Assembly: GCF_030689685.1 (NCBI RefSeq)
Contig: NZ_JAUYEY010000022.1
Location: 1-64,000, forward strand
DNA from: Polaromonas sp.
GTDB taxonomy: Bacteria; Pseudomonadota; Gammaproteobacteria; Burkholderiales; Burkholderiaceae_C
Length of the DNA: 64,000 nucleotides
Direction: 5' to 3'
The notes below the pieces were generated by a model. That model saw nothing but the letters and a program-made list of their open reading frames with translations. It did no database searches and had not been told where the DNA came from. Below are positions 1 to 64,000 of this stretch, piece after piece. Made by a program: the position numbers and the translations under genes. How positions within the stretch are numbered: the first letter of the stretch is position 1; every line of letters starts with the position of its first letter.

Positions 1-46
1 GGAACGTCGGCTGCAAAGCGGCCGCGACGGTCCATTTTTCACCGGC

Positions 47-92
47 TTTTTGCCCCATAGCTACGGCTATGGCGCTGCAAACCCGGCAAAAA
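47..92. repeat. Nested palindrome downstream of coaX
   Basis: An inner hairpin at 55-72 has perfect 7-bp arms (CCATAGC / GCTATGG) around TACG. It sits inside outer arms TTTTTGCC (47-54) and GGCAAAAA (85-92). The element lies about 50 bases past the coaX stop, so it may end coaX transcription. It also looks like a dispersed intergenic repeat. I recognise no gene in bases 1-144. Confidence 0.5.
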
Positions 93-144
93 CTGTCCTC
101 GCCGGGGCCACTTTTCGCTTCGACGCCTTCTGCCGCCCAGATTC

Positions 145-912
145 CTAGACCGGAAACCGCCGCGATGCAATCTCCAGCAGACCATCAAAAATCAGGCCTT
201 CCACCAACTCGAACTTCACCGACATGCTGGGCCCCATCTTCCAACCCGCGCCGCCCGTCATGATGCATTCGGGCGTCTCGCCGCAATGCCGCGTGATGTT
301 CTCCACCATGCGCTGGACGGCGCCGGCAATCGCGAAGGTGCCGCCACTGGTCAGCGCGTCGCTGGTATTGGTGGGAAAGTCTTTCACGTCTCCGGTCGGG
401 ACATGCAGACCGGCGGTGCCGGACTCCAGCGCGCGCAGCATGATGCCGTGGCCCGGCAAGATGATGCCGCCAAGAAATTTGCCCGAAGCATCAATGGCCT
501 CGACCGTGACGGCAGTGCCCACCATCACCACCACGCAGGGCTTTTGAATGCCTCGGACCAACAGCCGGTGCCGCGCGCCTATCATCGCCACCCAGCGGTC
601 GGCACCCAGGCGCGCCGGATGGTCATACCCATTGGTCACGCCGGCTTCCTGGGCACTCGGGATGACCCAGCGCGGGGCGACATCCCAAAGTTCCATCTGT
701 TCGATCACGCGGCGCTTGACCGCGTCGCCTGCCACGATGCAGCCGAGGATGCGGGACGGCGCTGGCAGGTTGCACCACTCTTCGTCGGCCAGCTTGTCGA
801 TGTTTTCAAGAAACACAGCACCATGGGCCAGCAGCCGAGATCCCGCAACCGGGGTCTCGTACTGGGCCCACTTCAGGCGGGTGTTGCCCACGTCAAGTGC
901 TAAAAAAGTCAT
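145..912 (-). CDS. coaX: Type III pantothenate kinase (CoaX/Baf family)
   Basis: It phosphorylates pantothenate with ATP, the first step of coenzyme A synthesis, in the cytosol. The 255-residue protein has the N-terminal ASKHA nucleotide-binding motif DVGNTRLKW (residues 7-15), the GADRW motif (103-107, Asp105 retained) and a GTAVT motif (132-136), followed by GGIILPG. The usual D-x-G-T-A motif reads M-V-G-T-A here, so that Asp is absent; I believe close relatives share this but cannot check. The ATG at 912 gives the usual family length. The next gene, an amidase, is 79 bases upstream on the same strand. Confidence 0.9.
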
Positions 913-991
913 GTGACAGGATTATGAACAGGTTCTGGCGCGCGCCACGGGGAGGATTCCCCAAAAGGCCGGAACAGGCAGGCGCGTGCAC

Positions 992-2434
992 TCAGTGCGG
1001 CATCACCGGCCGCGCAAAGTCCACCGTGCCCGTTCTTGCAGCCTCGTAGGCCCGCGAGGCGCGCAGCACCAGTGCATCACCAAACATCGGCCCGACAAAT
1101 TGCAGGCCTATCGGTAAACCATCTGCGGTCAGTCCGCAAGGCACGCTGCTGGCGGGCTGCTGGGTCAGGTTGAAGGGGTAGGAGAACGGCGTCCAGCCCA
1201 GCATGGCGACCGGGTCCAGGGGGGTGTGCCCGGCCGGCCGCGCCTCGAAGGCTGGCACCGCCACGCTGGGCGTGACCAGCAGGTCAAAGCGCTGCATGAA
1301 CTGCCGCATCTGCGAACCGAGCGCTCCGCGCTGCAAATGAAGGCGCTGGATGTCGAGCAGGCTGAGCTTCTCGCCCAGCAACGCCTCGGCGCGGAAGTCC
1401 GGATCGGTCAAAGCCTGCTGCTCGGGCGACAGTGTGTTCCAGACCGTCCATGCACCGGCAAACCACAGGCCGGTGGTGATGTCCAGCGGGTCTTCAATGC
1501 CGGGATCAAGCTGCTCGACATGGGCGCCCAGTTCAGCCAGCAACGCCACCGCTCTGGCCACGGAGCTGGCGACTTCCGCATCCACATGCTGCGCATAACC
1601 AAGGGTCGGGGACCAGGCAATGCGCAGTCCGCGTACGCCGCCTTCCAGGCCCTGCAGGTAGTCGCTGGGGTCCGGCGGCAGCGAAGTCCAATCCCGCGCG
1701 TCCGGCTTCTTAATCACATTCATCAACAGCGCGGCATCAGACACGCATCGGCTGTGCGGGCCCAGATGGGCGACTGAGCCAAACGGCGACAACGGATAAG
1801 CCGGCACCCGGCCAAAACTCGGCTTGAGGCCAAAGTTGCCACAAAATGCCGCCGGGATACGTACCGAGCCAGCGCCATCGGTGCCTATGGCCAGGGGCCC
1901 CATGCCGGCGGCCACCGCCGCCGCCGCGCCGCCGGAAGAGCCACCCGGGGTTTTGCTCAGGTCCCAGGGATTGCGTGTGATCCCGCTGCGCGGTGAATTG
2001 GTTTCGCCCTTGCAGCCAAATTCCGGCGTGTTGGTTTTGCCAAGCAGCACCGCACCGGCTTCGCGCAGCCGTGCGGTGACAGGTGCATCCACCTCCCAGG
2101 GCTGATCGGCGTCCACCGTATCGCTGCCGCGCAGCGTGGGCATTCCGCGCGTGAGGATCAGGTCCTTGATCGACACCGGCACACCATCGAGCTCGCCACA
2201 CGCCGCGCCGCCCTGGCGAAAGGCCGTCCAGCGGGCCTCGCTGCCCTTGGCGCTCTGCATGGCCGCCTCGTGTGCCACCAGACAGAAGGCGTTGAGGCGC
2301 GGGTTGAGCAGGTCGATGCGCGCCAGCACCGCCCGGGTCGCTTCGACCGGCGAGGCCCGACCTGCGCGGTACAACTGTAGCAACTCGGTGGCGGTGCAGT
2401 CGGCGAGGTCGGTCAGCGTTGCGGATGGCGTCAT
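992..2434 (-). CDS. Amidase signature family amidase
   Basis: A cytosolic amidase of about 480 residues that would hydrolyse a carboxylic amide. The Ser-cisSer-Lys catalytic machinery is visible: Lys in VSIKDL, the Gly/Ser-rich loop GGSSGGAAAAVAAG and the nucleophile Ser in GTDGAGSVRIPA. The substrate cannot be read from sequence. An ATG at 2434 is preceded by GGAG at suitable spacing, so I prefer it to the TTG one codon upstream. It lies downstream of a peptide-type ABC importer and an M81 peptidase on the same strand, separated from the peptidase by a palindromic repeat. It may act on the same imported amide or peptide. GatA is less likely because no gatB or gatC is nearby. Confidence 0.85.
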   Translation of the reverse strand: MTPSATLTDLADCTATELLQLYRAGRASPVEATRAVLARIDLLNPRLNAFCLVAHEAAMQSAKGSEARWTAFRQGGAACGELDGVPVSIKDLILTRGMPTLRGSDTVDADQPWEVDAPVTARLREAGAVLLGKTNTPEFGCKGETNSPRSGITRNPWDLSKTPGGSSGGAAAAVAAGMGPLAIGTDGAGSVRIPAAFCGNFGLKPSFGRVPAYPLSPFGSVAHLGPHSRCVSDAALLMNVIKKPDARDWTSLPPDPSDYLQGLEGGVRGLRIAWSPTLGYAQHVDAEVASSVARAVALLAELGAHVEQLDPGIEDPLDITTGLWFAGAWTVWNTLSPEQQALTDPDFRAEALLGEKLSLLDIQRLHLQRGALGSQMRQFMQRFDLLVTPSVAVPAFEARPAGHTPLDPVAMLGWTPFSYPFNLTQQPASSVPCGLTADGLPIGLQFVGPMFGDALVLRASRAYEAARTGTVDFARPVMPH

Positions 2435-2473
2435 CAAATACTCCAGCTAGATCAGACTACTCGCCAACCAACC

Positions 2474-2538
2474 GTTCGTCCGGAGCTTGTCGAAGGGTCG
2501 TCAACTTACGACCAGGCTTCGACAAGCTCAGCCCGAAC
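2474..2538. repeat. Dispersed palindromic repeat, family A (full copy)
   Basis: The arms GAGCTTGTCGAAG (2483-2495) and CTTCGACAAGCTC (2517-2529) are exact reverse complements. They are flanked by GTTCG and CGAAC, so the element can fold as a long hairpin. It lies between the mlrC-like gene and the amidase gene. Further copies or half copies lie at about 7591-7615 and inside icmF at 22705-22764. Confidence 0.8.
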
Positions 2539-2570
2539 AGGGTGGTGGCGCTTGAATAAACCGTATTGAA

Positions 2571-4070
2571 TCAGGGTGTGCGCCGGGTAGACGCAGGCAG
2601 GTTTTTCCAGGGCAGGTCAGCCGGGTCTGCGGCCATCGGGCCGGCAGCCTTGGCCACAATCACATCGGTTTCGGGGTTGGCGACCAGTGGCGTGAAGTCG
2701 GCGCGGAAGTGGTTGGAGCTTTTGACGACGATGATTTTCATCGCTTCGGGTTCAATACCGACCATGCGGAACAGCTCACGGTCCAGCATCTGTATCTGGC
2801 CGCTGGCCACCGCCACCAGGATGCCATCCACTTCCAGGCAGGCGCAGGGACCGAGCTGTGCGGTGTGCCCGGTCATCATCCGGCCCTTGAGCGTGACGAC
2901 CCCGTCGCCGACCGCGCGCACCTTGAACTGGCTGTACACCGGCGGGTCACTGGCTTGGCCGGTAAACGTGGGCACCGCTGTCCCCAGCGTGATCGAAATT
3001 ATCGCCCCCACCCCTGCAGCGGCAGCGGCCTGTGCGGCTTGCGGATCGAACATCAAGCCCAGGGCAATCTGGCCGGGAAATTTTTTCCCCGCGTCCTGTT
3101 GCAGCAGCGCATGCAACAGGCCGGTGGTGTTGCTGTCCCCGCCGGCACCCGGGTTGTCCTGCGTATCGGCAATGACCAGCGGCTTGGAGGTTTGGGCAGC
3201 CCGCGCGAGCGATTGCGCCACCGCATCGTGGGCAGACAGGAATTCGAGTTTCCACTGCGTCGGTTCGGCCACCTGGGCATACAGACGGTCCACCGCCTCT
3301 GCCGCATGCTCGCCATGGGCCCAGACCATGGGTCCGCACTCATCAAAATCGGACGCCGGAAAAGCCATGCAAAAACTCAGACAGGTGCCGAAATGTTTGT
3401 CCAGCTCGGGCAAGGCGTTGTAGAGGGCTGCGGCCGGCTGCAGCCAGGTGCTCTGTGCGTTCAGCGGAATCAGAAACGGCAGGCGCCGGTAGCGCAGCGC
3501 CTCCTTTCGACCCAGCTTTATGCGACGCGCCAACAGTTGCGCTGCCAGCTCGCCGGTCGCTGCCATGTCGATGTGGGGGTAGGTCCGGTAGGACACCAAG
3601 GCATCGGCCTGCTGCAGCATGCGCTGCGTCACGTTGGCATGCAGGTCCAGGCTGGCAACGATTGGCAGGTCCGGCCCGACCAGCTTGCGGATGCGGGCGA
3701 TCAGTTCGCCTTCGGTGTCGTCCACATGTTCTGCCACGCCGGCGCCGTGCAGGTCCAGGTAGACCGCGTCAAAACCACCCTTGATCACGTCCGCCATGAC
3801 GGACGCGCTCATGCGCTCGAACGCATCTTGCGTCACATAGGACGACGGCGAAGCGCCACACCAGCTACTGGGCACAAGCTGCCAGCCTCGGGCTTTTGCG
3901 GCATCAATGAAACCGCCTATCGGCAGATTGACGCCAGTGAGCTTGTCGAGCATGGCCTGGCCATGGGCAAAAGCAGGGAAATCATCGCCTCGGTTGAACG
4001 CAGCCCAGTCGGCCTTGGTGGGCGCAAAGGTGTTGGTTTCGTGCTGATAGCCGGCGACAAGGATTTTCAA
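2571..4070 (-). CDS. M81 family metallopeptidase (MlrC-like)
   Basis: A 499-residue member of the M81/MlrC family (DUF1485 plus MlrC C-terminal domain). Its founding member, microcystinase C, cuts linearised microcystin products. The N-terminal HETNTF motif (residues 10-15), DLHGAG near 107-112 and LDLHAN near 140-145 are the expected metal-site segments. Translation starts at a TTG (4070) that overlaps the TGA of the upstream ATPase gene, which implies translational coupling. The gene therefore belongs to the dpp-like operon, and a role in breaking down an imported peptide is likely. The actual substrate is unknown; microcystin itself is not implied. Confidence 0.85.
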   Translation of the reverse strand: MKILVAGYQHETNTFAPTKADWAAFNRGDDFPAFAHGQAMLDKLTGVNLPIGGFIDAAKARGWQLVPSSWCGASPSSYVTQDAFERMSASVMADVIKGGFDAVYLDLHGAGVAEHVDDTEGELIARIRKLVGPDLPIVASLDLHANVTQRMLQQADALVSYRTYPHIDMAATGELAAQLLARRIKLGRKEALRYRRLPFLIPLNAQSTWLQPAAALYNALPELDKHFGTCLSFCMAFPASDFDECGPMVWAHGEHAAEAVDRLYAQVAEPTQWKLEFLSAHDAVAQSLARAAQTSKPLVIADTQDNPGAGGDSNTTGLLHALLQQDAGKKFPGQIALGLMFDPQAAQAAAAAGVGAIISITLGTAVPTFTGQASDPPVYSQFKVRAVGDGVVTLKGRMMTGHTAQLGPCACLEVDGILVAVASGQIQMLDRELFRMVGIEPEAMKIIVVKSSNHFRADFTPLVANPETDVIVAKAAGPMAADPADLPWKNLPASTRRTP

Positions 4071-5719
4071 AAGGCAGCTCCGGGGGCGGCGGCCAGCAGT
4101 CGGCGCGTGTAGTCATGTTGGGGGTGGGCATACAGATCGGCCGTCGGCCCTTCTTCGACGATTGTCCCCTGGTGCATCACGATAACCCGGTCACACAACT
4201 GGGCGGCCACACGCAGGTCATGGGTGATGAAGAGCAGGCCCAGGCCGAGTTCGGCCTGGATCTCGCGCAGCAGGCTCAGGATCTGCGCCTGCACACTGAC
4301 GTCGAGCGCGCTGACCGCTTCGTCGGCCACCAGCACGCGTGGCCGGCAGGCCAGTGCGCGGGCAATCGCGATGCGCTGGCGCTGACCACCCGAAAACTGG
4401 CTGGGGTAACGCTGCAGGCCTTCGACAGGCAACCGAACTTTGTCCATCAATACGACTGCAAGCGCCACCGCTTCATCGCGGGTAGCTCCGAAATTAATAG
4501 CGCCCTCAATGATGGAATCGCCGACCTTGCGGCGCGGATTGAGCGAGCGGTTCGGGTCCTGGAACACCACCTGCACCTGGCTGCGCAGGGGCCGGAGCCG
4601 GCCTTCGGTGAAACTGGCGACATCGATCAGCGCGCCATCCGCCTGCTTGTCGGGCGGGCTCCACAGCACCTGGCCGCCGGTCGGGTCGATCAGACGGATC
4701 AGGCAGCGCGCCAGCGTGGATTTGCCGGACCCGGACTCGCCGACCACACCCACGGTTTCTCCGGCCGACACCGCCACAGACGCGGCTTGCAGCGCATGCG
4801 TGAGGCGCTGGCGGCCCAGCCAGTCGCGCGCGACATAGGTCTTGCTAACTTCCAGCCCGCGCAACAGCGGTGCACCTTGAGGGGTGGCGCGCGCTGGCGG
4901 TGGCTTCATGCCGGGTACTGCGGCCAGCAGCATTTTTGTGTAGTCAGCCTGGGGGTTGCGCAGAACCTCGTCACGCGTGCCGTACTCGACGGACCGCCCC
5001 TGGTGCATCACCAGCACCTCGTCGGCAATGTCGGCCACCACACCCATGTCGTGCGTGATGAACAACACAGCACAGGCCTGCCGGCGACCGCTGGACTGGT
5101 CCTCCTGCAACTCCGCAATCAGCTTGAGTATTTCCTTTTGCGTCGTGACATCCAGCGCCGTGGTCGGTTCGTCGCAGATCAGCAGGGCGGGCTGCAAAAT
5201 CACGGCCATGGCGATCATGATGCGCTGGCGCTGCCCGCCCGAGAGCTGGTGCGGATAGCTGCGCAACATGCGCTCCGGCTCAGGCAATTTAACGCGCTGT
5301 ACGATGTCGAGAACAGCCTCGCTGCGCCGCTTTGCGTTCCAGTCGGTGTGCTCCCTGAGCAACTCGTCGATCTGGTCGCCGCAGCTCATCACCGGGTTTA
5401 GCGCCGTCATCGGCTCCTGGAACACCATGCCCATGGCCTGGCCGCGCAAGGCGCGCAGGTGTTGCGAGTTCGCATTCAGCAGCGATTCACCCTTCAGAAA
5501 AATACTGCCGGGTCCGGGTTTGAGCTCACGTGCGAGCAGACCCATCACAGCGGTGGCCATGACCGACTTTCCGGAGCCGGACTCGCCCACAATACACAGC
5601 GTTTTGCCTGGACGAATGCTCAGGCTGATGTTGTCGACAGCATAAGTCCTGTCGCTGCCGGGCGGCAGGGCCACATGCAGCTTGTCAATGACAAGGACGG
5701 GAGCGACGTCGTTGTTCAT
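4067..5719 (-). CDS. Fused two-domain ABC ATPase of a dipeptide/oligopeptide-type importer (DppD-DppF fusion)
   Basis: A cytosolic ATP-hydrolysing subunit of about 550 residues joining two peptide-type ABC domains. Domain 1 has GESGSGKS, LSGGQRQR and DEPTTALD. Domain 2 repeats GESGSGKS, FSGGQRQR and DEAVSALD. This GsiA-like arrangement supplies both nucleotide-binding sites in one chain. The ATG at 5719 overlaps the stop of the upstream permease gene (ATGA). The frame stays open further upstream to 6145, but that part is antisense-frame noise over the permease. The substrate is presumably a peptide or related amide, by family and by the M81 peptidase next to it. Confidence 0.9.
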   Translation of the reverse strand: MNNDVAPVLVIDKLHVALPPGSDRTYAVDNISLSIRPGKTLCIVGESGSGKSVMATAVMGLLARELKPGPGSIFLKGESLLNANSQHLRALRGQAMGMVFQEPMTALNPVMSCGDQIDELLREHTDWNAKRRSEAVLDIVQRVKLPEPERMLRSYPHQLSGGQRQRIMIAMAVILQPALLICDEPTTALDVTTQKEILKLIAELQEDQSSGRRQACAVLFITHDMGVVADIADEVLVMHQGRSVEYGTRDEVLRNPQADYTKMLLAAVPGMKPPPARATPQGAPLLRGLEVSKTYVARDWLGRQRLTHALQAASVAVSAGETVGVVGESGSGKSTLARCLIRLIDPTGGQVLWSPPDKQADGALIDVASFTEGRLRPLRSQVQVVFQDPNRSLNPRRKVGDSIIEGAINFGATRDEAVALAVVLMDKVRLPVEGLQRYPSQFSGGQRQRIAIARALACRPRVLVADEAVSALDVSVQAQILSLLREIQAELGLGLLFITHDLRVAAQLCDRVIVMHQGTIVEEGPTADLYAHPQHDYTRRLLAAAPGAAF

Positions 5720-6603
5720 GGGCTGCGTTTCGAAAACTTCGGATCGAGCACATCGCGCAGGCCGTCGCCGAGCAGGTTGATCGCCAGCACGGTAGGCACC
5801 AGGAACAGCGCAGGAAACAGCACGTTGCCCGGATACTGGGTGAATTGCACCCGGCCCTCGGCCATGATATTGCCCCAGGTCGGGATGTCGGCCGGTAGAC
5901 CGAGGCCGAGAAAACTCAGGATGGCTTCGGTCAGGACCGCCGATGCCGCGACAAAAGTGCCCTGCACAATCATCGGCGCCATGGCGTTGGGCAGGATGTG
6001 CCGCCACAGGATCACCGGGGTCGGGGTCGCCAGCGCGCGGGCGGCCTCCACGAACGGTTCCTCGCGCAGGGTCAGCACCATGGAGCGTACCAGGCGCGTA
6101 ACGCGCGGAATTTCCGGGATGGCAATGGCCACCACCACGGTCCACAGTTGCGCACCGAGGGCCGCCACCAACGCAATCGCCAGCAGGATCGCCGGGATGG
6201 CCATCAGCCCGTCCATGAAACGCATCAGCACCGCATCCACCATGCGAAAGTAACCGGCCAGCATGCCGAGCAGGGCGCCCACGCTGATGGCCACGGTCGC
6301 GGTAAACGTCGCCACCAGCAGCGACGTGCGTGTGCCATACAACACGCGGCTGTAAATATCGCGGCCGAAATTGTCGGAGCCCATCCAGAAGGTGTGCGCT
6401 ACCACGCTGCCGTCCAGCTGCGCAAACTTGCCATGCACCCCCGCCGCGGTGTTGATGTTGGCCGAATCCATGGCCGCCGGGTCGACCGTGCCCAACACGG
6501 GGGCCAGCGCGGCCAGCAGCAGCAGCACACCGATCACGCCAGCGCCGAAGCGAAACGCACTGTTGCCCCAGAGCCTTCGCCAGAGCAGTGGACCGGCGCC
6601 CAT
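5716..6603 (-). CDS. ABC transporter permease, DppC type
   Basis: An inner-membrane subunit of 295 residues in the binding-protein-dependent permease family. An N-terminal hydrophobic segment is followed by the extracytoplasmic GSDNFGRDIYSRVLYGTR region and several more membrane helices. The EAA-type loop that contacts the ATPase reads EAARALATPTPVILWRHILPN. It overlaps the ATPase gene by four bases downstream, and its ATG overlaps the dppB-like stop codon as TGATG upstream. Together with its neighbours it forms an intact importer. Confidence 0.9.
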   Translation of the reverse strand: MGAGPLLWRRLWGNSAFRFGAGVIGVLLLLAALAPVLGTVDPAAMDSANINTAAGVHGKFAQLDGSVVAHTFWMGSDNFGRDIYSRVLYGTRTSLLVATFTATVAISVGALLGMLAGYFRMVDAVLMRFMDGLMAIPAILLAIALVAALGAQLWTVVVAIAIPEIPRVTRLVRSMVLTLREEPFVEAARALATPTPVILWRHILPNAMAPMIVQGTFVAASAVLTEAILSFLGLGLPADIPTWGNIMAEGRVQFTQYPGNVLFPALFLVPTVLAINLLGDGLRDVLDPKFSKRSP

Positions 6604-7556
6604 CAGTAACGGATCCTCGGGTCCAGAAACAGGTAACTGACGTCCACCAGCAGGTTGACGCCCACGTAGAGCAAGCTGAAAAACAGCACCAGACCCTGGA
6701 TCACCGGGAAGTCGCGGTTCAGCACCGCATCGACCGTCAGCGAGCCGAGGCCGGGAATCGAGTACACCGTCTCGGTCACCACCACGCCGCCGATCAGCAG
6801 GGCCACACCAATGCCGATCACGGTCACGATGGGAACTGCGGCATTGGCCAGCGCATGACGCATCAGCACCGCCGACTCGGCCAGGCCCTTGGCGCGCGCG
6901 GTGCGGATGTAATCCTCAGTCAGCGCCTCGGATACGCTGGCGCGCGTCACGCGGGCGATCAGTGCCACATAAATCATGGCCAGCGTGATCCACGGCAGCA
7001 CCAGTTGGCGCGCCCAGGCCCAAACGCCCTGTCCGTCGCTGCCGAACAGGCGCCGGTAACCCTGCACCGGAAACCATTCAAGCTGCACGGCAAACACGTA
7101 GATCAGCAGGTAGCCAGTGACAAACACCGGGATGGAAAATCCCGCCACCGAAAATACCGAGAGCAGGCGGTCCAGCCAGCCGCCCATGCGCCAGGCGGCA
7201 ACGGTGCCCAGTGGCACAGCCACCAGCACCGCCAGCACCAGGGTTCCCACCGCCAGGCTCAGCGTGGGCTCCAGCCGCTGCGCAATCAATTCGGTGACCG
7301 GTTTGTTCAGGTAAAAGGAATAACCGAGGTCGCCCTGCAACACACCGCTGAACCAGATCCAGAACTGGGCCAGCAGCGGCTTGCTCAGACCCAGGGATGC
7401 ACGGATTTTTTCAATGTCTTCGTTGGTCGAATTGTTGCCCGCAATCACCGCCGCCGGATCGCCGGGCGTGAGCCGCAGGATCAGGAAGACCACGACAGCT
7501 ACCACCAGAAGCACCGGGATGGTCGCCAGCAGGCGTTGCAGCAGGAATCTCAGCAT
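6603..7556 (-). CDS. ABC transporter permease, DppB type
   Basis: The second inner-membrane permease, 317 residues. The N-terminal helix is followed by LRLTPGDPAAVIAG, the hallmark of DppB/OppB proteins. The cytoplasmic EAA loop reads DYIRTARAKGLAESAVLMRH. It partners the DppC-type subunit encoded next. The gene is separated from the binding-protein gene by 273 bases that hold repeat material, so it may be less strongly expressed than that gene. Confidence 0.9.
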   Translation of the reverse strand: MLRFLLQRLLATIPVLLVVAVVVFLILRLTPGDPAAVIAGNNSTNEDIEKIRASLGLSKPLLAQFWIWFSGVLQGDLGYSFYLNKPVTELIAQRLEPTLSLAVGTLVLAVLVAVPLGTVAAWRMGGWLDRLLSVFSVAGFSIPVFVTGYLLIYVFAVQLEWFPVQGYRRLFGSDGQGVWAWARQLVLPWITLAMIYVALIARVTRASVSEALTEDYIRTARAKGLAESAVLMRHALANAAVPIVTVIGIGVALLIGGVVVTETVYSIPGLGSLTVDAVLNRDFPVIQGLVLFFSLLYVGVNLLVDVSYLFLDPRIRY

Positions 7557-7590
7557 GCAGGTTTGCTGCCCGGCGGCATCAGCCGGAAGC

Positions 7591-7770
7591 CCCCTTCGAC
7601 AGGCTCAGAGCGAACAATTTCAAGCGACATGCGTGCGGATCCCTTCTCTAAGCCAGCCGGGGCTGCGGAACCGGCTTCGCCGGCCCGCAGGCGCAGCGCC
7701 CCCTCGGGGCTGGCGCCTGCGGCTCCAAACCTGCCTGCGCAGGTTTGGACAGGCGGCAGAAGCGAAGCCT
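7591..7770. repeat. Repeat-rich spacer between the dppA- and dppB-like genes
   Basis: A half copy of repeat family A (CCTTCGACAGGCTCAG) lies at about 7593-7608. It is followed by GC-rich inverted sequence (about 7665-7750) with GGCTTCGCCGGCCCGCAGG, CCCCTCGGGG and the arms AACCTGC / GCAGGTT. The second part resembles the family C elements at 15355 and inside the nicB-like gene. No gene is supported in 7557-7829. Confidence 0.6.
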
Positions 7771-7829
7771 CTGGCGAGCGGCGGCCTGCAAGGTGCGGCG
7801 ACTTACGTGCAGCGACAAGCGTGGGGGCA

Positions 7830-9413
7830 CTAATTCTTCTTGATGTTCCAGTACACCTGCGCGCCGCCGGGCACCAGGCCGGAGATGTTGCTGCGCAGCG
7901 CAGCCGGGTTGTTGTATTGGCCCAGATGCACATGCGAGGCGGTTTCAATTGCGCGCAGCTGCAGTTGTTCGGCGAGTTTTTTCTTCTCAGTCTCGGTGCT
8001 GGCCTGGGCAAACTTGACTTTCAGGTCCTCAATGACCTTGTCATCCTGCCAGCCAAACCAGCCCTTGTCGCCGGAGGCGTTGAGCATGGCCATGGTCAGC
8101 GGATTCTGGATGTCGCCAGCGGTCCAGGCTGTCATGAAGGCGTTCCATCCACCCTTGTCCGGTGCATCCTTCTTGGCGCGGCGTGCCAGCAGCGTGGCCC
8201 AGTCGGACTGCTGCATGTCGACCTTGAAGCCGGCGGCTTCGAGCTGCTGTTTGGCCACCAGCGGCAGCTTGGCAATCGAGGCCAGGTCGGTCGGTCGCAT
8301 CAGCACGATCGGTTCACCCTTGTAACCGGCATCGGCCAGCATCTGTTTAGCCTTGGCCGGATTGGCCATGCCGGTGTAAATGCCGGTGTTGTCGCTGGCG
8401 TAAGGCGTGCCGCAGGGAAAGATGCTCTTGCAAAACTTGTACATGCCGGGCGCACCGACCTGGGTTTTCAGGAAGGCCTCCTGGCCCATGGCCACCATGG
8501 CCGCCTGACGGATCTTCACGTTGTCGAACGGTGCGTGCAGGTGATTGAAGCGAAAGATGTATTGCAGACCGGCTGGCTGTGCATCGACAATCTGCACATC
8601 CTTGGCTGCCTTGAGCGACGCATACTGCTCAAAAGCCGGTTGTTCGATGATGTCCACCTCGCCGGCGATCAGTGCATTGAACTGGGTCTGCGGGTCACGG
8701 ATGATGATCCACTCGACGCGATCCAGATAAACGTTTTTGCCGCCTGTTGTTCCATTGGGCGCTTCACTGCGCGGCTTGTATTTGTCGTTCTTGACGTAGA
8801 CCAGTTTTTCACCCGGCTTGTATTCCGCCGTGACAAACTTGTAGGGACCCGAGCCGATGTTTTCCTTGATCTGTTCGCTGCCCGGCGTGGCCGCGATGCG
8901 CGCCGGCATGATGAAAGGCACGTTCGACGAGGGTTTGCCAAGCGCCTCGAGCATCACGCCGAAAGGCTGGTTGAACTTGATGACAAAAGTCTTGGCGTTC
9001 GGCGTCTCATAACTGGCCAGGCTCTTGGCCATGACGCCGCCAAAACTGTCGCGGCTGGCCCAGCGCTTGAGCGATGCCACCACGTCCTCGCTGGTGACCG
9101 GTTTGCCGTCATGGAACTCCAGGCCGTCTCGCAGTGTGAAAGTCCAGACCTTGTTGTCCTTGGACGCACTGTAGGTATCCACCATCTGCGGCTTGACCTT
9201 GCCTTCCAGGTCGGTGCCGAACAAGGTGTCGTAAATCATGTAGCCGTGGTTGCGGGTCACAAACGCCGTGGTCCACACCGGGTCCAGGATGGTGATATTG
9301 GCGTGCGGGACCACCTTGAGCGTCTTGGCCTGGGCCTGGGCCGCGTGGGGCAGCATCAGCCCCAAAACAAGTGCGAGCGCACCAGTGAGCATGGAGAGGG
9401 AGCGTTGTTTCAT
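7830..9413 (-). CDS. Periplasmic substrate-binding protein of the peptide ABC importer (DppA/SBP_bac_5 family)
   Basis: A secreted solute receptor of about 527 residues that hands its ligand to the DppBC-type permeases. The ATG at 9413 begins a typical Sec signal peptide (Lys-Gln-Arg, a hydrophobic stretch, cleavage near AHAAQAQA). The family 5 features LDPVWTT, the conserved YDTLF segment and DGLEFHDGKPVT follow. The frame is open upstream to 9719, but that part overlaps the luxR gene and lacks a signal. Ligand specificity cannot be read from sequence. Confidence 0.92.
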   Translation of the reverse strand: MKQRSLSMLTGALALVLGLMLPHAAQAQAKTLKVVPHANITILDPVWTTAFVTRNHGYMIYDTLFGTDLEGKVKPQMVDTYSASKDNKVWTFTLRDGLEFHDGKPVTSEDVVASLKRWASRDSFGGVMAKSLASYETPNAKTFVIKFNQPFGVMLEALGKPSSNVPFIMPARIAATPGSEQIKENIGSGPYKFVTAEYKPGEKLVYVKNDKYKPRSEAPNGTTGGKNVYLDRVEWIIIRDPQTQFNALIAGEVDIIEQPAFEQYASLKAAKDVQIVDAQPAGLQYIFRFNHLHAPFDNVKIRQAAMVAMGQEAFLKTQVGAPGMYKFCKSIFPCGTPYASDNTGIYTGMANPAKAKQMLADAGYKGEPIVLMRPTDLASIAKLPLVAKQQLEAAGFKVDMQQSDWATLLARRAKKDAPDKGGWNAFMTAWTAGDIQNPLTMAMLNASGDKGWFGWQDDKVIEDLKVKFAQASTETEKKKLAEQLQLRAIETASHVHLGQYNNPAALRSNISGLVPGGAQVYWNIKKN

Positions 9414-9553
9414 GACCAAATTTCCTTGACTACAAGAGTTGTGAGGGGCAGGCAGGAACCAGAAAACTGCTTTGTAATGTAACCACAGTTGCGACGCAAT
9501 ATTCAAGCCACCCCAAATACAGCGGGAAAACCAGCAGGCAAAAGCCGGCCGAT

Positions 9554-10219
9554 TCAGATCACGCCCAGCCAGCAAGCGCGCTGAATCGCCGCCATTTTGT
9601 TGTCCACCCTGAGTTTGGCCATGGCGTTTGCCAGGTGGTAGGTGACGGTGCGGTCGGCGCAACCCAGGCGCTCGGCGCTCTGTTTGGCCGTCAGGCCCTC
9701 GAAAGCCAGTTCCAGGCATTCGCTTTCACGCGGGCTGAGCGGACTGCTGGCGGCGGCCAGGGTGCGCTTGAACAGGGGCCAGATGTTGAGCGCGGACCAG
9801 ACCAGGGCGGCAGCTTCAGCCCGGTCATGAAACTGGCGCGGGCTGAACATGAAACATTCGAAGGCGCGCCCCGAAGGCAGGGGAAACTCAACCCGCACCA
9901 CGCTCTGGAAACCGTGGGCCAGCCACAACAGACGCCAGCGGTCGCCGCGAGTGTCCGAATTGCCAATGTGCTGCCAGGCCACCATCGGTGCATCCGACTC
10001 CCGCCACGGCGCGCCAAAATCCCGACTGCCTGCCAGCGCAGACGCCGCATCCAGAAAACGGGGTGGATGAACCGCCGCCACCAGCCGGGACTGGCGCTGC
10101 CCGAAGGGGTCAGGACCCAGGACAACCACCGCCTCGACTGCATAGTCACGCAGGGCGGAAATCCAGTCCGCTAGCATGCTGTCCAGCGTAATACTGTCAA
10201 AGTTGACAGGTGATGGCAT
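9554..10219 (-). CDS. LuxR-family transcriptional regulator, next to the cqsS/cqsA-like locus
   Basis: A 221-residue regulator. Residues 1-150 form an unassigned sensory region, plausibly autoinducer- or GAF-like. The C-terminal 60 residues form a LuxR/GerE helix-turn-helix (LSPRESECLELAFEGLTAKQ, then CADRTVTYHLANAMAKL). ATG 10219 is preceded by GGAG at about 11 bases. It is transcribed away from the CqsS-like kinase gene. A lux-box-like palindrome (10193-10210) overlaps its first codons, which suggests autoregulation. No luxI gene is visible nearby, so it is a solo LuxR or reports the CqsA signal in some way. Function is inferred from family and position. Confidence 0.85.
   Translation of the reverse strand: MPSPVNFDSITLDSMLADWISALRDYAVEAVVVLGPDPFGQRQSRLVAAVHPPRFLDAASALAGSRDFGAPWRESDAPMVAWQHIGNSDTRGDRWRLLWLAHGFQSVVRVEFPLPSGRAFECFMFSPRQFHDRAEAAALVWSALNIWPLFKRTLAAASSPLSPRESECLELAFEGLTAKQSAERLGCADRTVTYHLANAMAKLRVDNKMAAIQRACWLGVI
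10193..10210. promoter_or_regulatory. Lux-box-like palindrome between luxR and the cqsS-like gene
   Basis: ACTGTCAAAGTTGACAGG fits the CTG-N10-CAG lux-box pattern, and 14 of 18 bases match the palindrome upstream of the cqsA-like gene (13937-13954). It lies within the first codons of luxR and about 50 bases upstream of the likely cqsS start. From there it could control both divergent units. Binding by the adjacent LuxR protein is an inference. Confidence 0.55.
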
Positions 10220-10257
10220 ATTCGGTTTTTCTCCAGAACTGTGACAATGTGCGAGCG

Positions 10258-11625
10258 ATGTTCCAAGACCTATTCATGACTTCCGGAGTACCTGCCAGGA
10301 TCAAGCGGATGATTCACGGAGTCTGGCGTCACGCGGGCCTGTCGGGCCGCCTGTCGGCCCGGATCAAGGCCGAACTTCAGGAGCAGATGGTGCTTATTTT
10401 GCACCCATCACCCTGGCGGCTGCGCTGGCTGGGACTGTTCACGCTGGTGGGCCACCCGCTGTTTGGCTGGATCTGGGGACACTGGCTGCCCCAGCCCTAT
10501 GAGCACCCCGGCCTGCGCGCGGTGATGGGCGCCCTGGGCCTGCTGCTGATTTCCGAGAGCATCGCCCATGACCCGTCCAGCAAACTCTCGGCGCGCGTCT
10601 TCTCGCTGGTGGCATGGCTGCAGTTGCCGCTGTTTTTCAGCTGGATGTATCTCTGCAACAGCGGCAACATGGTCTGGCTCGCCAGCTTTTGCGCGATGGT
10701 GCTGATTTATTACCACTTGACCGACTGGCGGGTTGCCACGCTGGGCACCGTCGGCGGTGTGTTGCTGGCCCAGACGCTGTTTCATTTTTTCGGACCGGCG
10801 GTTGTTCCCATGGAGCAGCAGCAGTGGACCATCAATGCGGTGGTGATTGTTTTTTCCTGGTCCAGCGCCCTGCTTCTGGGCCTGTCGTCGGCCAATCTGC
10901 GGCGCGAGCAGCTGCAACACACACTGACCACCATGGGAATCATGGCCCACGAATTGCGCACGCCCCTGGCCACCATCTCGCTGATCGGCGACGCGGTGCG
11001 CAATGAAAACCAGGGCATCCGGGAGGCAGAAGGCACCCAGCGGCTGGACCAGCTGGTAGTACGGTTGCATGGCCTGGTGCGCAACATGAACCAGCAGATC
11101 GACACCCAGATCGCCAACGCCAGCCTGCTCCGCCTGCCGATGCACCGGGAGACCGTGACGGCTGCCGCGCTGCTGCGCAATGTGGTCAAGGACTACCCCT
11201 ACCGCAACTCGCGCGAACGCGAGAGTGTCACTCTGGTGCTGCGCAAGGATTTTTCGTTCGAGTCGTCCTACCGGCTGTTCGCCCAGGTCATCAACAATCT
11301 GCTGAAAAACGCCTTCCGCTCTCTGGCCGCAGTCAGCTCGGCGCCCAAACCCGGCGACCTGCGCATTGAAGTGGGCGTGCTCAACGGCTCCGGGCGCATT
11401 GTCATCACCGACCAGGGTGTCGGCATCCCGTCCGAACTGCAAACCCGCATCTTCGAGCCCTTTTTCTCCACCGATCACGGCACCGGCCACGGCCTGGGTC
11501 TGGCTTTCTGCCAACAAGTGGTGCAGAGTGCCGGCGGAACCCTACGTGTCAAGTCCGAGCCCGGCCGTGGCGCCATCTTCATCATCGAGCTGGCGCCTGT
11601 CCAGCAGGGCCTGTTCAGGCCCTAA
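10258..11625 (+). CDS. CqsS-like membrane sensor histidine kinase (alpha-hydroxyketone receptor family)
   Basis: An inner-membrane kinase of about 455 residues. The N-terminal half has six or so hydrophobic helices and resembles Vibrio CqsS, including an IWGHWLPQPYEHPGLR segment like the WEYWFPQSYENLGLR of CqsS. It is followed by the H-box MAHELRTPL, an N-box (NNLLKNAF) and G-boxes (DQGVGIP, GTGHGLGLAFC). Unlike CqsS it ends after the ATPase domain and has no receiver; that partner is the next gene. The start is uncertain: a GTG at 10210 would overlap luxR, and ATGs at 10258, 10276 and 10309 are possible. The ligand is presumably made by the CqsA-like enzyme encoded at 12618-13874. Confidence 0.88.
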   Translation: MFQDLFMTSGVPARIKRMIHGVWRHAGLSGRLSARIKAELQEQMVLILHPSPWRLRWLGLFTLVGHPLFGWIWGHWLPQPYEHPGLRAVMGALGLLLISESIAHDPSSKLSARVFSLVAWLQLPLFFSWMYLCNSGNMVWLASFCAMVLIYYHLTDWRVATLGTVGGVLLAQTLFHFFGPAVVPMEQQQWTINAVVIVFSWSSALLLGLSSANLRREQLQHTLTTMGIMAHELRTPLATISLIGDAVRNENQGIREAEGTQRLDQLVVRLHGLVRNMNQQIDTQIANASLLRLPMHRETVTAAALLRNVVKDYPYRNSRERESVTLVLRKDFSFESSYRLFAQVINNLLKNAFRSLAAVSSAPKPGDLRIEVGVLNGSGRIVITDQGVGIPSELQTRIFEPFFSTDHGTGHGLGLAFCQQVVQSAGGTLRVKSEPGRGAIFIIELAPVQQGLFRP

Positions 11626-11643
11626 CCAACCCGTCCACTGTCC

Positions 11644-12621
11644 ATGAGTTTTCCGCTGTTTCACCGCCCCGGTGCCATCGTTTTCCTCGATGATGATCCC
11701 GGCTATCTCGAAATGCTGGCCATGGTGTTGCCCCGTCAATGGCACATCAAGCTCTACCTGCGGCCGCAGGCCTGCATCAACCAGCTGCAGCAGGAGCCGC
11801 CGCTGTGGGAAGCCGATGCGTGGGCGCAGCAGGAAATCATCGACAACTGGCGTGCAGGCGCTCCGCTGATCCCGCAGATCCTGCAGTACTGGGCCGCGCA
11901 GGATCAGCGTTACGACCTGAGCCAGGTTTGCGTCTTTGACTATGCGATGCCCGGCATGGACGGCCTGCAGGCTTTGTCCGAACTCACGGACTGGCCAGGT
12001 GGCCGGATACTCCTGACCGGGCAGGCCGACGAACATGTGGCGGTCAGCGCCTTCAACCGGGGACTGATTGACCAGTTCATTGCCAAACAGACGCCCGACA
12101 TTTCGCAACACCTGATCTCGGTGGTGCAGCGCATGCTGGACCGGCCCCAGTTGCGGCATTCGCAGATCTGGCGCACCGCACTAACGCAACCGCAACATGC
12201 CCTGCTGCAGGTGCCCTCGGTGGCGCGGCAACTGACCAGCGTGGCCTCTGACCAGTGGATCGAACATGTGGTGATCGGTCAGCCCTTCGGCATCCTGGGC
12301 ATGAACGCCGAAGGCCTGGTGAGCTGGCTGCAACTGGAGCCCGCCTCCGGGCTGGCAGAGTTGGCCGAGCTGGCCGAATCTCAGGGAATGGACGCCACCA
12401 GCGCAGCCGACATCCGAAACGGCCGCCAACTGGTGGATCTGGAGCTGCAACAAGCCCTGCAAAGACCGGGCCCGCCCAGGATGGCACCCGCCTTTTCCAT
12501 TGGTCACGAAGGATCCATGCTGGCCGCCATGTTCCCGCTGGAACTTCCTGCCAGCGAGCGGCCATGGACCGGTTACGCCAAGTGGCTCAAGAAGAACGGC
12601 CCCCGCAAGGTGCAGGACTAG
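11644..12621 (+). CDS. Stand-alone response regulator with an atypical receiver domain
   Basis: A 325-residue protein starting 18 bases after the kinase gene and so probably its phosphorylation partner. The receiver has the acidic cluster FLDDDPG (residues 15-20), phospho-acceptor Asp99 in VFDYAMPGMDG, Thr125 in LLTGQAD and Lys148. Asp17 to Asp99 is about 82 residues against about 45 in ordinary receivers, so some 40 extra residues (around 45-90) are inserted. The region after residue 190 matches no output domain I know and shows no DNA-binding motif. Output could be by protein contact. Its stop overlaps the stop of the convergent cqsA-like gene by four bases. Confidence 0.8.
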   Translation: MSFPLFHRPGAIVFLDDDPGYLEMLAMVLPRQWHIKLYLRPQACINQLQQEPPLWEADAWAQQEIIDNWRAGAPLIPQILQYWAAQDQRYDLSQVCVFDYAMPGMDGLQALSELTDWPGGRILLTGQADEHVAVSAFNRGLIDQFIAKQTPDISQHLISVVQRMLDRPQLRHSQIWRTALTQPQHALLQVPSVARQLTSVASDQWIEHVVIGQPFGILGMNAEGLVSWLQLEPASGLAELAELAESQGMDATSAADIRNGRQLVDLELQQALQRPGPPRMAPAFSIGHEGSMLAAMFPLELPASERPWTGYAKWLKKNGPRKVQD

Positions 12622-13874
12622 GCTTGCGCCGCGCGCGCGCGCCGGGCGATCGGCCAGTCCCAGGGCCTGACCAGCGGCGCCACCTCGCGCGCCACCGCCT
12701 CTACATGGCCGAGTTCGGCATCTGTCAGTGCCGCATGCAGTGTCAGCCGCACCATGGCACGGTTGCGGCTGGTGGCCGGTGCGCAAAACACCGCGCCGAA
12801 CACGCCACGTTCTTCCAGGTGGTCGCGCAGCACCATGGTGTCCGGTTCGGTGCCGGCCTCCAGCGAAATGATCTGCTCCGTCCCCTGGTGGATCGGGTAA
12901 CCCATGTCGGACAGACTGCTGCGCAAGCGCCGGGTGTGGCTTTGCAGGCGGTCCCGCTGTTCATCGCGCTGGCCGATCACCGCCAGCGTCGCACCGAGGC
13001 CGGCAATTTCGTGCGGCAACAGGCAGGAGCTGAAGATGTTGGGGAAGCTGGAGCTCAGGATGTAGTAACGCAACTCCGCCGGCGCAGTGAAAAATCCGCC
13101 GCGCCCGGCAAAGGCCTTGGCCAGGCTGGCCGTGATGAAGTGAACCCTGTCGGTGAGCCCAAGCGCCGCGCACAGCCCCCTGCCACCGGGGCCGTGGGTT
13201 CCCAGCGAATGCGACTCATCCACCACCACCATGCAACCGTGCCGCTCGGCAACGTCCAGCATCTCGCGCAGCGGGCACAAGGCGCCAGTGGTGCTGTAGA
13301 CCGAATCCACCACCACCACCCCTGATCCGTGGCGCGCCAGCATCCGGTCCAGATGCGCCGGATCATTGTGGCGAAATGCGTGCGCCGGTGCACGCGCCGC
13401 GTGGGCACCTTCCCACAGCGAGGTGTGTGCCAGTGTGTCCAGGTACACCGGCGTCTGGGCATCGGCAATCGACTGCAGCAGACCAACATTGGCGGCATAA
13501 CCGGACTGGCAGACAAAGCCGTCCTCCTTGCCGACCCATGCAGCCAGCGCGTTTTCCAGCACGCGGGCCGGGTGTTCGCCATGCACAAACACGCCCGACT
13601 GGATCACGAACTCACGGTCGTGCCGCAAGGCCGCGATCTGGGCGCCAACGATGTGTGGATGGCCGGTCACGCTGAGGTAATCGTTCCCATCGAGCCGTAC
13701 GGCGTCAGGACCCGGAGGTCGGCCATGCAGGATGAAGCGCCCTCCTACTTGCTGCTCCCAGCGCGGCAGGAATTCGCGGCGTATGCGTTCCCTCAGGTGA
13801 GCAGAAAGTGTGGGATTGACCGCAGCTGGTGTAACGGTTGGGAAAGAAGATCGCTCAACAAATTCAAGTTGCAT
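12618..13874 (-). CDS. cqsA: CqsA-type alpha-hydroxyketone autoinducer synthase
   Basis: A PLP-dependent enzyme of the alpha-oxoamine synthase / class II aminotransferase fold, 418 residues. It would join an acyl-CoA to an amino-acid-derived unit to make a diffusible alpha-hydroxyketone-type signal. It matches Vibrio CqsA closely from memory: CQSGYAANVGLLQSI (122-136), LAHTSLWEGA, VVVDSVYSTTGALCPL, VDESHSLGTHGPGG (218-231) and the PLP lysine K253 in TASLAKAF. The conserved YSTTG and SLGTHGP segments separate it from KBL and BioF. A lux-box-like palindrome lies 63 bases upstream of its ATG. Which acyl chain it uses cannot be read. Confidence 0.92.
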   Translation of the reverse strand: MQLEFVERSSFPTVTPAAVNPTLSAHLRERIRREFLPRWEQQVGGRFILHGRPPGPDAVRLDGNDYLSVTGHPHIVGAQIAALRHDREFVIQSGVFVHGEHPARVLENALAAWVGKEDGFVCQSGYAANVGLLQSIADAQTPVYLDTLAHTSLWEGAHAARAPAHAFRHNDPAHLDRMLARHGSGVVVVDSVYSTTGALCPLREMLDVAERHGCMVVVDESHSLGTHGPGGRGLCAALGLTDRVHFITASLAKAFAGRGGFFTAPAELRYYILSSSFPNIFSSCLLPHEIAGLGATLAVIGQRDEQRDRLQSHTRRLRSSLSDMGYPIHQGTEQIISLEAGTEPDTMVLRDHLEERGVFGAVFCAPATSRNRAMVRLTLHAALTDAELGHVEAVAREVAPLVRPWDWPIARRARAAQA

Positions 13875-13932
13875 GGTGCTACCTTGTGAAAAAGTAACAC
13901 CATTGAAGATGAATTCAAAAAATTTGGGGCTG

Positions 13933-13958
13933 GACCCCTGTCAACATTAACAGGGGTC
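13933..13958. promoter_or_regulatory. Lux-box-like inverted repeat upstream of cqsA
   Basis: The arms GACCCCTGT (13933-13941) and ACAGGGGTC (13950-13958) are perfect reverse complements. The central 18 bases, CCTGTCAACATTAACAGG, fit CTG-N10-CAG and resemble the palindrome at the luxR start. The centre is about 72 bases before the cqsA start codon, a position suitable for an activator site. It could alternatively be a hairpin or dispersed repeat. Confidence 0.55.
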
Positions 13959-14021
13959 AGGCGCCAAAATACAAATCAGGCGCCATTTCTTGTCAGAACC
14001 AACACCTTTGTATTACCCGGC

Positions 14022-15332
14022 TCAGGGGGCTCGTGTTCCTTGGGTGAGACTCAAAGCCGCCAACGCCATGATTTTTGCGCTGTCCACCAGTTCCTGAATG
14101 CCCACATATTCATCCGGCTGGTGCGCCAGATCGAGGATGCCGGGACCGTAGGCAATACAGGCGTCGAGCTTGGCTGTGCGCACAATATGTTTCTGGTCGT
14201 AAGTGCCGGGGCTGGAGATGTAGCTGGCCTCGCGGCCCAGCACGCGGGCAATCGCGCGGGCGGTGGCCAGCACTACCGGCGCATCTTTCGGCGTGGCAGT
14301 CGGCACAAAACTCATGATGTCTTTGATGCCGTAGTTGAAGCCCGGCCGGGTGCGCTTGAGTTCTTCGAGCATGGCCACGATTTCGGCCTTCACGGCTTCG
14401 AGGTTTTCCTCGGCAATGAAGCGGCGGTCCAGCACCGCCCGGCAAGAGTGCGCGACCACTGGTGAAGGAAGGTCGCCGGTCGGGCGGTTCAAGGCGTCCA
14501 TGGAGAACAGTTGCTCGACCTGGCCGCCATGCAGGCTGTTGATGTTCAGCGTGCTGACTCGGGCGCCCGGCGGCTCCACCGGCTCAGCCGTGTGACGCTG
14601 CGACAGGCGCGGCTGCAATTGCGTTTCCAGCAAGTGAATAAAGGCGCTCATGTGGTTGATGGCGCTGTCGCCCAGAAAAGGCATGGAGCCATGGGCGATG
14701 CGACCCAGAGTCTCGACCTCGCCCCACCACACGCCGCGGTGGCCCAGGCAGATGCGGTCTACCCCGAGCGGCTCGGGAATGATCACATGGTGCACGCGGG
14801 GTGTGGTGAAGTAGCCGCGCTCGGCGAGGTAGCCCACGCCGGCAAAACCGCCCGACTCCTCATCGACCGTGCCCGAAATTTCCAGTGCGCCGGCAAACGG
14901 CAGGCCTTCTTCGAGAATCGCCTCGCAGGCGATCACGCTGGAAGCCAGCCCGCCTTTCATGTCGCAGGTGCCGCGCCCATAGACCTTGCCGTCCCGGATG
15001 TCGGCGCCGAAGGGGTCGCTGCTCCAGCCGGAGCCCGCTTCGACCACATCGATGTGGCTGTTGAAGTGCACACACTCCCCGCCGGGCTGGCCTTCGTAAC
15101 GTGCCACCACATTGATGCGCGGGTGTGAGTCGCGGTCACCCGGCGCGCCCGTGGCACGGATGTATTCGACCGCAAAGCCGCGTTTTGCCAGTCGCTCACC
15201 GAGCAGGCGGGCACAGGCCTCGTAAGCGTCGCCGGGCGGGTTGGTCGTGGGGATGCGCACCAGGGCTTGCGTGAGGGCCACCACCTCGTCGCGTTTGGAC
15301 TCGATGCGTTTGAGCAGGCTGTCGTTGTTCAT
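14022..15332 (-). CDS. M20 family deacylase (ArgE/DapE/acetylornithine deacetylase-like)
   Basis: A cytosolic zinc amidohydrolase of 436 residues that would remove an acyl group from an N-acyl amino acid or related amide. The metal-binding M20 motifs are present: HFNSHIDVV (His and Asp), GRGTCDMKGG (bridging Asp), the catalytic pair TVDEESGG, and IIPEPLG. A dimerisation domain is inserted in the second half. It stands alone: the cqsA promoter region lies on one side and a repeat on the other. Biosynthetic versus catabolic use cannot be decided; the ArgE/DapE-like subfamily is often catabolic. Confidence 0.88.
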   Translation of the reverse strand: MNNDSLLKRIESKRDEVVALTQALVRIPTTNPPGDAYEACARLLGERLAKRGFAVEYIRATGAPGDRDSHPRINVVARYEGQPGGECVHFNSHIDVVEAGSGWSSDPFGADIRDGKVYGRGTCDMKGGLASSVIACEAILEEGLPFAGALEISGTVDEESGGFAGVGYLAERGYFTTPRVHHVIIPEPLGVDRICLGHRGVWWGEVETLGRIAHGSMPFLGDSAINHMSAFIHLLETQLQPRLSQRHTAEPVEPPGARVSTLNINSLHGGQVEQLFSMDALNRPTGDLPSPVVAHSCRAVLDRRFIAEENLEAVKAEIVAMLEELKRTRPGFNYGIKDIMSFVPTATPKDAPVVLATARAIARVLGREASYISSPGTYDQKHIVRTAKLDACIAYGPGILDLAHQPDEYVGIQELVDSAKIMALAALSLTQGTRAP

Positions 15333-15354
15333 GCGTTCAGTTTATGTGAACTGT

Positions 15355-15452
15355 GGCCCCCACGCTCCCCACTTCGTGTGGTTCGCTGCCCCCCGAGGGG
15401 GCGCTGCGCCTGCGGGCCGGCGGAGCCGGACCCGCGGCCCCTGCTTGGAGGG
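15355..15452. repeat. Dispersed GC-rich repeat, family C (intergenic copy)
   Basis: It starts CCCCCACGCTCCCCACTTCG, continues GTGTGGTTCGCTGCC and CCCCGAGGGGGCGC, and then runs GGGCCGGCGGAGCCGGACC. The same core occurs reversed inside the nicB-like gene at about 32704-32779. It lies in the 210-base gap between the M20 gene and the rhodanese gene, in which I see no gene. Confidence 0.75.
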
Positions 15453-15542
15453 AGAGTCCGTGATCGCTCGTTTCATATCGCTTGCCCAGACGCCCCCGAT
15501 AAACCGCTGCGCTGCGCTGCACTGCTCTGCGACAGCGAGGCT

Positions 15543-16664
15543 CTAGTGCTGTCGCCACGGCAACCCGCGAAACCGCCAGCCGCCACGTACGCCACGGTGC
15601 GCCTCGGCGTCCGGGTCACCTTCAAAGCCTTCAAGAATGTTGTAAGCCTCCAGGCCCAGCTCGGTGGCGCGTTTGGCCGCCGTGATCGAACGCACCCCGC
15701 TGCGGCACAACATGACAGCCTTGCCGCTAGCCGGCACGGCGGCCTTCAGGTCTTCGTCGAACTGCGGGTTCATGGCCATGCCAGGCCACTGCTTCCAGGC
15801 CAACGCCACCGCACCCGGCACAAAACCGACCCATTCGCGCTCGGCATCGCTGCGCACATCAATCAGCACGGCCTGGCCGGCCTGCCACCACTGGCAGGCC
15901 AGCTCGGGCGACACATTGCCTGCATAGGCCTCGGCGGGCTGGACCTGCAGCAAGGTGGCGCCGTCGGCATCCTGGCGGCCGCTGCCCAGACCCGAGTTCT
16001 GGTTGGCGGGTAGCGCTTCATCCATGCGCGCGGGTCGCGGCAGTTGGAGCTGCGACATAGTGGCCACAAATTCGGCCAGGCTTTTGCCGGCAATGCGCCC
16101 ATTGCCAGCCTTCTCTGCGGCAATCGTGGAATGCGTCCGCCCCTGGTAGTCGTGACATGGCCAGACCACGGTGTCATTCGGCAAGGTGAACAACCGTTGC
16201 GTGATGCTGTGGTACAGCGCTTCGGCGCTGCCTGATTGAAAGTCGGTACGGCCACAACCATTGATGAGTAGGGTGTCGCCAGTAAAAAGATGCTCGCGCC
16301 AGAGATAACTGACGCTGCCGGCGGTGTGGCCCGGCGTATGGATCACCGTGATCTGCTCACTGCCCACCCGCAGCAGATCGCCATCCTTGAGCTGGCGCGC
16401 AGCGGTCGCAATGCCACAACCTTCCGGCGCCACCGTCTGCGCCCCCGTGTGCTCGGCCAGTTGCCCCGCGCTGGTGATGTGGTCAGCATGGGCATGGGTT
16501 TCCACCGTCCACCGCAGCTTGAGCCCATGCACCCCGAGCACGGCGAGATCGCGCTCAAGTTGCTGATCCACCGGGTCGATGATGAGTGCCTCGCGCGTCA
16601 CTGGATCAAACAACAAGTAGGTGTAGGTGCTGGAGGCAGGGTCAAAAAGTTGGAGCGGTTTCAT
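15543..16664 (-). CDS. Persulfide dioxygenase-type metallo-beta-lactamase fused to a rhodanese domain
   Basis: The protein has about 373 residues. The N-terminal half is an ETHE1/Blh-like MBL domain with THAHADH as iron-binding motif, HTPGHTAGS and LFTGDTL, and would oxidise glutathione persulfide to sulfite. The C-terminal rhodanese domain has the sulfur-carrying Cys in LCRSGVRS and would pass sulfane sulfur to or from the oxygenase. I start at ATG 16664, where the domain begins; the frame extends upstream to 16757 without conserved sequence. Natural fusions of these two activities are known. A role in sulfide or thiol detoxification is likely. Confidence 0.87.
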   Translation of the reverse strand: MKPLQLFDPASSTYTYLLFDPVTREALIIDPVDQQLERDLAVLGVHGLKLRWTVETHAHADHITSAGQLAEHTGAQTVAPEGCGIATAARQLKDGDLLRVGSEQITVIHTPGHTAGSVSYLWREHLFTGDTLLINGCGRTDFQSGSAEALYHSITQRLFTLPNDTVVWPCHDYQGRTHSTIAAEKAGNGRIAGKSLAEFVATMSQLQLPRPARMDEALPANQNSGLGSGRQDADGATLLQVQPAEAYAGNVSPELACQWWQAGQAVLIDVRSDAEREWVGFVPGAVALAWKQWPGMAMNPQFDEDLKAAVPASGKAVMLCRSGVRSITAAKRATELGLEAYNILEGFEGDPDAEAHRGVRGGWRFRGLPWRQH

Positions 16665-17092
16665 GGCAATTCCAGGTTCAGGCAAGGGCGCGCTGGCCGT
16701 CGACAAGTGCACAAGCGCAGCGTCGAGTTTAGGCCTGCTGCACGCGTTCAAACGCACCGGCTGACAGCGCCCGTCTTTGCAATCGCCAGGGGCAGTTATA
16801 TGCTCCTTTTTTTATAGCTGCTAACCCATATCCAATATGGGCTAGAGGTCGAACAGACTAAAAGTTCGAGCTGTTGCAAGAGCGCCGCATCGCGCTTGGT
16901 GAACACCATGAACTGCAACTCCAGAATCTTGACGAAAAGCTGACAGTCGCGGCTCAAATATCGCACTGATAAACAGTTTCACCCCAATTGGGTGCAATCA
17001 TCGGCGCCTCGTTGGTAAAAACCCTCTTTCATGCGGGGCGCCAATCGCAAAAGATAGCTCGCTAACTTTCAATCACCAACAGGAGACACGCC
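16665..17092. other. Intergenic region with a family B repeat; no clear gene
   Basis: The gap of 428 bases upstream of the TRAP operon holds a family B element at about 16806-16850. The minus strand at about 16850-16970 has a short open stretch with a protein-like segment (QLFVKILELQFMVFTKRD) but no good start or ribosome-binding site, so it may be a gene relic. Promoter elements for dctP presumably lie in the last 150 bases. AGGAG precedes the dctP ATG. Confidence 0.4.
16806..16850 (+). repeat. Dispersed repeat, family B
   Basis: It opens with TTTTTATAGCTGCTAACCC, contains the inverted arms CCCATAT / ATATGGG and ends GGGCTAGAGGTC. This is the pattern poly-T, ATAGCT(N)CTTACG-like, variable arms, GGGCT, A/GGCC that recurs at 27541, 31451, 48743, 55827 and, reversed, at 58306. 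Confidence 0.65.
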
Positions 17093-18217
17093 ATGACAGA
17101 TATCACGACCCCTCGCCGCCGAAGCCTGCTTAAGGGCGCCGCTGTCGCTGCGGGCGCCGGTGCCATGTCCGCACCGATGCTGGCCACAGCTCAAACCACC
17201 ACCACACTGCGTTTCCAGAGCACCTGGCCGGCCAAGGACATCTTCCACGAATACGCCAATGACTTTGCCAAAAAGGTCAACGACATGGCCGGTGGCAAGC
17301 TCAAGATTGAAGTGTTGCCCGCAGGTGCAGTGGTTCCCGCCTTCCAGTTGCTGGAAGCGGTTAACAAGGGCACGCTGGACGGCGGTCACGGCGTGGTCGC
17401 TTACCACTACGGCAAAAACTCGGCGTTGGCCCTGTGGGGTTCAGGCCCCGGCTACGGCATGGACGCCAACACGGTTCTGGCCTGGCACAACTACGGCGGC
17501 GGCAAGGCCCTGCTGAACGAAATCTACAAATCAATCAACATGGACGTGGTGTCCTACCTGTACGGCCCCATGACCGTGCAGCCGTTGGGCTGGTTCAAGA
17601 AGCCGATCACCAAAGTGGAAGACATGAAAGGCCTGAAGTTCCGTACCGTCGGTCTGGCTGTCGACATGTTCACTGTGATGGGTCTGGCTGTGAATCCGCT
17701 GCCAGGCGGCGAGATCGTTCCGGCACTCGACCGCGGCCTGATTGACGCAGCCGAGTTCAACAACCCATCGAGCGACCGCCTCCTGGGCTTTCCTGACGTG
17801 GTAAAAAACTGCATGCTGCAAAGCTTCCACCAGAGCGGCGAGCAGTTCGAGATCCTTTTCAACAAGGGCAAGTACGACGCCCTGCCGCAAGAGCTGCGCT
17901 CGATCATCGACTACGCCGTCCAGGCCGCCAGCGCCGACATGAGCTGGAAGGCCGTCGACCGCTACTCCCAGGACTACGAAGCCTTGAAGAAACAGGGCAT
18001 CAAGTTCTACAAGACGCCTGATGCGGTGCTGCGCGCCCAGCTGGCTGCGTGGGACGCGACGATTGCCAAGAAGGCCGGTGAAAACCCGGCGTTCCAGAAG
18101 GTGCTCGATTCGCAGCGCGCCTTTGCCCAGCGTGCTGTCCAGTTTCAGAACGACTACACGGTCGATTTCAAGATGGCGTTTAACCACTACTTTGGCCAAA
18201 AACCCAAGAAAGCCTGA
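17093..18217 (+). CDS. dctP: TRAP transporter substrate-binding protein (DctP family)
   Basis: A periplasmic receptor of 374 residues that captures an organic acid and delivers it to the DctQM membrane pair. The N-terminus RRRSLLKGAAV followed by an Ala-rich stretch is a twin-arginine signal, so it is probably exported folded. The conserved core includes SGPGYGMD, GLKFRTVGLAVDMF (carboxylate-binding Arg region) and LDRGLIDAAEF. It resembles TakP-like alpha-keto acid binding proteins, but the ligand is not proven. A good AGGAG precedes the ATG. A hairpin terminator follows and would lower expression of the membrane genes relative to this one. Confidence 0.92.
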   Translation: MTDITTPRRRSLLKGAAVAAGAGAMSAPMLATAQTTTTLRFQSTWPAKDIFHEYANDFAKKVNDMAGGKLKIEVLPAGAVVPAFQLLEAVNKGTLDGGHGVVAYHYGKNSALALWGSGPGYGMDANTVLAWHNYGGGKALLNEIYKSINMDVVSYLYGPMTVQPLGWFKKPITKVEDMKGLKFRTVGLAVDMFTVMGLAVNPLPGGEIVPALDRGLIDAAEFNNPSSDRLLGFPDVVKNCMLQSFHQSGEQFEILFNKGKYDALPQELRSIIDYAVQAASADMSWKAVDRYSQDYEALKKQGIKFYKTPDAVLRAQLAAWDATIAKKAGENPAFQKVLDSQRAFAQRAVQFQNDYTVDFKMAFNHYFGQKPKKA

Positions 18218-18235
18218 TCGGGGCCTAGGCCTCTG

Positions 18236-18266
18236 AGGGGCACCTGATGGTGCCCCTTTATTTTTT
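18236..18266 (+). terminator. Hairpin terminator or attenuator between dctP and dctQ
   Basis: The 9-bp arms AGGGGCACC (18236-18244) and GGTGCCCCT (18249-18257) have a 4-base loop and are followed by TTATTTTTTT. Partial termination here would let the binding protein be made in excess over the permease. Confidence 0.8.
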
Positions 18267-18301
18267 TCGGGACCGCCACTTGGGCGGCGCAAGGAGTCGC
18301 A

Positions 18302-18922
18302 ATGCAATCGTTTCTATTAGCGGTGGACCGTTTCTCCACCTGGATCGGCAAAACCTGCGCCTGGAGCGTGTTGGCGCTGACGCTGCTGATTTGCTGGGAA
18401 GTGTTCAGCCGCTATGTGCTCAACCGGCCGCATGCCTGGGTGCTCGACGCGCAGATCATGCTGTACGGCCTGTTGTTCATGATGGCGGGCGCCTACACAC
18501 TGAGCAAGAACGGCCATGTGCGCGGTGACGTGCTCTATGGTTTTCTTGCTCCGCGCACGCAGGCGATTGTCGATCTGACGCTTTACATCATCTTCTTCCT
18601 GCCCGGCGTGATTGCGCTGACTTGGGCCGGCTGGACTTACGCCAATGAGTCACTGGCCATCCGCGAGCAGACCTTCAACGCCGATCCGATCCCGCTCTAT
18701 CCCTTCAAGTTCGTGATCCCGGTATCGGGTTTTGTATTGCTCCTGCAAGGCATTGTCGAAATCATCCGCTGCATCCAGTGCATACAGACCGGCGCCTGGC
18801 CAGCGCGCGAGGGCGATGTGGAGGAAGTGGACGTGAAAAAACTCAAGGAGATGGTGCACGTGAAAGACGAAGACATGGCTGCGCTGGAGCGCGACCTGGC
18901 CCTCAAGGGGAACAACAAATGA
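18302..18922 (+). CDS. dctQ: TRAP transporter small permease subunit (DctQ)
   Basis: An inner-membrane protein of 206 residues with four hydrophobic helices, as expected of DctQ. The helix-1 region carries WEVFSRYVLNRPHAW, the typical conserved segment. The C-terminal 40 residues are charged and cytoplasmic, longer than in many DctQ proteins. Its TGA overlaps the ATG of dctM (ATGA), so the two are translationally coupled. It works with DctM in sodium- or proton-driven uptake of the DctP ligand. Confidence 0.92.
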   Translation: MQSFLLAVDRFSTWIGKTCAWSVLALTLLICWEVFSRYVLNRPHAWVLDAQIMLYGLLFMMAGAYTLSKNGHVRGDVLYGFLAPRTQAIVDLTLYIIFFLPGVIALTWAGWTYANESLAIREQTFNADPIPLYPFKFVIPVSGFVLLLQGIVEIIRCIQCIQTGAWPAREGDVEEVDVKKLKEMVHVKDEDMAALERDLALKGNNK

Positions 18923-20865
18923 AGATTCGCAAGGAACTCTGGTTCGGCCTGTCCTTCATGGCGCTGGTGGTCATTGGCCTCGCCGCACTGCTGCTGAGCG
19001 TCGAGAAAGTCACCAACGGGCACCTGGGCCTGCTGATGTTGGGCCTGGTGGTGACGGCCATCATGCTGGGTTTTCCGACGGCTTTCACGCTGATGGGCAT
19101 GGGCATGATTTTTACCTGGCTGGCCTATGACAGGAACAGCACAAAAACGCTGGACATGATGGTCCAGGCCGCCTTCAAGACCATGTCCAGCGACGTGTTG
19201 ATCGCCATACCGCTCTTTGTCTTCATGGGTTATCTGGTCGAGCGGGCCAATCTGATTGAAAAGCTTTTCAAGAGCCTGCATCTGGCGCTGGCCAGGGTGC
19301 CGGGCTCGCTCGCCGTGGCGACCCTGGTGACCTGCGCGATTTTCGCCACCGCGACCGGCATTGTGGGGGCTGTGGTCACGCTGATGGGCCTGCTGGCGCT
19401 ACCGGCCATGTTGCGCGCCGGCTACAGCGTACCGCTGGCTGCCGGCGCCATTACAGCCGGCGGCTGTCTGGGCATTCTGATTCCGCCCTCCGTGCTGCTG
19501 ATTGTTTATGGCGCCACGGCCGGCGTCTCCGTCGTGCAACTTTATGCCGGTGCATTTTTTCCCGGCCTGATGCTGACTGGCCTGTACATCATCTATGTGA
19601 TCCTGGTCGCCAAGCTCAAGCCGCAATGGGCGCCTCCGCTGTCGGCGGCGGACCGCGTGGTCACGCTGCCCCCGCTGACGCAGCAGCTGACAACCAGCAC
19701 GGCCACGCACGCACTCACGCGTCTGTTCAGCGCACTGAAAGGAAAGCGCAATGTCGACGTGCCGCTGGGCCACATCCTGCGACAGCTGACGATTGTGATC
19801 CTGCCGGGCCTGATCTTCCTGCTGGTGCTTGTCACCAGCTACCGGGCAGTCACCACGGTTGAAGCTGAGGCGGTGTATGACATCCAGCAGATAGGCGCTT
19901 CCAGCTCGTCGGTTGAGTCTGCCGCTGATACTGGCGGGCTGCAGGAGCCTCCCCAAGAAAATGCCCTGAAAGAGCCACCTTCCGGAGATGTGCAGGAGCC
20001 CCCCGGATCTGCTGCCGCGCCTGCCGCGCCGGCTGCGGCAAGTATTGCGGAGCCAGCCACTGCGGCCAAAGTTGACAGCGCCGCGGCGCCGGCGGCAGAA
20101 GCCAGCACCCGCGCCGCGCCGACCTGGTGGTGGGTCTGCTTTGCCATCCTCGGGGCTTTGGTGACGCTGTTCTACCTGTTCCTGAGCTTTGCGCGGCTGG
20201 AAATCTTCAAGATGCTCCTGACCTCATTTTTCCCGCTGATGATTCTCATCATCTCCGTGCTGGGCTCTATCGTGATGGGTCTGGCAACGCCGACCGAAGC
20301 AGCCGCCATGGGCGCGCTGGGCGGTATTTTGCTGGCGGCGGCCTACCAGCGGCTCACCCTGTCGGTGCTGCAGGAGTCGGTGTTCCTGACGGCCAAGACC
20401 TCGGCCATGGTGTGCTGGCTGTTTGTCGGTTCAGCCATCTTCTCGGCGGCTTTTGCCCTGCTGGGCGGCCAGGAACTGGTGGAGACCTGGGTGCTGAGTA
20501 TGAACCTGAGCAAGACCCAGTTTCTGCTCATGAGCCAGGCGATTATTTTCATCTTGGGCTGGCCACTCGAGTGGACCGAGATCATCGTGATCTTCATGCC
20601 TATTTTCATCCCGCTGCTCGACAACTTCGGTGTGGATCCGCTGTTTTTCGGTTTGCTGGTGGCGCTGAATTTGCAAACGGCCTTCCTGAGCCCGCCAGTG
20701 GCCATGGCGGCGTTTTATCTGAAGGGCGTGGCACCCAAACATGTCACGCTGAACCAGATTTTCCTTGGCATGCTGCCCTTCATGGGCATCCAGATTCTGG
20801 CCATCTTCTTGCTGTACCAGTTCCCCGCGATTGGCATGTGGTTACCGCAGCTGCTGTACAAATAA
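18919..20865 (+). CDS. dctM: TRAP transporter large permease subunit (DctM) with a large internal insertion
   Basis: The transport channel subunit has 648 residues against about 430 for ordinary DctM. The N-terminal part (about 1-235) and C-terminal part (about 430-648) carry the usual family sequence, including GGCLGILIPPS and GLATPTEAAAMG. Between them lie about 200 extra residues: a linker, one helix near 300, a Pro/Ala/Glu-rich low-complexity stretch (about 315-400, with repeated EPP) and another helix near 402-425. The extra segment probably adds two helices and a soluble loop. The frame is open throughout, so this is not a frameshift. A strong terminator follows. Confidence 0.9.
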   Translation: MKIRKELWFGLSFMALVVIGLAALLLSVEKVTNGHLGLLMLGLVVTAIMLGFPTAFTLMGMGMIFTWLAYDRNSTKTLDMMVQAAFKTMSSDVLIAIPLFVFMGYLVERANLIEKLFKSLHLALARVPGSLAVATLVTCAIFATATGIVGAVVTLMGLLALPAMLRAGYSVPLAAGAITAGGCLGILIPPSVLLIVYGATAGVSVVQLYAGAFFPGLMLTGLYIIYVILVAKLKPQWAPPLSAADRVVTLPPLTQQLTTSTATHALTRLFSALKGKRNVDVPLGHILRQLTIVILPGLIFLLVLVTSYRAVTTVEAEAVYDIQQIGASSSSVESAADTGGLQEPPQENALKEPPSGDVQEPPGSAAAPAAPAAASIAEPATAAKVDSAAAPAAEASTRAAPTWWWVCFAILGALVTLFYLFLSFARLEIFKMLLTSFFPLMILIISVLGSIVMGLATPTEAAAMGALGGILLAAAYQRLTLSVLQESVFLTAKTSAMVCWLFVGSAIFSAAFALLGGQELVETWVLSMNLSKTQFLLMSQAIIFILGWPLEWTEIIVIFMPIFIPLLDNFGVDPLFFGLLVALNLQTAFLSPPVAMAAFYLKGVAPKHVTLNQIFLGMLPFMGIQILAIFLLYQFPAIGMWLPQLLYK

Positions 20866-20893
20866 GCGGCTTGCCAGCACGGCTTTCTAACTC

Positions 20894-20919
20894 AAGGGGC
20901 GCGCAAGCGCCCCTTTTTT
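20894..20919 (+). terminator. Rho-independent terminator after dctM
   Basis: The 9-bp arms AAGGGGCGC (20894-20902) and GCGCCCCTT (20907-20915) have a 4-base loop and continue into TTTTG. It ends the dctPQM unit about 30 bases past the dctM stop. Confidence 0.85.
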
Positions 20920-21000
20920 GTTGCGAAAGCGGTAAGATTGACGTTTACGTCAACGTCAATCAACGTTGGCGCCAGTATTGGCAGCATTCAGGAGTCCCAC

Positions 21001-21843
21001 ATGGCGAAGAAGAGCTCATCCGCCCCAGTGCTTGCCGACTGGCAGCCGCCTGCGGGGAAAAGCGCCTCCCGGTTTTCTCTGTCCAAGCTGGACCCCGGCG
21101 CCAAACCCTGGTCGTCTGGCGACAAAGAGGCCGACAAAATCAGGGTGGATGCGCTGGCGCTGGAGCTTGACACGCTGCAAGACCTGTTTTACGCCGACAA
21201 GCGCTACAAGCTGCTGGTTTTGCTGCAGGGTACCGACACCTCCGGCAAGGACGGCACGGTGCGCGCGGTGTTCAGCCGAACCAGCCCGCTGGGTGTGCAC
21301 ACCGTGAGCTGGAAGGCGCCCAGCGAAGAAGAACGAGCGCACGACTATTTGTGGCGCATCCACCGGCAGATGCCCGGATCTGGTGAAACCATGGTCTTCA
21401 ACCGCAGCCACTACGAGGACGTTCTGGTACCGGTGGTCAAGGGCTGGATCACACCCGAGCAGACCGGGCAGCGTTTGCGGCACATCAACGAGTTCGAGCG
21501 GCTGCTGGCAGAAACCGGCACGGTGATTCTCAAATTCATGCTGCACATCGGTTTTGACGAGCAGCGCGAGCGCCTGCAAGAGCGTGTGGACGACCCCACC
21601 AAGCGCTGGAAATTCAGCCTGGGAGATCTGGACGCGCGAAAGCAGTGGGCCGACTACCAGAACGCTTACGACACCCTGTTGCGCGCCACCAGCACAGCAC
21701 ATGCGCCGTGGACGGTGGTGGCAGCCAATTCAAAAACCCACCGCAACCTGATGATCGCGACCATCGTGCACGACAAGCTTCAATCGCTGGGCTTGCGTTA
21801 CCCACCGGATGATCCGGCGCTGGCCGGACTGCGCATTCAATAA
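21001..21843 (+). CDS. ppk2: Polyphosphate kinase 2 family protein (class III-like)
   Basis: A cytosolic polyphosphate:nucleotide phosphotransferase of 280 residues. Walker A reads GTDTSGKDG and the lid/Walker B region includes [14 protein letters not shown]. The C-terminal part has [15 protein letters not shown], the family signature. The single short domain and overall pattern resemble class III PPK2 enzymes, which phosphorylate AMP and ADP with polyphosphate, but the class is an impression. The ATG at 21001 begins the conserved protein; the frame extends 21 codons upstream without support. It lies 47 bases before icmF on the same strand, though no functional link is obvious. Confidence 0.88.
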
Positions 21844-21890
21844 CCGCGCGCATCGACAGCCCGAATACACCTCACCGAGAGAGCGCCGCC

Positions 21891-24800
21891 ATGACCGACC
21901 TGTCCGCCGAATACAAGGCCCTCGCCAGCTACCGTCCCACGCACAAGGTGCGTTTTGTCACCGCCGCCTCGCTGTTTGACGGGCATGACGCAGCCATCAA
22001 CATCATGCGGCGTATTTTGCAAGGCATGGGTGCCGAGGTGATTCACCTGGGCCACAACCGCAGCGTCGACGAAGTCGTGACCGCCGCGCTGCAGGAGGAC
22101 GCGCAGGGCATTGCCATCAGTTCCTACCAGGGTGGCCATGTCGAGTATTTCAAGTACATGGTGGATCTGCTCAAAAGCCGCGGCGGCGAGCACATCCAGG
22201 TCTTTGGCGGTGGCGGCGGCGTGATTGTGCCGCCCGAAATCCGCGAACTGCAGGCCTACGGCGTGACCCGCATCTACAGCCCCGAAGACGGCCAGAAGAT
22301 GGGCCTGGCCGGCATGATCGGCGAGATGGTGATGCGCTGCGACAAGGACCTGAGCGGTTTCGCCCCGGCGAACATCCAGGCGATTGAAGGCCATGGCGAA
22401 ATGGCCTGGCGGGCGCTGGCCCAGCTCATCACCGCGCTCGAAAATGATAAAGCCAGTACAGCGCTGGTCGAGACGCTGCGGGCGCAAGCCGCCACCAAAA
22501 AGATTCCCGTCCTGGGCATCACTGGCACCGGCGGCGCCGGCAAGTCCTCGCTCACCGACGAGCTGATCCGCCGCCTGCGGCTGGACCAGAACGACCAGTT
22601 GCGCGTGGCCATCATCAGCATCGACCCTTCACGGCGCAAGAGCGGGGGTGCACTGCTGGGCGACCGCATCCGCATGAACGCCATCAACCCGTGGGCAACC
22701 ACCTCCGTTCACCCTGAGCCTGTCGAAGGGCGTCTCAAGGCTTCGACAGGATCAGTCCGAACGGACTCAGGCCAGCGCGTGTTCATGCGCTCTTTAGCCA
22801 CGCGCGACTTCGGCTCGGAGATCAGCAAGGCCCTGCCCGACGTGATCGCCGCCTGCAAGGTCGCGGGCTTCGATCTGATCGTGGTCGAGACCTCGGGCAT
22901 CGGCCAGGGCGACGCGGCCATCGTGCCGCATGTGGACGTGCCCCTGTACGTGATGACACCCGAGTTTGGCGCGGCCAGCCAGCTTGAAAAAATCGACATG
23001 CTGGACTTTGCCGAATTCATCGCCATCAACAAGTTCGACCGCAAGGGTTCGCTCGACGCCCTGCGCGACGTGGCCAAGCAGGTGCAGCGCAACAAGGAGG
23101 CCTGGACCACACCGGCCGAACAGATGCCGGTGTTCGGCACCATGGCGGCGCGCTTCAACGACGACGGCGTCACCGCGCTCTACCAGGCACTCAAGCCGCG
23201 CCTGGCCGGGCTGGGCCTCGCCCTGTCCGAAGGCACCCTTCCCCGCGCCGAGGTGCGCCATAGCACCAACCAGACCCCGGTGGTACCGGCGGCGCGCACA
23301 CGTTACCTCGCCGAAATCAGCGACACGGTGCGCGGCTACAAGAAGCGCGCCCGCGCCCAGGCCCAGCTCGCGCGCGAGGTGCAGCAGCTCAAAGCCGCCG
23401 CCGCCATGCTCAAGATCGACAAACCCGGCCGGGCGCCGGCCGCCGAGGCGGCGCTGGACCTCGCAGGCCATCGCAAGGCCCGCATGGACGGCGACGCCCG
23501 CGCCCTGCTGGCCCAGTGGCCCGACATGCAGGCCGCCTATGCGGGCGATGAGTACGTGGTGAAAATCCGCGACAAGGAAATCCGCACGGCATTGACAACA
23601 AAATCGCTGTCGGGCACCACCATCCGCAAAGTGGCCTTGCCGCAATACGAAGACCACGGCGAAATCCTCAAGTGGCTGATGCTGGACAACGTGCCCGGCA
23701 GCTACCCCTACACCGCCGGCACCTTCGCCTTCAAGCGCGAGGGTGAAGACCCGACACGCATGTTTGCCGGAGAAGGTGACGCCTTCCGCACCAACACCCG
23801 CTTCAAGCTGCTGTCCGAAGGCATGGCCGCCAAGCGCCTGTCCACCGCGTTCGATTCGGTCACGCTGTACGGCAACGACCCGGCCCTGCGGCCCGACATC
23901 TACGGCAAGGTGGGCAACTCGGGCGTGTCCATCGCCACACTCGACGACATGAAGGTGCTCTACGACGGCTTTGACCTGTGCAGCCCGAGCACGTCTGTCA
24001 GCATGACCATCAACGGCCCGGCACCGACCATCCTGGCGATGTTCATGAACACCGCCATCGACCAGAACCTCGACAAGTTCAAAAAGGACAACGGCCGCGA
24101 CCCGACGCCCACCGAGACTGAAAAAATCCGCGAATGGGTGCAGGAAAACGTGCGCGGCACGGTGCAGGCGGACATCCTGAAAGAAGACCAGGGCCAGAAC
24201 ACCTGCATCTTCTCGACCGAGTTCAGCCTCAAGGTGATGGGCGACATTGCGCAATACTTTGTGCACAACCGGGTGCGCAATTTTTACAGCGTCTCCATCA
24301 GCGGCTACCACATTGCCGAAGCCGGGGCCAACCCCATCAGCCAGCTGGCTTTCACGCTGTCCAACGGTTTCACCTTTGTCGAAGCCTACCTGGCGCGTGG
24401 CATGCACATCGACGACTTCGCGCCGAACCTGAGCTTTTTCTTCAGCAACGGCATGGACCCCGAATACACGGTCATGGGCCGCGTTGCGCGCCGCATCTGG
24501 GCCGTCGCCATGAAGGAAAAATACGGCGCCAACGAGCGCAGCCAGAAGCTCAAGTACCACATCCAGACCTCGGGCCGCAGCCTGCATGCGCAGGAGATCC
24601 AGTTCAACGACATCCGCACCACCCTGCAGGCGCTGATCGCGATTTACGACAACTGCAACAGCCTGCACACCAACGCGTTTGACGAAGCCATTACCACGCC
24701 GACTGAAGAGTCGGTGCGCCGCGCGATGGCGATCCAGCTCATCATCAACCGCGAGTGGGGCCTGGCGAAAAATGAAAACCCTTCACAGGGCGCCTTCATC

Positions 24801-25253
24801 ATCGAAGAGCTGACGGAGCTGCTCGAGGAAGCCGTGCTGCTTGAGTTCGAGCGCATCGCCGAACGCGGCGGCGTGCTGGGCGCCATGGAAACCGGCTACC
24901 AGCGCGGCCGCATCCAGGACGAGTCCATGCATTACGAGATGCTCAAACACACTGGCGAGCTGCCCATCATCGGCGTCAACACCTTCCGCAACCCGCATGG
25001 CGACGCCGTGCAGGACAAATTGGAGCTGGCGCGCTCTACCGACGAGGAAAAGCAGAGCCAGCTCAAGCGCCTGGAAGCATTCCACGCCCAACATGCCGCA
25101 GAGTCACACGTCATGCTCAAACGCCTGCAGCAGGCGGTGATTGCCAATGCCAACGTGTTTGAAGTACTGATGGACGCGGTGCGCGTCTGCTCGCTGGGGC
25201 AGATCACCAATGCCCTGTTCGAGGTCGGGGGGCAGTACCGGCGCAATATGTAG
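21891..25253 (+). CDS. icmF: Fused isobutyryl-CoA mutase IcmF with an in-frame repeat insertion
   Basis: A 1120-residue adenosylcobalamin enzyme that interconverts isobutyryl-CoA and n-butyryl-CoA, or a related branched acyl-CoA pair. Domain order is the IcmF order: B12-binding domain first (DGHDAA, residues 27-32), then the MeaB-like GTPase chaperone (P-loop [10 protein letters not shown] near 210), then the mutase barrel and CoA-binding region ([11 protein letters not shown]). Residues 272-291 (22705-22764) are encoded by a 60-base copy of repeat family A, inserted just before the conserved RSLATR segment of the GTPase domain. The frame stays intact. No separate reactivase or small subunit is expected because everything is in one chain. 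Confidence 0.92.
22705..22764. repeat. Family A palindromic repeat inside icmF
   Basis: The element is exactly 60 bases, bounded by CCGTTC and GAACGG. Its imperfect inverted inner arms are CCTGAGCCTGTCGAAG and CTTCGACAGGATCAG. It encodes 20 residues in frame (from VHPEPVEG onward) in the GTPase domain. The same element is intergenic at 2474-2538. Confidence 0.85.
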
Positions 25254-25373
25254 CGCCGACTGCGTCAGCGCTCAGAGAAGTTGCGTCTGCCTCTTATGTC
25301 GGCTGCGCTGTGGTCATGTAATCTGGCGCCCACTTGCACCTGAGTCAACGAGCGCTCAGATTTTCTCGTCGCC

Positions 25374-25886
25374 CTACTTTTCAGCGCTGCTTTGAATGGC
25401 TCGTTCAAGAATCATGCGATCAAGCTTGTCTTTGTCGCGTGAGGTTTGCTTCGTTTTCAGCAGCCCCTCAATATTCAGCGTGCGCACAGGCACGCCGTCA
25501 AAATCAATCGTTACCGCATACGCCTGGAGTGATTCGTAGCTTTCGCCGCAGGCGTTGAACATCAAATCCACCACAAATGCGTCCGCTACCCGGATAGTTT
25601 GACCCTCTTCAAACCAGCCGGGATCGAGGTCTTTGGCAGCTTGGTCGGGCAGCAGCAGCAAGGCGCGCTGAGCGCGTTCACCTTGCTCGCGGGTGGGACG
25701 CAAAAGCACGTCGATATCTGTCGTGCCCCGCTGATAACCCAGGGTGTAGAGGGCGTAGCCACCTATGAGCAGGTAATCCACATTTTCCCGATGCAGGGCT
25801 TTCAGCAGGGTTTTGAGGTCTTCCACGCTGGCCGCACGCACATGGCCAGCGCCAGGGGATGAATCTGGAGGCTCGCTAGCCGTCAT
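25374..25886 (-). CDS. Nucleotidyltransferase-fold protein
   Basis: A 170-residue protein with a minimal nucleotidyltransferase core: LIGGYALYTLGYQRGTTDID, where the Gly-Gly-x-Ala and DID acidic pair are the active-site signature, then AFVVDLMFNACGE with a third acidic residue. Proteins of this kind occur as the nucleotidyltransferase part of type IV-like toxin-antitoxin pairs or as antibiotic-modifying-like enzymes. Its ATG overlaps the stop of the small upstream gene (ATGA), so the two are co-translated. No target can be named. Confidence 0.75.
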   Translation of the reverse strand: MTASEPPDSSPGAGHVRAASVEDLKTLLKALHRENVDYLLIGGYALYTLGYQRGTTDIDVLLRPTREQGERAQRALLLLPDQAAKDLDPGWFEEGQTIRVADAFVVDLMFNACGESYESLQAYAVTIDFDGVPVRTLNIEGLLKTKQTSRDKDKLDRMILERAIQSSAEK

Positions 25887-26125
25887 TTGCGCGATGCTGC
25901 GGCCCGCCGCGCTGCGACGTTCAAGGCAATGGCTCGCACCAGCGCTTCCTCCGCATGGGCGTTGGCTTGCTCGTGTGTTTTGAAGCGATAAATACCTTTG
26001 GCCATGCCGACGGTATTGACTGCAACCAATGCACTGCCGGTGGCTTGGTGCACCGCCGCATCGCGTAAGGCTTGTGCACCCGTGGTGCGGCGCACTTCGG
26101 GTGTTGGGTGGCCTATGTGTCGCAT
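25883..26125 (-). CDS. Small conserved-type hypothetical protein, upstream partner of the nucleotidyltransferase gene
   Basis: An 80-residue protein with no domain I recognise; it is Ala- and Arg-rich at the C-terminus. Coupling by an ATGA overlap with the nucleotidyltransferase gene suggests a working pair, possibly toxin-antitoxin-like. That is only positional reasoning. The C-terminal part (about 48-80) looks alpha-helical and basic. Confidence 0.6.
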   Translation of the reverse strand: MRHIGHPTPEVRRTTGAQALRDAAVHQATGSALVAVNTVGMAKGIYRFKTHEQANAHAEEALVRAIALNVAARRAAASRK

Positions 26126-26183
26126 TACGCTACTCTATAACAAACAGTCCATAGGAGCAGGCTGCATTCACCGGCGGCGAGCT

Positions 26184-26348
26184 TCAACCGCCGTTATGCG
26201 GACGCTTGCCGGGGTTCTTTTTGCTGCGGGTCCAGCTGCCACGCTCCAGGCTGATTTTCTGGCCACGGCTGGCAGTGCGGGTCATGCCGGGTGCAGGAAC
26301 AGGTTTGGGGGCGCAGATGTCGGCTTCGACGCGGATTTTTTTGGGCAT
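26184..26348 (-). CDS. Small basic hypothetical protein (54 residues)
   Basis: The frame from ATG 26348 to TGA encodes 54 residues starting MPKKIRVEADICAPKPVP. GGAG lies six bases before the ATG, a good ribosome-binding site. The C-terminal half is strongly basic (GQKISLERGSW, then SKKNPGKRP). I do not recognise the family. It is transcribed in the same direction as the 80-residue gene downstream. Composition and the ribosome-binding site argue for a real gene, but there is no homology support. Confidence 0.5.
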   Translation of the reverse strand: MPKKIRVEADICAPKPVPAPGMTRTASRGQKISLERGSWTRSKKNPGKRPHNGG

Positions 26349-26441
26349 GGAGGGCTCCGGGATTAAAAATGGCAGAACCTGTGATTTTAAGCCAGAGCGC
26401 GCAGTGCCAGCCCGGGCGCTAACGCGACCCCCAGGCCAGGC

Positions 26442-27503
26442 CTACATCGCGCCGGGCAAAGGCAGGTTCAGCAGCAGGTTTTGCGGCTTGAGCTTGAGCA
26501 CCTGCCCGGTATTCATCATCAGGCCCAGGTACACCGGCTTGCCGGCGACATCGGTGCGCATCTCTTGCGGGTTGGCAAAATCGAGCCGGAACAGGCTCAG
26601 CAGGCGCGCCGCACGCTCGGGCTCGACCGGGCGGTCTTCGTACAGGTCATTGAGCAGGGCAGTGGCCTCTACATCCAGCCCCACATGCCAGCGCCAGGCG
26701 CTGTCGTCAATTTTCTGCAACGGCCGGATGTTGACCGCCACGCCCAGGAAATGCTGTACCCACCTCTCCAGAACCCGGGCCAGCGCTGTCAGGCCAGAAC
26801 GCGCGCGGGTCATGGTGAACACCAGGCCGTGGCTGAGGTCGTTGTTGATTTCGTGCGTCAAATCCAGCAGAAAGTTGTGGCGCTCACTGGCCTGCCAGTA
26901 GCCGGGCGCATTACCGTCGGTCAACACCTGCATGTTTATGCTGCGCAGCGGGGCTTTCGCCTCCGCCAGGAAGCGTCCGAAGTCGCCCAGTCCGCCGGTG
27001 TCGTTGAGCATGTCCAGCCGGTCCAGGTCGCCTGCCAGCACCTGCCCGTCCTGGGTGGAGATGCGCTGCGGGCGAAATAACATCTCGGCGGCGCGCACTT
27101 CATACGCGTCGGTCGCCTCGTCGAGCAGGTTGCGGGTGATCGCCTGGGCCAGCAGGTCGATGAACAGCGGCGGGATGCTGATGCTGCCGCTTCTGAACAG
27201 GCTGAGGTAATACGCCTCCAGCGTGCCGGCGTCCAGCAGGCCGTCGCGAAAACGCAGGAACAGGCTGTAACTGCCCCGTGCGTCGTCATCCTGTAAGCCC
27301 TGTAGCTCGACCTCAGGCACAGGCCGCGCTGGCGCAAGCCGCAAGGCGGCGTGCAGGGCCTGCTCGGCCGCGCAGGACTCGGGCAGCAATGCCAGCTCGG
27401 GGCGCTCCAGGAAAAGGCGCAGGTAATCGTCAGTGGGCAACAGCCAGCCGCGCGGGTTGCGCTGGAGCTGCTTAAAACCGCTGGAAGGCCAGAAATCTTG
27501 CAT
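26442..27503 (-). CDS. Conserved hypothetical protein (DUF6352-like)
   Basis: A soluble-looking 353-residue protein without signal peptide or membrane helix, starting MQDFWPSSGFKQLQRN. I associate it from memory with DUF6352, found in Burkholderiales, but cannot confirm this. No catalytic motif is evident. The sequence is mostly helical with conserved-looking aromatic and acidic patches (RLFLERPELALLPESC, WQASERHNFLLDLTHEINND). It is probably a single-gene unit: a repeat-filled gap lies upstream and a 54-residue gene downstream. Confidence 0.7.
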   Translation of the reverse strand: MQDFWPSSGFKQLQRNPRGWLLPTDDYLRLFLERPELALLPESCAAEQALHAALRLAPARPVPEVELQGLQDDDARGSYSLFLRFRDGLLDAGTLEAYYLSLFRSGSISIPPLFIDLLAQAITRNLLDEATDAYEVRAAEMLFRPQRISTQDGQVLAGDLDRLDMLNDTGGLGDFGRFLAEAKAPLRSINMQVLTDGNAPGYWQASERHNFLLDLTHEINNDLSHGLVFTMTRARSGLTALARVLERWVQHFLGVAVNIRPLQKIDDSAWRWHVGLDVEATALLNDLYEDRPVEPERAARLLSLFRLDFANPQEMRTDVAGKPVYLGLMMNTGQVLKLKPQNLLLNLPLPGAM

Positions 27504-27540
27504 GGTGGCAATCGTCTCATATTGCTGGGTTGATCATTTT

Positions 27541-27608
27541 GCTATGAATTTAATAGCTTATTACGCACGCCGGATAAGGGCTACAGGCCGATTTCGCCCT
27601 CAAATCGT
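27541..27608 (+). repeat. Dispersed repeat, family B
   Basis: It shows the family pattern TTTAATAGCTTATTACGC, a variable middle, GGGCTACAGGCCGATTT, then GCCCTCAAATC. It is closest in layout to the copies at 48743 and 55827. Confidence 0.7.
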
Positions 27609-27632
27609 AACTACTCAGCTCTGCCGTGGTTT

Positions 27633-27755
27633 GGTCCCCTCTCCCGCTGGCGGGAGAGGGCTAGGGTGAGGGTGGCGGTGCGTGCGATCAAGTGACATCC
27701 ATTCGGCTGCGGGGAGCCCTCACCCCAACCCTCTCCCAGAGGGCGAGGGAGAAAG
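27633..27755. repeat. Inverted-repeat element, family D
   Basis: The left part has CCCCTCTCCC, GCGGGAGAGGG and GGGTGAGGG. The right part has CCCTCACCCCAACCCTCTCC and AGAGGGCGAGGGAG. The two halves are reverse complements of each other at the GGGTGAGGG / CCCTCACCC arms and can form a large hairpin. This type of element is widespread between genes in many bacteria. Confidence 0.7.
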
Positions 27756-27839
27756 AGAGCAGCCCGGTGCAACCTGAGCAGTTACCAAACTGTTGCCGTT
27801 GTGCCTGGTTGCGTCCTGCGGCGCCGATGACTCGATCTC

Positions 27840-28751
27840 TCAGGCGCCCGACGACTGATTGCGGTAACGACTGGCCTCTTCCTCCAGCCAGCTGCGAAAC
27901 AGCGCAAGCACCGGGTTGTCGGACTTCTGCTCCGGATAGATGAAGTAGTAACGCCGGTCGCTGATGAAGGCGTGTTCGATCAGCGGCACCAGGCGGCCCT
28001 GCTGCAGCTCTTCTTCAATCAGGAAGCGCGGAATCAGCGCCAGCCCCTGACCGTGGATGGCCGCTTCCGTCGTCATTGAAAACAGCTCCATGCGGGCGCC
28101 CGCCAGGTCGTTGGCGATGCGCAAACCCAGGGATTCAAACCATTGCCGCCAGGCATAAGGGCGGGTGCTCATCTGCAGCAAAGGCAGGTGTGCCAGATCG
28201 GCGGCCTGCAAGCTGGGCCGGGTTGTCACCAGCGCCGGGCTGCCCACTGCCACCAGGCGTTCATCCATCAAAAAGCAGGACTCTGTGCCGGGCCAACCCG
28301 CCTCACCCGCGAAAATCGCAGCGTCCAGCGCGGTATCTGCGAACAGGAAGGGCCGGGTGCGCGACGACAGATGAACCGGGATACCGGGGTAAAGGCGGTA
28401 AAAATCACCAAGCCGGGGCAGCAGCCATTTGGCGGCAAAGGTTGGCACCACACCCAGCTCCAGCGCGCCGCCCGCGCCGCCTCTTGCCATCAGCGCCAGC
28501 GTGTCGCGCTCGACATCGTCCAGGCGGGCGCGCACATTGCGGGCGTAGTTGGTGCCCGCTTCAGTCAGCAGCACACCGCGTTTGGTACGCCTGAACAGCT
28601 TGACCTGCAGAAAATCCTCCAGACCCGCAATCTGCCGGCAAACCGCACTTTGCGTGACCGAATGCTCCTGCGCGGCCTGGGTAAAACTCTGATGCCGCGC
28701 AGCCGACTCAAACAGCGCCAGCGCGGTGGTCGAAGGAATGCTGCGTCGCAT
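27840..28751 (-). CDS. LysR-family transcriptional regulator divergent from gcdH (GcdR-like)
   Basis: A 303-residue LysR regulator. The helix-turn-helix lies within residues 5-65 (ALALFESAARHQSFTQAAQE, then VTQSAVCRQIAGLE). The effector-binding domain follows and resembles the GcvA group. I start at ATG 28751, the usual LysR beginning; the frame is open to 28859 without conserved sequence. Its position, divergent from glutaryl-CoA dehydrogenase with a 165-base shared promoter region, suggests it controls gcdH. A glutarate-related effector is an inference. Confidence 0.88.
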   Translation of the reverse strand: MRRSIPSTTALALFESAARHQSFTQAAQEHSVTQSAVCRQIAGLEDFLQVKLFRRTKRGVLLTEAGTNYARNVRARLDDVERDTLALMARGGAGGALELGVVPTFAAKWLLPRLGDFYRLYPGIPVHLSSRTRPFLFADTALDAAIFAGEAGWPGTESCFLMDERLVAVGSPALVTTRPSLQAADLAHLPLLQMSTRPYAWRQWFESLGLRIANDLAGARMELFSMTTEAAIHGQGLALIPRFLIEEELQQGRLVPLIEHAFISDRRYYFIYPEQKSDNPVLALFRSWLEEEASRYRNQSSGA

Positions 28752-28806
28752 GGTCAGTCCTGGCTCTCGGAGTTCAGTTTTTGCACAGTGTTGTTCCAAA
28801 TAATGG

Positions 28807-28824
28807 CTTGCGCCATGGCGCGAG
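28807..28824. promoter_or_regulatory. Palindrome in the LysR/gcdH divergent promoter
   Basis: CTTGCGCCATGGCGCGAG contains a perfect 12-bp palindrome, GCGCCATGGCGC (28810-28821). It lies midway between the LysR and gcdH starts, a suitable place for a LysR operator. No binding data can be inferred from sequence. Confidence 0.4.
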
Positions 28825-28916
28825 CTCATCGTATGCTCTGAGACAGTCAAAAATTCCAAGCCTGCCTGAGTTGCGATTTTCGCACACAGAGTGCCTCAAC
28901 ACCTTCTGGAGACCGC

Positions 28917-30107
28917 ATGCACCCTTCCCCCCCAAAAGCCAGCTTTCACTGGGCCGACCCGCTGCTGCTGGACCAGCAGCTCAGCGACGACGAACGCATG
29001 GTGCGTGACACCGCCTACGCCTACTCGCAAGAGCAGCTGGCGCCGCGTGCGCTGGAAGCCTTTCGCCATGAGCGCACCGACACGGCGATTTTTCGCGAGA
29101 TGGGCGCACTGGGCCTGCTCGGCAGCACCATCCCCGAGGCGTATGGCGGCGCCGGCCTGAACTACGTCTGTTATGGCCTGGCCGCGCGCGAGGTGGAGCG
29201 GGTTGATTCCGGCTACCGCTCCATGATGAGTGTGCAGTCCTCACTGGTGATGGTGCCGATCTACGAATTTGGCAATGAAGCCACCAAACAGAAATACCTG
29301 CCCAAGCTGGCCAGCGGCGAATGGATAGGCTGCTTCGGCCTGACCGAACCCGACCACGGCTCAGACCCGGGCAGCATGGTCACACGCGCCAAAAAAGTGC
29401 CCGGTGGCTACGCGCTGACCGGCAGCAAGATGTGGATCACCAACAGCCCGATCGCCGACGTGTTTGTGGTCTGGGCCAAGGACGACGAAGGCGCGATTCG
29501 CGGCTTTGTGCTTGACAAGGGCAGCAAGGGCCTGAGCACCCCGGCCATCCACAGCAAGGTCGGCCTGCGTGCCTCCATCACCGGCGAGATCGTCATGGAC
29601 GAAGTGTTCTGCCCCGAGGAAAACGCCTTTCCAGAAGTGCGCGGCCTCAAGGGCCCGTTCACCTGTTTGAACTCTGCGCGTTACGGCATTGCCTGGGGCG
29701 CGCTGGGCGCCGCCGAAGACTGCTTCGACAAGGCGCGCCAGTACACGCTGGACCGCAAACAGTTCGGCCGCCCGCTGGCAGCCAACCAGCTAATCCAGAA
29801 AAAACTCGCTGACATGCAGACCGAAATCGCGCTGGGCCTGCAGGGCTGCCTGCGCCTGGGCCGCATGAAGGATGAAGGCACGGCCGCAGTCGAAATCACC
29901 TCCATCATGAAGCGCAACTCCTGCGGCAAGGCGCTGGACATCGCCCGCATGGCGCGCGACATGCTGGGCGGAAACGGCATCAGCGACGAGTTTGGTGTGG
30001 CGCGCCATCTGGTCAACCTCGAAGTGGTCAACACCTACGAAGGCACGCACGATGTGCATGCGCTGATTCTGGGCCGGGCCATCACTGGCATTGCAGCGTT
30101 CTCGTGA
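28917..30107 (+). CDS. gcdH: Glutaryl-CoA dehydrogenase
   Basis: A FAD-dependent acyl-CoA dehydrogenase of 396 residues that oxidises and decarboxylates glutaryl-CoA to crotonyl-CoA, passing electrons to electron-transfer flavoprotein. GcdH-type segments are [47 protein letters not shown], and the catalytic-base region [20 protein letters not shown]. It lies tail to tail with the nicB-like gene (four bases between stops). Its product fits the last CoA-linked stage of nicotinate breakdown through glutarate, and it may also serve lysine or tryptophan catabolism. Confidence 0.93.
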
Positions 30108-30111
30108 AGCC

Positions 30112-33100
30112 CTAGCGATCCTCTGCAAGGCCGCGCAGGCGCGACACGGTTTGCGGCAGCCCTTGCCACGCGGGCTGACCGGGCGCATACCGGCTGCGCA
30201 TGTAAACCACCAGCGATTCAATCTGCGCGTCATCCAGGCTGTGGCGGAAGGCTGGCATGAAACCGATCTCTCGCGCCGCCGGTACGCGTATGCCGTCCAG
30301 CACCACCCGAATCAGGTTGTCGGCCCGCTCGCTGTGCAGCTTGCTGTTCAGGCCCAAGGGCACGTTGACACCCAGCAGCGTGGGCCCGTCCCCGTCGTGG
30401 TGACAAGAGGCACAGGCGCCATTAAACAGGCGCTGCCCCGGGCCGGGCTGTGCTGGTGAAAGCCTTTGCGCGGTCTGAACCACCTGCTTGGTCGCCTGCT
30501 CACTGGCGGCCTGCGTCACCGGTTGATTGAAGGAAGCGAGATAACTGGCCATGGCGCGGATATCGTCATCGGGCAGGGCCGCCAGCTCTTTCACCACCGG
30601 CGCCATCGGCCCTGCGGCAGCGCCGTGCTGCAATGAGTAACCCTGACGCAGATAGCGGTACAACTCATCGCGCGTCCAGGGCACGGGCGCCCGCGAAAGG
30701 GCTGTCAGCGCCGGCGCCTCCCAGCCATCCACCATGGCACCGCTTAAATAGGCTTTCCCGCCACGCTCTGCACCCAGCGCATTGCGCGGTGTGTGGCAGG
30801 CGCCGCAATGCCCCAGCCCGTTGACCAGATAGGCGCCGCGGTTCCACTCGGCAGTCTGCGTCGGGCTGGATTGATACGCAGCAGGTTCATGAAACAGCGC
30901 GTTCCACACCGCCATCAGTGGGCGGATATTGAAGGGAAAAGCCAGCTGCGTGGCCGCTGTCTCGGAGCGCACTGCAGGCTGCACCATCAGATACGCATAC
31001 AAGGCGGTCAGGTCTTCGTCGGTGGTTTTGGCAAAGGCTGTGTAGGGAAAGGCCGGGTACAGGTGCTGGCCATCCCGTGAGATGCCTTCCCGCATGGCCC
31101 GCTGGAAGGCGCTGAAAGACCACAGGCCGAGGCCGGTTTGGGCATCGGGCGTGATGTTGGTGCTGATGACTTGCCCAAAAGGCGTCTGCATGGCGCGACC
31201 GCCGGCATTGGGCTGACCGCCCGGCGCGGTGTGGCACACCACACAATCACCCAGGGCCGCCAGTTGCCGACCGCGCTCGATGGTGGCGGCGGTGTAGATC
31301 GATGCGCCACCAGCAACCACAGGCGCAATCGCAGACCGCCAACCCAGCAGCGCCGCTGCCAGGCCCAACACACCGACAGCCAGCGCCGCCGCCCGCGACC
31401 AGGCGCCCAGGGTGCGCGGCCAGACTGCACCCAAAGCAAGCAGCGGCGCAATCCGCTCCTGTATTGATAGCTGCTTGCGCACAACGGTACTGGGCTGGAG
31501 GCCATTTTGACTACTATTTTCGAGCGCAGCACGTACCACCTCGGGCGTAAACGGCGGCTGGCGAAAACGCACACCGATTGCGTCAAAAATCGCATTGGCA
31601 ATCGCTGCGGTGCCAGGCACCGATGCCGACTCGCCCGCGCCCAGCGGCGGCTCACCGGGCCTGGCCATGGTCACCACCTCAATCACCGGCACGTCCCTGA
31701 AGCTCAGGATGGGGTAGCTGCCCCACTCCAGGTTTGCCACCGTGTTGTTGATCGGGTTCACAGTGACCTGCTCGGTCAGCGCCCGGCTGGTGGTCTGCAC
31801 CACGTTGCCGTGAATCTGGTGCTGCACCCCGGCGGGGTTGATCAGGGTACCGGCGTCATGCCCGACCACCACACGTCTGACATACACCTCGCCGGTTTTG
31901 CGGTTCACCTCCACATCGGCTACCCAGGCGGCCCAGGCCGCGCCGTACCCCGGCCACTTGCTGTGCACGTAACGCGCATAGGCCACGCCCTGGCCCTGCA
32001 CGATATCGGATGTGTCACCGTCCACCTTGTGTTGCTGTGGCTGCGTGTGCACTTTCCAGCCGGCCCTGTCAGCCGTGGCGCGAAGCAGTTCCGTAGCGCG
32101 TGGCTCATGCAGGTAACGCAGGCGGAACTCGACCGGGTCCACACCCGCCGCCGTGGCCAGCTCGTCAATGTATGACTCATGCGCAAACGAGTTGGGCAAG
32201 GCCGACACACCGCGCAGCCAGGAGGCGCGCAGCATGGGTGCCATGTCGTTGACCGAGACGCGCAGGTTGTCGTAGTCGTAGGGTGGGCGGGCACTGCGGT
32301 CGCCCATTTCATAGGCCTGCGCCACCGGCTCAATGGTGCGCGTCAGCAACAGCGCCAGGGTGGGCGCGCCGTTGGACGGGTAGGAGGTCTGAAAATCATA
32401 GGCGGCGACCGAGCCATCGGCGTTGAGCCCGCCATTGACCTGCATCAGCTGCGCCGCGCCCTTGGGCTCCCATGCATGCTCCTGCTCGCGCGTCAGCTGC
32501 ACCCGTACCGGTGCGCCCACCGCACGCGAGAGCAGGGCCGCATCGGCCGCGACATCGTCGACGCAGTTGCGCCCGTAACAACCCGCCGCCTCCATGCGGA
32601 TCACGTCAATCTGCAGGTCGGGCAAACCCATGAGGCGCGACAAGTCGGCGCGTAACACATGCGGGTTCTGGCTGCCCGCCCATACCGTCAGGCGATGTTC
32701 CGCCGCCGGGCCGCTCCCAAGGCGGGACGCGGCCCCCTCGGGGGGCAGTGAGCCACACGAAGTGGGGGAGCGTGGGGGTACTTCTTGCCAGTCGGCCAGT
32801 GCGCATGAGGGGCCAATGGCGCCGTGCATCTGGTACGGCCAGACATAGTTGCGCGGCATGCGCTGCGCGGCGCCCGCCAGGGCGGCGTCCACGTCGCCTT
32901 CATCAATCAGCTTGCGCTGCGTGGCCGGGTTGGCGCGGATGGCGTCTTCCAGGTTGCCCAGGTTCATCAGGCCGGGCCACGGTTTCCACAACACACGCAG
33001 CTCGCGCAGCGCCTGCTCGGCCTGCTCTTCACGCTCTGCGACGATGCCGATGAAATCGCGGATGACCACCACCGCACGGATACCCGGGATGTGCGCGATC

Positions 33101-33858
33101 GACGACTCATCCACGGATTCGAGCGTGTTGCCAATGAAGTCGCCGTGGTCGGCACCGGCATACGGTGGCCGCACGACGCGGCCATGCAGCATGCCCGGCA
33201 CACGCATGTCGTGCACAAAAGTCAGCCCGCCAGTGGCCTTGGCCGGAATATCGACGCGCGCCGCGCTGGTTCCGACGATGCGGTAGTCCTCGGGAGACTT
33301 CAGCGGCGAGTCCAGCGCCAGCGGCAGTTCCACATGTTGCTGCGCCAGCAAGTCGGCATAAGCCACCGAGCGATCAGCATTGCCCAGCACCGACACACGG
33401 CCATCACGCACTGCCAGCAAGGCCGTATCAAGCTGCAAATGGGCCGCTGCCCGCGCCAGCAGCCAGGCCCGCGCCTGGGCAGCGGCTGTGCGCAGCGGTG
33501 CGGCATGAATCTGTATCGATGCACTGGCAATGGTCGCGCCCTGGTTCGGCGCGCGAGTTGTGTCGCCCAACACCATGTGGATACTGTCCAGCGCCACATC
33601 CAGCTCTTCAGCCACGATCTGCGCAAGCGCCGTGCGAATGCCGGTACCCAGGTCCACATGGCCGTTGAGCGCGGTGACACTGCCGTCGTCCCAGACAGCC
33701 AGCAGTATTTCAACGCCCTCCAGCGGGTTGGCATTGACCAGCGCCGGCTGGCCCTGCGCTGGCGGCGCTGCGGGGGGCGGCTCGCGGGTGACCAGCAACA
33801 CACCCTTGGCCGCATGAAAATCAGCGCGCGTCAAAGGGGTGGCGGCGCGGCGGCTCAT
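30112..33858 (-). CDS. nicB: NicB-like molybdopterin hydroxylase subunit fused to a triple-haem cytochrome c
   Basis: A 1248-residue protein. Residues 1 to about 760 form the molybdopterin-binding part of a xanthine dehydrogenase family hydroxylase, with catalytic Glu near residue 743 in PLGAGES. A membrane-like helix follows near 825-845, then three cytochrome c motifs (CVVCH near 872, CGACH near 1018, CASCH near 1149). This layout is that of nicotinate dehydrogenase subunit B, which hydroxylates nicotinate at C6 and sends electrons to the respiratory chain. The ATG at 33858 overlaps the nicA stop (ATGA). Two dispersed repeats lie in frame: family C at about residues 353-386 and family B at about 782-803. 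Whether they impair folding is unknown. Confidence 0.85.
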   Translation of the reverse strand: MSRRAATPLTRADFHAAKGVLLVTREPPPAAPPAQGQPALVNANPLEGVEILLAVWDDGSVTALNGHVDLGTGIRTALAQIVAEELDVALDSIHMVLGDTTRAPNQGATIASASIQIHAAPLRTAAAQARAWLLARAAAHLQLDTALLAVRDGRVSVLGNADRSVAYADLLAQQHVELPLALDSPLKSPEDYRIVGTSAARVDIPAKATGGLTFVHDMRVPGMLHGRVVRPPYAGADHGDFIGNTLESVDESSIAHIPGIRAVVVIRDFIGIVAEREEQAEQALRELRVLWKPWPGLMNLGNLEDAIRANPATQRKLIDEGDVDAALAGAAQRMPRNYVWPYQMHGAIGPSCALADWQEVPPRSPTSCGSLPPEGAASRLGSGPAAEHRLTVWAGSQNPHVLRADLSRLMGLPDLQIDVIRMEAAGCYGRNCVDDVAADAALLSRAVGAPVRVQLTREQEHAWEPKGAAQLMQVNGGLNADGSVAAYDFQTSYPSNGAPTLALLLTRTIEPVAQAYEMGDRSARPPYDYDNLRVSVNDMAPMLRASWLRGVSALPNSFAHESYIDELATAAGVDPVEFRLRYLHEPRATELLRATADRAGWKVHTQPQQHKVDGDTSDIVQGQGVAYARYVHSKWPGYGAAWAAWVADVEVNRKTGEVYVRRVVVGHDAGTLINPAGVQHQIHGNVVQTTSRALTEQVTVNPINNTVANLEWGSYPILSFRDVPVIEVVTMARPGEPPLGAGESASVPGTAAIANAIFDAIGVRFRQPPFTPEVVRAALENSSQNGLQPSTVVRKQLSIQERIAPLLALGAVWPRTLGAWSRAAALAVGVLGLAAALLGWRSAIAPVVAGGASIYTAATIERGRQLAALGDCVVCHTAPGGQPNAGGRAMQTPFGQVISTNITPDAQTGLGLWSFSAFQRAMREGISRDGQHLYPAFPYTAFAKTTDEDLTALYAYLMVQPAVRSETAATQLAFPFNIRPLMAVWNALFHEPAAYQSSPTQTAEWNRGAYLVNGLGHCGACHTPRNALGAERGGKAYLSGAMVDGWEAPALTALSRAPVPWTRDELYRYLRQGYSLQHGAAAGPMAPVVKELAALPDDDIRAMASYLASFNQPVTQAASEQATKQVVQTAQRLSPAQPGPGQRLFNGACASCHHDGDGPTLLGVNVPLGLNSKLHSERADNLIRVVLDGIRVPAAREIGFMPAFRHSLDDAQIESLVVYMRSRYAPGQPAWQGLPQTVSRLRGLAEDR
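31451..31515 (-). repeat. Family B repeat inside the nicB-like gene
   Basis: Read on the plus strand it runs GTATTGATAGCTGCTTGCGC, a variable middle, then GGGCTGGAGGCCATTTTG, matching family B. In the protein it encodes the linker between the molybdopterin part and the cytochrome part, around residues 782-803 (NGLQPSTVVRKQLSIQE). The reading frame is kept. Confidence 0.75.
32704..32779 (-). repeat. Family C repeat inside the nicB-like gene
   Basis: GGCCCCCTCGGGGGGCAG, then AGCCACACGAAGTGGGGGAG, is the reverse complement of the intergenic element at 15355-15452. It adds about 25 residues (around 360-386, rich in Pro, Ser and Gly) inside the molybdopterin domain without breaking the frame. Confidence 0.8.
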
Positions 33859-34352
33859 GGCTTGCCCGTTTTTTGAGCAGCCTGCAAACCCAGTTGCGCC
33901 GCACGCCTGACGGCCTTGAGGATTTCCAGATGTGTACCGCAGCGGCACAAATTACCGGACAACTCGGCGCGTATTTCTTCATCTGACGGATCGGCGTTGC
34001 GTGCCAGCAGCGCCACCGTCATCATGATCATGCCGCTCAGGCAATAGCCGCACTGGGCCGCCTGCTCTTCAATAAACGCCTGCTGCACCGGATGCAGAGC
34101 CGCGGGCGAACCCAGACCCTCCAGGGTGGTGATGTGTCGGTCAGCCACAGCGCCGGCCGGGATCACGCAAGCACGCGCCGCCACCCCATCGACCAACACA
34201 GTGCAGGCCCCGCACTCCCCCAGACCACAGCCGTATTTGGGGCTGTTCAGTGCCAGGTCGTTGCGCAGCACGGTCAACAGCGACGCCTGCGGGGAAACTG
34301 CCAGCGTGCGCGCCACCCGATTGACGGTAAGGGTGACGATCTGCTGTGCCAT
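33855..34352 (-). CDS. nicA: NicA-like [2Fe-2S] subunit of the nicotinate hydroxylase
   Basis: A small iron-sulfur subunit of 165 residues that carries electrons from the molybdenum centre. The plant-ferredoxin-type cluster motif YGCGLGECGACTVL lies near residues 42-55. The second cluster ligands follow in CGYCLSGMIM and LCRCG. Size and order match NicA and other two-cluster Moco hydroxylase small subunits. ATGA overlap with the nicB-like gene shows that the two are co-translated. The gene follows livF after 26 bases on the same strand. Confidence 0.9.
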   Translation of the reverse strand: MAQQIVTLTVNRVARTLAVSPQASLLTVLRNDLALNSPKYGCGLGECGACTVLVDGVAARACVIPAGAVADRHITTLEGLGSPAALHPVQQAFIEEQAAQCGYCLSGMIMMTVALLARNADPSDEEIRAELSGNLCRCGTHLEILKAVRRAAQLGLQAAQKTGKP

Positions 34353-34378
34353 CGGTTGGTTGTGTCAGAAGCTTCGCA

Positions 34379-35116
34379 CTACACACTGAGGTAAGCGCGC
34401 CGCACCTCTTCGTTGGCCGACAGCCCGGCCATAGAACCTTCGTAACGGATCTGGCCTTTTTCGAGCACATAGGCCCGGTCTGAGACCAGTTCGGCAAAAT
34501 GCATGTTCTGCTCGGACAGCAAAATACTGACGCCCTGGGCCTTGAGCTCCAGAATCGTCTGCGCCATCTGCTCGACAATCACCGGCGCAACGCCCTCTGA
34601 GGGCTCGTCGAGCAGCACCAGAAACGGGTTGCCCATCAGCGAGCGTGCGACCGTCAGCATCTGCTGCTCGCCGCCGCTCATGCGCCCACCCAGGCGGTCC
34701 GGCATCTCACCCAGGTTGGGGAAAAGCCTGAACAGGCGCTCAGGCGTCCAGACCGGCGCTGCGCTGCCGTCCGGCCAGAAGCGTGGCGGCTGGCGACCCA
34801 CTTCGAGGTTTTCTGTGACCGTCAGATCGGTGAAGATGCGCCGGTCTTCCGGTACAAACCCAAGGCCGCTGCGTGTGATCTGATGCGTCTCGCTTTTTGA
34901 AATATCGGCGCCCAAAAACGACACGCTGCCGCGCCGCTTGTCCAACATGCCAATTAGCGACTTGAGCGTGGTGGATTTGCCGGCCCCGTTGCGCCCCATC
35001 AGCGCCACCACCTCGCCACGCCGGACCTTGATGCCCACGTCGTACAGGATCTGGGCTGCACCATACCAGGCACACAGGCCTTTGGCTTCGAGCAGAATGT
35101 CCGTGGCGGCAGTCAT
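34379..35116 (-). CDS. livF: Branched-chain-type ABC transporter ATPase, LivF family
   Basis: A cytosolic ATPase of 245 residues in the HAAT importer family. Walker A is MGRNGAGKST, the signature is MSGGEQQML and Walker B is LLDEPSEGVAP. The ATG at 35116 overlaps the livG stop (ATGA); the apparent frame upstream to 35473 is noise over livG. Because it lies between nicA and the hnr group in one transcription direction, the importer probably brings in nicotinate or a related pyridine or acid rather than leucine. This is positional inference. Confidence 0.9.
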   Translation of the reverse strand: MTAATDILLEAKGLCAWYGAAQILYDVGIKVRRGEVVALMGRNGAGKSTTLKSLIGMLDKRRGSVSFLGADISKSETHQITRSGLGFVPEDRRIFTDLTVTENLEVGRQPPRFWPDGSAAPVWTPERLFRLFPNLGEMPDRLGGRMSGGEQQMLTVARSLMGNPFLVLLDEPSEGVAPVIVEQMAQTILELKAQGVSILLSEQNMHFAELVSDRAYVLEKGQIRYEGSMAGLSANEEVRRAYLSV

Positions 35117-35895
35117 GGCGCCTCCTCCTTGTCGAGAGGCTTTTTCTCGAAGGTCTTGCCGCTGCCGAAATAAACCTCCTGTACCTTGGGGTGGTTGCGG
35201 ATCTCCAGCGGCTTGCCCTCGGCAATCAGGCGGCCCCGCGCCAGCACAATCATGCGGTCGGCATAGGCAAACACGACATCCATGCTGTGCTCGGTAAACA
35301 GCACCGCCATGCCGCGGTCGATGACCAGCTGTTTGGTCAGCGCCATCAGGTCGTTGCGCTCTTTGGGTGCCATGCCGGCCGTGGGTTCGTCCATCAGCAG
35401 CAGCTTGGGGCTGTTGGCCATGGCCATGGCAAGTTCCACACGTTTGACGTCGCCGTAAGCCAGCACGCTGCAAGGCCGGTCGGCTTGCGCTCTCATGCTG
35501 ACCTGATCGAGCAACAGCAGCGCCTCTTCGCGTTTGTGCTCAGCGGCGCGGCGCCACATCGCAAACAGTTTGCGGTCAGACGACAGCAGCGCCATCTGGA
35601 CGTTTTCCACCACTGTCAGCGATGAAAAGGTTTCTGCAATCTGGAAGGTCCGGCTGACGCCGAGCCGCCAGATGTCGCGCGGAGCCAGCCCAATCAGCTC
35701 CTGACCATCGAGCTGAATGGAGCCCGCATCGGCGCGCATCTGGCCATTGACCATGTTGAAGGTGGTGGACTTGCCGGCACCGTTGGGCCCGATCAGGGCC
35801 AGCAGTTCGCCGGCTGCCAGTTCAAAGCTGATGCCGTCCACCGCCTTGACACCGCCAAATGATTTGCCCAGGCCGCTGACTTTGAGCAAACTCAT
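35113..35895 (-). CDS. livG: Branched-chain-type ABC transporter ATPase, LivG family
   Basis: The second ATPase of the importer, 260 residues. Walker A is GPNGAGKST, the signature loop reads LAYGDVKRVELA in place of the classical LSGGQ (usual in LivG) and Walker B is LLMDEPTAGMAP. A LivG-type C-terminus extends past the H-loop (FTEHSMDVVFAYADR). It overlaps the fused permease gene upstream and livF downstream by four bases each. Confidence 0.9.
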   Translation of the reverse strand: MSLLKVSGLGKSFGGVKAVDGISFELAAGELLALIGPNGAGKSTTFNMVNGQMRADAGSIQLDGQELIGLAPRDIWRLGVSRTFQIAETFSSLTVVENVQMALLSSDRKLFAMWRRAAEHKREEALLLLDQVSMRAQADRPCSVLAYGDVKRVELAMAMANSPKLLLMDEPTAGMAPKERNDLMALTKQLVIDRGMAVLFTEHSMDVVFAYADRMIVLARGRLIAEGKPLEIRNHPKVQEVYFGSGKTFEKKPLDKEEAP

Positions 35896-37790
35896 GACTG
35901 CCCCTCTTTTGCACCGCGCAGCCGCGCCAGCAGCTGCTTGATAAAGCCTGCAATGCCCTGCGGGAACAGCAGCACCAAAATCAGGATGATGGCGCCCAGC
36001 ATGGCGCGCCAGTAGTCGGTGTTGCGCGCCACCGTGTCATGCAGCCAGGTGAAGGTGACCGCCCCGACGACCGGCCCCACCAGGGTCTGCACCCCGCCCA
36101 GCAGCACCATCACCAGGCCATCGATGGACTTGCCCACATGCAGGCTTTCTGGCGAGATGCTGCCCTTGGAAAACGCATACAGCGCACCAGCCAGCCCGGC
36201 AAAAGTACCCGCCAGCACAAAAGCCACCCACTGCAGGCGCTTGACGTGGATGCCGATGGCGTCAGCGCGCAGCACCGAATCGCGCGCCGCCCGCATGGCG
36301 TAACCAAAAGGCGAATAGAGCATGCGGTGCATCAGCAGCACCGCCCCCGCCACCAGTGTCAGGGTCAGGTAGTAATACATTTTTTTGTCGGCCAGCCATT
36401 CGGACGGCCAGACCCCGGTCAGGCCATTGCTGCCGCCGGTGAATGCGTCCCACTGATAACAGATGGCCCAGGTGATCTGCGCAAAAGCCAGGGTCAACAT
36501 CGCCAGGTACACCCCCGAAAGCCGCACGCAGAACCAGCCGTAAACAAAGGCGCCCAGCGCGGCCAATGCCGGCGCCACCACCAGCGCCACCTCCATCGGC
36601 AGGTTCAGGCCGCGCACCAGCAGCGCTGCGCCGTAAGCGCCCAGGCCAAAGTAGGCCGCATGCCCGAAGGAATGCATGCCAGCCGGCCCCATGATGAAAT
36701 GCAGGCTCGCCGCAAACAGCACCGCCACCAGCAGGTCGATCAGCAGCACGGTGACGTAAGGTGATTGGGCAGCCAGGGTTGGCACCAGAGCCAGCACAGC
36801 AAGCAGCCCCGCCACGCCATAGTTGTAGAGCCGGTCGGGCGGGCGCAAGGGCTGCTCTGCCGCGCCCGCATGGCGGCTGGGCGCTTGTGGCCTGCCGAAC
36901 AATCCCCAGGGCCGCGCCACCAGCACCACGGCCATCACCAGAAACTCCACCACCAGCGTGAGTTTTGAAAAAGAAATGCTGATGCCGGCGATTTCAACCA
37001 GGCCCAGCCAGATACAGATGGCCTTGAGTTCGGCAATCAGCAAGGCCGCTACATAGGCGCCCGGAATCGAGCCCATGCCTCCCACCACCACCACCACAAA
37101 CGCGGCGCCAATGATGTTCAGGTCCATCTCCAGGTTGGCCGGCTCGCGCGGCAACTGCAAGGCCCCGCCCAGCCCCGCTAGCAAGGCACCCAGTGCAAAC
37201 ACTGCGGTGAACAACCAGGCCTGATTGACGCCAAGGGCGCTGACCATGTCGCGGTCCTGCGTGGCAGCCCGCACCAGCGTGCCCCAGCGGGTTTTGGTCA
37301 GCAGCAGCCACAGCAGTCCGAGGACCACGGGGCCAGCCACAATCAGAAAGAGATCGTAGGTCGGAAATTGCCTGCCAAGAATGGGGACAGATCCCGCCAA
37401 GCCCGGCGCCCTGGGACCCAGCAATTCTTCAGGCCCCCAAAACCACAACACGCCGTCTTTGATGACCAGCCCGAGCGCGAAAGTCGCCAGCAACTGAAAC
37501 AGCTCGGGCGCACGGTAAATGCGGCGCAACAGCAGTACCTCCACCAGCGCACCCAACACCCCCACGGCCAGGGCAGCCAGCAGCAGCGAGGGCCAGAACC
37601 CAATGCTGCCGCCCAGCGTCGCCACCAGCGAGTAGGCCACGTAGATGCCCACCATAAAAAACGAGCCGTGCGCAAAATTGACGATACGGGTCACGCCAAA
37701 TATCAGCGACAAGCCCGCAGCCACCAAAAAAAGTGATGACGCACCCGCCAGGCCATTGAGCAGCTGTACAACAAAGCCTGAAAAATTCAT
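35892..37790 (-). CDS. Fused LivH-LivM permease
   Basis: A single 632-residue inner-membrane protein joining both HAAT permeases. Residues 1 to about 295 are LivH-like (GVTRIVNFAHGSFFMVGIY, GGMGSIPGAYVAALLI). Residues from about 330 are LivM-like (FIMGPAGMHSFGHAAYFGLG, GGVQTLVGPVVGAV). A short polar linker (about 300-325) joins them. The fused form replaces the usual two genes and fixes 1:1 stoichiometry. It is followed by livG with ATGA overlap. Confidence 0.9.
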   Translation of the reverse strand: MNFSGFVVQLLNGLAGASSLFLVAAGLSLIFGVTRIVNFAHGSFFMVGIYVAYSLVATLGGSIGFWPSLLLAALAVGVLGALVEVLLLRRIYRAPELFQLLATFALGLVIKDGVLWFWGPEELLGPRAPGLAGSVPILGRQFPTYDLFLIVAGPVVLGLLWLLLTKTRWGTLVRAATQDRDMVSALGVNQAWLFTAVFALGALLAGLGGALQLPREPANLEMDLNIIGAAFVVVVVGGMGSIPGAYVAALLIAELKAICIWLGLVEIAGISISFSKLTLVVEFLVMAVVLVARPWGLFGRPQAPSRHAGAAEQPLRPPDRLYNYGVAGLLAVLALVPTLAAQSPYVTVLLIDLLVAVLFAASLHFIMGPAGMHSFGHAAYFGLGAYGAALLVRGLNLPMEVALVVAPALAALGAFVYGWFCVRLSGVYLAMLTLAFAQITWAICYQWDAFTGGSNGLTGVWPSEWLADKKMYYYLTLTLVAGAVLLMHRMLYSPFGYAMRAARDSVLRADAIGIHVKRLQWVAFVLAGTFAGLAGALYAFSKGSISPESLHVGKSIDGLVMVLLGGVQTLVGPVVGAVTFTWLHDTVARNTDYWRAMLGAIILILVLLFPQGIAGFIKQLLARLRGAKEGQS

Positions 37791-37867
37791 GCTGACATGG
37801 ACCTGTTCTGATTGAGCGAGCGCATGTCAGTGCGCCTGGATGCAGTTGTCAAGCCAGACCATCAAAG

Positions 37868-39082
37868 TCAATTGTTCGCATCGGCGGGTCGCAGCTTTTT
37901 CACTTCTGCATCCGTCGGCTGAAATTTGGCGCCATCGGCATATCGATAGTCCACCATCACACCCTTGCCGCCTTCGTTTTTGGTACGCCCTACAAACGCG
38001 CCCATGGTCGATTGCTGGTCCTGGGTGCGGTACACCACCGGACCAAACGGCGTGCTGACCTTCAGTCCACGGAAAGCGGCAATCATCTTTTCGGTATCGG
38101 TGGATTTGGCCTTTTTCATGCCCTCGGCCAGCGACTTGATGGCGCTGTAACCGACGACGGAGCCGAGGCGTGGATAGTCCTTGTACTTGCCGTGGTAGGC
38201 CAGAAAGAAGGCTTTGTGCTCAGGCGTCTGGATGCCGTACCAGGGGTAACCGGTGACCAGCCAGCCGTTGGGGGTTTCTTCTTTCAGCGGGTCCAGGTAC
38301 TCAGGCTCGCCGGTCAGCAAACTGACCACTTCCCGGCCCTGGAACAAGCCGCGTGTGTTGCCCTCGCGCACAAACTTTGACAAATCAGCACCAAACAGCA
38401 CGTTGAAGATGGCGTCCGGCTTGGCGTCAGCCAGCGCCTGCACCACGCTGCCCGAATCCACCCGGCCCAGCGGCGGCGCCTGCTCGGCGACAAACTCCAC
38501 GTCGGGCTGCGCCGCTTTCAGCAGGGTCTTGAAACTGGCAGCGGCAGACTGCCCATACTCGTAGTTGGGATAAACAATGGCCCAGCGCTTTTTCTTCATC
38601 GCTGCGGCTTCGGGCACCAGCATGGCGACTTGCATGTAGGTCGAGGCGCGCAGGCGGAAGGTGTAGCGGTTGCCGTTTTGCCAGACGATTTTGTCGGTCA
38701 GCGGCTCAGCGGCCAGAAAGAAAAATTTCTTCTGCTTGGCAAAGTCTGTCAATGCCAGGCCAATGTGTGACAGAAACGAGCCGGTGAGCACATCGACTTT
38801 CTCGCGTGAGACCAGCTCTTCAGCGGCACGCACAGCCTCGCCCGGATTGGCATTGTCGTCACGCACAATCAGCTCGATTTTCTTGCCATTGACGCCACCG
38901 GCGGCGTTGATTTCTTCCACCGCCAGCTCCATGCCCTTCTTGTAGGGCTCCAAAAAGGCTGGCTGGGCCTTGTAGCTGTTGATCTCGCCTATCTTGATGA
39001 CCCCCTGCGCATGAACAACTCCCAGCGGTACCACCAGGGCCAGAACAGCCGCAGCACCCAGCATCTTGTATTGCATTTTCAT
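37868..39082 (-). CDS. Periplasmic binding protein of the HAAT-type importer (LivK-like)
   Basis: A periplasmic receptor of 404 residues in the peripla_BP_6 family. The Sec signal peptide is short and cleaved near VVHAQG. It is followed by IKIGEINSYKAQPAFLEPYK, the GMELAVEEINAAGGVNGKKI helix and VVGYSAIKSLAEG. AGGAG stands six bases before ATG 39082. Proteins of this family bind many ligands besides amino acids. The surrounding hnr, DUF1185 and nicAB genes point to a pyridine carboxylate or its product as the ligand. Confidence 0.9.
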   Translation of the reverse strand: MKMQYKMLGAAAVLALVVPLGVVHAQGVIKIGEINSYKAQPAFLEPYKKGMELAVEEINAAGGVNGKKIELIVRDDNANPGEAVRAAEELVSREKVDVLTGSFLSHIGLALTDFAKQKKFFFLAAEPLTDKIVWQNGNRYTFRLRASTYMQVAMLVPEAAAMKKKRWAIVYPNYEYGQSAAASFKTLLKAAQPDVEFVAEQAPPLGRVDSGSVVQALADAKPDAIFNVLFGADLSKFVREGNTRGLFQGREVVSLLTGEPEYLDPLKEETPNGWLVTGYPWYGIQTPEHKAFFLAYHGKYKDYPRLGSVVGYSAIKSLAEGMKKAKSTDTEKMIAAFRGLKVSTPFGPVVYRTQDQQSTMGAFVGRTKNEGGKGVMVDYRYADGAKFQPTDAEVKKLRPADANN

Positions 39083-39130
39083 AAAAACTCCTGCTTGTCG
39101 TGGATCGGATTGATAGGTGATGCGCCCGGC

Positions 39131-39715
39131 CTACCGGAGCCCATCCTCGCCTTTGATGTCGTGGATCTGCAATCCGCCCACGCGCGGGAGAGGTCGGCCG
39201 CTGTCTGTCACAACAACAGCGACCACAATTTCATTGGCACGCGGTGCATCGGCCACGCGCGCCTCCATCGCATCAAAATGGCTGCGCACAAAAGCGGCGT
39301 CCTTGTGCCCCAACGGCACGTCGATGGCGGTACCCAGACCGCCCCTTTTTTTGCTGGACGGCACCAGCGCTGCACCCTTTTCCACCGCCAGCCGCAAGGG
39401 CGCACCGAGTTTGGGGTGCAGGATGGCGGCCGCATGCTCAAGTTCACCAGCCTCGCCCACAATCGCGGCCTTGCCATAACTTTGCGCCTGACCCGGTGCA
39501 ATGCCCAACGCTTGCACGCATTTCTGTCCCAGTAGTGCGCCCAGCTCTTCACCCATGGCGATCAGCTCGTCCAGGTTTTCCTGGTAGACACCGGCAAACG
39601 GGTTGTGAATTACCGCCATGGCCAGCGCCCGGCGGGTCGGTGGGTCAATCGTTTTGCCCATTTCGATACGGGTCTCATCGACCTGCACAATGATTTTTCG
39701 AATGCTGGCTGTCAT
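39131..39715 (-). CDS. DUF1185 (amino acid synthesis family) protein, copy 1
   Basis: A 194-residue protein of the DUF1185 family, named amino acid synthesis in databases without a proven reaction. Typical segments are VIHNPFAGVYQENLDEL, YGKAAIVGEAGELEH and GTAIDVPLGHKDAAFVRSH. It pairs with a second, diverged copy 36 bases upstream. Their place between hnr and the importer suggests a step or accessory function in pyridine ring degradation, for example in handling ring-opened products. No catalytic residue can be assigned. Confidence 0.8.
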   Translation of the reverse strand: MTASIRKIIVQVDETRIEMGKTIDPPTRRALAMAVIHNPFAGVYQENLDELIAMGEELGALLGQKCVQALGIAPGQAQSYGKAAIVGEAGELEHAAAILHPKLGAPLRLAVEKGAALVPSSKKRGGLGTAIDVPLGHKDAAFVRSHFDAMEARVADAPRANEIVVAVVVTDSGRPLPRVGGLQIHDIKGEDGLR

Positions 39716-39751
39716 GTGGGTGTTCCTGGTGGGTGGTCACGGCGGCACTGC

Positions 39752-40393
39752 TCAGCGCAAGCCATCCCATTTGCTGATCGCACTTGCCGCCAGACCTGCA
39801 ACACGCGCATGAATGCGCGGGCCGGTACTCATGGCAAGGATAAACACAATTTCGTCCGCCAGGGGCGCGCCTGGAACCCGCACCTCTATGGCGTCGAAGT
39901 GGCTGCGTACATACACAGCATTGATATGGGTCAAGGGCACATCCAGCGCGGTGCCGGGTGCCCCGACCTTTTTGGTCGATGGCACGATGGACAATGCATT
40001 GCCGCGCCGCCCGGTTTGCTGCTCAGCCTGCCCTTTGGCGTAGGCCTTGGGATCACCCTTCCAGCCCAGCAGTTCGCGCATGGCGTAACCACCCGGCACA
40101 TGCCAGAGCGCGCCGTGCTCCAGCTCGCCAGCCGCACCCACAATGGCGCCCTTGCCATACCCCTCAATCCGTTCGGCGGGAACGTTCATCGCGGTACGCA
40201 GCTTCTGCGCCATGTCCAGTCCCACCGGGTCGAGCGCAGCCATCATCGGCAGAATGTCGGGCTCGTAACGCCCTGCGAAGGGATTGGTCAAAACCACGCC
40301 AATCGCGCCGCGCAACAGCGGCACCGGTGCCACCGGTCCGAATTCGTGCAGGATCTGCTCGACGTGCGTGAAGATGCGTCGTATTTCAATCAT
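39752..40393 (-). CDS. DUF1185 (amino acid synthesis family) protein, copy 2
   Basis: A 213-residue paralogue of the neighbouring gene with the same landmarks: LTNPFAGRYEPDILPMM, YGKGAIVGAAGELEH and GTALDVPLTHINAVYVRSH. It has an extra segment around residues 120-140. The ATG at 40393 (MIEIRRIF) is preferred; the frame runs 14 codons further without conservation. Two tandem diverged copies suggest a heteromeric complex. The function is unknown. Confidence 0.8.
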   Translation of the reverse strand: MIEIRRIFTHVEQILHEFGPVAPVPLLRGAIGVVLTNPFAGRYEPDILPMMAALDPVGLDMAQKLRTAMNVPAERIEGYGKGAIVGAAGELEHGALWHVPGGYAMRELLGWKGDPKAYAKGQAEQQTGRRGNALSIVPSTKKVGAPGTALDVPLTHINAVYVRSHFDAIEVRVPGAPLADEIVFILAMSTGPRIHARVAGLAASAISKWDGLR

Positions 40394-40415
40394 CGCGTGT
40401 GATCCATCCTTGTCA

Positions 40416-41324
40416 TCAAGCAAATAACAAACCAAGCTGCTTGCTGGCAGACTGGCTGGCCAGTGTTGTCGAGCCTGCAGTATCGGTGCTGAGCATCTGA
40501 TTCTGACAAACCAGCGCGGCCGACCAGATCAGGCCGGCGGCGCGCAGTGCCTGGGCTCGCCGCAGACCTGCGTGCAAGGCCTGCCGCACCAGCACTGGTT
40601 CTAGCGGCGGAACATCGACAGTGACCGGCAAGGCCCCCAGGTCGCTGTCGTCCTTCAGCTCGCAAGCCGGGCGCCGCACGATACGCGCGTCAAACACATC
40701 CACCGCATTGGCAATCACGGTGGCAGCCGCATCTGCCTCGGAGGCAGTGCGCGCCAAAACGGTGACGCTGTCGGCGATACCCATGGAAAAACTGCGGCCC
40801 CGCCAGCCGCTGGTGGCGACGCCACGAACCGGCAACTGGCTGGAGACTTCAAACGCGCCATCGGTGTGAATGCCCCCGCGCAGCTCCTTGCTGTCGAGTC
40901 GCGCGATATCGGCATACAAGCCGATGCGCACCGATTGACCGGGCGCCAGATGCAGGGCAATATCGCCGCCGTTGTTGACCCAGGCTCGCGTCACCCCGCG
41001 ATGGGCATAACTGGCGATCAGTTCTTGTGCCACCGCACCAGCCACCGCCGCCATCGGCGTGATGAAACCGCTTTGGTAAGGCTGGCAGGCTTGCCACATG
41101 CGCCGGGCAATCGGGCTGCGTACCGGGCAAGCTCCCCGCACCGGGCGGCGAAGCTGGACCAGTTCCTGCACCAGCTCATCGAGGATCTCACTGAAGCGTT
41201 TCCAGGCATGTTCATGCGCGCAGTGAACCGCCGCCGGGTGGCCGTTGGCACCGATGACGATGTCTATCGGCCCGTGCTGAAAATGCCAGCGGCCATCGGC
41301 CAGTTGTGTGCGGTGGGCGTTCAT
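40416..41324 (-). CDS. UPF0280 family protein (ApbE-like fold)
   Basis: A protein of about 302 residues that I place in UPF0280, whose fold is related to ApbE, the FAD:protein FMN transferase. Supporting segments are WVNNGGDIALHLAPGQSVRIG, GVATSGWRGRSFSMGIADSV and the AAATVIANAVD region. The ATG is at 41324. It sits 10 bases after the hnr stop in the same operon. Hnr of Eubacterium barkeri is, as I recall, a flavoprotein with covalently bound flavin, so this protein may be its maturation factor. That is a hypothesis. Confidence 0.75.
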   Translation of the reverse strand: MNAHRTQLADGRWHFQHGPIDIVIGANGHPAAVHCAHEHAWKRFSEILDELVQELVQLRRPVRGACPVRSPIARRMWQACQPYQSGFITPMAAVAGAVAQELIASYAHRGVTRAWVNNGGDIALHLAPGQSVRIGLYADIARLDSKELRGGIHTDGAFEVSSQLPVRGVATSGWRGRSFSMGIADSVTVLARTASEADAAATVIANAVDVFDARIVRRPACELKDDSDLGALPVTVDVPPLEPVLVRQALHAGLRRAQALRAAGLIWSAALVCQNQMLSTDTAGSTTLASQSASKQLGLLFA

Positions 41325-41334
41325 GGCTTGTGTC

Positions 41335-42999
41335 TCAACCAAGCAGGGGCGGACGCCCCAGAGGCCAGGGATTGGCGGCAGGCAAGGCAGCCCACGCCAG
41401 CGCGGACGGTGCGCCTTCGTTGTGCCATGCACCCAGGCGCAGTGCTTCAGCCAGGGTGCGCACATGGTCCATGTGACCCCCGAGAGCGCGGTAGTCGTCG
41501 AGCTTCATGCTGAACTCAATCGGCGCCACAAGGGCCGGTGTGGGCACAGTGCCAAAACTGTTGTCCGGCATACGCATGACGTCGGCCATCACGGTGATGC
41601 CGCCGCCGGGCCAGACATAAGCCGGGGCGCCGCCGCAGGTGACATTGACCAGCGCGGCCTTGATGGCGCGCGTCAGCAACACCGGGTTTTCTGTGACACC
41701 GGCACGCAGGCTGCCACCGGCACCGCCCAGAAAAAGCACGGTGGACAGCGAGGGCTCGCAGTTCTCGCCGATACGCGCCACGATGTGGCCCACCTCGGCC
41801 GGCATGTCCTGCTCTACAGGATGAAGATCGTCATTGAGCACATACCAGCTTGCATGTTCGCCGGTGGTAGAGGTCATCAACAGGCGCAGGCCCGGCCATG
41901 CGACTGCGGCATCCCAGCTCTCGATGATGGACAACGGATCGGCGATGTCCGTGCCGCCCCAGCCGGTGCCGGGATTGGCCACCTGAAAATACCGGCCCGG
42001 CGTCGATTTTCGCCCGCGCATTTTGACGCCTGACGCGCGCATGTCCAGGCAGCGGCCAGCCTGGTGCTCGGTCAGCACACCGGTGATGTGGTCATCGACC
42101 ACCACCACCTCATCAAGCAGGCCAAAGAACTGTTTTGCAAAAATTCCAATGGTGGCCGAGCCGCAACCGACCCGCATCCGCCGCTCTTGCACACCGTTGA
42201 CAATCGGCGCCTTGCCCGCCTGGATGACCATCTGGGAGCCGCCGTCAATCGTGAATTCAACCGCCTGCTTGTTGCCCAGCGATTGCATCATGTCCATGGT
42301 CACGCGGCCCTCTTTTTTGCTGCCGCCGGTGAGGTGGTGCACGCCGCCCAGCGAGAGCATTTGCGAGCCGTACTCAGCGGTTGTCACATGGCCAACTACC
42401 TCGCCCTGGCAGCGGACATTGGCCTGCTCGGACCCGAGAAACCGGTCGGTGTCGATTTTGACCTTGAGGCTGCAGTAGCTGAAGATGCCCTCGGTGACGA
42501 CGGTGACCATATCGACACCCGCCACCTGCGACGAGACGATGAAGGGAGCGGGCTTGTAGTCGGGGTAGGTGGTGGAGGAACCGACGCCAGTGACAAACAC
42601 CTCGTTGGCCAGCAGCAAATCGCCATCCCAGGCGGCCTGGGCCGCCAGCGCCCCTTCAGCATCAGCCACCCCGGTTGCCGCGCGCCCGGCAAAAGGCAGC
42701 ACCCTGGGCTCGTTGTCCAGCAGGGTGCGACGCAGCAAAAGCACCGGATCGACCCGTACCAGGGTGCCGCTGCGATTGGCGTAACGGTCACAGGCACCAC
42801 TGCGGCCATCAGAAATCTGGCAAAGCACGGGGCAGGCGTTGCACTCAATCTTCTCACTGGTCATGCGTTCATTGCGCGGACGGGCTTTCTCCAGCACCTG
42901 CGCAAACGCGGGCGACTCCATGCCTGGCAAGCCGTCGGTCTTGGTATGTTCGGTCATCGCTCTGCGTGTTGTCGGGGCAGCCTGTTCATTCTGGTGCAT
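41335..42999 (-). CDS. hnr: 6-Hydroxynicotinate reductase
   Basis: A protein of about 554 residues resembling 6-hydroxynicotinate reductase of the Eubacterium barkeri nicotinate pathway. It would reduce 6-hydroxynicotinate to 1,4,5,6-tetrahydro-6-oxonicotinate with low-potential electrons. Near the N-terminus the cluster motif ECNACPVLCQISDGRSGAC gives four cysteines for a [4Fe-4S] centre. The rest is the large conserved body (MRVGCGSATIGIFAKQFFG, GGAGGSLRAGVTENPVLLT). The start is uncertain: ATG 42999, a GTG two codons upstream, or ATG 42957. It opens the long minus-strand operon and diverges from a ferredoxin-NADP reductase gene, its likely electron source. Confidence 0.85.
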   Translation of the reverse strand: MHQNEQAAPTTRRAMTEHTKTDGLPGMESPAFAQVLEKARPRNERMTSEKIECNACPVLCQISDGRSGACDRYANRSGTLVRVDPVLLLRRTLLDNEPRVLPFAGRAATGVADAEGALAAQAAWDGDLLLANEVFVTGVGSSTTYPDYKPAPFIVSSQVAGVDMVTVVTEGIFSYCSLKVKIDTDRFLGSEQANVRCQGEVVGHVTTAEYGSQMLSLGGVHHLTGGSKKEGRVTMDMMQSLGNKQAVEFTIDGGSQMVIQAGKAPIVNGVQERRMRVGCGSATIGIFAKQFFGLLDEVVVVDDHITGVLTEHQAGRCLDMRASGVKMRGRKSTPGRYFQVANPGTGWGGTDIADPLSIIESWDAAVAWPGLRLLMTSTTGEHASWYVLNDDLHPVEQDMPAEVGHIVARIGENCEPSLSTVLFLGGAGGSLRAGVTENPVLLTRAIKAALVNVTCGGAPAYVWPGGGITVMADVMRMPDNSFGTVPTPALVAPIEFSMKLDDYRALGGHMDHVRTLAEALRLGAWHNEGAPSALAWAALPAANPWPLGRPPLLG

Positions 43000-43005
43000 C
43001 AGCAC

Positions 43006-43150
43006 CCATGTAGTGCATACTTAATTAATATGTTGCGTCTGCTACATTTAAAATTACTGTAGCGCATACGAATTTTTGGCGCAATAGGATTTGCATGCAG
43101 CGTACAATTTATTTTCAGAAATCTCCCGACCCTCACCACCGAATACCACC
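43006..43150. promoter_or_regulatory. Divergent hnr/fpr promoter with repeated operator-like motif
   Basis: TGTAGTGCATAC (43009-43020) and TGTAGCGCATAC (43058-43069) differ at one base and stand 49 bases apart. Between them, GTTGCGTCTGCTACA (43032-43046) carries the same TGTAGC half on the other strand. The region separates hnr from fpr and is AT-rich around 43020-43056, as expected for promoters. The adjacent TetR regulator is the likely binder. Confidence 0.5.
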
Positions 43151-43924
43151 ATGAGTGCTTTCAACGAAGAAACCGTGCTATCCGTGCACCACTGGACCAA
43201 CAAGCTGTTCACATTCACCACCACCCGTGATACATCGCTGCGTTTCAGCAATGGCCACTTCACCATGATCGGCCTGCGCGTCAATGACAAACCGCTGCTT
43301 CGTGCCTACAGCATCGTCAGCCCGAATCATGAGGAACACCTCGAATTCCTGAGCATCAAGGTGGCGGACGGCCCCCTGACCTCGCGCCTGCAACACATCA
43401 AGGTGGGCGACAAGATCATCGTTGGGCGCAAACCGACCGGCACGCTGGTGATGGACTACCTGCTGCCGGGCAAACGCCTGTACCTGCTGTCCACGGGCAC
43501 CGGCCTGGCGCCTTTCATGAGCATCATCCGCGACCCCGAGACCTACGAGCGCTTCGAGCAGATCGTGCTGGTGCACGGCGTGCGTCAGGCCGACGAGCTG
43601 GCCTATCACGACCTGGTGGTCAAGCACCTGCCTCAGCATGAATTTCTCGGCGACCTGATCTCCAGGCAATTGCTGTACTACCCGACCGTCACGCGCGAAA
43701 GCTACCGCAATATGGGCCGTGTCACGGACCTGATGGAAACGGGCAAGCTGTTCGCCGACCTGAATCTCCCGGCGCTGGATCCGGCCAGCGACCGCGTGAT
43801 GATTTGCGGCAGCCCAGGCATGCTCAAGGATTTGAAACACATGCTGGAGCAAAAAGGCTTTCATGAGGGCAACACCTCCAAGCCCGGCGACTTTGTGATC
43901 GAGCGGGCCTTCGTGGAACAATAA
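43151..43924 (+). CDS. fpr: Ferredoxin-NADP reductase
   Basis: A 257-residue FAD enzyme that exchanges electrons between NADPH and ferredoxin or flavodoxin. The FAD motif is RAYSIVS (Arg-x-Tyr-Ser). The NADP domain has STGTGLAPFMSII, LVHGVR and VMICGSPGMLKD, and the C-terminus ERAFVEQ is of the Fpr subclass. The ATG at 43151 starts the conserved protein. Being divergent from hnr and upstream of tetR and ena, it plausibly feeds reduced ferredoxin to Hnr, though a general redox role is possible. Confidence 0.9.
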   Translation: MSAFNEETVLSVHHWTNKLFTFTTTRDTSLRFSNGHFTMIGLRVNDKPLLRAYSIVSPNHEEHLEFLSIKVADGPLTSRLQHIKVGDKIIVGRKPTGTLVMDYLLPGKRLYLLSTGTGLAPFMSIIRDPETYERFEQIVLVHGVRQADELAYHDLVVKHLPQHEFLGDLISRQLLYYPTVTRESYRNMGRVTDLMETGKLFADLNLPALDPASDRVMICGSPGMLKDLKHMLEQKGFHEGNTSKPGDFVIERAFVEQ

Positions 43925-43961
43925 AACACGGTTTTCCACCCCGGAAACCACTGAGCACGAC

Positions 43962-44663
43962 ATGACCGCCAAACCCGCGAAAGCTGCCAAAGCCGCGCGC
44001 ACCCCCGCTGCCCGCCTGGCGTCAGCCAAGCGGCCGGGCGTGCGCGAGCAGGCTGCCCAGACCACGCGTGACAACATCCTGCGCGCCGCCACCAAGGTGT
44101 TTGCACGATATGGCTACGACGGCGGCAGTGTGGAAAAGATCTCCCGCTCGGCCAAGTCCTTTGACCGGATGATTTATTACTACTTCGGCAGCAAGGAAGG
44201 CCTGTTCATCGAGGTGCTGGAAGACATGTACCGGCGCATGAACGATGCCGAGCTGAAACTGACGCTGGATCTGGCACAGCCGGTGGAGTCGCTCAAGGAC
44301 GTGATCAATTTTGTCGTCAGCTACTACAGCAAAAACCCCGAGTTCATCACGCTGCTCAACACCGAAAACCTGCACCGCGGCAAGCATATTTCCAAGTCGG
44401 CCCGCGCCCGTGAATACTCGTCGCCGGCGATTGCCATCATCCGCCAGTTGCTCGAAAGCGGCGCCAGCCAGGGCGTGTTTCGCGCCGATGTCTCTGCACG
44501 CAACGTCTACCTGCTGATCGCGGCGACAGGTTATTTCTATATTTCCAACCGCCACACGCTGTCGGCCTTCCTCGGTGAAGACCTGCAGGCACCGGAAGCG
44601 TTGGCGCAGTGGCAAGCCTTCATCATCAGCACCGTGTTGCGCACCGTGATGCTCAACCCCTGA
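43962..44663 (+). CDS. TetR-family regulator of the nicotinate cluster
   Basis: A 233-residue regulator. A basic, Ala-rich N-terminal tail (about 1-28) precedes the TetR helix-turn-helix (ILRAATKVFARYGYDGGSVE and SFDRMIYYYFGSKEGLF). The C-terminal ligand domain is helical. It lies 37 bases after fpr and 19 bases before the enamidase gene, so it probably controls the island, perhaps through the TGTAGYGCATAC sites upstream. The effector is likely nicotinate, 6-hydroxynicotinate or a later intermediate. This is inferred. Confidence 0.85.
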   Translation: MTAKPAKAAKAARTPAARLASAKRPGVREQAAQTTRDNILRAATKVFARYGYDGGSVEKISRSAKSFDRMIYYYFGSKEGLFIEVLEDMYRRMNDAELKLTLDLAQPVESLKDVINFVVSYYSKNPEFITLLNTENLHRGKHISKSARAREYSSPAIAIIRQLLESGASQGVFRADVSARNVYLLIAATGYFYISNRHTLSAFLGEDLQAPEALAQWQAFIISTVLRTVMLNP

Positions 44664-44682
44664 CCTCTTTAGAAAGTCATCC

Positions 44683-45879
44683 ATGGCAGAAGCAGCAGCA
44701 AGCGGCAAGTCCGGAAAAGTTGTCATCATTAACATCGGCCTGCTGTTGTCGGGCGACATCGACAAACCCATCCTGGATGCCGACACGATTGTGGTCAACG
44801 ACGGCCTCATCGTGGCAGTCGGCAAGTCCAAAGACTGCGACATGGCGCATGCCCAGACCACCATCGACGCGCACCAGACCTGTGTCGCGCCCGGCCTGAT
44901 CGACAGCCATGTGCACCCGGTTTTTGGCGACTGGACGCCGCGCCAAAATCAGATCGGCTGGATCGATTCGACCATGCACGGCGGCGTGACCACCATGATT
45001 TCGGCCGGTGAGGTGCACCTGCCAGGTCGGCCCAAGGACATCGTTGGCCTTAAAGCCCTGGCCATCACCGCGCAGCGCGCGTTTGACAATTTCCGCCCCG
45101 GTGGGGTCAAGGTGCTGGCTGGCGCACCCATCATCGAAAAAGGCATGGTCGAGCAGGACTTCAAGGAGTTGGCCGAGGCCGGCGTGAGCCTGCTTGGCGA
45201 GGTAGGGCTGGGCTCGGTCAAGGCCGGTTACGAGGCCAAAGAGATGGTCGCGTGGGCGCGCAAATACGGCATCCAGAGCACCATCCACACCGGTGGCCCG
45301 TCGATTCCGGGCTCCGGCCTGATCGACAAAGACGTGGTGCTGGAGGCTGATGCCGATGTGATCGGCCACATCAACGGCGGGCACACCTCTTTGTCCGAGA
45401 ACCATGTCTGCGAACTCTGTGAAAAATCCTCGCGCGCGATCGAGATCGTGCACAACGGCAATGAAAAGGTCGCTATTGCTGCCGCCCAGGCTGCGCTACA
45501 GCTGAAATGCCCGCACCGCGTGATTCTGGGCACCGACGGCCCGGCCGGATCGGGCGTGCAGCCCCTGGGCATGTTGCGTCTGATCTCGCTGCTGTCCAGC
45601 CTGGGCAACATCCCGGCCGAACTGGCCTTCTGTTTTGCGACCGGCAACACGGCGCGCATCCGCAAACTCAACTGCGGGCTGATCGAGGTCGGTCGGGATG
45701 CCGATTTTGTCTTTATGGACAAGGCCCAGCACACGGCCGGGCGCGACCTGCTGGACAGCGTGCAGCGCGGCGACATTCCCGGCGTTGGCATGGTGATGAT
45801 TGACGGGCTGGTGCGCTGCGGCCGCAGCCGCAACACGCCCCCTGCCACCACGATTCCCAGTGTGGTGTCCCACGCCTGA
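44683..45879 (+). CDS. ena: Enamidase (tetrahydro-6-oxonicotinate ring-opening amidohydrolase)
   Basis: A 398-residue cyclic amidohydrolase resembling E. barkeri enamidase, which hydrolyses 1,4,5,6-tetrahydro-6-oxonicotinate to 2-formylglutarate and ammonia using a binuclear metal site. Matching segments are LDADTIVVNDGLI, GGVTTMISAGEVHLPGRPKD, GEVGLGSVKAG, HTGGPSIPGSGLI, GDIPGVGMVMIDG and SRNTPPA near the C-terminus. Metal ligands are seen in DSHVHP and HTGG, with a terminal Asp in GTDGPAGSG. Its pairing with hnr specifies the reductive nicotinate route rather than the aerobic maleamate route. Confidence 0.88.
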   Translation: MAEAAASGKSGKVVIINIGLLLSGDIDKPILDADTIVVNDGLIVAVGKSKDCDMAHAQTTIDAHQTCVAPGLIDSHVHPVFGDWTPRQNQIGWIDSTMHGGVTTMISAGEVHLPGRPKDIVGLKALAITAQRAFDNFRPGGVKVLAGAPIIEKGMVEQDFKELAEAGVSLLGEVGLGSVKAGYEAKEMVAWARKYGIQSTIHTGGPSIPGSGLIDKDVVLEADADVIGHINGGHTSLSENHVCELCEKSSRAIEIVHNGNEKVAIAAAQAALQLKCPHRVILGTDGPAGSGVQPLGMLRLISLLSSLGNIPAELAFCFATGNTARIRKLNCGLIEVGRDADFVFMDKAQHTAGRDLLDSVQRGDIPGVGMVMIDGLVRCGRSRNTPPATTIPSVVSHA

Positions 45880-45900
45880 CGCTGGACACCAGCGCTGAAC

Positions 45901-46500
45901 ATGCCGCAAATTCTTTCCCCTACCAAAGATGAACTCTCGGCACTTCAGCCCCTGGACCGTCTGGAGCTCCGCGACATCGTGCTGGTAGCCACCGCGCAGC
46001 AGGCCGACGAGGCGTGGGCCGCCCTGTCGAACAGCCGGGTGCTGGGTTTTGACACCGAATCCAAACCGACTTTTTTTCGTGACCAGGTATCCGAAGGCCC
46101 GCACGTAGTGCAACTGTCGACGCTGCACAAGGCTTGGGTCTTCCAGCTGTTTGATGCGCGCTGCCGGGAAGTGGTCTCGGCCTTGCTGGAATCAGAAACC
46201 GTCATGAAGGTCGGCTTTGGCCTGGCTGGCGACCATACCCAAATTCGCCGTACCCTGGGGGTTGAGCCGCGCAACGTGCTGGATCTGAACGTGGTGTTTC
46301 GAAAACAAGGCTACGTGAAAGAGCTCGGCATACGCGGTGCCGTGGCGGTGCTTTTCAACCGGTGTTTTCTGAAGTCCAGAAAAGCCACCACCTCAAATTG
46401 GGCCAACCGGCAGCTCTCCGAAAGCCAATTGATCTATGCGGCCAACGACGCCTGGGCCGCCATCCTGGTATTTGATGCCCTGGATTTGCCGCCCGCCTGA
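45901..46500 (+). CDS. RNase D-like 3'-5' exonuclease domain protein
   Basis: A 199-residue protein made of a single DEDD exonuclease domain. GFDTESKP gives the first Asp-x-Glu pair, DLNVVFRKQG the second Asp, and YAANDAWAAILVFDAL the final Tyr-x3-Asp (DEDDy). It lacks the HRDC domains of RNase D and so belongs to the small single-domain group. It starts 21 bases after ena on the same strand but has no clear link to nicotinate catabolism. Confidence 0.85.
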   Translation: MPQILSPTKDELSALQPLDRLELRDIVLVATAQQADEAWAALSNSRVLGFDTESKPTFFRDQVSEGPHVVQLSTLHKAWVFQLFDARCREVVSALLESETVMKVGFGLAGDHTQIRRTLGVEPRNVLDLNVVFRKQGYVKELGIRGAVAVLFNRCFLKSRKATTSNWANRQLSESQLIYAANDAWAAILVFDALDLPPA

Positions 46501-46588
46501 GAGCTGTCAGTCCAGGCCAAAACGCTGCTTGAAAGCTGCGCAAAAAGGGTGCGTTGCCGCTGATGCTCAAGCTCAGCACATGCCAGGC

Positions 46589-46936
46589 TCAATCGTCCGC
46601 GTCCTGCGTATTCGCGTCGCCGCCGGCGCTGCCCTCATCGCCCAGCGGACGGGGGCGCTGCGTGCGCCGGCCTTCTTTGGCCAGCATCTCAAGGTAGAAC
46701 GCGGCTGCACCGTCTTTGGCGGCCGTGTCCACCAGCGGCAGGATGGTCGCGAAATGCACCACCGCTGCCGTGTCTTCGCTGCTGCCGAAGCGGCAGTCAA
46801 AGTCCCAGAAGTCCACGCCCTCTGGCAACGGCACGCGGCGCTGCCTTTTGACGTATTTACGGATGTCGTGCTTGACCGCATCCAGCACGCGGTCGCGGTT
46901 TTTGCCTTCGATATTTAACTTGAATGTCTTTTTCAC
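46589..46936 (-). CDS. Conserved hypothetical protein (DUF6172-like)
   Basis: A 115-residue protein with a GTG start at 46936: a basic N-terminal half (MKKTFKLNIEGKNRDRVLDA, then KYVKRQRRVPLPEG), a WDFDCRFG segment and an acidic, disordered-looking C-terminal tail. I associate it from memory with DUF6172. It may bind nucleic acid judging by charge, but no function is known. Its stop lies 88 bases past the exonuclease stop, so the two genes converge. Confidence 0.7.
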   Translation of the reverse strand: MKKTFKLNIEGKNRDRVLDAVKHDIRKYVKRQRRVPLPEGVDFWDFDCRFGSSEDTAAVVHFATILPLVDTAAKDGAAAFYLEMLAKEGRRTQRPRPLGDEGSAGGDANTQDADD

Positions 46937-47091
46937 GGATACTTTAAAGTCGGTCGGTGCCCGGCCCCTGAAAAAAGCCGGATTGCCATCCGTCGATTAT
47001 GCGGCTTGCCCTGCAGAGCGCCGGGCTGGGCGGCTTAAACTGGGTGTTTGCAGGGCGCGTCCGTCCTTGCCACCTCTCAAAAGCCCTGTTC

Positions 47092-48360
47092 ATGCCATTT
47101 ACCTCCCTGGGCTTGTCCCCCGCCCTGCTGCGCGCCGTCAGCGCCCGGGCGTTCCTGACCCCTACCGCCATCCAGGCGGCCGCCATTCCGGCCGTGCTGC
47201 AGGGCCGCGATGTGCTGGCCTCGGCGCAGACCGGGTCCGGCAAAACCGCTGCCTTCGCGCTGCCGCTGCTGCAGTTGCTGCAGCAGGCGCCTACCGAAAA
47301 ACCACGCCGTGTGCGCCTACTGGTGCTGGTGCCCACGCGGGAACTGGCCGCGCAGGTCGGTGAAGAGATCCGCAGCCTGGGCCAGCACTTGCCGCCGGCG
47401 CTGAAGGTTGCCATTGTTTTCGGCGGCGTGTCCATTAATCCGCAGATGATGAATTTGCGCGGCGGCGCCGACATCGTGGTGGCGACGCCGGGCCGGCTGC
47501 TGGACCTGACCGAGCACAACGCGGTGGTGCTCTCGGGCGTGGCGGCGCTGGTGCTCGACGAAGCCGACCGCCTGCTGGACCTCGGCTTTGCCGACGAACT
47601 CAGCCGCATCCTTGCGCTGCTGCCGACACAGCGGCAAAACTTATTCTTCTCGGCGACCTTTCCGCCGGCCGTGCAGGCGCTGGCAAACCAGTTGTTGCGC
47701 GAGCCCATACATATTGATGCGCCGGCCGAACCCGAGGGCGAGCCCGACATCACTCAGCGCGCGATCGCGGTGGACCCGGGTCGGCGCACGCAGTTGCTGC
47801 GGCACTTGATCACGCACCACGCCTGGCGCCGGGTGCTGGTGTTTGTCGCCACCAAACACGCCGCCGAAATCGTTGCCGACAAATTGCGCAAGGCCAGGAT
47901 TTATGCAGAGCCCTTCCATGGCGAACTGAGCCAGGGCAAACGCACCCAGGTGCTGGCCGATTTCAAGGCCTCGCGAGTCAAGGTGGTGGTCGCCACCGAT
48001 GTGGCTTCGCGCGGCATTGACATTGCGCAATTGCCGGTGGTGGTGAACTATGACCTGCCGCGCTCGGCCCAGACCTATATCCACCGCATCGGCCGCACCG
48101 GGCGCGCCAGTGCAAGTGGCCTGGCGGTGAGTTTTGTCAGCGCCGACACCGAAGCACATTTTCGGCTGATCGAAAAACACCAGGGCGTCAGCCTGCCGCT
48201 GGAGCAGGTCGAAGGCTTCGCGCCGCTGCAAACCGCCCCCAATGTGGCGCCCTCCGACAGCGATGCCCCTTCCAAGGGCGGCATCAAGGGCAAACGCCCG
48301 AGCAAAAAGGACAAGCTGCGCGCTGCGGCAGCCGCCGCAGGCGACAGCCAGGGCGACTGA
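47092..48360 (+). CDS. DEAD-box ATP-dependent RNA helicase (RhlE-like)
   Basis: A cytosolic RNA-unwinding ATPase of 422 residues. Motifs in order: FxxxxL Q-motif region (LTPTAIQAAAIP), AQTGSGKT (Walker A), PTRELAAQ, GG, TPGRLLD, DEAD in LVLDEADRLL, SAT in FFSATFPP, then ATDVASRGIDI and HRIGRTGRA in domain 2. The C-terminal 50 residues are Lys/Ala-rich and probably disordered. ATG 47092 fits the family start. Overall pattern fits the RhlE group, active in ribosome assembly or RNA decay. Confidence 0.9.
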   Translation: MPFTSLGLSPALLRAVSARAFLTPTAIQAAAIPAVLQGRDVLASAQTGSGKTAAFALPLLQLLQQAPTEKPRRVRLLVLVPTRELAAQVGEEIRSLGQHLPPALKVAIVFGGVSINPQMMNLRGGADIVVATPGRLLDLTEHNAVVLSGVAALVLDEADRLLDLGFADELSRILALLPTQRQNLFFSATFPPAVQALANQLLREPIHIDAPAEPEGEPDITQRAIAVDPGRRTQLLRHLITHHAWRRVLVFVATKHAAEIVADKLRKARIYAEPFHGELSQGKRTQVLADFKASRVKVVVATDVASRGIDIAQLPVVVNYDLPRSAQTYIHRIGRTGRASASGLAVSFVSADTEAHFRLIEKHQGVSLPLEQVEGFAPLQTAPNVAPSDSDAPSKGGIKGKRPSKKDKLRAAAAAAGDSQGD

Positions 48361-48372
48361 GCGCCGGTCCGC

Positions 48373-48618
48373 TCAGTCGCTGGCAGCCACCCGCGCATTG
48401 ACGCTGGTGATTGCATACCCTTTTTCGCTGATCTGCCGCTCCAGCCCGGCAATCGCGTATTTGTCCATTTGCTCGGCCCGGGCCCCGCCTTCCAGCCCGC
48501 GTGCCTCGGTCTCCCAGTCGGTGTTGGTGGCTTCCTCGGGAATCAGCCGGCCCTCGGGCACAGCCAGATAAGAATAACGGTGCCCCGATTCGGCACGGCG
48601 GTAAATATCCACTCGCAT
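48373..48618 (-). CDS. Small conserved hypothetical protein (DUF6139-like)
   Basis: An 81-residue soluble protein starting MRVDIYRRAESGHRYSYLAV. AGGAG lies six bases before ATG 48618, which decides for this start over one nine codons upstream. I associate it from memory with DUF6139 of Burkholderiales; no role is known. It converges on the helicase gene, 12 bases apart. Confidence 0.7.
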   Translation of the reverse strand: MRVDIYRRAESGHRYSYLAVPEGRLIPEEATNTDWETEARGLEGGARAEQMDKYAIAGLERQISEKGYAITSVNARVAASD

Positions 48619-48742
48619 GCTTGCTCCTTTGCGCTTGCTGGACATGCTACCTTAGCGCAGTGTCAGGGCGACGCTGTAGGAGAAACCCGCATTCGAAATT
48701 TACCGACCAGACAGGGCCGTAGTTTCTGGCCAACATTGCTCC

Positions 48743-48803
48743 GTTTTTGATAGCTAATTACGCTTACTGGGTATGGGCTGAAGGCCTATTTTGCTCTTAA
48801 ATC
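48743..48803 (+). repeat. Dispersed repeat, family B
   Basis: TTTTTGATAGCTAATTACGC, a variable middle, then GGGCTGAAGGCCTATTTTGC and CTTAAATCC. It fills part of the 316-base gap between the DUF6139-like gene and the SDR gene, which otherwise shows no coding sequence. Confidence 0.7.
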
Positions 48804-48934
48804 CCACAGAACACATCTTTGGGGCCGACCGCCCCGGCACCCCAGACACGCAGGTGACCCAATGGCGCGGCCAGCCACGCTAAGCTGCAACGCATCGGGC
48901 CGCCATCCGGCCTTCCACGACAAGGAACACATCC

Positions 48935-49699
48935 ATGAAAGATCTTTTCTCCCTCCAGGGCCGCACCGCGCTGATCACCGGTGGTTCGCGCGGCATCGGC
49001 CGCATGATTGCTGCGGGTTTTCTGGCGCAGGGCGCGCGCGTTTACATCTCGGCACGTAAAGCCGCCGCCTGCGACCAGACCGCGAAAGAGCTCTCCAGCC
49101 AGGGCCACTGCGTCTCGCTGCCGGCCGACGTGTCCACGCCGGAAGGTATCGCCGGACTGGTCGCCGCGTTTTCGGCTCACGAAAGCCAACTCGACATCCT
49201 GGTCAACAACGCCGGCGCGGCCTGGGGCGCGCCGTTTGACGACTTTCCGGAAAGTGGCTGGGACAAGGTGGTGGACCTGAACCTCAAGACGCCCTTCTTC
49301 CTGACCCAGGCGCTGGCCCCGCTGCTGCGCAAGGCGGCAGCGCAGCGGCCCGCCAAGGTCATCAACATCGCCTCTATCGACGGCATTTCGGTCAACCCCT
49401 TGGAAACCTATTCCTATGCGGCGAGCAAGGCCGGCCTGATCCAGCTAACGCGACGCATGGCGCTGCGCCTGATCGAGGACAACATCGTGGTGACGGCCAT
49501 CGCGCCGGGGGCTTTTGCCTCTGACATGAACAAGGATGCGCGCGACCATGGCGAGGCCGTCGCTGCCCGTGTGCCCGCAGGGCGTGTCGGCGAGGACGCC
49601 GACATGGCCGGCGCAGCGATTTACCTGGCTTCGCGCGCCGGCGACTATGTGGTCGGCTCCACGCTGGTGGTCGACGGCGGCGTGACGCACGCGCGCTGA
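48935..49699 (+). CDS. Short-chain dehydrogenase/reductase
   Basis: A 254-residue NAD(P)-dependent oxidoreductase of the classical SDR type. The cofactor motif is TGGSRGIG, NNAGAAWG follows, the catalytic Ser lies in NIASIDG, and Tyr-x3-Lys in YSYAASKAG. It resembles RhlG-type 3-oxoacyl reductases in length and in the segment GISVNPLETYSYAASK, but the substrate is not certain. It is transcribed alone, upstream of the second HAAT transporter operon. Confidence 0.88.
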   Translation: MKDLFSLQGRTALITGGSRGIGRMIAAGFLAQGARVYISARKAAACDQTAKELSSQGHCVSLPADVSTPEGIAGLVAAFSAHESQLDILVNNAGAAWGAPFDDFPESGWDKVVDLNLKTPFFLTQALAPLLRKAAAQRPAKVINIASIDGISVNPLETYSYAASKAGLIQLTRRMALRLIEDNIVVTAIAPGAFASDMNKDARDHGEAVAARVPAGRVGEDADMAGAAIYLASRAGDYVVGSTLVVDGGVTHAR

Positions 49700-50034
49700 A
49701 CAGCCGGCCCGCCGCGGCCCTGAGACAGCCCCGACCCGGAACCTCGCCTCGCTCCTGTTAAGGAGCCAGAGCCTTGAATTCCCGGAATCATCCCGGTCGC
49801 TGTTGCTGTTGCTGTTGTTGCCGACAAAAGGCTGACAGCCAAAGCACCGCCTGCACCGCCCACCGCAGAACCGGCCCATGGCCGCAGGGAGGCGTTGCCA
49901 ACCCCTGGCCAGGGCACACAGCAGGTAAAACTACCTAAGTCCTAACCCGCTACTGCGGCACAGGGCAACTCGTTAGCATCCCTTGTAGCGGGCCTTTGCG
50001 CCTGTCAATTCATCCCATACAGCCGGAGAGCAAT
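49700..50034. other. Intergenic region with a short trinucleotide repeat
   Basis: A run of GTT/GCT triplets (TGCTGTTGCTGTTGTTG, about 49804-49820) interrupts GC-rich sequence. No coding sequence is supported. The last part carries the ribosome-binding site GGAGAG for the next operon and presumably its promoter. Confidence 0.5.
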
Positions 50035-50811
50035 TTGTCAGCGGAGTTCATTCTTGAGACGCGGGGGTTGACCAAGGAATTCAAGGGTTTCGTGGCCGTC
50101 AACCAGGTGGACCTGAAGGTTCAGCGTGGCCACATCCACGCGCTGATCGGCCCCAATGGCGCGGGCAAAACCACCGTTTTCAACCTCCTGACCAAATTTC
50201 TGCGCCCGACCGCGGGTACCATCTTGTTCAACGGCATCGATATCACGACCGAAAAGCCGGCGCAAACGGCGCGCCGCGGCATCATCCGCTCGTTCCAGAT
50301 TTCGGCCACCTTCCCGCACCTGACCGTGCTCGAGAACGTACGCATCGGGCTGCAGCGCGGGCTCGGTACCTCGTTTCACTTCTGGAAGTCCGAACGCACG
50401 CTGGATCAACTGACGCCGCAGGCCATGGAACTGCTGGAAACGGTGGGCTTGACCGAGTTCGCCGACCTGGTGGCGGTCGAACTGCCGTACGGCCGCAAGC
50501 GCGCGCTGGAGATCGCCACCACGTTGGCGATGGAGCCCGAACTGATGCTGCTCGACGAACCCACGGCCGGCATGGGGCACGAGGACGTCGATCGCGTCAT
50601 GCACCTGATCAAGAAGGTCGCCGCCAATCGCACCGTACTGATGGTTGAACACAACATGAACGTCGTATCGACGATCGCCGACACGATCAGCGTGCTGCAG
50701 CGCGGCCAGGTGATCGCCGAAGGCGCCTACGACACCGTGTCCACCAACCCGCTGGTGCTCGAGGCCTACATGGGCAGCGCTGAAACCGAACTGCAGGGCG
50801 CACATGGCTAG
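50035..50811 (+). CDS. HAAT-type ABC transporter ATPase, LivG family (second operon)
   Basis: A 258-residue ATPase that starts a five-gene importer operon. Walker A is GPNGAGKTT, signature-like LPYGRKRALEIA and Walker B LLDEPTAGMGHED. I start at TTG 50035 because GGAGAG lies three bases before it; another TTG at 49996 lacks such a site. It overlaps the next ATPase gene by eight bases. The operon order (G, F, K, H, M) differs from the first transporter in this window, and the permeases are separate genes. Confidence 0.88.
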   Translation: MSAEFILETRGLTKEFKGFVAVNQVDLKVQRGHIHALIGPNGAGKTTVFNLLTKFLRPTAGTILFNGIDITTEKPAQTARRGIIRSFQISATFPHLTVLENVRIGLQRGLGTSFHFWKSERTLDQLTPQAMELLETVGLTEFADLVAVELPYGRKRALEIATTLAMEPELMLLDEPTAGMGHEDVDRVMHLIKKVAANRTVLMVEHNMNVVSTIADTISVLQRGQVIAEGAYDTVSTNPLVLEAYMGSAETELQGAHG

Positions 50812-51511
50812 CACAGAGTACCTGCGCATCAGCGACTTGCACGCCTTTTACGGCGAGTCGCACATCCTGCACGGGGTCGACCTGACCGTGAACCGCGGCG
50901 AGGTGGTCACCCTGCTCGGGCGCAACGGCGCCGGGCGCACGACGACGCTCAAGGCCATTCTTGGTTTGGTCGGTCGTCGCACCGGCTCGATCATGATTGA
51001 CGGTGTCGAGGCGATTAACCTGCCGCCCCACCGGATTGCCCGGCTCGGTATCGGCTTCTGTCCCGAAGAACGCGGCATCTTCGCCAGCCTGACGTGCGAG
51101 GAGAACCTGCTGCTGCCGCCGGAAGTGGCCAGCGGCGGGATGGGCCTCGACGAGATCTATTCGATCTTCCCCAACCTGCACGAGCGCCGCGCCAGCCCGG
51201 GCACGCGCCTGTCGGGCGGCGAGCAGCAGATGCTGGCGGTGGCGCGTATCCTGCGCAGCGGCGCCCGCTTGCTGCTGCTGGATGAGATTTCGGAGGGCCT
51301 CGCGCCGGTGATCGTGCAGGTGCTGGCGCGCACCATCCGGATGCTGCGCGAGAAGGGGCTGACCATCATCATGGTCGAACAGAACTTCCGCTTCGCAGCG
51401 CCGCTGGCCGACCGCTTCTATGTGATGGAGCATGGCCGCATCGTCCAGGGCTTTACCGCAGCCGAACTCGAGGCCAAGACGGGCATGCTGCACGAGTATC
51501 TTGGCATTTGA
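50804..51511 (+). CDS. HAAT-type ABC transporter ATPase, LivF family, with altered Walker A
   Basis: A 235-residue ATPase with all LivF landmarks except one. Walker A reads GRNGAGRTT (residues 39-47), so the ATP-binding lysine is Arg45. The signature LSGGEQQML and Walker B LLLDEISEGLAP are intact, although the usual Pro after Asp-Glu is Ile. The D-loop and H-loop regions look normal. Arg here usually weakens or abolishes hydrolysis. The complex might then rely on the LivG site. The gene shows no other sign of decay. Confidence 0.88.
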   Translation: MASTEYLRISDLHAFYGESHILHGVDLTVNRGEVVTLLGRNGAGRTTTLKAILGLVGRRTGSIMIDGVEAINLPPHRIARLGIGFCPEERGIFASLTCEENLLLPPEVASGGMGLDEIYSIFPNLHERRASPGTRLSGGEQQMLAVARILRSGARLLLLDEISEGLAPVIVQVLARTIRMLREKGLTIIMVEQNFRFAAPLADRFYVMEHGRIVQGFTAAELEAKTGMLHEYLGI

Positions 51512-51555
51512 TTCCCCCTTTTCCACCCCATGACCCTGCAAATTAAGGAGACAAT

Positions 51556-52770
51556 ATGAAACGCAAACTCTTATCGGCCCTGGTATCGGCCGCCTTCGTG
51601 CTTGGCACCGGTGCCGCCCAGGCGCAGATCTCGGATGGCGTGATCAAGATCGGCGTGCTGAACGACATGTCGGGCCTGTACGCGGATCTGTCCGGCATGG
51701 GTTCGGTGCTTGCCGCCCGCCTGGCGGTTGAAGATTTCGGTGCCGCGGCCAAAGGCATGAAGGTCGAAATCGTCTCGGCCGACCACCAGAACAAGCCCGA
51801 CGTCGGCTCCAGCATCACGCGCCAGTGGTACGACGTGGACAAGGTGGACGTGATCGTCGATGTGCCGACATCGAGCGTCGCCCTCGCGGTCAACCAGATC
51901 ACGCGCGACAAGGGCAAGGCCTTCCTGGCCTCGGGCCCGGCGACATCCGATTTGACCGGCAAGGCCTGCTCGCCAAACACGATCCACTGGACCTACGACA
52001 CCTGGATGCTGGCCAACGGCACCGGCAGCGCGATTGTGAAGACCGGCGGTGACTCCTGGTTCTTCCTCACGGCCGACTATGCGTTCGGCCACGCGCTGGA
52101 ACGCGACACCGAGGCGGTGGTGCTGAAAAGCGGCGGCAAGGTACTCGGCAAGGTGCGCACCCCGTTCCCCAGCACAGACTTTTCGTCGTTCCTGCTGCAG
52201 GCGCAGGCCTCGAAGGCGAAGGTCATCGGTCTGGCGAATGCCGGCGGCGACACCGTCGCCTCCATCAAGCAGGCCGCCGAGTTCGGCATCGTCAAGGGCG
52301 GCCAGAATCTGGCCGGCCTGCTGGTGTTCCTGATCGACGTCCGTGCGCTCGGACTGCCCACCGCGCAGGGCCTGATCTTCACCGAGACCTTCTACTGGGA
52401 TCTGAACGACCAGACCCGCGCCTTCACCAAGCGCTTCTCGGCGCAAGCGCCGCGCAACAACTACCCGACCATGGTCCATGCCGGCGTGTACTCCTCAGTG
52501 CTGCATTATCTGAAGGCGATCGAAGCGATCAAGACCGACGACGGCACCAAAGTGATCGAGCAAATGAAGAAGATGCCGACCGACGACCCACTGTTCGGCA
52601 AAGGCTCGATCCGCGCCGACGGCCGCAAGCTTCACCCGGCCTACCTGGTCGAGGCCAAGAAGCCGGCCGAATCGAAGGGGCCGTGGGACCTGCACAAGAT
52701 CCGCGCCACGATACCGGCAGATCAGGCGTTCCGCCCGATGGCTGACGGCGGCTGCCCGCTGGTGAAGTAA
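51556..52770 (+). CDS. Periplasmic binding protein of the second HAAT-type importer
   Basis: A 404-residue peripla_BP_6 receptor with a clear Sec signal peptide (cleavage near GAAQAQ). It is followed by IKIGVLNDMSGLYADLSGMG and ADHQNKPDVGSS. An AAGGAG site stands ahead of the ATG. The C-terminal part has Cys residues in ADGGCPLVK. Many members of this group bind aromatic acids or short-chain amides rather than amino acids. The ligand cannot be told here, as the operon lacks catabolic genes. Confidence 0.9.
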   Translation: MKRKLLSALVSAAFVLGTGAAQAQISDGVIKIGVLNDMSGLYADLSGMGSVLAARLAVEDFGAAAKGMKVEIVSADHQNKPDVGSSITRQWYDVDKVDVIVDVPTSSVALAVNQITRDKGKAFLASGPATSDLTGKACSPNTIHWTYDTWMLANGTGSAIVKTGGDSWFFLTADYAFGHALERDTEAVVLKSGGKVLGKVRTPFPSTDFSSFLLQAQASKAKVIGLANAGGDTVASIKQAAEFGIVKGGQNLAGLLVFLIDVRALGLPTAQGLIFTETFYWDLNDQTRAFTKRFSAQAPRNNYPTMVHAGVYSSVLHYLKAIEAIKTDDGTKVIEQMKKMPTDDPLFGKGSIRADGRKLHPAYLVEAKKPAESKGPWDLHKIRATIPADQAFRPMADGGCPLVK

Positions 52771-52783
52771 GGCAACGTCCGAC

Positions 52784-53668
52784 ATGGAAATCTTCGGCAT
52801 CTCGACCCAGGCCTTGTTCGGCCAGTTGCTGATCGGGCTGGGCAACGGCTCGTTCTACGCGCTGCTGTCGCTCGGCCTGGCGGTGATCTTCGGGCTGCTG
52901 AATATTATCAACTTCACGCACGGCGCCCAGTACATGATGGGCGCGTTCGTTGCATACATCCTGCTGAACCGGTTCGGCATCGGTTACTGGTGGTCGCTGG
53001 CGATCGCGCCTGTCGTGGTCGGCGCCACCGGCGTACTGATCGAGCGCACCATGCTCGCGCGCCTGTACAAGCTCGACCACCTGTACGGCCTGCTGCTGAC
53101 CTTCGGCCTGGCACTGATCATCCAGGGGCTGTTCCGTAACGAGTTCGGTTCCGCTGGCCTTCCTTACCAAATCCCGGCACAACTTACCGGTGCGCAGAAC
53201 CTGGGTTTCATGTTCATGCCGAACTACCGGGCCTGGGTGGTCGTCGCCTCGCTGGTCGTGTGCCTGTCGACCTGGTACGTGATCGAGCGCACCAAACTGG
53301 GCTCCTACCTGCGCGCGGCCACCGAAAACCCGCAACTGGTACAGGCCTTCGGCATCAACGTGCCGCGCATGATCACGCTGACCTACGGCTTCGGCGTCGG
53401 CCTGGCGGGGCTGGCCGGGGTGATGGCAGCGCCAATCTATCAGGTCAGCCCGCAGATGGGCGCCGATCTGATCATCGTCGTCTTCGCGGTGGTGGTGATC
53501 GGCGGCATGGGCTCGATCATGGGCTCGATCGTGACCGGCTTCGGTCTGGGTTTGATCGAAGGCTTGACCAAGGTGTTCTATCCCGAGGCGTCGAACACCG
53601 TGATCTTCATCATCATGGCCATTGTCCTGCTGGTCAAACCAGCCGGGTTGTTCGGAACACAGAAGTGA
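52784..53668 (+). CDS. HAAT-type permease, LivH family
   Basis: An inner-membrane protein of 294 residues with about eight hydrophobic helices. The LivH motif INFTHGAQYMMGAF lies near residue 45 and the conserved VVVIGGMGSIMGSIV loop near 240. It starts 13 bases after the receptor gene. The LivM-type gene follows within six bases of its stop. Confidence 0.9.
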   Translation: MEIFGISTQALFGQLLIGLGNGSFYALLSLGLAVIFGLLNIINFTHGAQYMMGAFVAYILLNRFGIGYWWSLAIAPVVVGATGVLIERTMLARLYKLDHLYGLLLTFGLALIIQGLFRNEFGSAGLPYQIPAQLTGAQNLGFMFMPNYRAWVVVASLVVCLSTWYVIERTKLGSYLRAATENPQLVQAFGINVPRMITLTYGFGVGLAGLAGVMAAPIYQVSPQMGADLIIVVFAVVVIGGMGSIMGSIVTGFGLGLIEGLTKVFYPEASNTVIFIIMAIVLLVKPAGLFGTQK

Positions 53669-53673
53669 CGCAG

Positions 53674-54648
53674 ATGCCCGCTGAAGCCAAGACCCCCGCC
53701 GTACCATCGTCGAAAATGGCCGACGACCTGCGCGTGCAGCGCATCGCGTTTCTCGTGATGACCGGCTTCCTGCTGGTCGCGCCGCTGTTCATCTACCCGA
53801 TCTTCCTGATGAAGGTGCTGTGCTTCGCGCTGTTCGCGTGTGCCTTCAACCTGCTGATCGGCTTTGGCGGCCTGCTGTCGTTCGGCCACGCGATGTTCCT
53901 CGGCACCGCCGGCTATGCGTCGGCGCACGCGGCCAAGGTTTGGGGCTTGACGCCGGAACTGGCGATTCTGTTCGGCACCGCGACCGCGGTGCTGCTTGGC
54001 TTCTTTGCCGGCCTGCTGGCGATCCGCCGCCAGGGAATCTACTTCGCGATGATCACGTTGGCGCTGGCGCAGATGCTCTACTTCTTCTATCTGCAAGCGC
54101 CGTTTACCGGCGGAGAGGATGGCATCCAGGCGGTGCCGCGCGGCAAGCTGTTCGGCCTGATCGACCTGAACCAGCCGCTCGCCATGTACGCGGTCGTGCT
54201 GGCGGTGTTCCTCGGCGGCTTCCTGCTGATCTACCGCGTCGTGCATTCGCCGTTCGGCCAGGTGCTGAAGGCGATCCGCGAAAACGAAGACCGCGCCATT
54301 TCGCTCGGCTACGACGCCGACCGCTACAAGCTGATGGCGTTCGTGATTTCCGGCGGCCTGGCCGGCATGGCGGGCGCCACCAAGGCACTCGTCTTCCAGC
54401 TCGCCTCGCTGACCGACGTGCACTGGACCATGTCCGGCGAGGTGGTGCTGATGACGCTGCTTGGCGGGATGGGCACGATTTTTGGGCCCGTGGTGGGCGC
54501 GGCGGTCATCATCTCGATGCAGAACTACCTGGCGCATCTGGGCGCCTGGGTCACCATCGTGCAGGGGATTGTTTTCGTCATTTGCGTACTCGCGTTCCGG
54601 CGCGGCATCGTCGGCGAGCTGGCGAAGTGGATGAAGAAGTCGCTGTAG
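53674..54648 (+). CDS. HAAT-type permease, LivM family
   Basis: An inner-membrane protein of 324 residues completing the second importer. A polar N-terminal tail of about 25 residues precedes the first helix. LivM features are IGFGGLLSFGHAMFLG, RRQGIYFAMITLALAQM and LLGGMGTIFGPVVGAA. ATG 53674 is preferred; an in-frame GTG lies three codons upstream. It converges on the transglutaminase gene. Confidence 0.9.
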   Translation: MPAEAKTPAVPSSKMADDLRVQRIAFLVMTGFLLVAPLFIYPIFLMKVLCFALFACAFNLLIGFGGLLSFGHAMFLGTAGYASAHAAKVWGLTPELAILFGTATAVLLGFFAGLLAIRRQGIYFAMITLALAQMLYFFYLQAPFTGGEDGIQAVPRGKLFGLIDLNQPLAMYAVVLAVFLGGFLLIYRVVHSPFGQVLKAIRENEDRAISLGYDADRYKLMAFVISGGLAGMAGATKALVFQLASLTDVHWTMSGEVVLMTLLGGMGTIFGPVVGAAVIISMQNYLAHLGAWVTIVQGIVFVICVLAFRRGIVGELAKWMKKSL

Positions 54649-54711
54649 TTCTCCCAGTCCTGGAGCGGCGCCGGCGCGCAGCAAAAAGCCGGGAGGCTTA
54701 ACGCCTGTTAC

Positions 54712-55590
54712 TCACGAGGTAAATTCCGCGCCTGCAGTGGACAACGCCTCGGCGATATGCTGTGGCAACGCAAGGTTGCCCTGGTCGTCCGGCAGCGCCT
54801 CGATACTGATTACCGGCGCCGACGACGTAACACCTCCAAACATCGTCGCAAACGCGGCGTCAGCCGCGTCGCGACCGGTGGCTAAACGCACAAACCCCAT
54901 CGGAATCGCGGTGCCCGAGGGGTCAAACATATACCAGCGGTGGCCGAGGTAGACCTCCACATAGGCATGGAAGTCGGTCGGTCCCAGCGCCGGGTCGGCG
55001 CCGTAGTCGATGCCACTGACAAACCGCGCCGGGATGTTGACCGCGCGGCACAGCGCAATCATCAGGTGCGCAAAGTCGCGGCAGACGCCGGCCTCGTCGA
55101 TCAGCGTGTCCACCGCCGTGGTGTAGCCGGTCGAGCTGTTGGCGGTGAAGGTCACGCGTTGATTGACCCAGTCGCGGATCGCCTGCACCCGGCTGTAACC
55201 CTGTCGCAGGTGGCCGAACTCCTTGACCGCAAGCCGGTGCAAGCGGTCGGACTGGCAATAACGGCTGGGGTAGAGGTAAGGCAGCACCTGGCCGGGCAGT
55301 TGCAGCACGCCGATTTCAGACAGGTTGTCGGGCAACTCGCGGTAGTGGTGCACATCGACTGTGGCCGTGTAACTCACGGTCAGCGGGCCGGGCGCGGCAC
55401 GAAACCGCAGGTAACGGTTGTGACTGGCGGCGTCGGCGTAAATATCAGGCTGCAACACCTGGCTGATGCCCAGGGCTTCACTGACCACAATTTGCTGCCG
55501 CGTCTGCGCCGCGTGAATGTTGAACACAAAGTCGCAGCCGGCATCTGCCACCTGGTATGCAAGTTCTATCGAAAATTTGAGCCTGACCAT
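54712..55590 (-). CDS. Transglutaminase-like family protein
   Basis: A 292-residue protein with the bacterial transglutaminase N-terminal domain followed by the papain-like transglutaminase core. The catalytic triad appears as Cys in EAGVCRDFAHL, His in DFHAYVEVYL and Asp in FDPSGTA. Proteins of this kind usually act as proteases or peptide-modifying enzymes; the target is unknown. ATG 55590 (MVRLKFSIEL) begins the conserved part, though the frame is open to 55785. Confidence 0.87.
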   Translation of the reverse strand: MVRLKFSIELAYQVADAGCDFVFNIHAAQTRQQIVVSEALGISQVLQPDIYADAASHNRYLRFRAAPGPLTVSYTATVDVHHYRELPDNLSEIGVLQLPGQVLPYLYPSRYCQSDRLHRLAVKEFGHLRQGYSRVQAIRDWVNQRVTFTANSSTGYTTAVDTLIDEAGVCRDFAHLMIALCRAVNIPARFVSGIDYGADPALGPTDFHAYVEVYLGHRWYMFDPSGTAIPMGFVRLATGRDAADAAFATMFGGVTSSAPVISIEALPDDQGNLALPQHIAEALSTAGAEFTS

Positions 55591-55826
55591 GGCAATGTTC
55601 CTGAAAGGGGTGCGCAGCCGCAGGCGCTGGCTGCGAAGGGGTGAGGCGCGAAGGCGGCAGCAGCATCTACTGCAGGCCGGACATCCCCCGCCATGCTTGA
55701 TTGTGAAGAGGTTGAATACCCCCGCCGGCAACTCGCGCCACCGCCTCATGCCCGGCCATCCCGGCGCCTGACGCAAGCGCGGCACGTTCGCCTACAGACA
55801 GTCCTCGCAGCTCGTCAGGCGCTACT

Positions 55827-55885
55827 GTTTTTATAGCTACTTACGCCCGTCCGTCATGGGCTGGAGCCCGATTTGATGCTGAATA
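55827..55885 (+). repeat. Dispersed repeat, family B
   Basis: TTTTTATAGCTACTTACGCC, inverted arms around CGTCCGTCATG, then GGGCTGGAGCCCGATTTGA. It lies just past the dbpA stop, and the hairpin GGGCTGGAGCCC could act in transcription termination. Confidence 0.75.
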
Positions 55886-55889
55886 GGGC

Positions 55890-57359
55890 TCAGGCCTCGT
55901 CCATGAAGCGGACCTTGACACTTTTGCCCTTGACACCGCCGTTGGCGAGTTTTTGCTGCGCCTGGCTGGCCAGCGCGCGGTCCACCGCGACATAGGTCGA
56001 GAACTCGTTGACATTGATCTTGCCAACCTGCTCACGCGTGAAGGGCGGGATGTTGCCGGCGTCCCCGGTCAGAGCGCCCAACACGTCGCCAGCGCGGATT
56101 TTTTCCTTGCGCCCGCCAACGATCTGCAGGGTCACCATGGGCGGCAGCAGCGGCTCGTTGCTGGCGGGTGTCAGTTCGGTCAGCTTGTGCCATTCGGATT
56201 CGGCCTTCTGCAGCACCTCGATTTTCCCGACATAACCCATCTCGTCCATGCTGACCAGGCTGATGGCCCAGCCCTCCTCGTCGGCACGGCCGGTGCGGCC
56301 GATGCGGTGAATGTGCACCTCGGCGTCCGGCGTCACGTCGACGTTGATGACCATCGCGAGCTGGGCAATGTCCAGGCCACGCGCGGCCACATCGGTGGCC
56401 ACCAGTACCGAACAACTGCGGTTGGAAAACTGCACCAGCACCTGGTCGCGCTCGCGCTGCTCCAGCTCGCCGAACAAGGCCAGCGCGCTGAAACCCTGGG
56501 CTTTCAGATAGGCCACCAACGCGCGGCATTGCGACTTGGTGTTGCAAAACGCCAGCGTGCTGGCCGGGCGAAAGTGGCGCAGCACCTGGGCCACGGCGCC
56601 GAGCCGGGCCTCGTCGTGGTCGCTGTCGGGCACCTGGTACCAGCGCTGCTGGATCTTGGTTTTTTCATGCTGCGCCTGCACGGTGATGGTTTGCGGCGCC
56701 TTCATGAATTGCTGGCTCAGTTTGGCAATGCCTTCCGGGTAGGTGGCTGAAAACAGCAGGGTCTGTCGCTCTTTCGGGCATTGTTTGGCGACGGTGACGA
56801 TGTCCTCAAAAAAGCCCATGTCCAGCATGCGGTCGGCTTCGTCGAGCACCAGGGTGTTCATCGCTTCCAGCGTCAGGTGGCCACGTGCCAGGTGGTCCAT
56901 GATGCGGCCTGGCGTGCCAACCACGATATGCGCGCCGTTTTCCAGGCTGGCGGTCTGGTTGCGCAGCGGCACGCCGCCGCACAGCACCACCACCTTGATG
57001 TTTTCTTCGGACCGCGCCAGGCGCCGGATTTCGGTGGCGACCTGGTCGGCCAGCTCACGCGTCGGGCACAACACCATGGCCTGCACCGCAAAACGCCGCG
57101 CGTTGAGGTTGGCCAGCAGGGCCAGGGCAAAGGCAGCCGTCTTGCCGCTGCCGGTTTTGGCCTGGGCGATCAGGTCCTTGCCAAGCAATGCCACCGGCAG
57201 GCTGGCGGCCTGAATCGGTGTCATGCGGGTGTAGCCCAGCAGTGTCAGGTTGGCGAGGGTGGCAGGATTCAGGGAAAGGGCGCTGAAATCGTTGCCAGCA
57301 TCCCCCGGACCAGAGGTCGCGGCAATCGTTGCCGGAGAAGGGAAATTAGGTTGGGTCAT
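55890..57359 (-). CDS. dbpA: DEAD-box RNA helicase DbpA
   Basis: A 489-residue helicase that acts on 23S rRNA during assembly of the large ribosomal subunit. Motifs in order: Q-motif (TRMTPIQAASLP), AKTGSGKTAA, PTRELADQ, TPGRIMDH, DEAD, SATYP, ATDVAARGLDI and HRIGRTGRA. The C-terminal 75 residues form the DbpA RNA-binding domain (LQIVGGRKEKIRAGDVLGAL, then VGKINVNEFSTYVAVDR), which separates DbpA from other DEAD proteins. The ATG at 57359 is preferred to the frame opening at 57476. Confidence 0.93.
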   Translation of the reverse strand: MTQPNFPSPATIAATSGPGDAGNDFSALSLNPATLANLTLLGYTRMTPIQAASLPVALLGKDLIAQAKTGSGKTAAFALALLANLNARRFAVQAMVLCPTRELADQVATEIRRLARSEENIKVVVLCGGVPLRNQTASLENGAHIVVGTPGRIMDHLARGHLTLEAMNTLVLDEADRMLDMGFFEDIVTVAKQCPKERQTLLFSATYPEGIAKLSQQFMKAPQTITVQAQHEKTKIQQRWYQVPDSDHDEARLGAVAQVLRHFRPASTLAFCNTKSQCRALVAYLKAQGFSALALFGELEQRERDQVLVQFSNRSCSVLVATDVAARGLDIAQLAMVINVDVTPDAEVHIHRIGRTGRADEEGWAISLVSMDEMGYVGKIEVLQKAESEWHKLTELTPASNEPLLPPMVTLQIVGGRKEKIRAGDVLGALTGDAGNIPPFTREQVGKINVNEFSTYVAVDRALASQAQQKLANGGVKGKSVKVRFMDEA

Positions 57360-57474
57360 ACACCGATTATCGTGACCAGGGCTCACCAGCCCTTTTTGGG
57401 GCCGGTTTCCCCGCCCAAACCCGGTAAGCTGGCGAACATGCGAAACCACCCCTGCCCCTTGCCGGCTTTCTGCC

Positions 57475-58308
57475 ATGGCACCTGACTCGCCTGCCGTAAC
57501 GGCCGTGGTTCAGGCACTGGGTGCCCATGCCCTGCTGGCCTTTGGCGTCACGCTGCTGCTGGTGCTGGCGGGCGTGGCCGTGCTCTGGCACCTGGCGCAA
57601 CGCTACGGCTTGCGCCGCAAGGAAAGCCGCTGGCCGCCACTGGCTTACCTGGCCGCCTATCTGGCCCTGGGCTTTGGCATCATCGCCGGCGCGGCTGCGC
57701 TGTTTGCGGAAATCGCGGAGATGCTGGGAGACGGCAGGCAACTGGGCCGGCTGGACCTGCTTTTTTCAGACACGCTGGCGGGCAACAGCCCGAAAAACGT
57801 GTTGCGCGTGTTTACAACGATCACGCATCTCGGTGATCCCCTCACGCTGACCGTGCTGTGCGTGCTGGTGGCCCTGCTGTTGCTGTACCAGCGCCAGCGC
57901 TGGCTGGCCGCAGGATGGGTGCTGGCGATTGCAGGCAATGCGTTGCTCAACCCTGCGCTCAAGGCAATTTTTGCGCGGACCCGTCCGGTGCACGATCAGG
58001 CACTGGTGTTTGCCGACGGCTGGAGCTTTCCCAGCGGTCACGCCTCCAGCTCCGTCGTGGCCTACGGCATGCTGGCCTATCTGCTGGTGCGCCTGCTGCC
58101 GGCACACTGGCCAGCCAGCCTGCGCATGGCGGCCGTGCTGCTTGCCACGGTGCTGGCGTTCACGATCGGCAGCAGCCGCGTTTTCCTGCAGGTTCACTTT
58201 GCCAGCGACGTGCTGGCGGGTTTTGCCTCAGGCACGGCCTGGCTGGCGGTGTGTATAGGCGCGCTGGAGCTGATTCGTTACCGCCAGGCCTTCAACCGTC
58301 CAGATTGA
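57475..58308 (+). CDS. PAP2-family membrane phosphatase
   Basis: An inner-membrane protein of 277 residues with about six helices. The acid phosphatase motifs are in order: KAIFARTRP (motif 1), the PSGH segment FPSGHASSS (motif 2) and SRVFLQVHFASDVLAG (motif 3). It probably dephosphorylates a lipid phosphate such as undecaprenyl pyrophosphate or phosphatidic acid. It is transcribed away from dbpA and toward gor. Confidence 0.88.
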   Translation: MAPDSPAVTAVVQALGAHALLAFGVTLLLVLAGVAVLWHLAQRYGLRRKESRWPPLAYLAAYLALGFGIIAGAAALFAEIAEMLGDGRQLGRLDLLFSDTLAGNSPKNVLRVFTTITHLGDPLTLTVLCVLVALLLLYQRQRWLAAGWVLAIAGNALLNPALKAIFARTRPVHDQALVFADGWSFPSGHASSSVVAYGMLAYLLVRLLPAHWPASLRMAAVLLATVLAFTIGSSRVFLQVHFASDVLAGFASGTAWLAVCIGALELIRYRQAFNRPD

Positions 58309-58366
58309 TAATAGAAAGCACCCAAAGCCCCCGCCCCGCCTGCGCCGACAGCTATCATTTTTACAA
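58306..58366 (-). repeat. Dispersed repeat, family B (reverse orientation)
   Basis: Read on the minus strand it runs AAAAATGATAGCTGTCGGCG, a GC-rich middle, then GGGCTTTGGGTGC. It overlaps the end of the PAP2 gene and fills most of the gap before gor. Confidence 0.6.
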
Positions 58367-58438
58367 ACAATCCCCCGCCCGTTGCAGGTTCACGGCGCTG
58401 CAGGCATGCTCGAAGGATGCAAAACCTATCCTCCATCC

Positions 58439-59827
58439 ATGAAAAATTTTGACTTTGACCTGTTTGTCATAGGCGGCGGTAGCGGCGGCGTGCGCGCCGC
58501 GCGCATGGCGGCGCAACGCGGGGCGCGTGTGGCGCTGGCCGAAGTAGCGGCCATGGGCGGCACCTGTGTCAACGTCGGCTGCATCCCGAAAAAGCTCTAC
58601 AGCTATGCCGCGCACTATGCCGAAGCCTTTGAGGAATCGCACGGTTTCGGCTGGGCTGGCGAGGCCCCGGTCTTCGACTGGGAGGTTCTCAAGGCGAATC
58701 GCGCGCGGGAGATCACCCGCCTGAACAGCATCTATCAGGGCCTGTTGGCCGGCGCCGGCGCGACCATCATCACCGGCTGGGCCACGCTGGTGGACGGTCA
58801 CACGGTGAAGGTGGAAGACCGGACCTTCACCGCCAAAAACATCCTGATCGCCACCGGTGGCACGCCGACCGTGCCCGCCGTGACCGGGCGCGAGCACATC
58901 CTGACCTCGGACCAGATGTTCGACCTGACGCCCTTCCCGAAACGCCTGCTGGTGGTCGGTGGCGGCTACATCGCCTGCGAGTTCGCCTCCATCTTCAATG
59001 GCCTGGGCGCCGAGGTGATCCAGGTGCACCGCGGCGAAAAGCTGCTGACCGGTTTTGACGACGATGTGCGCAGCTTTGTCGCCGCCGAGATGGCCAGGAC
59101 CGGCGTGCGCCTGCAGTTCGGCGCCGAAGTCGCCGCCATCGGCAAAACCGCTGACGGCCTGACTGTCGAGCTCAAGGGCGGGGCTACAGCCTGTACGGTG
59201 GATGCCGTGCTCTACGCCACTGGCCGCGTGCCCAACACCAGCGGTCTCGGCCTGGAAGCGGCTGGCGTCAAGCTCAATGCCAAGGGCGCGATTGAGGTCA
59301 ACAGCCACTACCAAACCTCGCTGCCCTCGGTCTATGCGCTCGGCGACGTGACGGCGCGCCTGCAGCTCACGCCGGTGGCACTTGGCGAAGCCATGGTGGT
59401 GGTCGACCATTTGCTGGGCGCTGCCGCCGGCAAGAAGCCGCGCAGCATGAGTTATGAATTTGTGCCGACAGCCGTGTTCACGCACCCGAACATTGGCACG
59501 GTAGGTTATTCAGAAGCTGATGCGCGCAAGGAGTTCGGCCACATCTCGGTGTTCCGCGCCGACTTCAAGGCGCTCAAACACACCCTGAGCGGGAGCAGCG
59601 AACGCACACTGATGAAGCTGCTGGTGGACGATGCAACCGACCGGGTGGTCGGCCTGCACATGGTGGGCCCGGATGCGGGTGAGATTGTTCAGGGTTTTGC
59701 GGTGGCGATGAAAGCCGGCGCCACCAAGGCCGTGTTCGACAGCACCATCGGCATCCACCCGACGGTGGCCGAAGAGTTTGTGACCATGCGCGAGCCGGTG
59801 AAAGCCGCGCCGGCCTCAAAGGCTTAA
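58439..59827 (+). CDS. gor: Glutathione-disulfide reductase
   Basis: A cytosolic FAD enzyme of 462 residues that reduces oxidised glutathione with NADPH. It shows the FAD motif GGGSGGVRAA, the redox-active disulfide GGTCVNVGCIPKK, the NADPH motif VVGGGYIACEFA and the C-terminal HPTVAEE with the catalytic His-Glu pair. ATG 58439 begins the conserved protein. It may link to the persulfide dioxygenase encoded at 15.5 kb, which needs glutathione persulfide, but they are not neighbours. Its stop codon overlaps that of the next gene on the other strand. Confidence 0.93.
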   Translation: MKNFDFDLFVIGGGSGGVRAARMAAQRGARVALAEVAAMGGTCVNVGCIPKKLYSYAAHYAEAFEESHGFGWAGEAPVFDWEVLKANRAREITRLNSIYQGLLAGAGATIITGWATLVDGHTVKVEDRTFTAKNILIATGGTPTVPAVTGREHILTSDQMFDLTPFPKRLLVVGGGYIACEFASIFNGLGAEVIQVHRGEKLLTGFDDDVRSFVAAEMARTGVRLQFGAEVAAIGKTADGLTVELKGGATACTVDAVLYATGRVPNTSGLGLEAAGVKLNAKGAIEVNSHYQTSLPSVYALGDVTARLQLTPVALGEAMVVVDHLLGAAAGKKPRSMSYEFVPTAVFTHPNIGTVGYSEADARKEFGHISVFRADFKALKHTLSGSSERTLMKLLVDDATDRVVGLHMVGPDAGEIVQGFAVAMKAGATKAVFDSTIGIHPTVAEEFVTMREPVKAAPASKA

Positions 59828-60051
59828 GCGGGCTCGTTGGACTCTGGCGGCAGCACGATGTTGGCGCGTTCAATCGCCGCATCAAAAGCGGCCAGATCGG
59901 CATCGGCCTGGAAGGCGGCACGTGTGTCCAGCGGGTGAAACACCTGGTGCTGCAGCCGGCGCAGCGCATCCGACTTTTCCATCGCCTCCAGCACCTGCTG
60001 GGGTGCCAGCATCAGTGCAAACGGATTGGCGAGCGGGGTATCGACTCTCAT
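59824..60051 (-). CDS. Small hypothetical protein
   Basis: A 75-residue soluble protein starting MRVDTPLANPFALMLAPQQV. AGGAG five bases before ATG 60051 decides this start. Leu/Ala-rich helices predominate, and no domain is recognised. It shares four stop-codon bases (TTAA) with gor on the opposite strand. Confidence 0.6.
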   Translation of the reverse strand: MRVDTPLANPFALMLAPQQVLEAMEKSDALRRLQHQVFHPLDTRAAFQADADLAAFDAAIERANIVLPPESNEPA

Positions 60052-60192
60052 GGCAGCTCCTTGGTAGATCAGTGGCACAGGTGTGTGTTGATGGCTGTGA
60101 CTGTAGGAGAGCCGGCAAATTTGGGCCAGTCAGCAGGCAGCCAGACCGCATGTAGGCGCCCGGCTGACACATGCACCGCTGTGTCCGACATC

Positions 60193-61332
60193 TCAGAAAG
60201 CCCTTTCTCCCAAATGCCAGGCGCCACGCACGATGGGCATGCCGCCGCTTTTGCGCACGCGGATCAGGTCGGCGCGCAGGCCGGGCGCCAGCTCGCCGCG
60301 ATCCGTCAGGCCGATCGCCCGGGCCGGGTTGCGGGTGACGGTGTTGACAGCCTTGGGCAGGCTCCAGCCGGCGGTCTCGCACAGCAGAAAGGCCGACTGC
60401 AGCAAACTGGCCGGCACGTAGTCCGATGAAAAGATGTCCAGCAGGTCCAGCCGGGCCAGCTCAGCCGCCGACACATTGCCCGAATGCGAGCCGCCCTTCA
60501 CGAGGTTGGGGCCGCCCATCACGATGGCAATGCCGGCATCACGTGCCGCCTGCGCCGCGGCCACCGTGGTCGGAAATTCGGAGATGGCAATGTTTTCCTC
60601 GCTGGCTTGCGCCACGTGTTCGACTTCCGTGTCGTCGTGGCTGGCCAGCGGCACGCCACGCGCATGGCTGGCGGCAATCACGGCGGCGCGGTTGGGGATG
60701 GCATAACGCAACTGGTGCGCCGTCAGTTCCGCCACCAGCGCCTCGTACTGCGCATCGTCGAAGCGGCCGTAACGTTCGGAATAACGCCGGTATTTGCCGA
60801 GGTCACGCCACTGCCGCTGGCCCGGCGTGTGGTCCATCACGCTGACCAGCTCCAGCAGCGAATCGTCGGCGTAGCGCCCAAAAACCTCGACGATATCGGG
60901 AGTCGAAATCTCGCAACGCAGGTGCAGCAGGTGGTCGACCCGAAGCAGGCCTTCACCCCGGCATTCGTGCAGCGCCTGGATGGAAACATGCTGGGTCTGG
61001 CTGCGGGCGCCACCGCGGTCCATGTCGCCGATCACGATGGAGTCAAGCACCGTGGTGATACCGGCAGCAGCGCACAAGGCGTCATGCATGACGGTGGCCG
61101 AGTGGGCATTCCAGAGCACCCCCGGACGCGGCACCAGGTGTTTTTCCAGGTTGTCGGTATGCAACTCGACCAGGCCGGGCAGCAGCCAGTCGCCGGCCCA
61201 GTCTTCGGCACTGGCCACAGACGTATCGCCGCAGTCGATAGATCGGATGTTGTGCCCCTCGATCACCATGCAACCGATGAATTCCTCGTCGGCGGTAACT
61301 ATCCTGGCGTTTTTGATGATGCGTTGTGTCAT
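60193..61332 (-). CDS. phnM: Alpha-D-ribose 1-methylphosphonate 5-triphosphate diphosphatase (PhnM)
   Basis: A 379-residue amidohydrolase-fold enzyme that removes pyrophosphate from ribose 1-alkylphosphonate 5-triphosphate before C-P bond cleavage. The metal motif is VELHTDNLEKH. It also has LASHDDTEVEH (His-Asp-Asp) and the late segment FSSDYVPASLLQSAF. It lies downstream of phnL in the C-P lyase operon that runs leftwards from the right edge of the window. Confidence 0.93.
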   Translation of the reverse strand: MTQRIIKNARIVTADEEFIGCMVIEGHNIRSIDCGDTSVASAEDWAGDWLLPGLVELHTDNLEKHLVPRPGVLWNAHSATVMHDALCAAAGITTVLDSIVIGDMDRGGARSQTQHVSIQALHECRGEGLLRVDHLLHLRCEISTPDIVEVFGRYADDSLLELVSVMDHTPGQRQWRDLGKYRRYSERYGRFDDAQYEALVAELTAHQLRYAIPNRAAVIAASHARGVPLASHDDTEVEHVAQASEENIAISEFPTTVAAAQAARDAGIAIVMGGPNLVKGGSHSGNVSAAELARLDLLDIFSSDYVPASLLQSAFLLCETAGWSLPKAVNTVTRNPARAIGLTDRGELAPGLRADLIRVRKSGGMPIVRGAWHLGERAF

Positions 61333-61346
61333 GTGCGGTTTCCGGT

Positions 61347-62054
61347 TCAGTGGGATGGGCGATGCTGTTCAACGTCAAAGCAGCGGCTCGCCACCGCCTC
61401 GCGGACTTCGTCGTCGTGAAAAATGCCGACGATGGCAGCGCCCCGTGCACGCGCAGCCCGGATCAGGTCCACCACGACGGCTCGGTTGTCTGCATCCAGC
61501 GATGCGGTGGGCTCGTCGAGCAGCAACACCGGTTGGCTGGCGATCAGGCCGTGGGCAATATTGACGCGTTGCTGCTCCCCGCCGGAAAAGGTTGCCGGCG
61601 GCAAATGCCAGAGACGCTCCTGCAGGTTCAGGCGTGCCAGCCACTGCGCTGCTTCTGCGCGCGCATCGTCGGCGGCGACACCGAGGCGGCGCAGCGGCTC
61701 GGCCACGATGTCCAGCGTCGAGACACGCGGGATCACGCGCAGAAACTGCGACACATAACCCAGGGTACGGCGCCGCACCTCCAGCACTTCGCGCGGTGCG
61801 GCTTGCGAGAGGCGGACCCACGCGTCGTCGTGGCGCACACGCACCTCGCCAGCACTGGCACCGTAGTTGCCGTACAGGCAGCGCAGCAACGAGCTTTTGC
61901 CGCTGCCGGAGTGGCCGGTCAGCGCCAGGCATTCACCAGCAAAGACGCTGAGGTTGATGCCCGAGAAAACCGGCAGCGCCAGCCCGCCGCGACCGTGCAG
62001 GGTGAAGGTTTTTGAAAGTTGGGTGGTTTCAAGCAAGGCAGTCAAGGGTGTCAC
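61347..62054 (-). CDS. phnL: C-P lyase complex ABC-type protein PhnL
   Basis: A 235-residue ABC ATPase-like subunit of phosphonate C-P lyase. Walker A is GHSGSGKSSL, the signature is FSGGEQQRV and Walker B LLLDEPTASLD. The start is GTG 62054. It is not a transporter ATPase: with PhnK it binds the PhnGHIJ core. It follows phnK with a gap of 24 bases. Confidence 0.9.
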   Translation of the reverse strand: MTPLTALLETTQLSKTFTLHGRGGLALPVFSGINLSVFAGECLALTGHSGSGKSSLLRCLYGNYGASAGEVRVRHDDAWVRLSQAAPREVLEVRRRTLGYVSQFLRVIPRVSTLDIVAEPLRRLGVAADDARAEAAQWLARLNLQERLWHLPPATFSGGEQQRVNIAHGLIASQPVLLLDEPTASLDADNRAVVVDLIRAARARGAAIVGIFHDDEVREAVASRCFDVEQHRPSH

Positions 62055-62078
62055 CTGGTGGGTGTTGATGGAGTGGCC

Positions 62079-62906
62079 TCAAGGCGTGAGCACCGAGGAC
62101 ACCAGCAGTTGCGTGTAGGCATGCTGCGGGTCGTCAAGCACGCGGTCGGTGAGTCCCTGCTCGACCACCTGCCCGTCCTTCATGACCAGCATGCGGTGCG
62201 CTAGCAGGCGGGCGACGGCCAGGTCGTGGGTCACGATCACCGCTGCTAGCTGCAGTTGGTCTACCAGTTCGCGCAGCAGGTCCAGCAAGCGCGCCTGGAC
62301 CGACACATCAAGTCCGGTGGTCGGTTCATCCATGAAGACCAGCCGCGGGTGCGTGACCAGGTTGCGCGCGATCTGCAAGCGCTGCTGCATGCCGCCCGAA
62401 TAAGTGCCCGGCAGGTCGTCGATGCGGTCTACATCGAGTTCGACACGCTCCATCCAGTCCAGTGCCTGCCCGCGCAGCTTGCCGTAGTGGCGGCTGCCCA
62501 GGGCCATCATGCGTTCGCCGATGTTGGCGCCACCGGAAACATTCATGCGCAGGCCGTCGCGTGCGTGCTGCTCGACAAAACCCCAGTCGGTGCGGGCCAG
62601 CCAGCGCAAGCGGGCTTCGGACAGATCGGCCAGGTTGACCAGGCCGGCTTCGCTGCGGGCGGGCGCGGCGCCGGCGGCACCCGCCTCGTCTCGCACGTCG
62701 TAATGCACGGACCCGGCATCGCAGGCCAGGCGGGCAGCCACCAAGCGCAGCAAAGTCGATTTGCCGGATCCGGATTCACCCACCACCGCCAGCACCTCGC
62801 CCGGATAGAGGTCAAAACTCACATCGCGGCAGGCCCAGCGCAGGCGGTTGGCCTGCATGAACTGTTTGCCGGCGCCGTGAACAGATAGAAGCATGTTGCT
62901 GCTCAT
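62079..62906 (-). CDS. phnK: C-P lyase complex ABC-type protein PhnK
   Basis: A 275-residue ABC-fold protein. Walker A is GESGSGKSTL, the signature is YSGGMQQRL and Walker B VFMDEPTTGLD. It also has DLSEARLRWLARTDWGFVEQ, a typical PhnK segment. It docks on PhnJ in the C-P lyase complex. Its ATG overlaps the phnJ stop (ATGA). Confidence 0.92.
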   Translation of the reverse strand: MSSNMLLSVHGAGKQFMQANRLRWACRDVSFDLYPGEVLAVVGESGSGKSTLLRLVAARLACDAGSVHYDVRDEAGAAGAAPARSEAGLVNLADLSEARLRWLARTDWGFVEQHARDGLRMNVSGGANIGERMMALGSRHYGKLRGQALDWMERVELDVDRIDDLPGTYSGGMQQRLQIARNLVTHPRLVFMDEPTTGLDVSVQARLLDLLRELVDQLQLAAVIVTHDLAVARLLAHRMLVMKDGQVVEQGLTDRVLDDPQHAYTQLLVSSVLTP

Positions 62907-63808
62907 CGCGCGCCCTCCGCGTCTGCGCGCGCCAGCGCATCAGGCATCTGTACCGCCTGTTGCGTCCCGACATGGCCGGTATCACGGCGTTCGCCGCAGT
63001 AGTCGCTGTCCGAACAGACAAACAGGCGGCTGCCGGCGTCGTCCACAATCATTTCATCGAGAAAGCTGTCGGCCGCGCCACACAACGCGCAGGCATGGTC
63101 CCAGCGCTGCACCTCGAAGGGATGGTCTTCGAAATCCAGGCTGCGCACTGCGGTGTAAGGCGGAATCGCGTAAATCCGTTTTTCCCGCCCGGCCCCGAAC
63201 AGTTGCAGCGCCGGATTCATGTGCATCTTGGGGTTGTCGAATTTCGGTATCGGCGAGGGCGAGGCCAGGTATCGCCCGTTGACCAGCACCGGGTAGTCGT
63301 AGGTCTTGGAGATCGCGCCGAGCTGGGCAATGTCCTCGTAGAGCTTCACGTTCATCAGGCCATACTCGGCCAGCGCATGCATGGTGATGGTTTCTCGGCG
63401 GCGTGGTTCGAGGCGAAACAGCGGCTCCGGCATCGGCACCTGGTAGACCATGATCTGGCCTTCCTTCAGAGCGGTTTCCGGAATGCGGTGCCGGGTCTGG
63501 ATGATGCTGGCTTCCGTGGTTTTTTCGGTGGTTTCCACACCGGTGGTGCGCGCAAAGAAACGCCGGATGTTGGCCGCATTGGTCGTGTCGTCGGCGCCCT
63601 GGTCGATCACCTTGAGCACATCCTCGCGCCCGATGATGCTGGCGGTGACCTGCACGCCTCCCGTTCCCCAGCCGTAGGCAAAAGGCATCTCGCGCGAGCC
63701 GAAGGGCACCTGGTAGCCGGGGATCGCCACGGCCTTGAGCATGGCGCGCCGGATCATCTTCTTGGTGCGCTCGTCGAGAAAGCCGAAGTTGTAGTTCTCG
63801 TCCATCAT
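62903..63808 (-). CDS. phnJ: Alpha-D-ribose 1-methylphosphonate 5-phosphate C-P lyase (PhnJ)
   Basis: A 301-residue radical SAM enzyme that breaks the carbon-phosphorus bond and releases the alkane. The unusual cluster motif CX2CX21CX5C is complete: CALC, then C and C in FVCSDSDYC. The first half carries KMIRRAMLKAVAIPGYQVPF. Its ATG overlaps the phnI stop, and its stop overlaps phnK, so the operon is tightly coupled. Confidence 0.95.
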   Translation of the reverse strand: MMDENYNFGFLDERTKKMIRRAMLKAVAIPGYQVPFGSREMPFAYGWGTGGVQVTASIIGREDVLKVIDQGADDTTNAANIRRFFARTTGVETTEKTTEASIIQTRHRIPETALKEGQIMVYQVPMPEPLFRLEPRRRETITMHALAEYGLMNVKLYEDIAQLGAISKTYDYPVLVNGRYLASPSPIPKFDNPKMHMNPALQLFGAGREKRIYAIPPYTAVRSLDFEDHPFEVQRWDHACALCGAADSFLDEMIVDDAGSRLFVCSDSDYCGERRDTGHVGTQQAVQMPDALARADAEGAR

Positions 63809-64000
63809 GCGGCTTTCTGTATCGTGGCCACCGTCTGCCCAGGGTTCTTTTCACCCGGGTCGGTTTGCTTTTCCTGCGCGTGGGCGGCACGCAGCTTGCG
63901 CACCAGTTCCAGCTCCGACTGGAAATCCACGTAGTGCGGCAGCTTCAGGTGCTGCACAAAACCGGAGGCCTCAAGGCTGTCCGCATGCGACAGCACGAAC
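63805..64000 (-). CDS. phnI: PhnI, C-terminal end (cut by the window edge)
   Basis: Only the last 65 or so codons lie in the window. They contain LSHADSLEASGFVQHLKLPH followed by YVDFQSELELV, the typical end of PhnI, the subunit that joins the phosphonate to ATP with loss of adenine. The remaining phn genes would lie to the right of the window. Confidence 0.88.
   Translation of the reverse strand, partial: FVLSHADSLEASGFVQHLKLPHYVDFQSELELVRKLRAAHAQEKQTDPGEKNPGQTVATIQKAA

Follow-up and report, generated by a model that had tools for sequence, protein, structure and literature searches.

The Legionella Lqs system (LqsA/LqsS/LqsR) consists of an alpha-hydroxyketone (AHK) synthase, a membrane sensor kinase and a separate regulator of the LqsR fold. 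Outside the lqs cluster, Legionella encodes LvbR, which has a LuxR-type helix-turn-helix (HTH). LvbR has been described as a transcription factor under LqsS regulation (PMC11237717), and the kinase type of LqsS is given in PMC3376566, which also names lqs clusters of Polaromonas. Janthinobacterium, a betaproteobacterium, carries adjacent genes for a synthase, a kinase and a regulator (JqsA/JqsS/JqsR; PMC3566124). The PhcX/LqsR family of regulators has been mapped across Proteobacteria, with Ralstonia, Cupriavidus and Hydrogenophaga counted among its genera (PMC10653808). The function of the C-terminal half of LqsR-family proteins is described as unsettled, and diguanylate cyclase activity was not detected (PMC3376566, PMC10653808).

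We analysed a related locus at 9554..13958 of the window (the whole 64,000-nt stretch of DNA) from a Polaromonas-like bacterium. The four genes placed there by the initial annotation were confirmed in existence and position. The genes and candidate sites are as follows.

9554..10219, minus strand: luxR-type regulator, 221 aa, with an AHL-receptor/GAF-like N-domain (residues ~9-157) and a GerE HTH (160-214)
10193..10210, minus strand: lux-box-like palindrome in luxR codons 4-9 (CCTGTCAACTTTGACAGT)
10210..11625, plus strand: LqsS/CqsS-type membrane histidine kinase without receiver; the true start is probably downstream (in-frame ATG at codon 60, 10387)
10241..10249, minus strand: CATTGTCAC, a conserved element that is probably the -10 region of luxR
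11644..12621, plus strand: LqsR-family response regulator (RR), with phospho-acceptor D99 and an LqsR-like output half
12618..13874, minus strand: AHK autoinducer synthase (LqsA/CqsA/JqsA), with PLP lysine K253
13902..13907, minus strand: TTCAAT hexamer at a fixed spacing from the upstream box, a putative promoter element or start region
13935..13956, minus strand: lux-box-like palindrome preceding the synthase gene (CCCCTGTTAATGTTGACAGGGG)

The synthase scored 567.5 bits against the curated AHK synthase model NF005526 (cut-off 428) and stayed below the cut-offs of the BioF, KBL and ALAS models; its K253 aligned to the CqsA lysine. These curated models, used in place of a tree, ruled out a BioF or KBL enzyme. 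The kinase is a 471-aa membrane sensor of the CqsS type that lacks a receiver. Its N-terminal sensor domain aligned with the CqsS type by hhalign (E 1e-31 and 9e-16), which excluded a kinase unrelated to CqsS. The kinase gene lies within the synthase cluster in 65 of 66 loci, and the remaining locus ends at a contig edge. The RR is homologous to LqsR over its full length, with the receiver Asp and the LqsR output fold, and has no recognised DNA-binding domain. Since the synthase passes the AHK model, the kinase is receiver-less and a full-length LqsR homologue is present, the locus is of the Lqs/Jqs type. The AHK-type quorum sensing that had been proposed was thus borne out by the synthase model, the CqsS-type sensor and the LqsR-type regulator; the CqsA/CqsS typing was not, as the kinase has no receiver and the RR is separate. 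Nor is an AHK system new to a Comamonadaceae-like bacterium, because Polaromonas lqs (PMC3376566) and Hydrogenophaga phcX/lqsR (PMC10653808) are in print. The new part of the locus is the LuxR-type gene. A search of the open-licence literature found no report of a LuxR tied to lqs/jqs-type AHK clusters.

In LuxR proteins that act as AHL receptors, the pocket has six conserved residues, among them the DP pair. All 47 members of the LuxR family studied here contain the GerE HTH, and none matched PF03472 (Autoind_bind), even at E<=1. A classical AHL receptor was therefore rejected, despite the overall AHL-receptor fold of the predicted model (mean pLDDT 84.4). A search of the genome for LuxI gave no match, as did its control. 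Fold searches also returned other folds at middling Z. Two 553-aa ORFs (L121 and L122) resembled RR-LuxR fusions; tblastn placed the RR gene on the strand opposite their first half, divergent from luxR, and the fusion was discarded. Another reading gives the system two receptors: alongside the kinase-LqsR relay, the LuxR would itself directly bind AHK, or some other small molecule, inside the cytoplasm. We consider this rather unlikely: besides the missing PF03472 match, the DP motif present in 10/10 canonical receptors from the host family is absent at the aligned place, where the N-domain alignment is weak and P-x-x-W is kept, and LuxR-LqsR pairs exist without a synthase.

The conservation of luxR beside the AHK genes was mapped. 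Of 66 related loci, 64 have luxR divergent from the kinase gene, and contig ends truncate the remaining two. Among 200 genomes of the host family, the synthase was found in 26, the LuxR in 28 and the RR in 34; the RR was present in 28/28 LuxR genomes and the synthase in 23/28, and Fisher values overstate the certainty of such counts because the genomes are not independent. In all five LuxR genomes without a synthase, luxR adjoins lqsR, and the 13-14 kb fetched revealed neither a kinase nor a synthase homologue. These five genomes occupy three places in the RR tree. An order-level sample yielded the LuxR (E<=1e-18) in 3 of 300 genomes, all of the host family and all with the RR. Alternatively, the LuxR could control the synthase and itself without any connection to LqsR, its neighbours being merely co-located. 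The contact between LqsR and LuxR is hypothetical, and six of the 34 RR genomes lack the LuxR (G009, G035, G112, G129, G132 and G176), which would fit such an arrangement; the RR in every LuxR genome, the adjacency in the synthase-less genomes and the order-level sample argue against it and make it improbable. The initial annotation had inferred that the kinase/regulator relay is joined to the LuxR; synteny, the co-occurrence of the genes and the DNA site that they share now back this at the sequence level.

A lux box is an 18-22-bp CTG/CAG dyad near quorum-sensing genes that is bound by a LuxR protein. The palindrome CCCTGTCA-N4-TGACAGGG was found upstream of the synthase in 64/65 loci (<=3 mismatches) and was perfect in 40; L066 is counted among the exceptions. 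In 61/61 loci having both elements, the box centre lies 41-42 nt from TTCAAT. The dyad form and the placement near quorum-sensing genes fit the lux-box type, marking the palindrome as a candidate operator. It was found upstream of 0/23 synthase homologues without this LuxR, 22 of which are distant (32-53% identity), so that an upstream site could be lost at such distance. The sole close LuxR-less homologue, L124 (62% identity, genome 89% complete), is nested in the LuxR-positive clade, and its assembly has neither luxR nor the box. L127 falls below the synthase cut-off.

The exact box occurred in 18/28 LuxR-positive versus 5/172 LuxR-negative genomes; a reversed-box control occurred in 1/200. 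Six of the ten LuxR-positive genomes without it have the synthase: three carry 2-3 mismatches, L232 has four mismatches at the right distance, L228 has no usable site and the region of L233 is cut by a contig end. There were 24 further exact sites, 8 of them within ORFs and some upstream of giant secreted-protein operons. The Polaromonas-like genome has five boxes, one of them next to a canonical AHL-type LuxR solo; in the same genome a box lies at a type I secretion (T1SS) operon with a giant RTX protein. A second match to the pattern in the window, at 16141-16160, has two mismatches. That the palindrome is bound by another factor, be it the LqsR-type regulator or a LuxR of the AHL type, is very improbable. 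In favour are the co-occurrence of the RR and the LuxR, the box adjoining the LuxR solo and the box that lies beside a true AHL luxI/luxR pair in the LuxR-negative genome G165. Against it, LqsR has no recognised DNA-binding domain, and the exact box occurs in 0/6 RR-positive LuxR-negative genomes. In a 60-genome sample, 0/12 PF03472-positive LuxR-negative genomes have the exact box; of the 9 LuxR-positive genomes sampled, the genome of the window is the sole one with a PF03472 receptor (E<=1e-20), and the exact box is present in 4 of the 8 others.

The box inside luxR was present in 74/76 rows at <=3 mismatches and absent from L073 and L123. Two of its codons are frozen: P4 is CCT in 69/70 (background 8.9%) and F7 is TTT in 69/69 (background 34.5%), the two most extreme among 67 invariant columns for codon choice. 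In L120-L122 the residues of the region differ and the DNA arms are mostly retained. S9 favours AGT (44/70, background 10%), for which the box offers no explanation; a translation-start effect may therefore account for some of the codon bias. The kinase/luxR intergenic region contains no conserved palindrome, only a GACAAT element. The box positions, before the synthase and inside luxR, suggest a possible route of the signal to the chromosome.

Taken together, the locus is likely to be a complete AHK module with a lineage-specific LuxR as DNA-binding arm, predicted to control the synthase, luxR and exoproteins. By family, the synthase would produce AHK from acyl-CoA, and the membrane kinase would sense AHK and phosphorylate the LqsR-type regulator, which, having no recognised DNA-binding domain, probably hands the signal to the LuxR. 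A LuxR dimer on the box upstream of the synthase would probably act as an activator and close a feedback loop. On the box in its own first codons, just downstream of the promoter, it would probably form a self-limiting roadblock, and it may act at a few other promoters, such as the T1SS/RTX operon. We propose more tentatively, as a possibility somewhat short of an even chance, that phosphorylated LqsR switches a dedicated partner LuxR of AHL-receptor fold, so that the AHK relay and a lux-box regulon form one circuit, with an operator dual-coded in luxR and an LqsR-LuxR pair that outlasts the loss of synthase and kinase. If so, AHK/two-component and LuxR/lux-box quorum sensing, normally treated apart, would be joined. 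These environmental bacteria have a conserved DNA-binding protein, for which a candidate operator can be defined, encoded in the neighbourhood of an LqsR-family regulator, and this makes the output of such regulators directly testable. In the host family, the AHK system has as candidate targets the synthase itself and exoproteins of the T1SS/RTX and two-partner secretion types.

Compared with known systems, the locus shares the synthase fold and the sensor-domain motif with Vibrio CqsA/CqsS. The Vibrio type is a hybrid kinase with a fused receiver and no separate LqsR, whereas the kinase here is paired with a separate RR; CqsS-like kinases at L135-L138 have 681-729 aa and no separate RR. In the PhcX/LqsR family, phc genes are coupled in some genera, and 'luxr' occurs 0 times in the accessible text of PMC10653808; the same holds for the main text of PMC3566124 on Jqs. 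This LuxR was absent from the comparable loci fetched from other Burkholderiales. LuxI/LuxR AHL systems and LuxR solos share the receptor-like fold, the GerE HTH and a lux-box-type dyad near the synthase gene, but here the signal class is another, the N-domain is not PF03472 and the neighbour is a response regulator. Unlike in Legionella Lqs, the kinase-regulator pair is convergent with the synthase, with no hdeD between, and the locus has an extra divergent luxR and lux-box-like sites.

We retrieved 66 loci by similarity to the window's synthase, and these were hence close relatives. A luxR orthologue with 61-89% identity, truncated in one locus, was divergent from the kinase gene in 64 of them; in the remaining two, L069 and L087, the contig stops short of the luxR position. 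Two of the compared loci, L027 and L079, were of the Comamonadaceae type and came from MAG contigs assigned by label to Brevundimonas and Pseudoxanthomonas; these bins are probably mislabelled or contaminated. At 10210-10387 of the window, the kinase ORF overlaps the luxR start, and the kinase start is doubtful because, outside close Polaromonas, its additional N-terminal codons can be aligned in just a few other cases.

We then used an evenly drawn sample of 200 genomes of the family (synthase E<=1e-70, LuxR E<=1e-15, RR E<=1e-12). The synthase was detected in 26 genomes, LuxR in 28 and the LqsR-family response regulator (RR) in 34; synthase and LuxR occurred together in 23. Three genomes had the synthase without LuxR: G093 and G129, whose synthases are divergent (37-48%), and G009, which has a dispersed AHK system, its synthase (L124) having no partners on its contig and its kinase-lqsR pair lying on another (L143). 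The RR was present in 28/28 LuxR genomes and adjoined luxR in all five that had no synthase. The two genes were divergent in G055, G162, G175 and G069, of which G175 and G069 belong to one genus; in G070 they lay on one strand, with each protein only about 30% identical. On the RR tree, these five loci fell at three places: L119 within a clade of complete loci, L120-L122 with other incomplete loci, and L123 on a deep, long branch of unsure placement. This pair, occurring without kinase and synthase, is the most telling evidence for a proposed LqsR-LuxR link. Six family genomes (G009, G035, G112, G129, G132 and G176) had the RR without LuxR. Separately, G070 and G176 carried an LqsR-type regulator (L141, L142; 59-62% identical), and kinase, synthase and window-type LuxR were not found within the fetched 14 kb.

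The AlphaFold model of LuxR (mean pLDDT 84.4) matched complete AHL receptors, and none of 47 LuxR family members matched PF03472. From model and sequence, LuxR was taken as a divergent LuxR solo.

Alignment of 65 synthase upstream regions (the window and 64 loci) revealed a palindrome, CCCTGTCA-N4-TGACAGGG, a candidate LuxR operator (box). In the scoring set of 65 loci (L027-L092 minus L040, which has only 38 upstream bases), the box was perfect in 40, had one to three mismatches in 24 and four in one (L066). After 20 base shuffles per locus, best matches averaged 6.5 mismatches, with an overall minimum of 2. A TTCAAT hexamer lay 41 or 42 nt from the box centre in 61/61 loci having both. None of 23 synthase homologues without window-type LuxR had a box at <=3 mismatches, and two (L129, L130) had one at four; all except L124 are distant (32-53%), and L127 is under the synthase cut-off. 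The L124 synthase was nested among synthases of LuxR-bearing genomes, with L090 (support 96/87). It had no box, and luxR was not found in the G009 assembly (89% complete); joint loss of luxR and box is the simplest reading of these sequences. The window was expected to hold 0.05 matches with up to two mismatches; a second match, with two mismatches, lay at 16141-16160. The pattern match at the synthase was:

13935-13956, (-) strand, synthase box

A second box lies within luxR, in codons 4-9 (P-V-N-F-D-S; CCT GTC AAC TTT GAC AGT), at <=3 mismatches to the 18-bp pattern in 74 of 76 rows (L040 and L233 are probably one contig). Residues 1-8 were of low confidence in the AlphaFold model, and P4, N6, F7 and D8 were invariant in 47 rows. 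The P4 codon was CCT in 69/70 (family-gene background for proline, 8.9%), and the F7 codon was TTT in 69/69 (background, 34.5%). In L120-L122 the residues were altered (PVKSDS, PVRTAS) and the DNA arms CCTGTCA and TG(A/C)CAG were kept. Selection at the DNA level is the simplest reason for these frozen codons. A translation-start effect may add to the bias, because AGT at S9 is enriched though the box does not require it. The probable luxR -10 hexamer stands about 34-51 nt upstream of the internal box, a placement that suggests self-repression of luxR through this box.

The exact 18-mer occurred in 18/28 LuxR-bearing vs 5/172 LuxR-less family genomes (the Fisher test of this co-occurrence ignores relatedness), and a reversed-pattern control in 1/200. 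G165, LuxR-less, had two sites, the first adjoining a true luxI/luxR pair. Away from the synthase, LuxR-bearing genomes had 25 exact sites. We examined 24 (L199-L222; that of G162 was left out): by heuristic gene calls, 16 lay outside ORFs, 14 of them <=150 bp upstream of one, and 8 inside. The window's own genome had five sites at up to one mismatch:

Sites 1 and 2, synthase and luxR, up to one mismatch
L235, contig C29 at 12955, perfect, 116 bp before a T1SS operon
L234, C81:2337-2354, one mismatch, flanked by a small lipoprotein-like gene and a canonical LuxR solo of AHL type (PF03472)
Contig 1, 3' end of an ORF

The T1SS operon encodes an ABC exporter, HlyD and a giant RTX protein of over 2700 aa. 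An exact box also precedes a related exporter (38% identity) in the LuxR-less G098 (L223). The L234 site points to possible cross-talk of two LuxR regulators; a LuxI for the solo was not found, in a search whose control gave no hit either. The contig 1 site is probably a chance match. A site also stands ahead of a transporter gene of the FhaC/ShlB type in G042, G047, G105 and G164, identified by Pfam in two of them and by similarity in the other two; where downstream DNA was fetched (G042, G105 and G164), an FhaB-like giant protein comes next. Further sites stand before unrelated genes.

We propose that LuxR would serve the AHK relay as its DNA-binding output, with binding predicted from these sites. 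It would probably activate the synthase gene of its own locus and probably repress luxR itself, with large exoprotein genes as putative targets.

Among 300 genomes of the order, the RR profile was found in 20 and the LuxR profile in 3 (both E<=1e-18), all 3 belonging to the window's family. Outside the family, 18 RR loci were compared from 17 genomes (L128, L130, L148-L163), and 10 of them showed kinase, RR and synthase together. The window-type LuxR N-domain was found in none of the 18, a few of which end at contig ends. AHL-receptor-type (PF03472) luxR genes lay beside or near LqsR-family regulators in L128, L145 and L146. In G367 (L128, outside the family) a different, PF03472-matching LuxR sits after the RR, and in G132 and G035, within the family, such genes lie ~1.2 kb from it; thus, LqsR-type regulators have more than one kind of LuxR neighbour. 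This is apparently a separate LqsR-LuxR association.

In the literature, lqsA/lqsS clusters are named in Polaromonas, some with lqsR (PMC3376566), the distribution of LqsR/PhcX and of lqs and phc clusters over Proteobacteria is mapped, and Hydrogenophaga is listed with genera whose phcX/lqsR adjoins phc genes (PMC10653808). Because these lqs clusters in Polaromonas and phcX/lqsR in Hydrogenophaga are published, the AHK part of the window is one more member of an already known kind.
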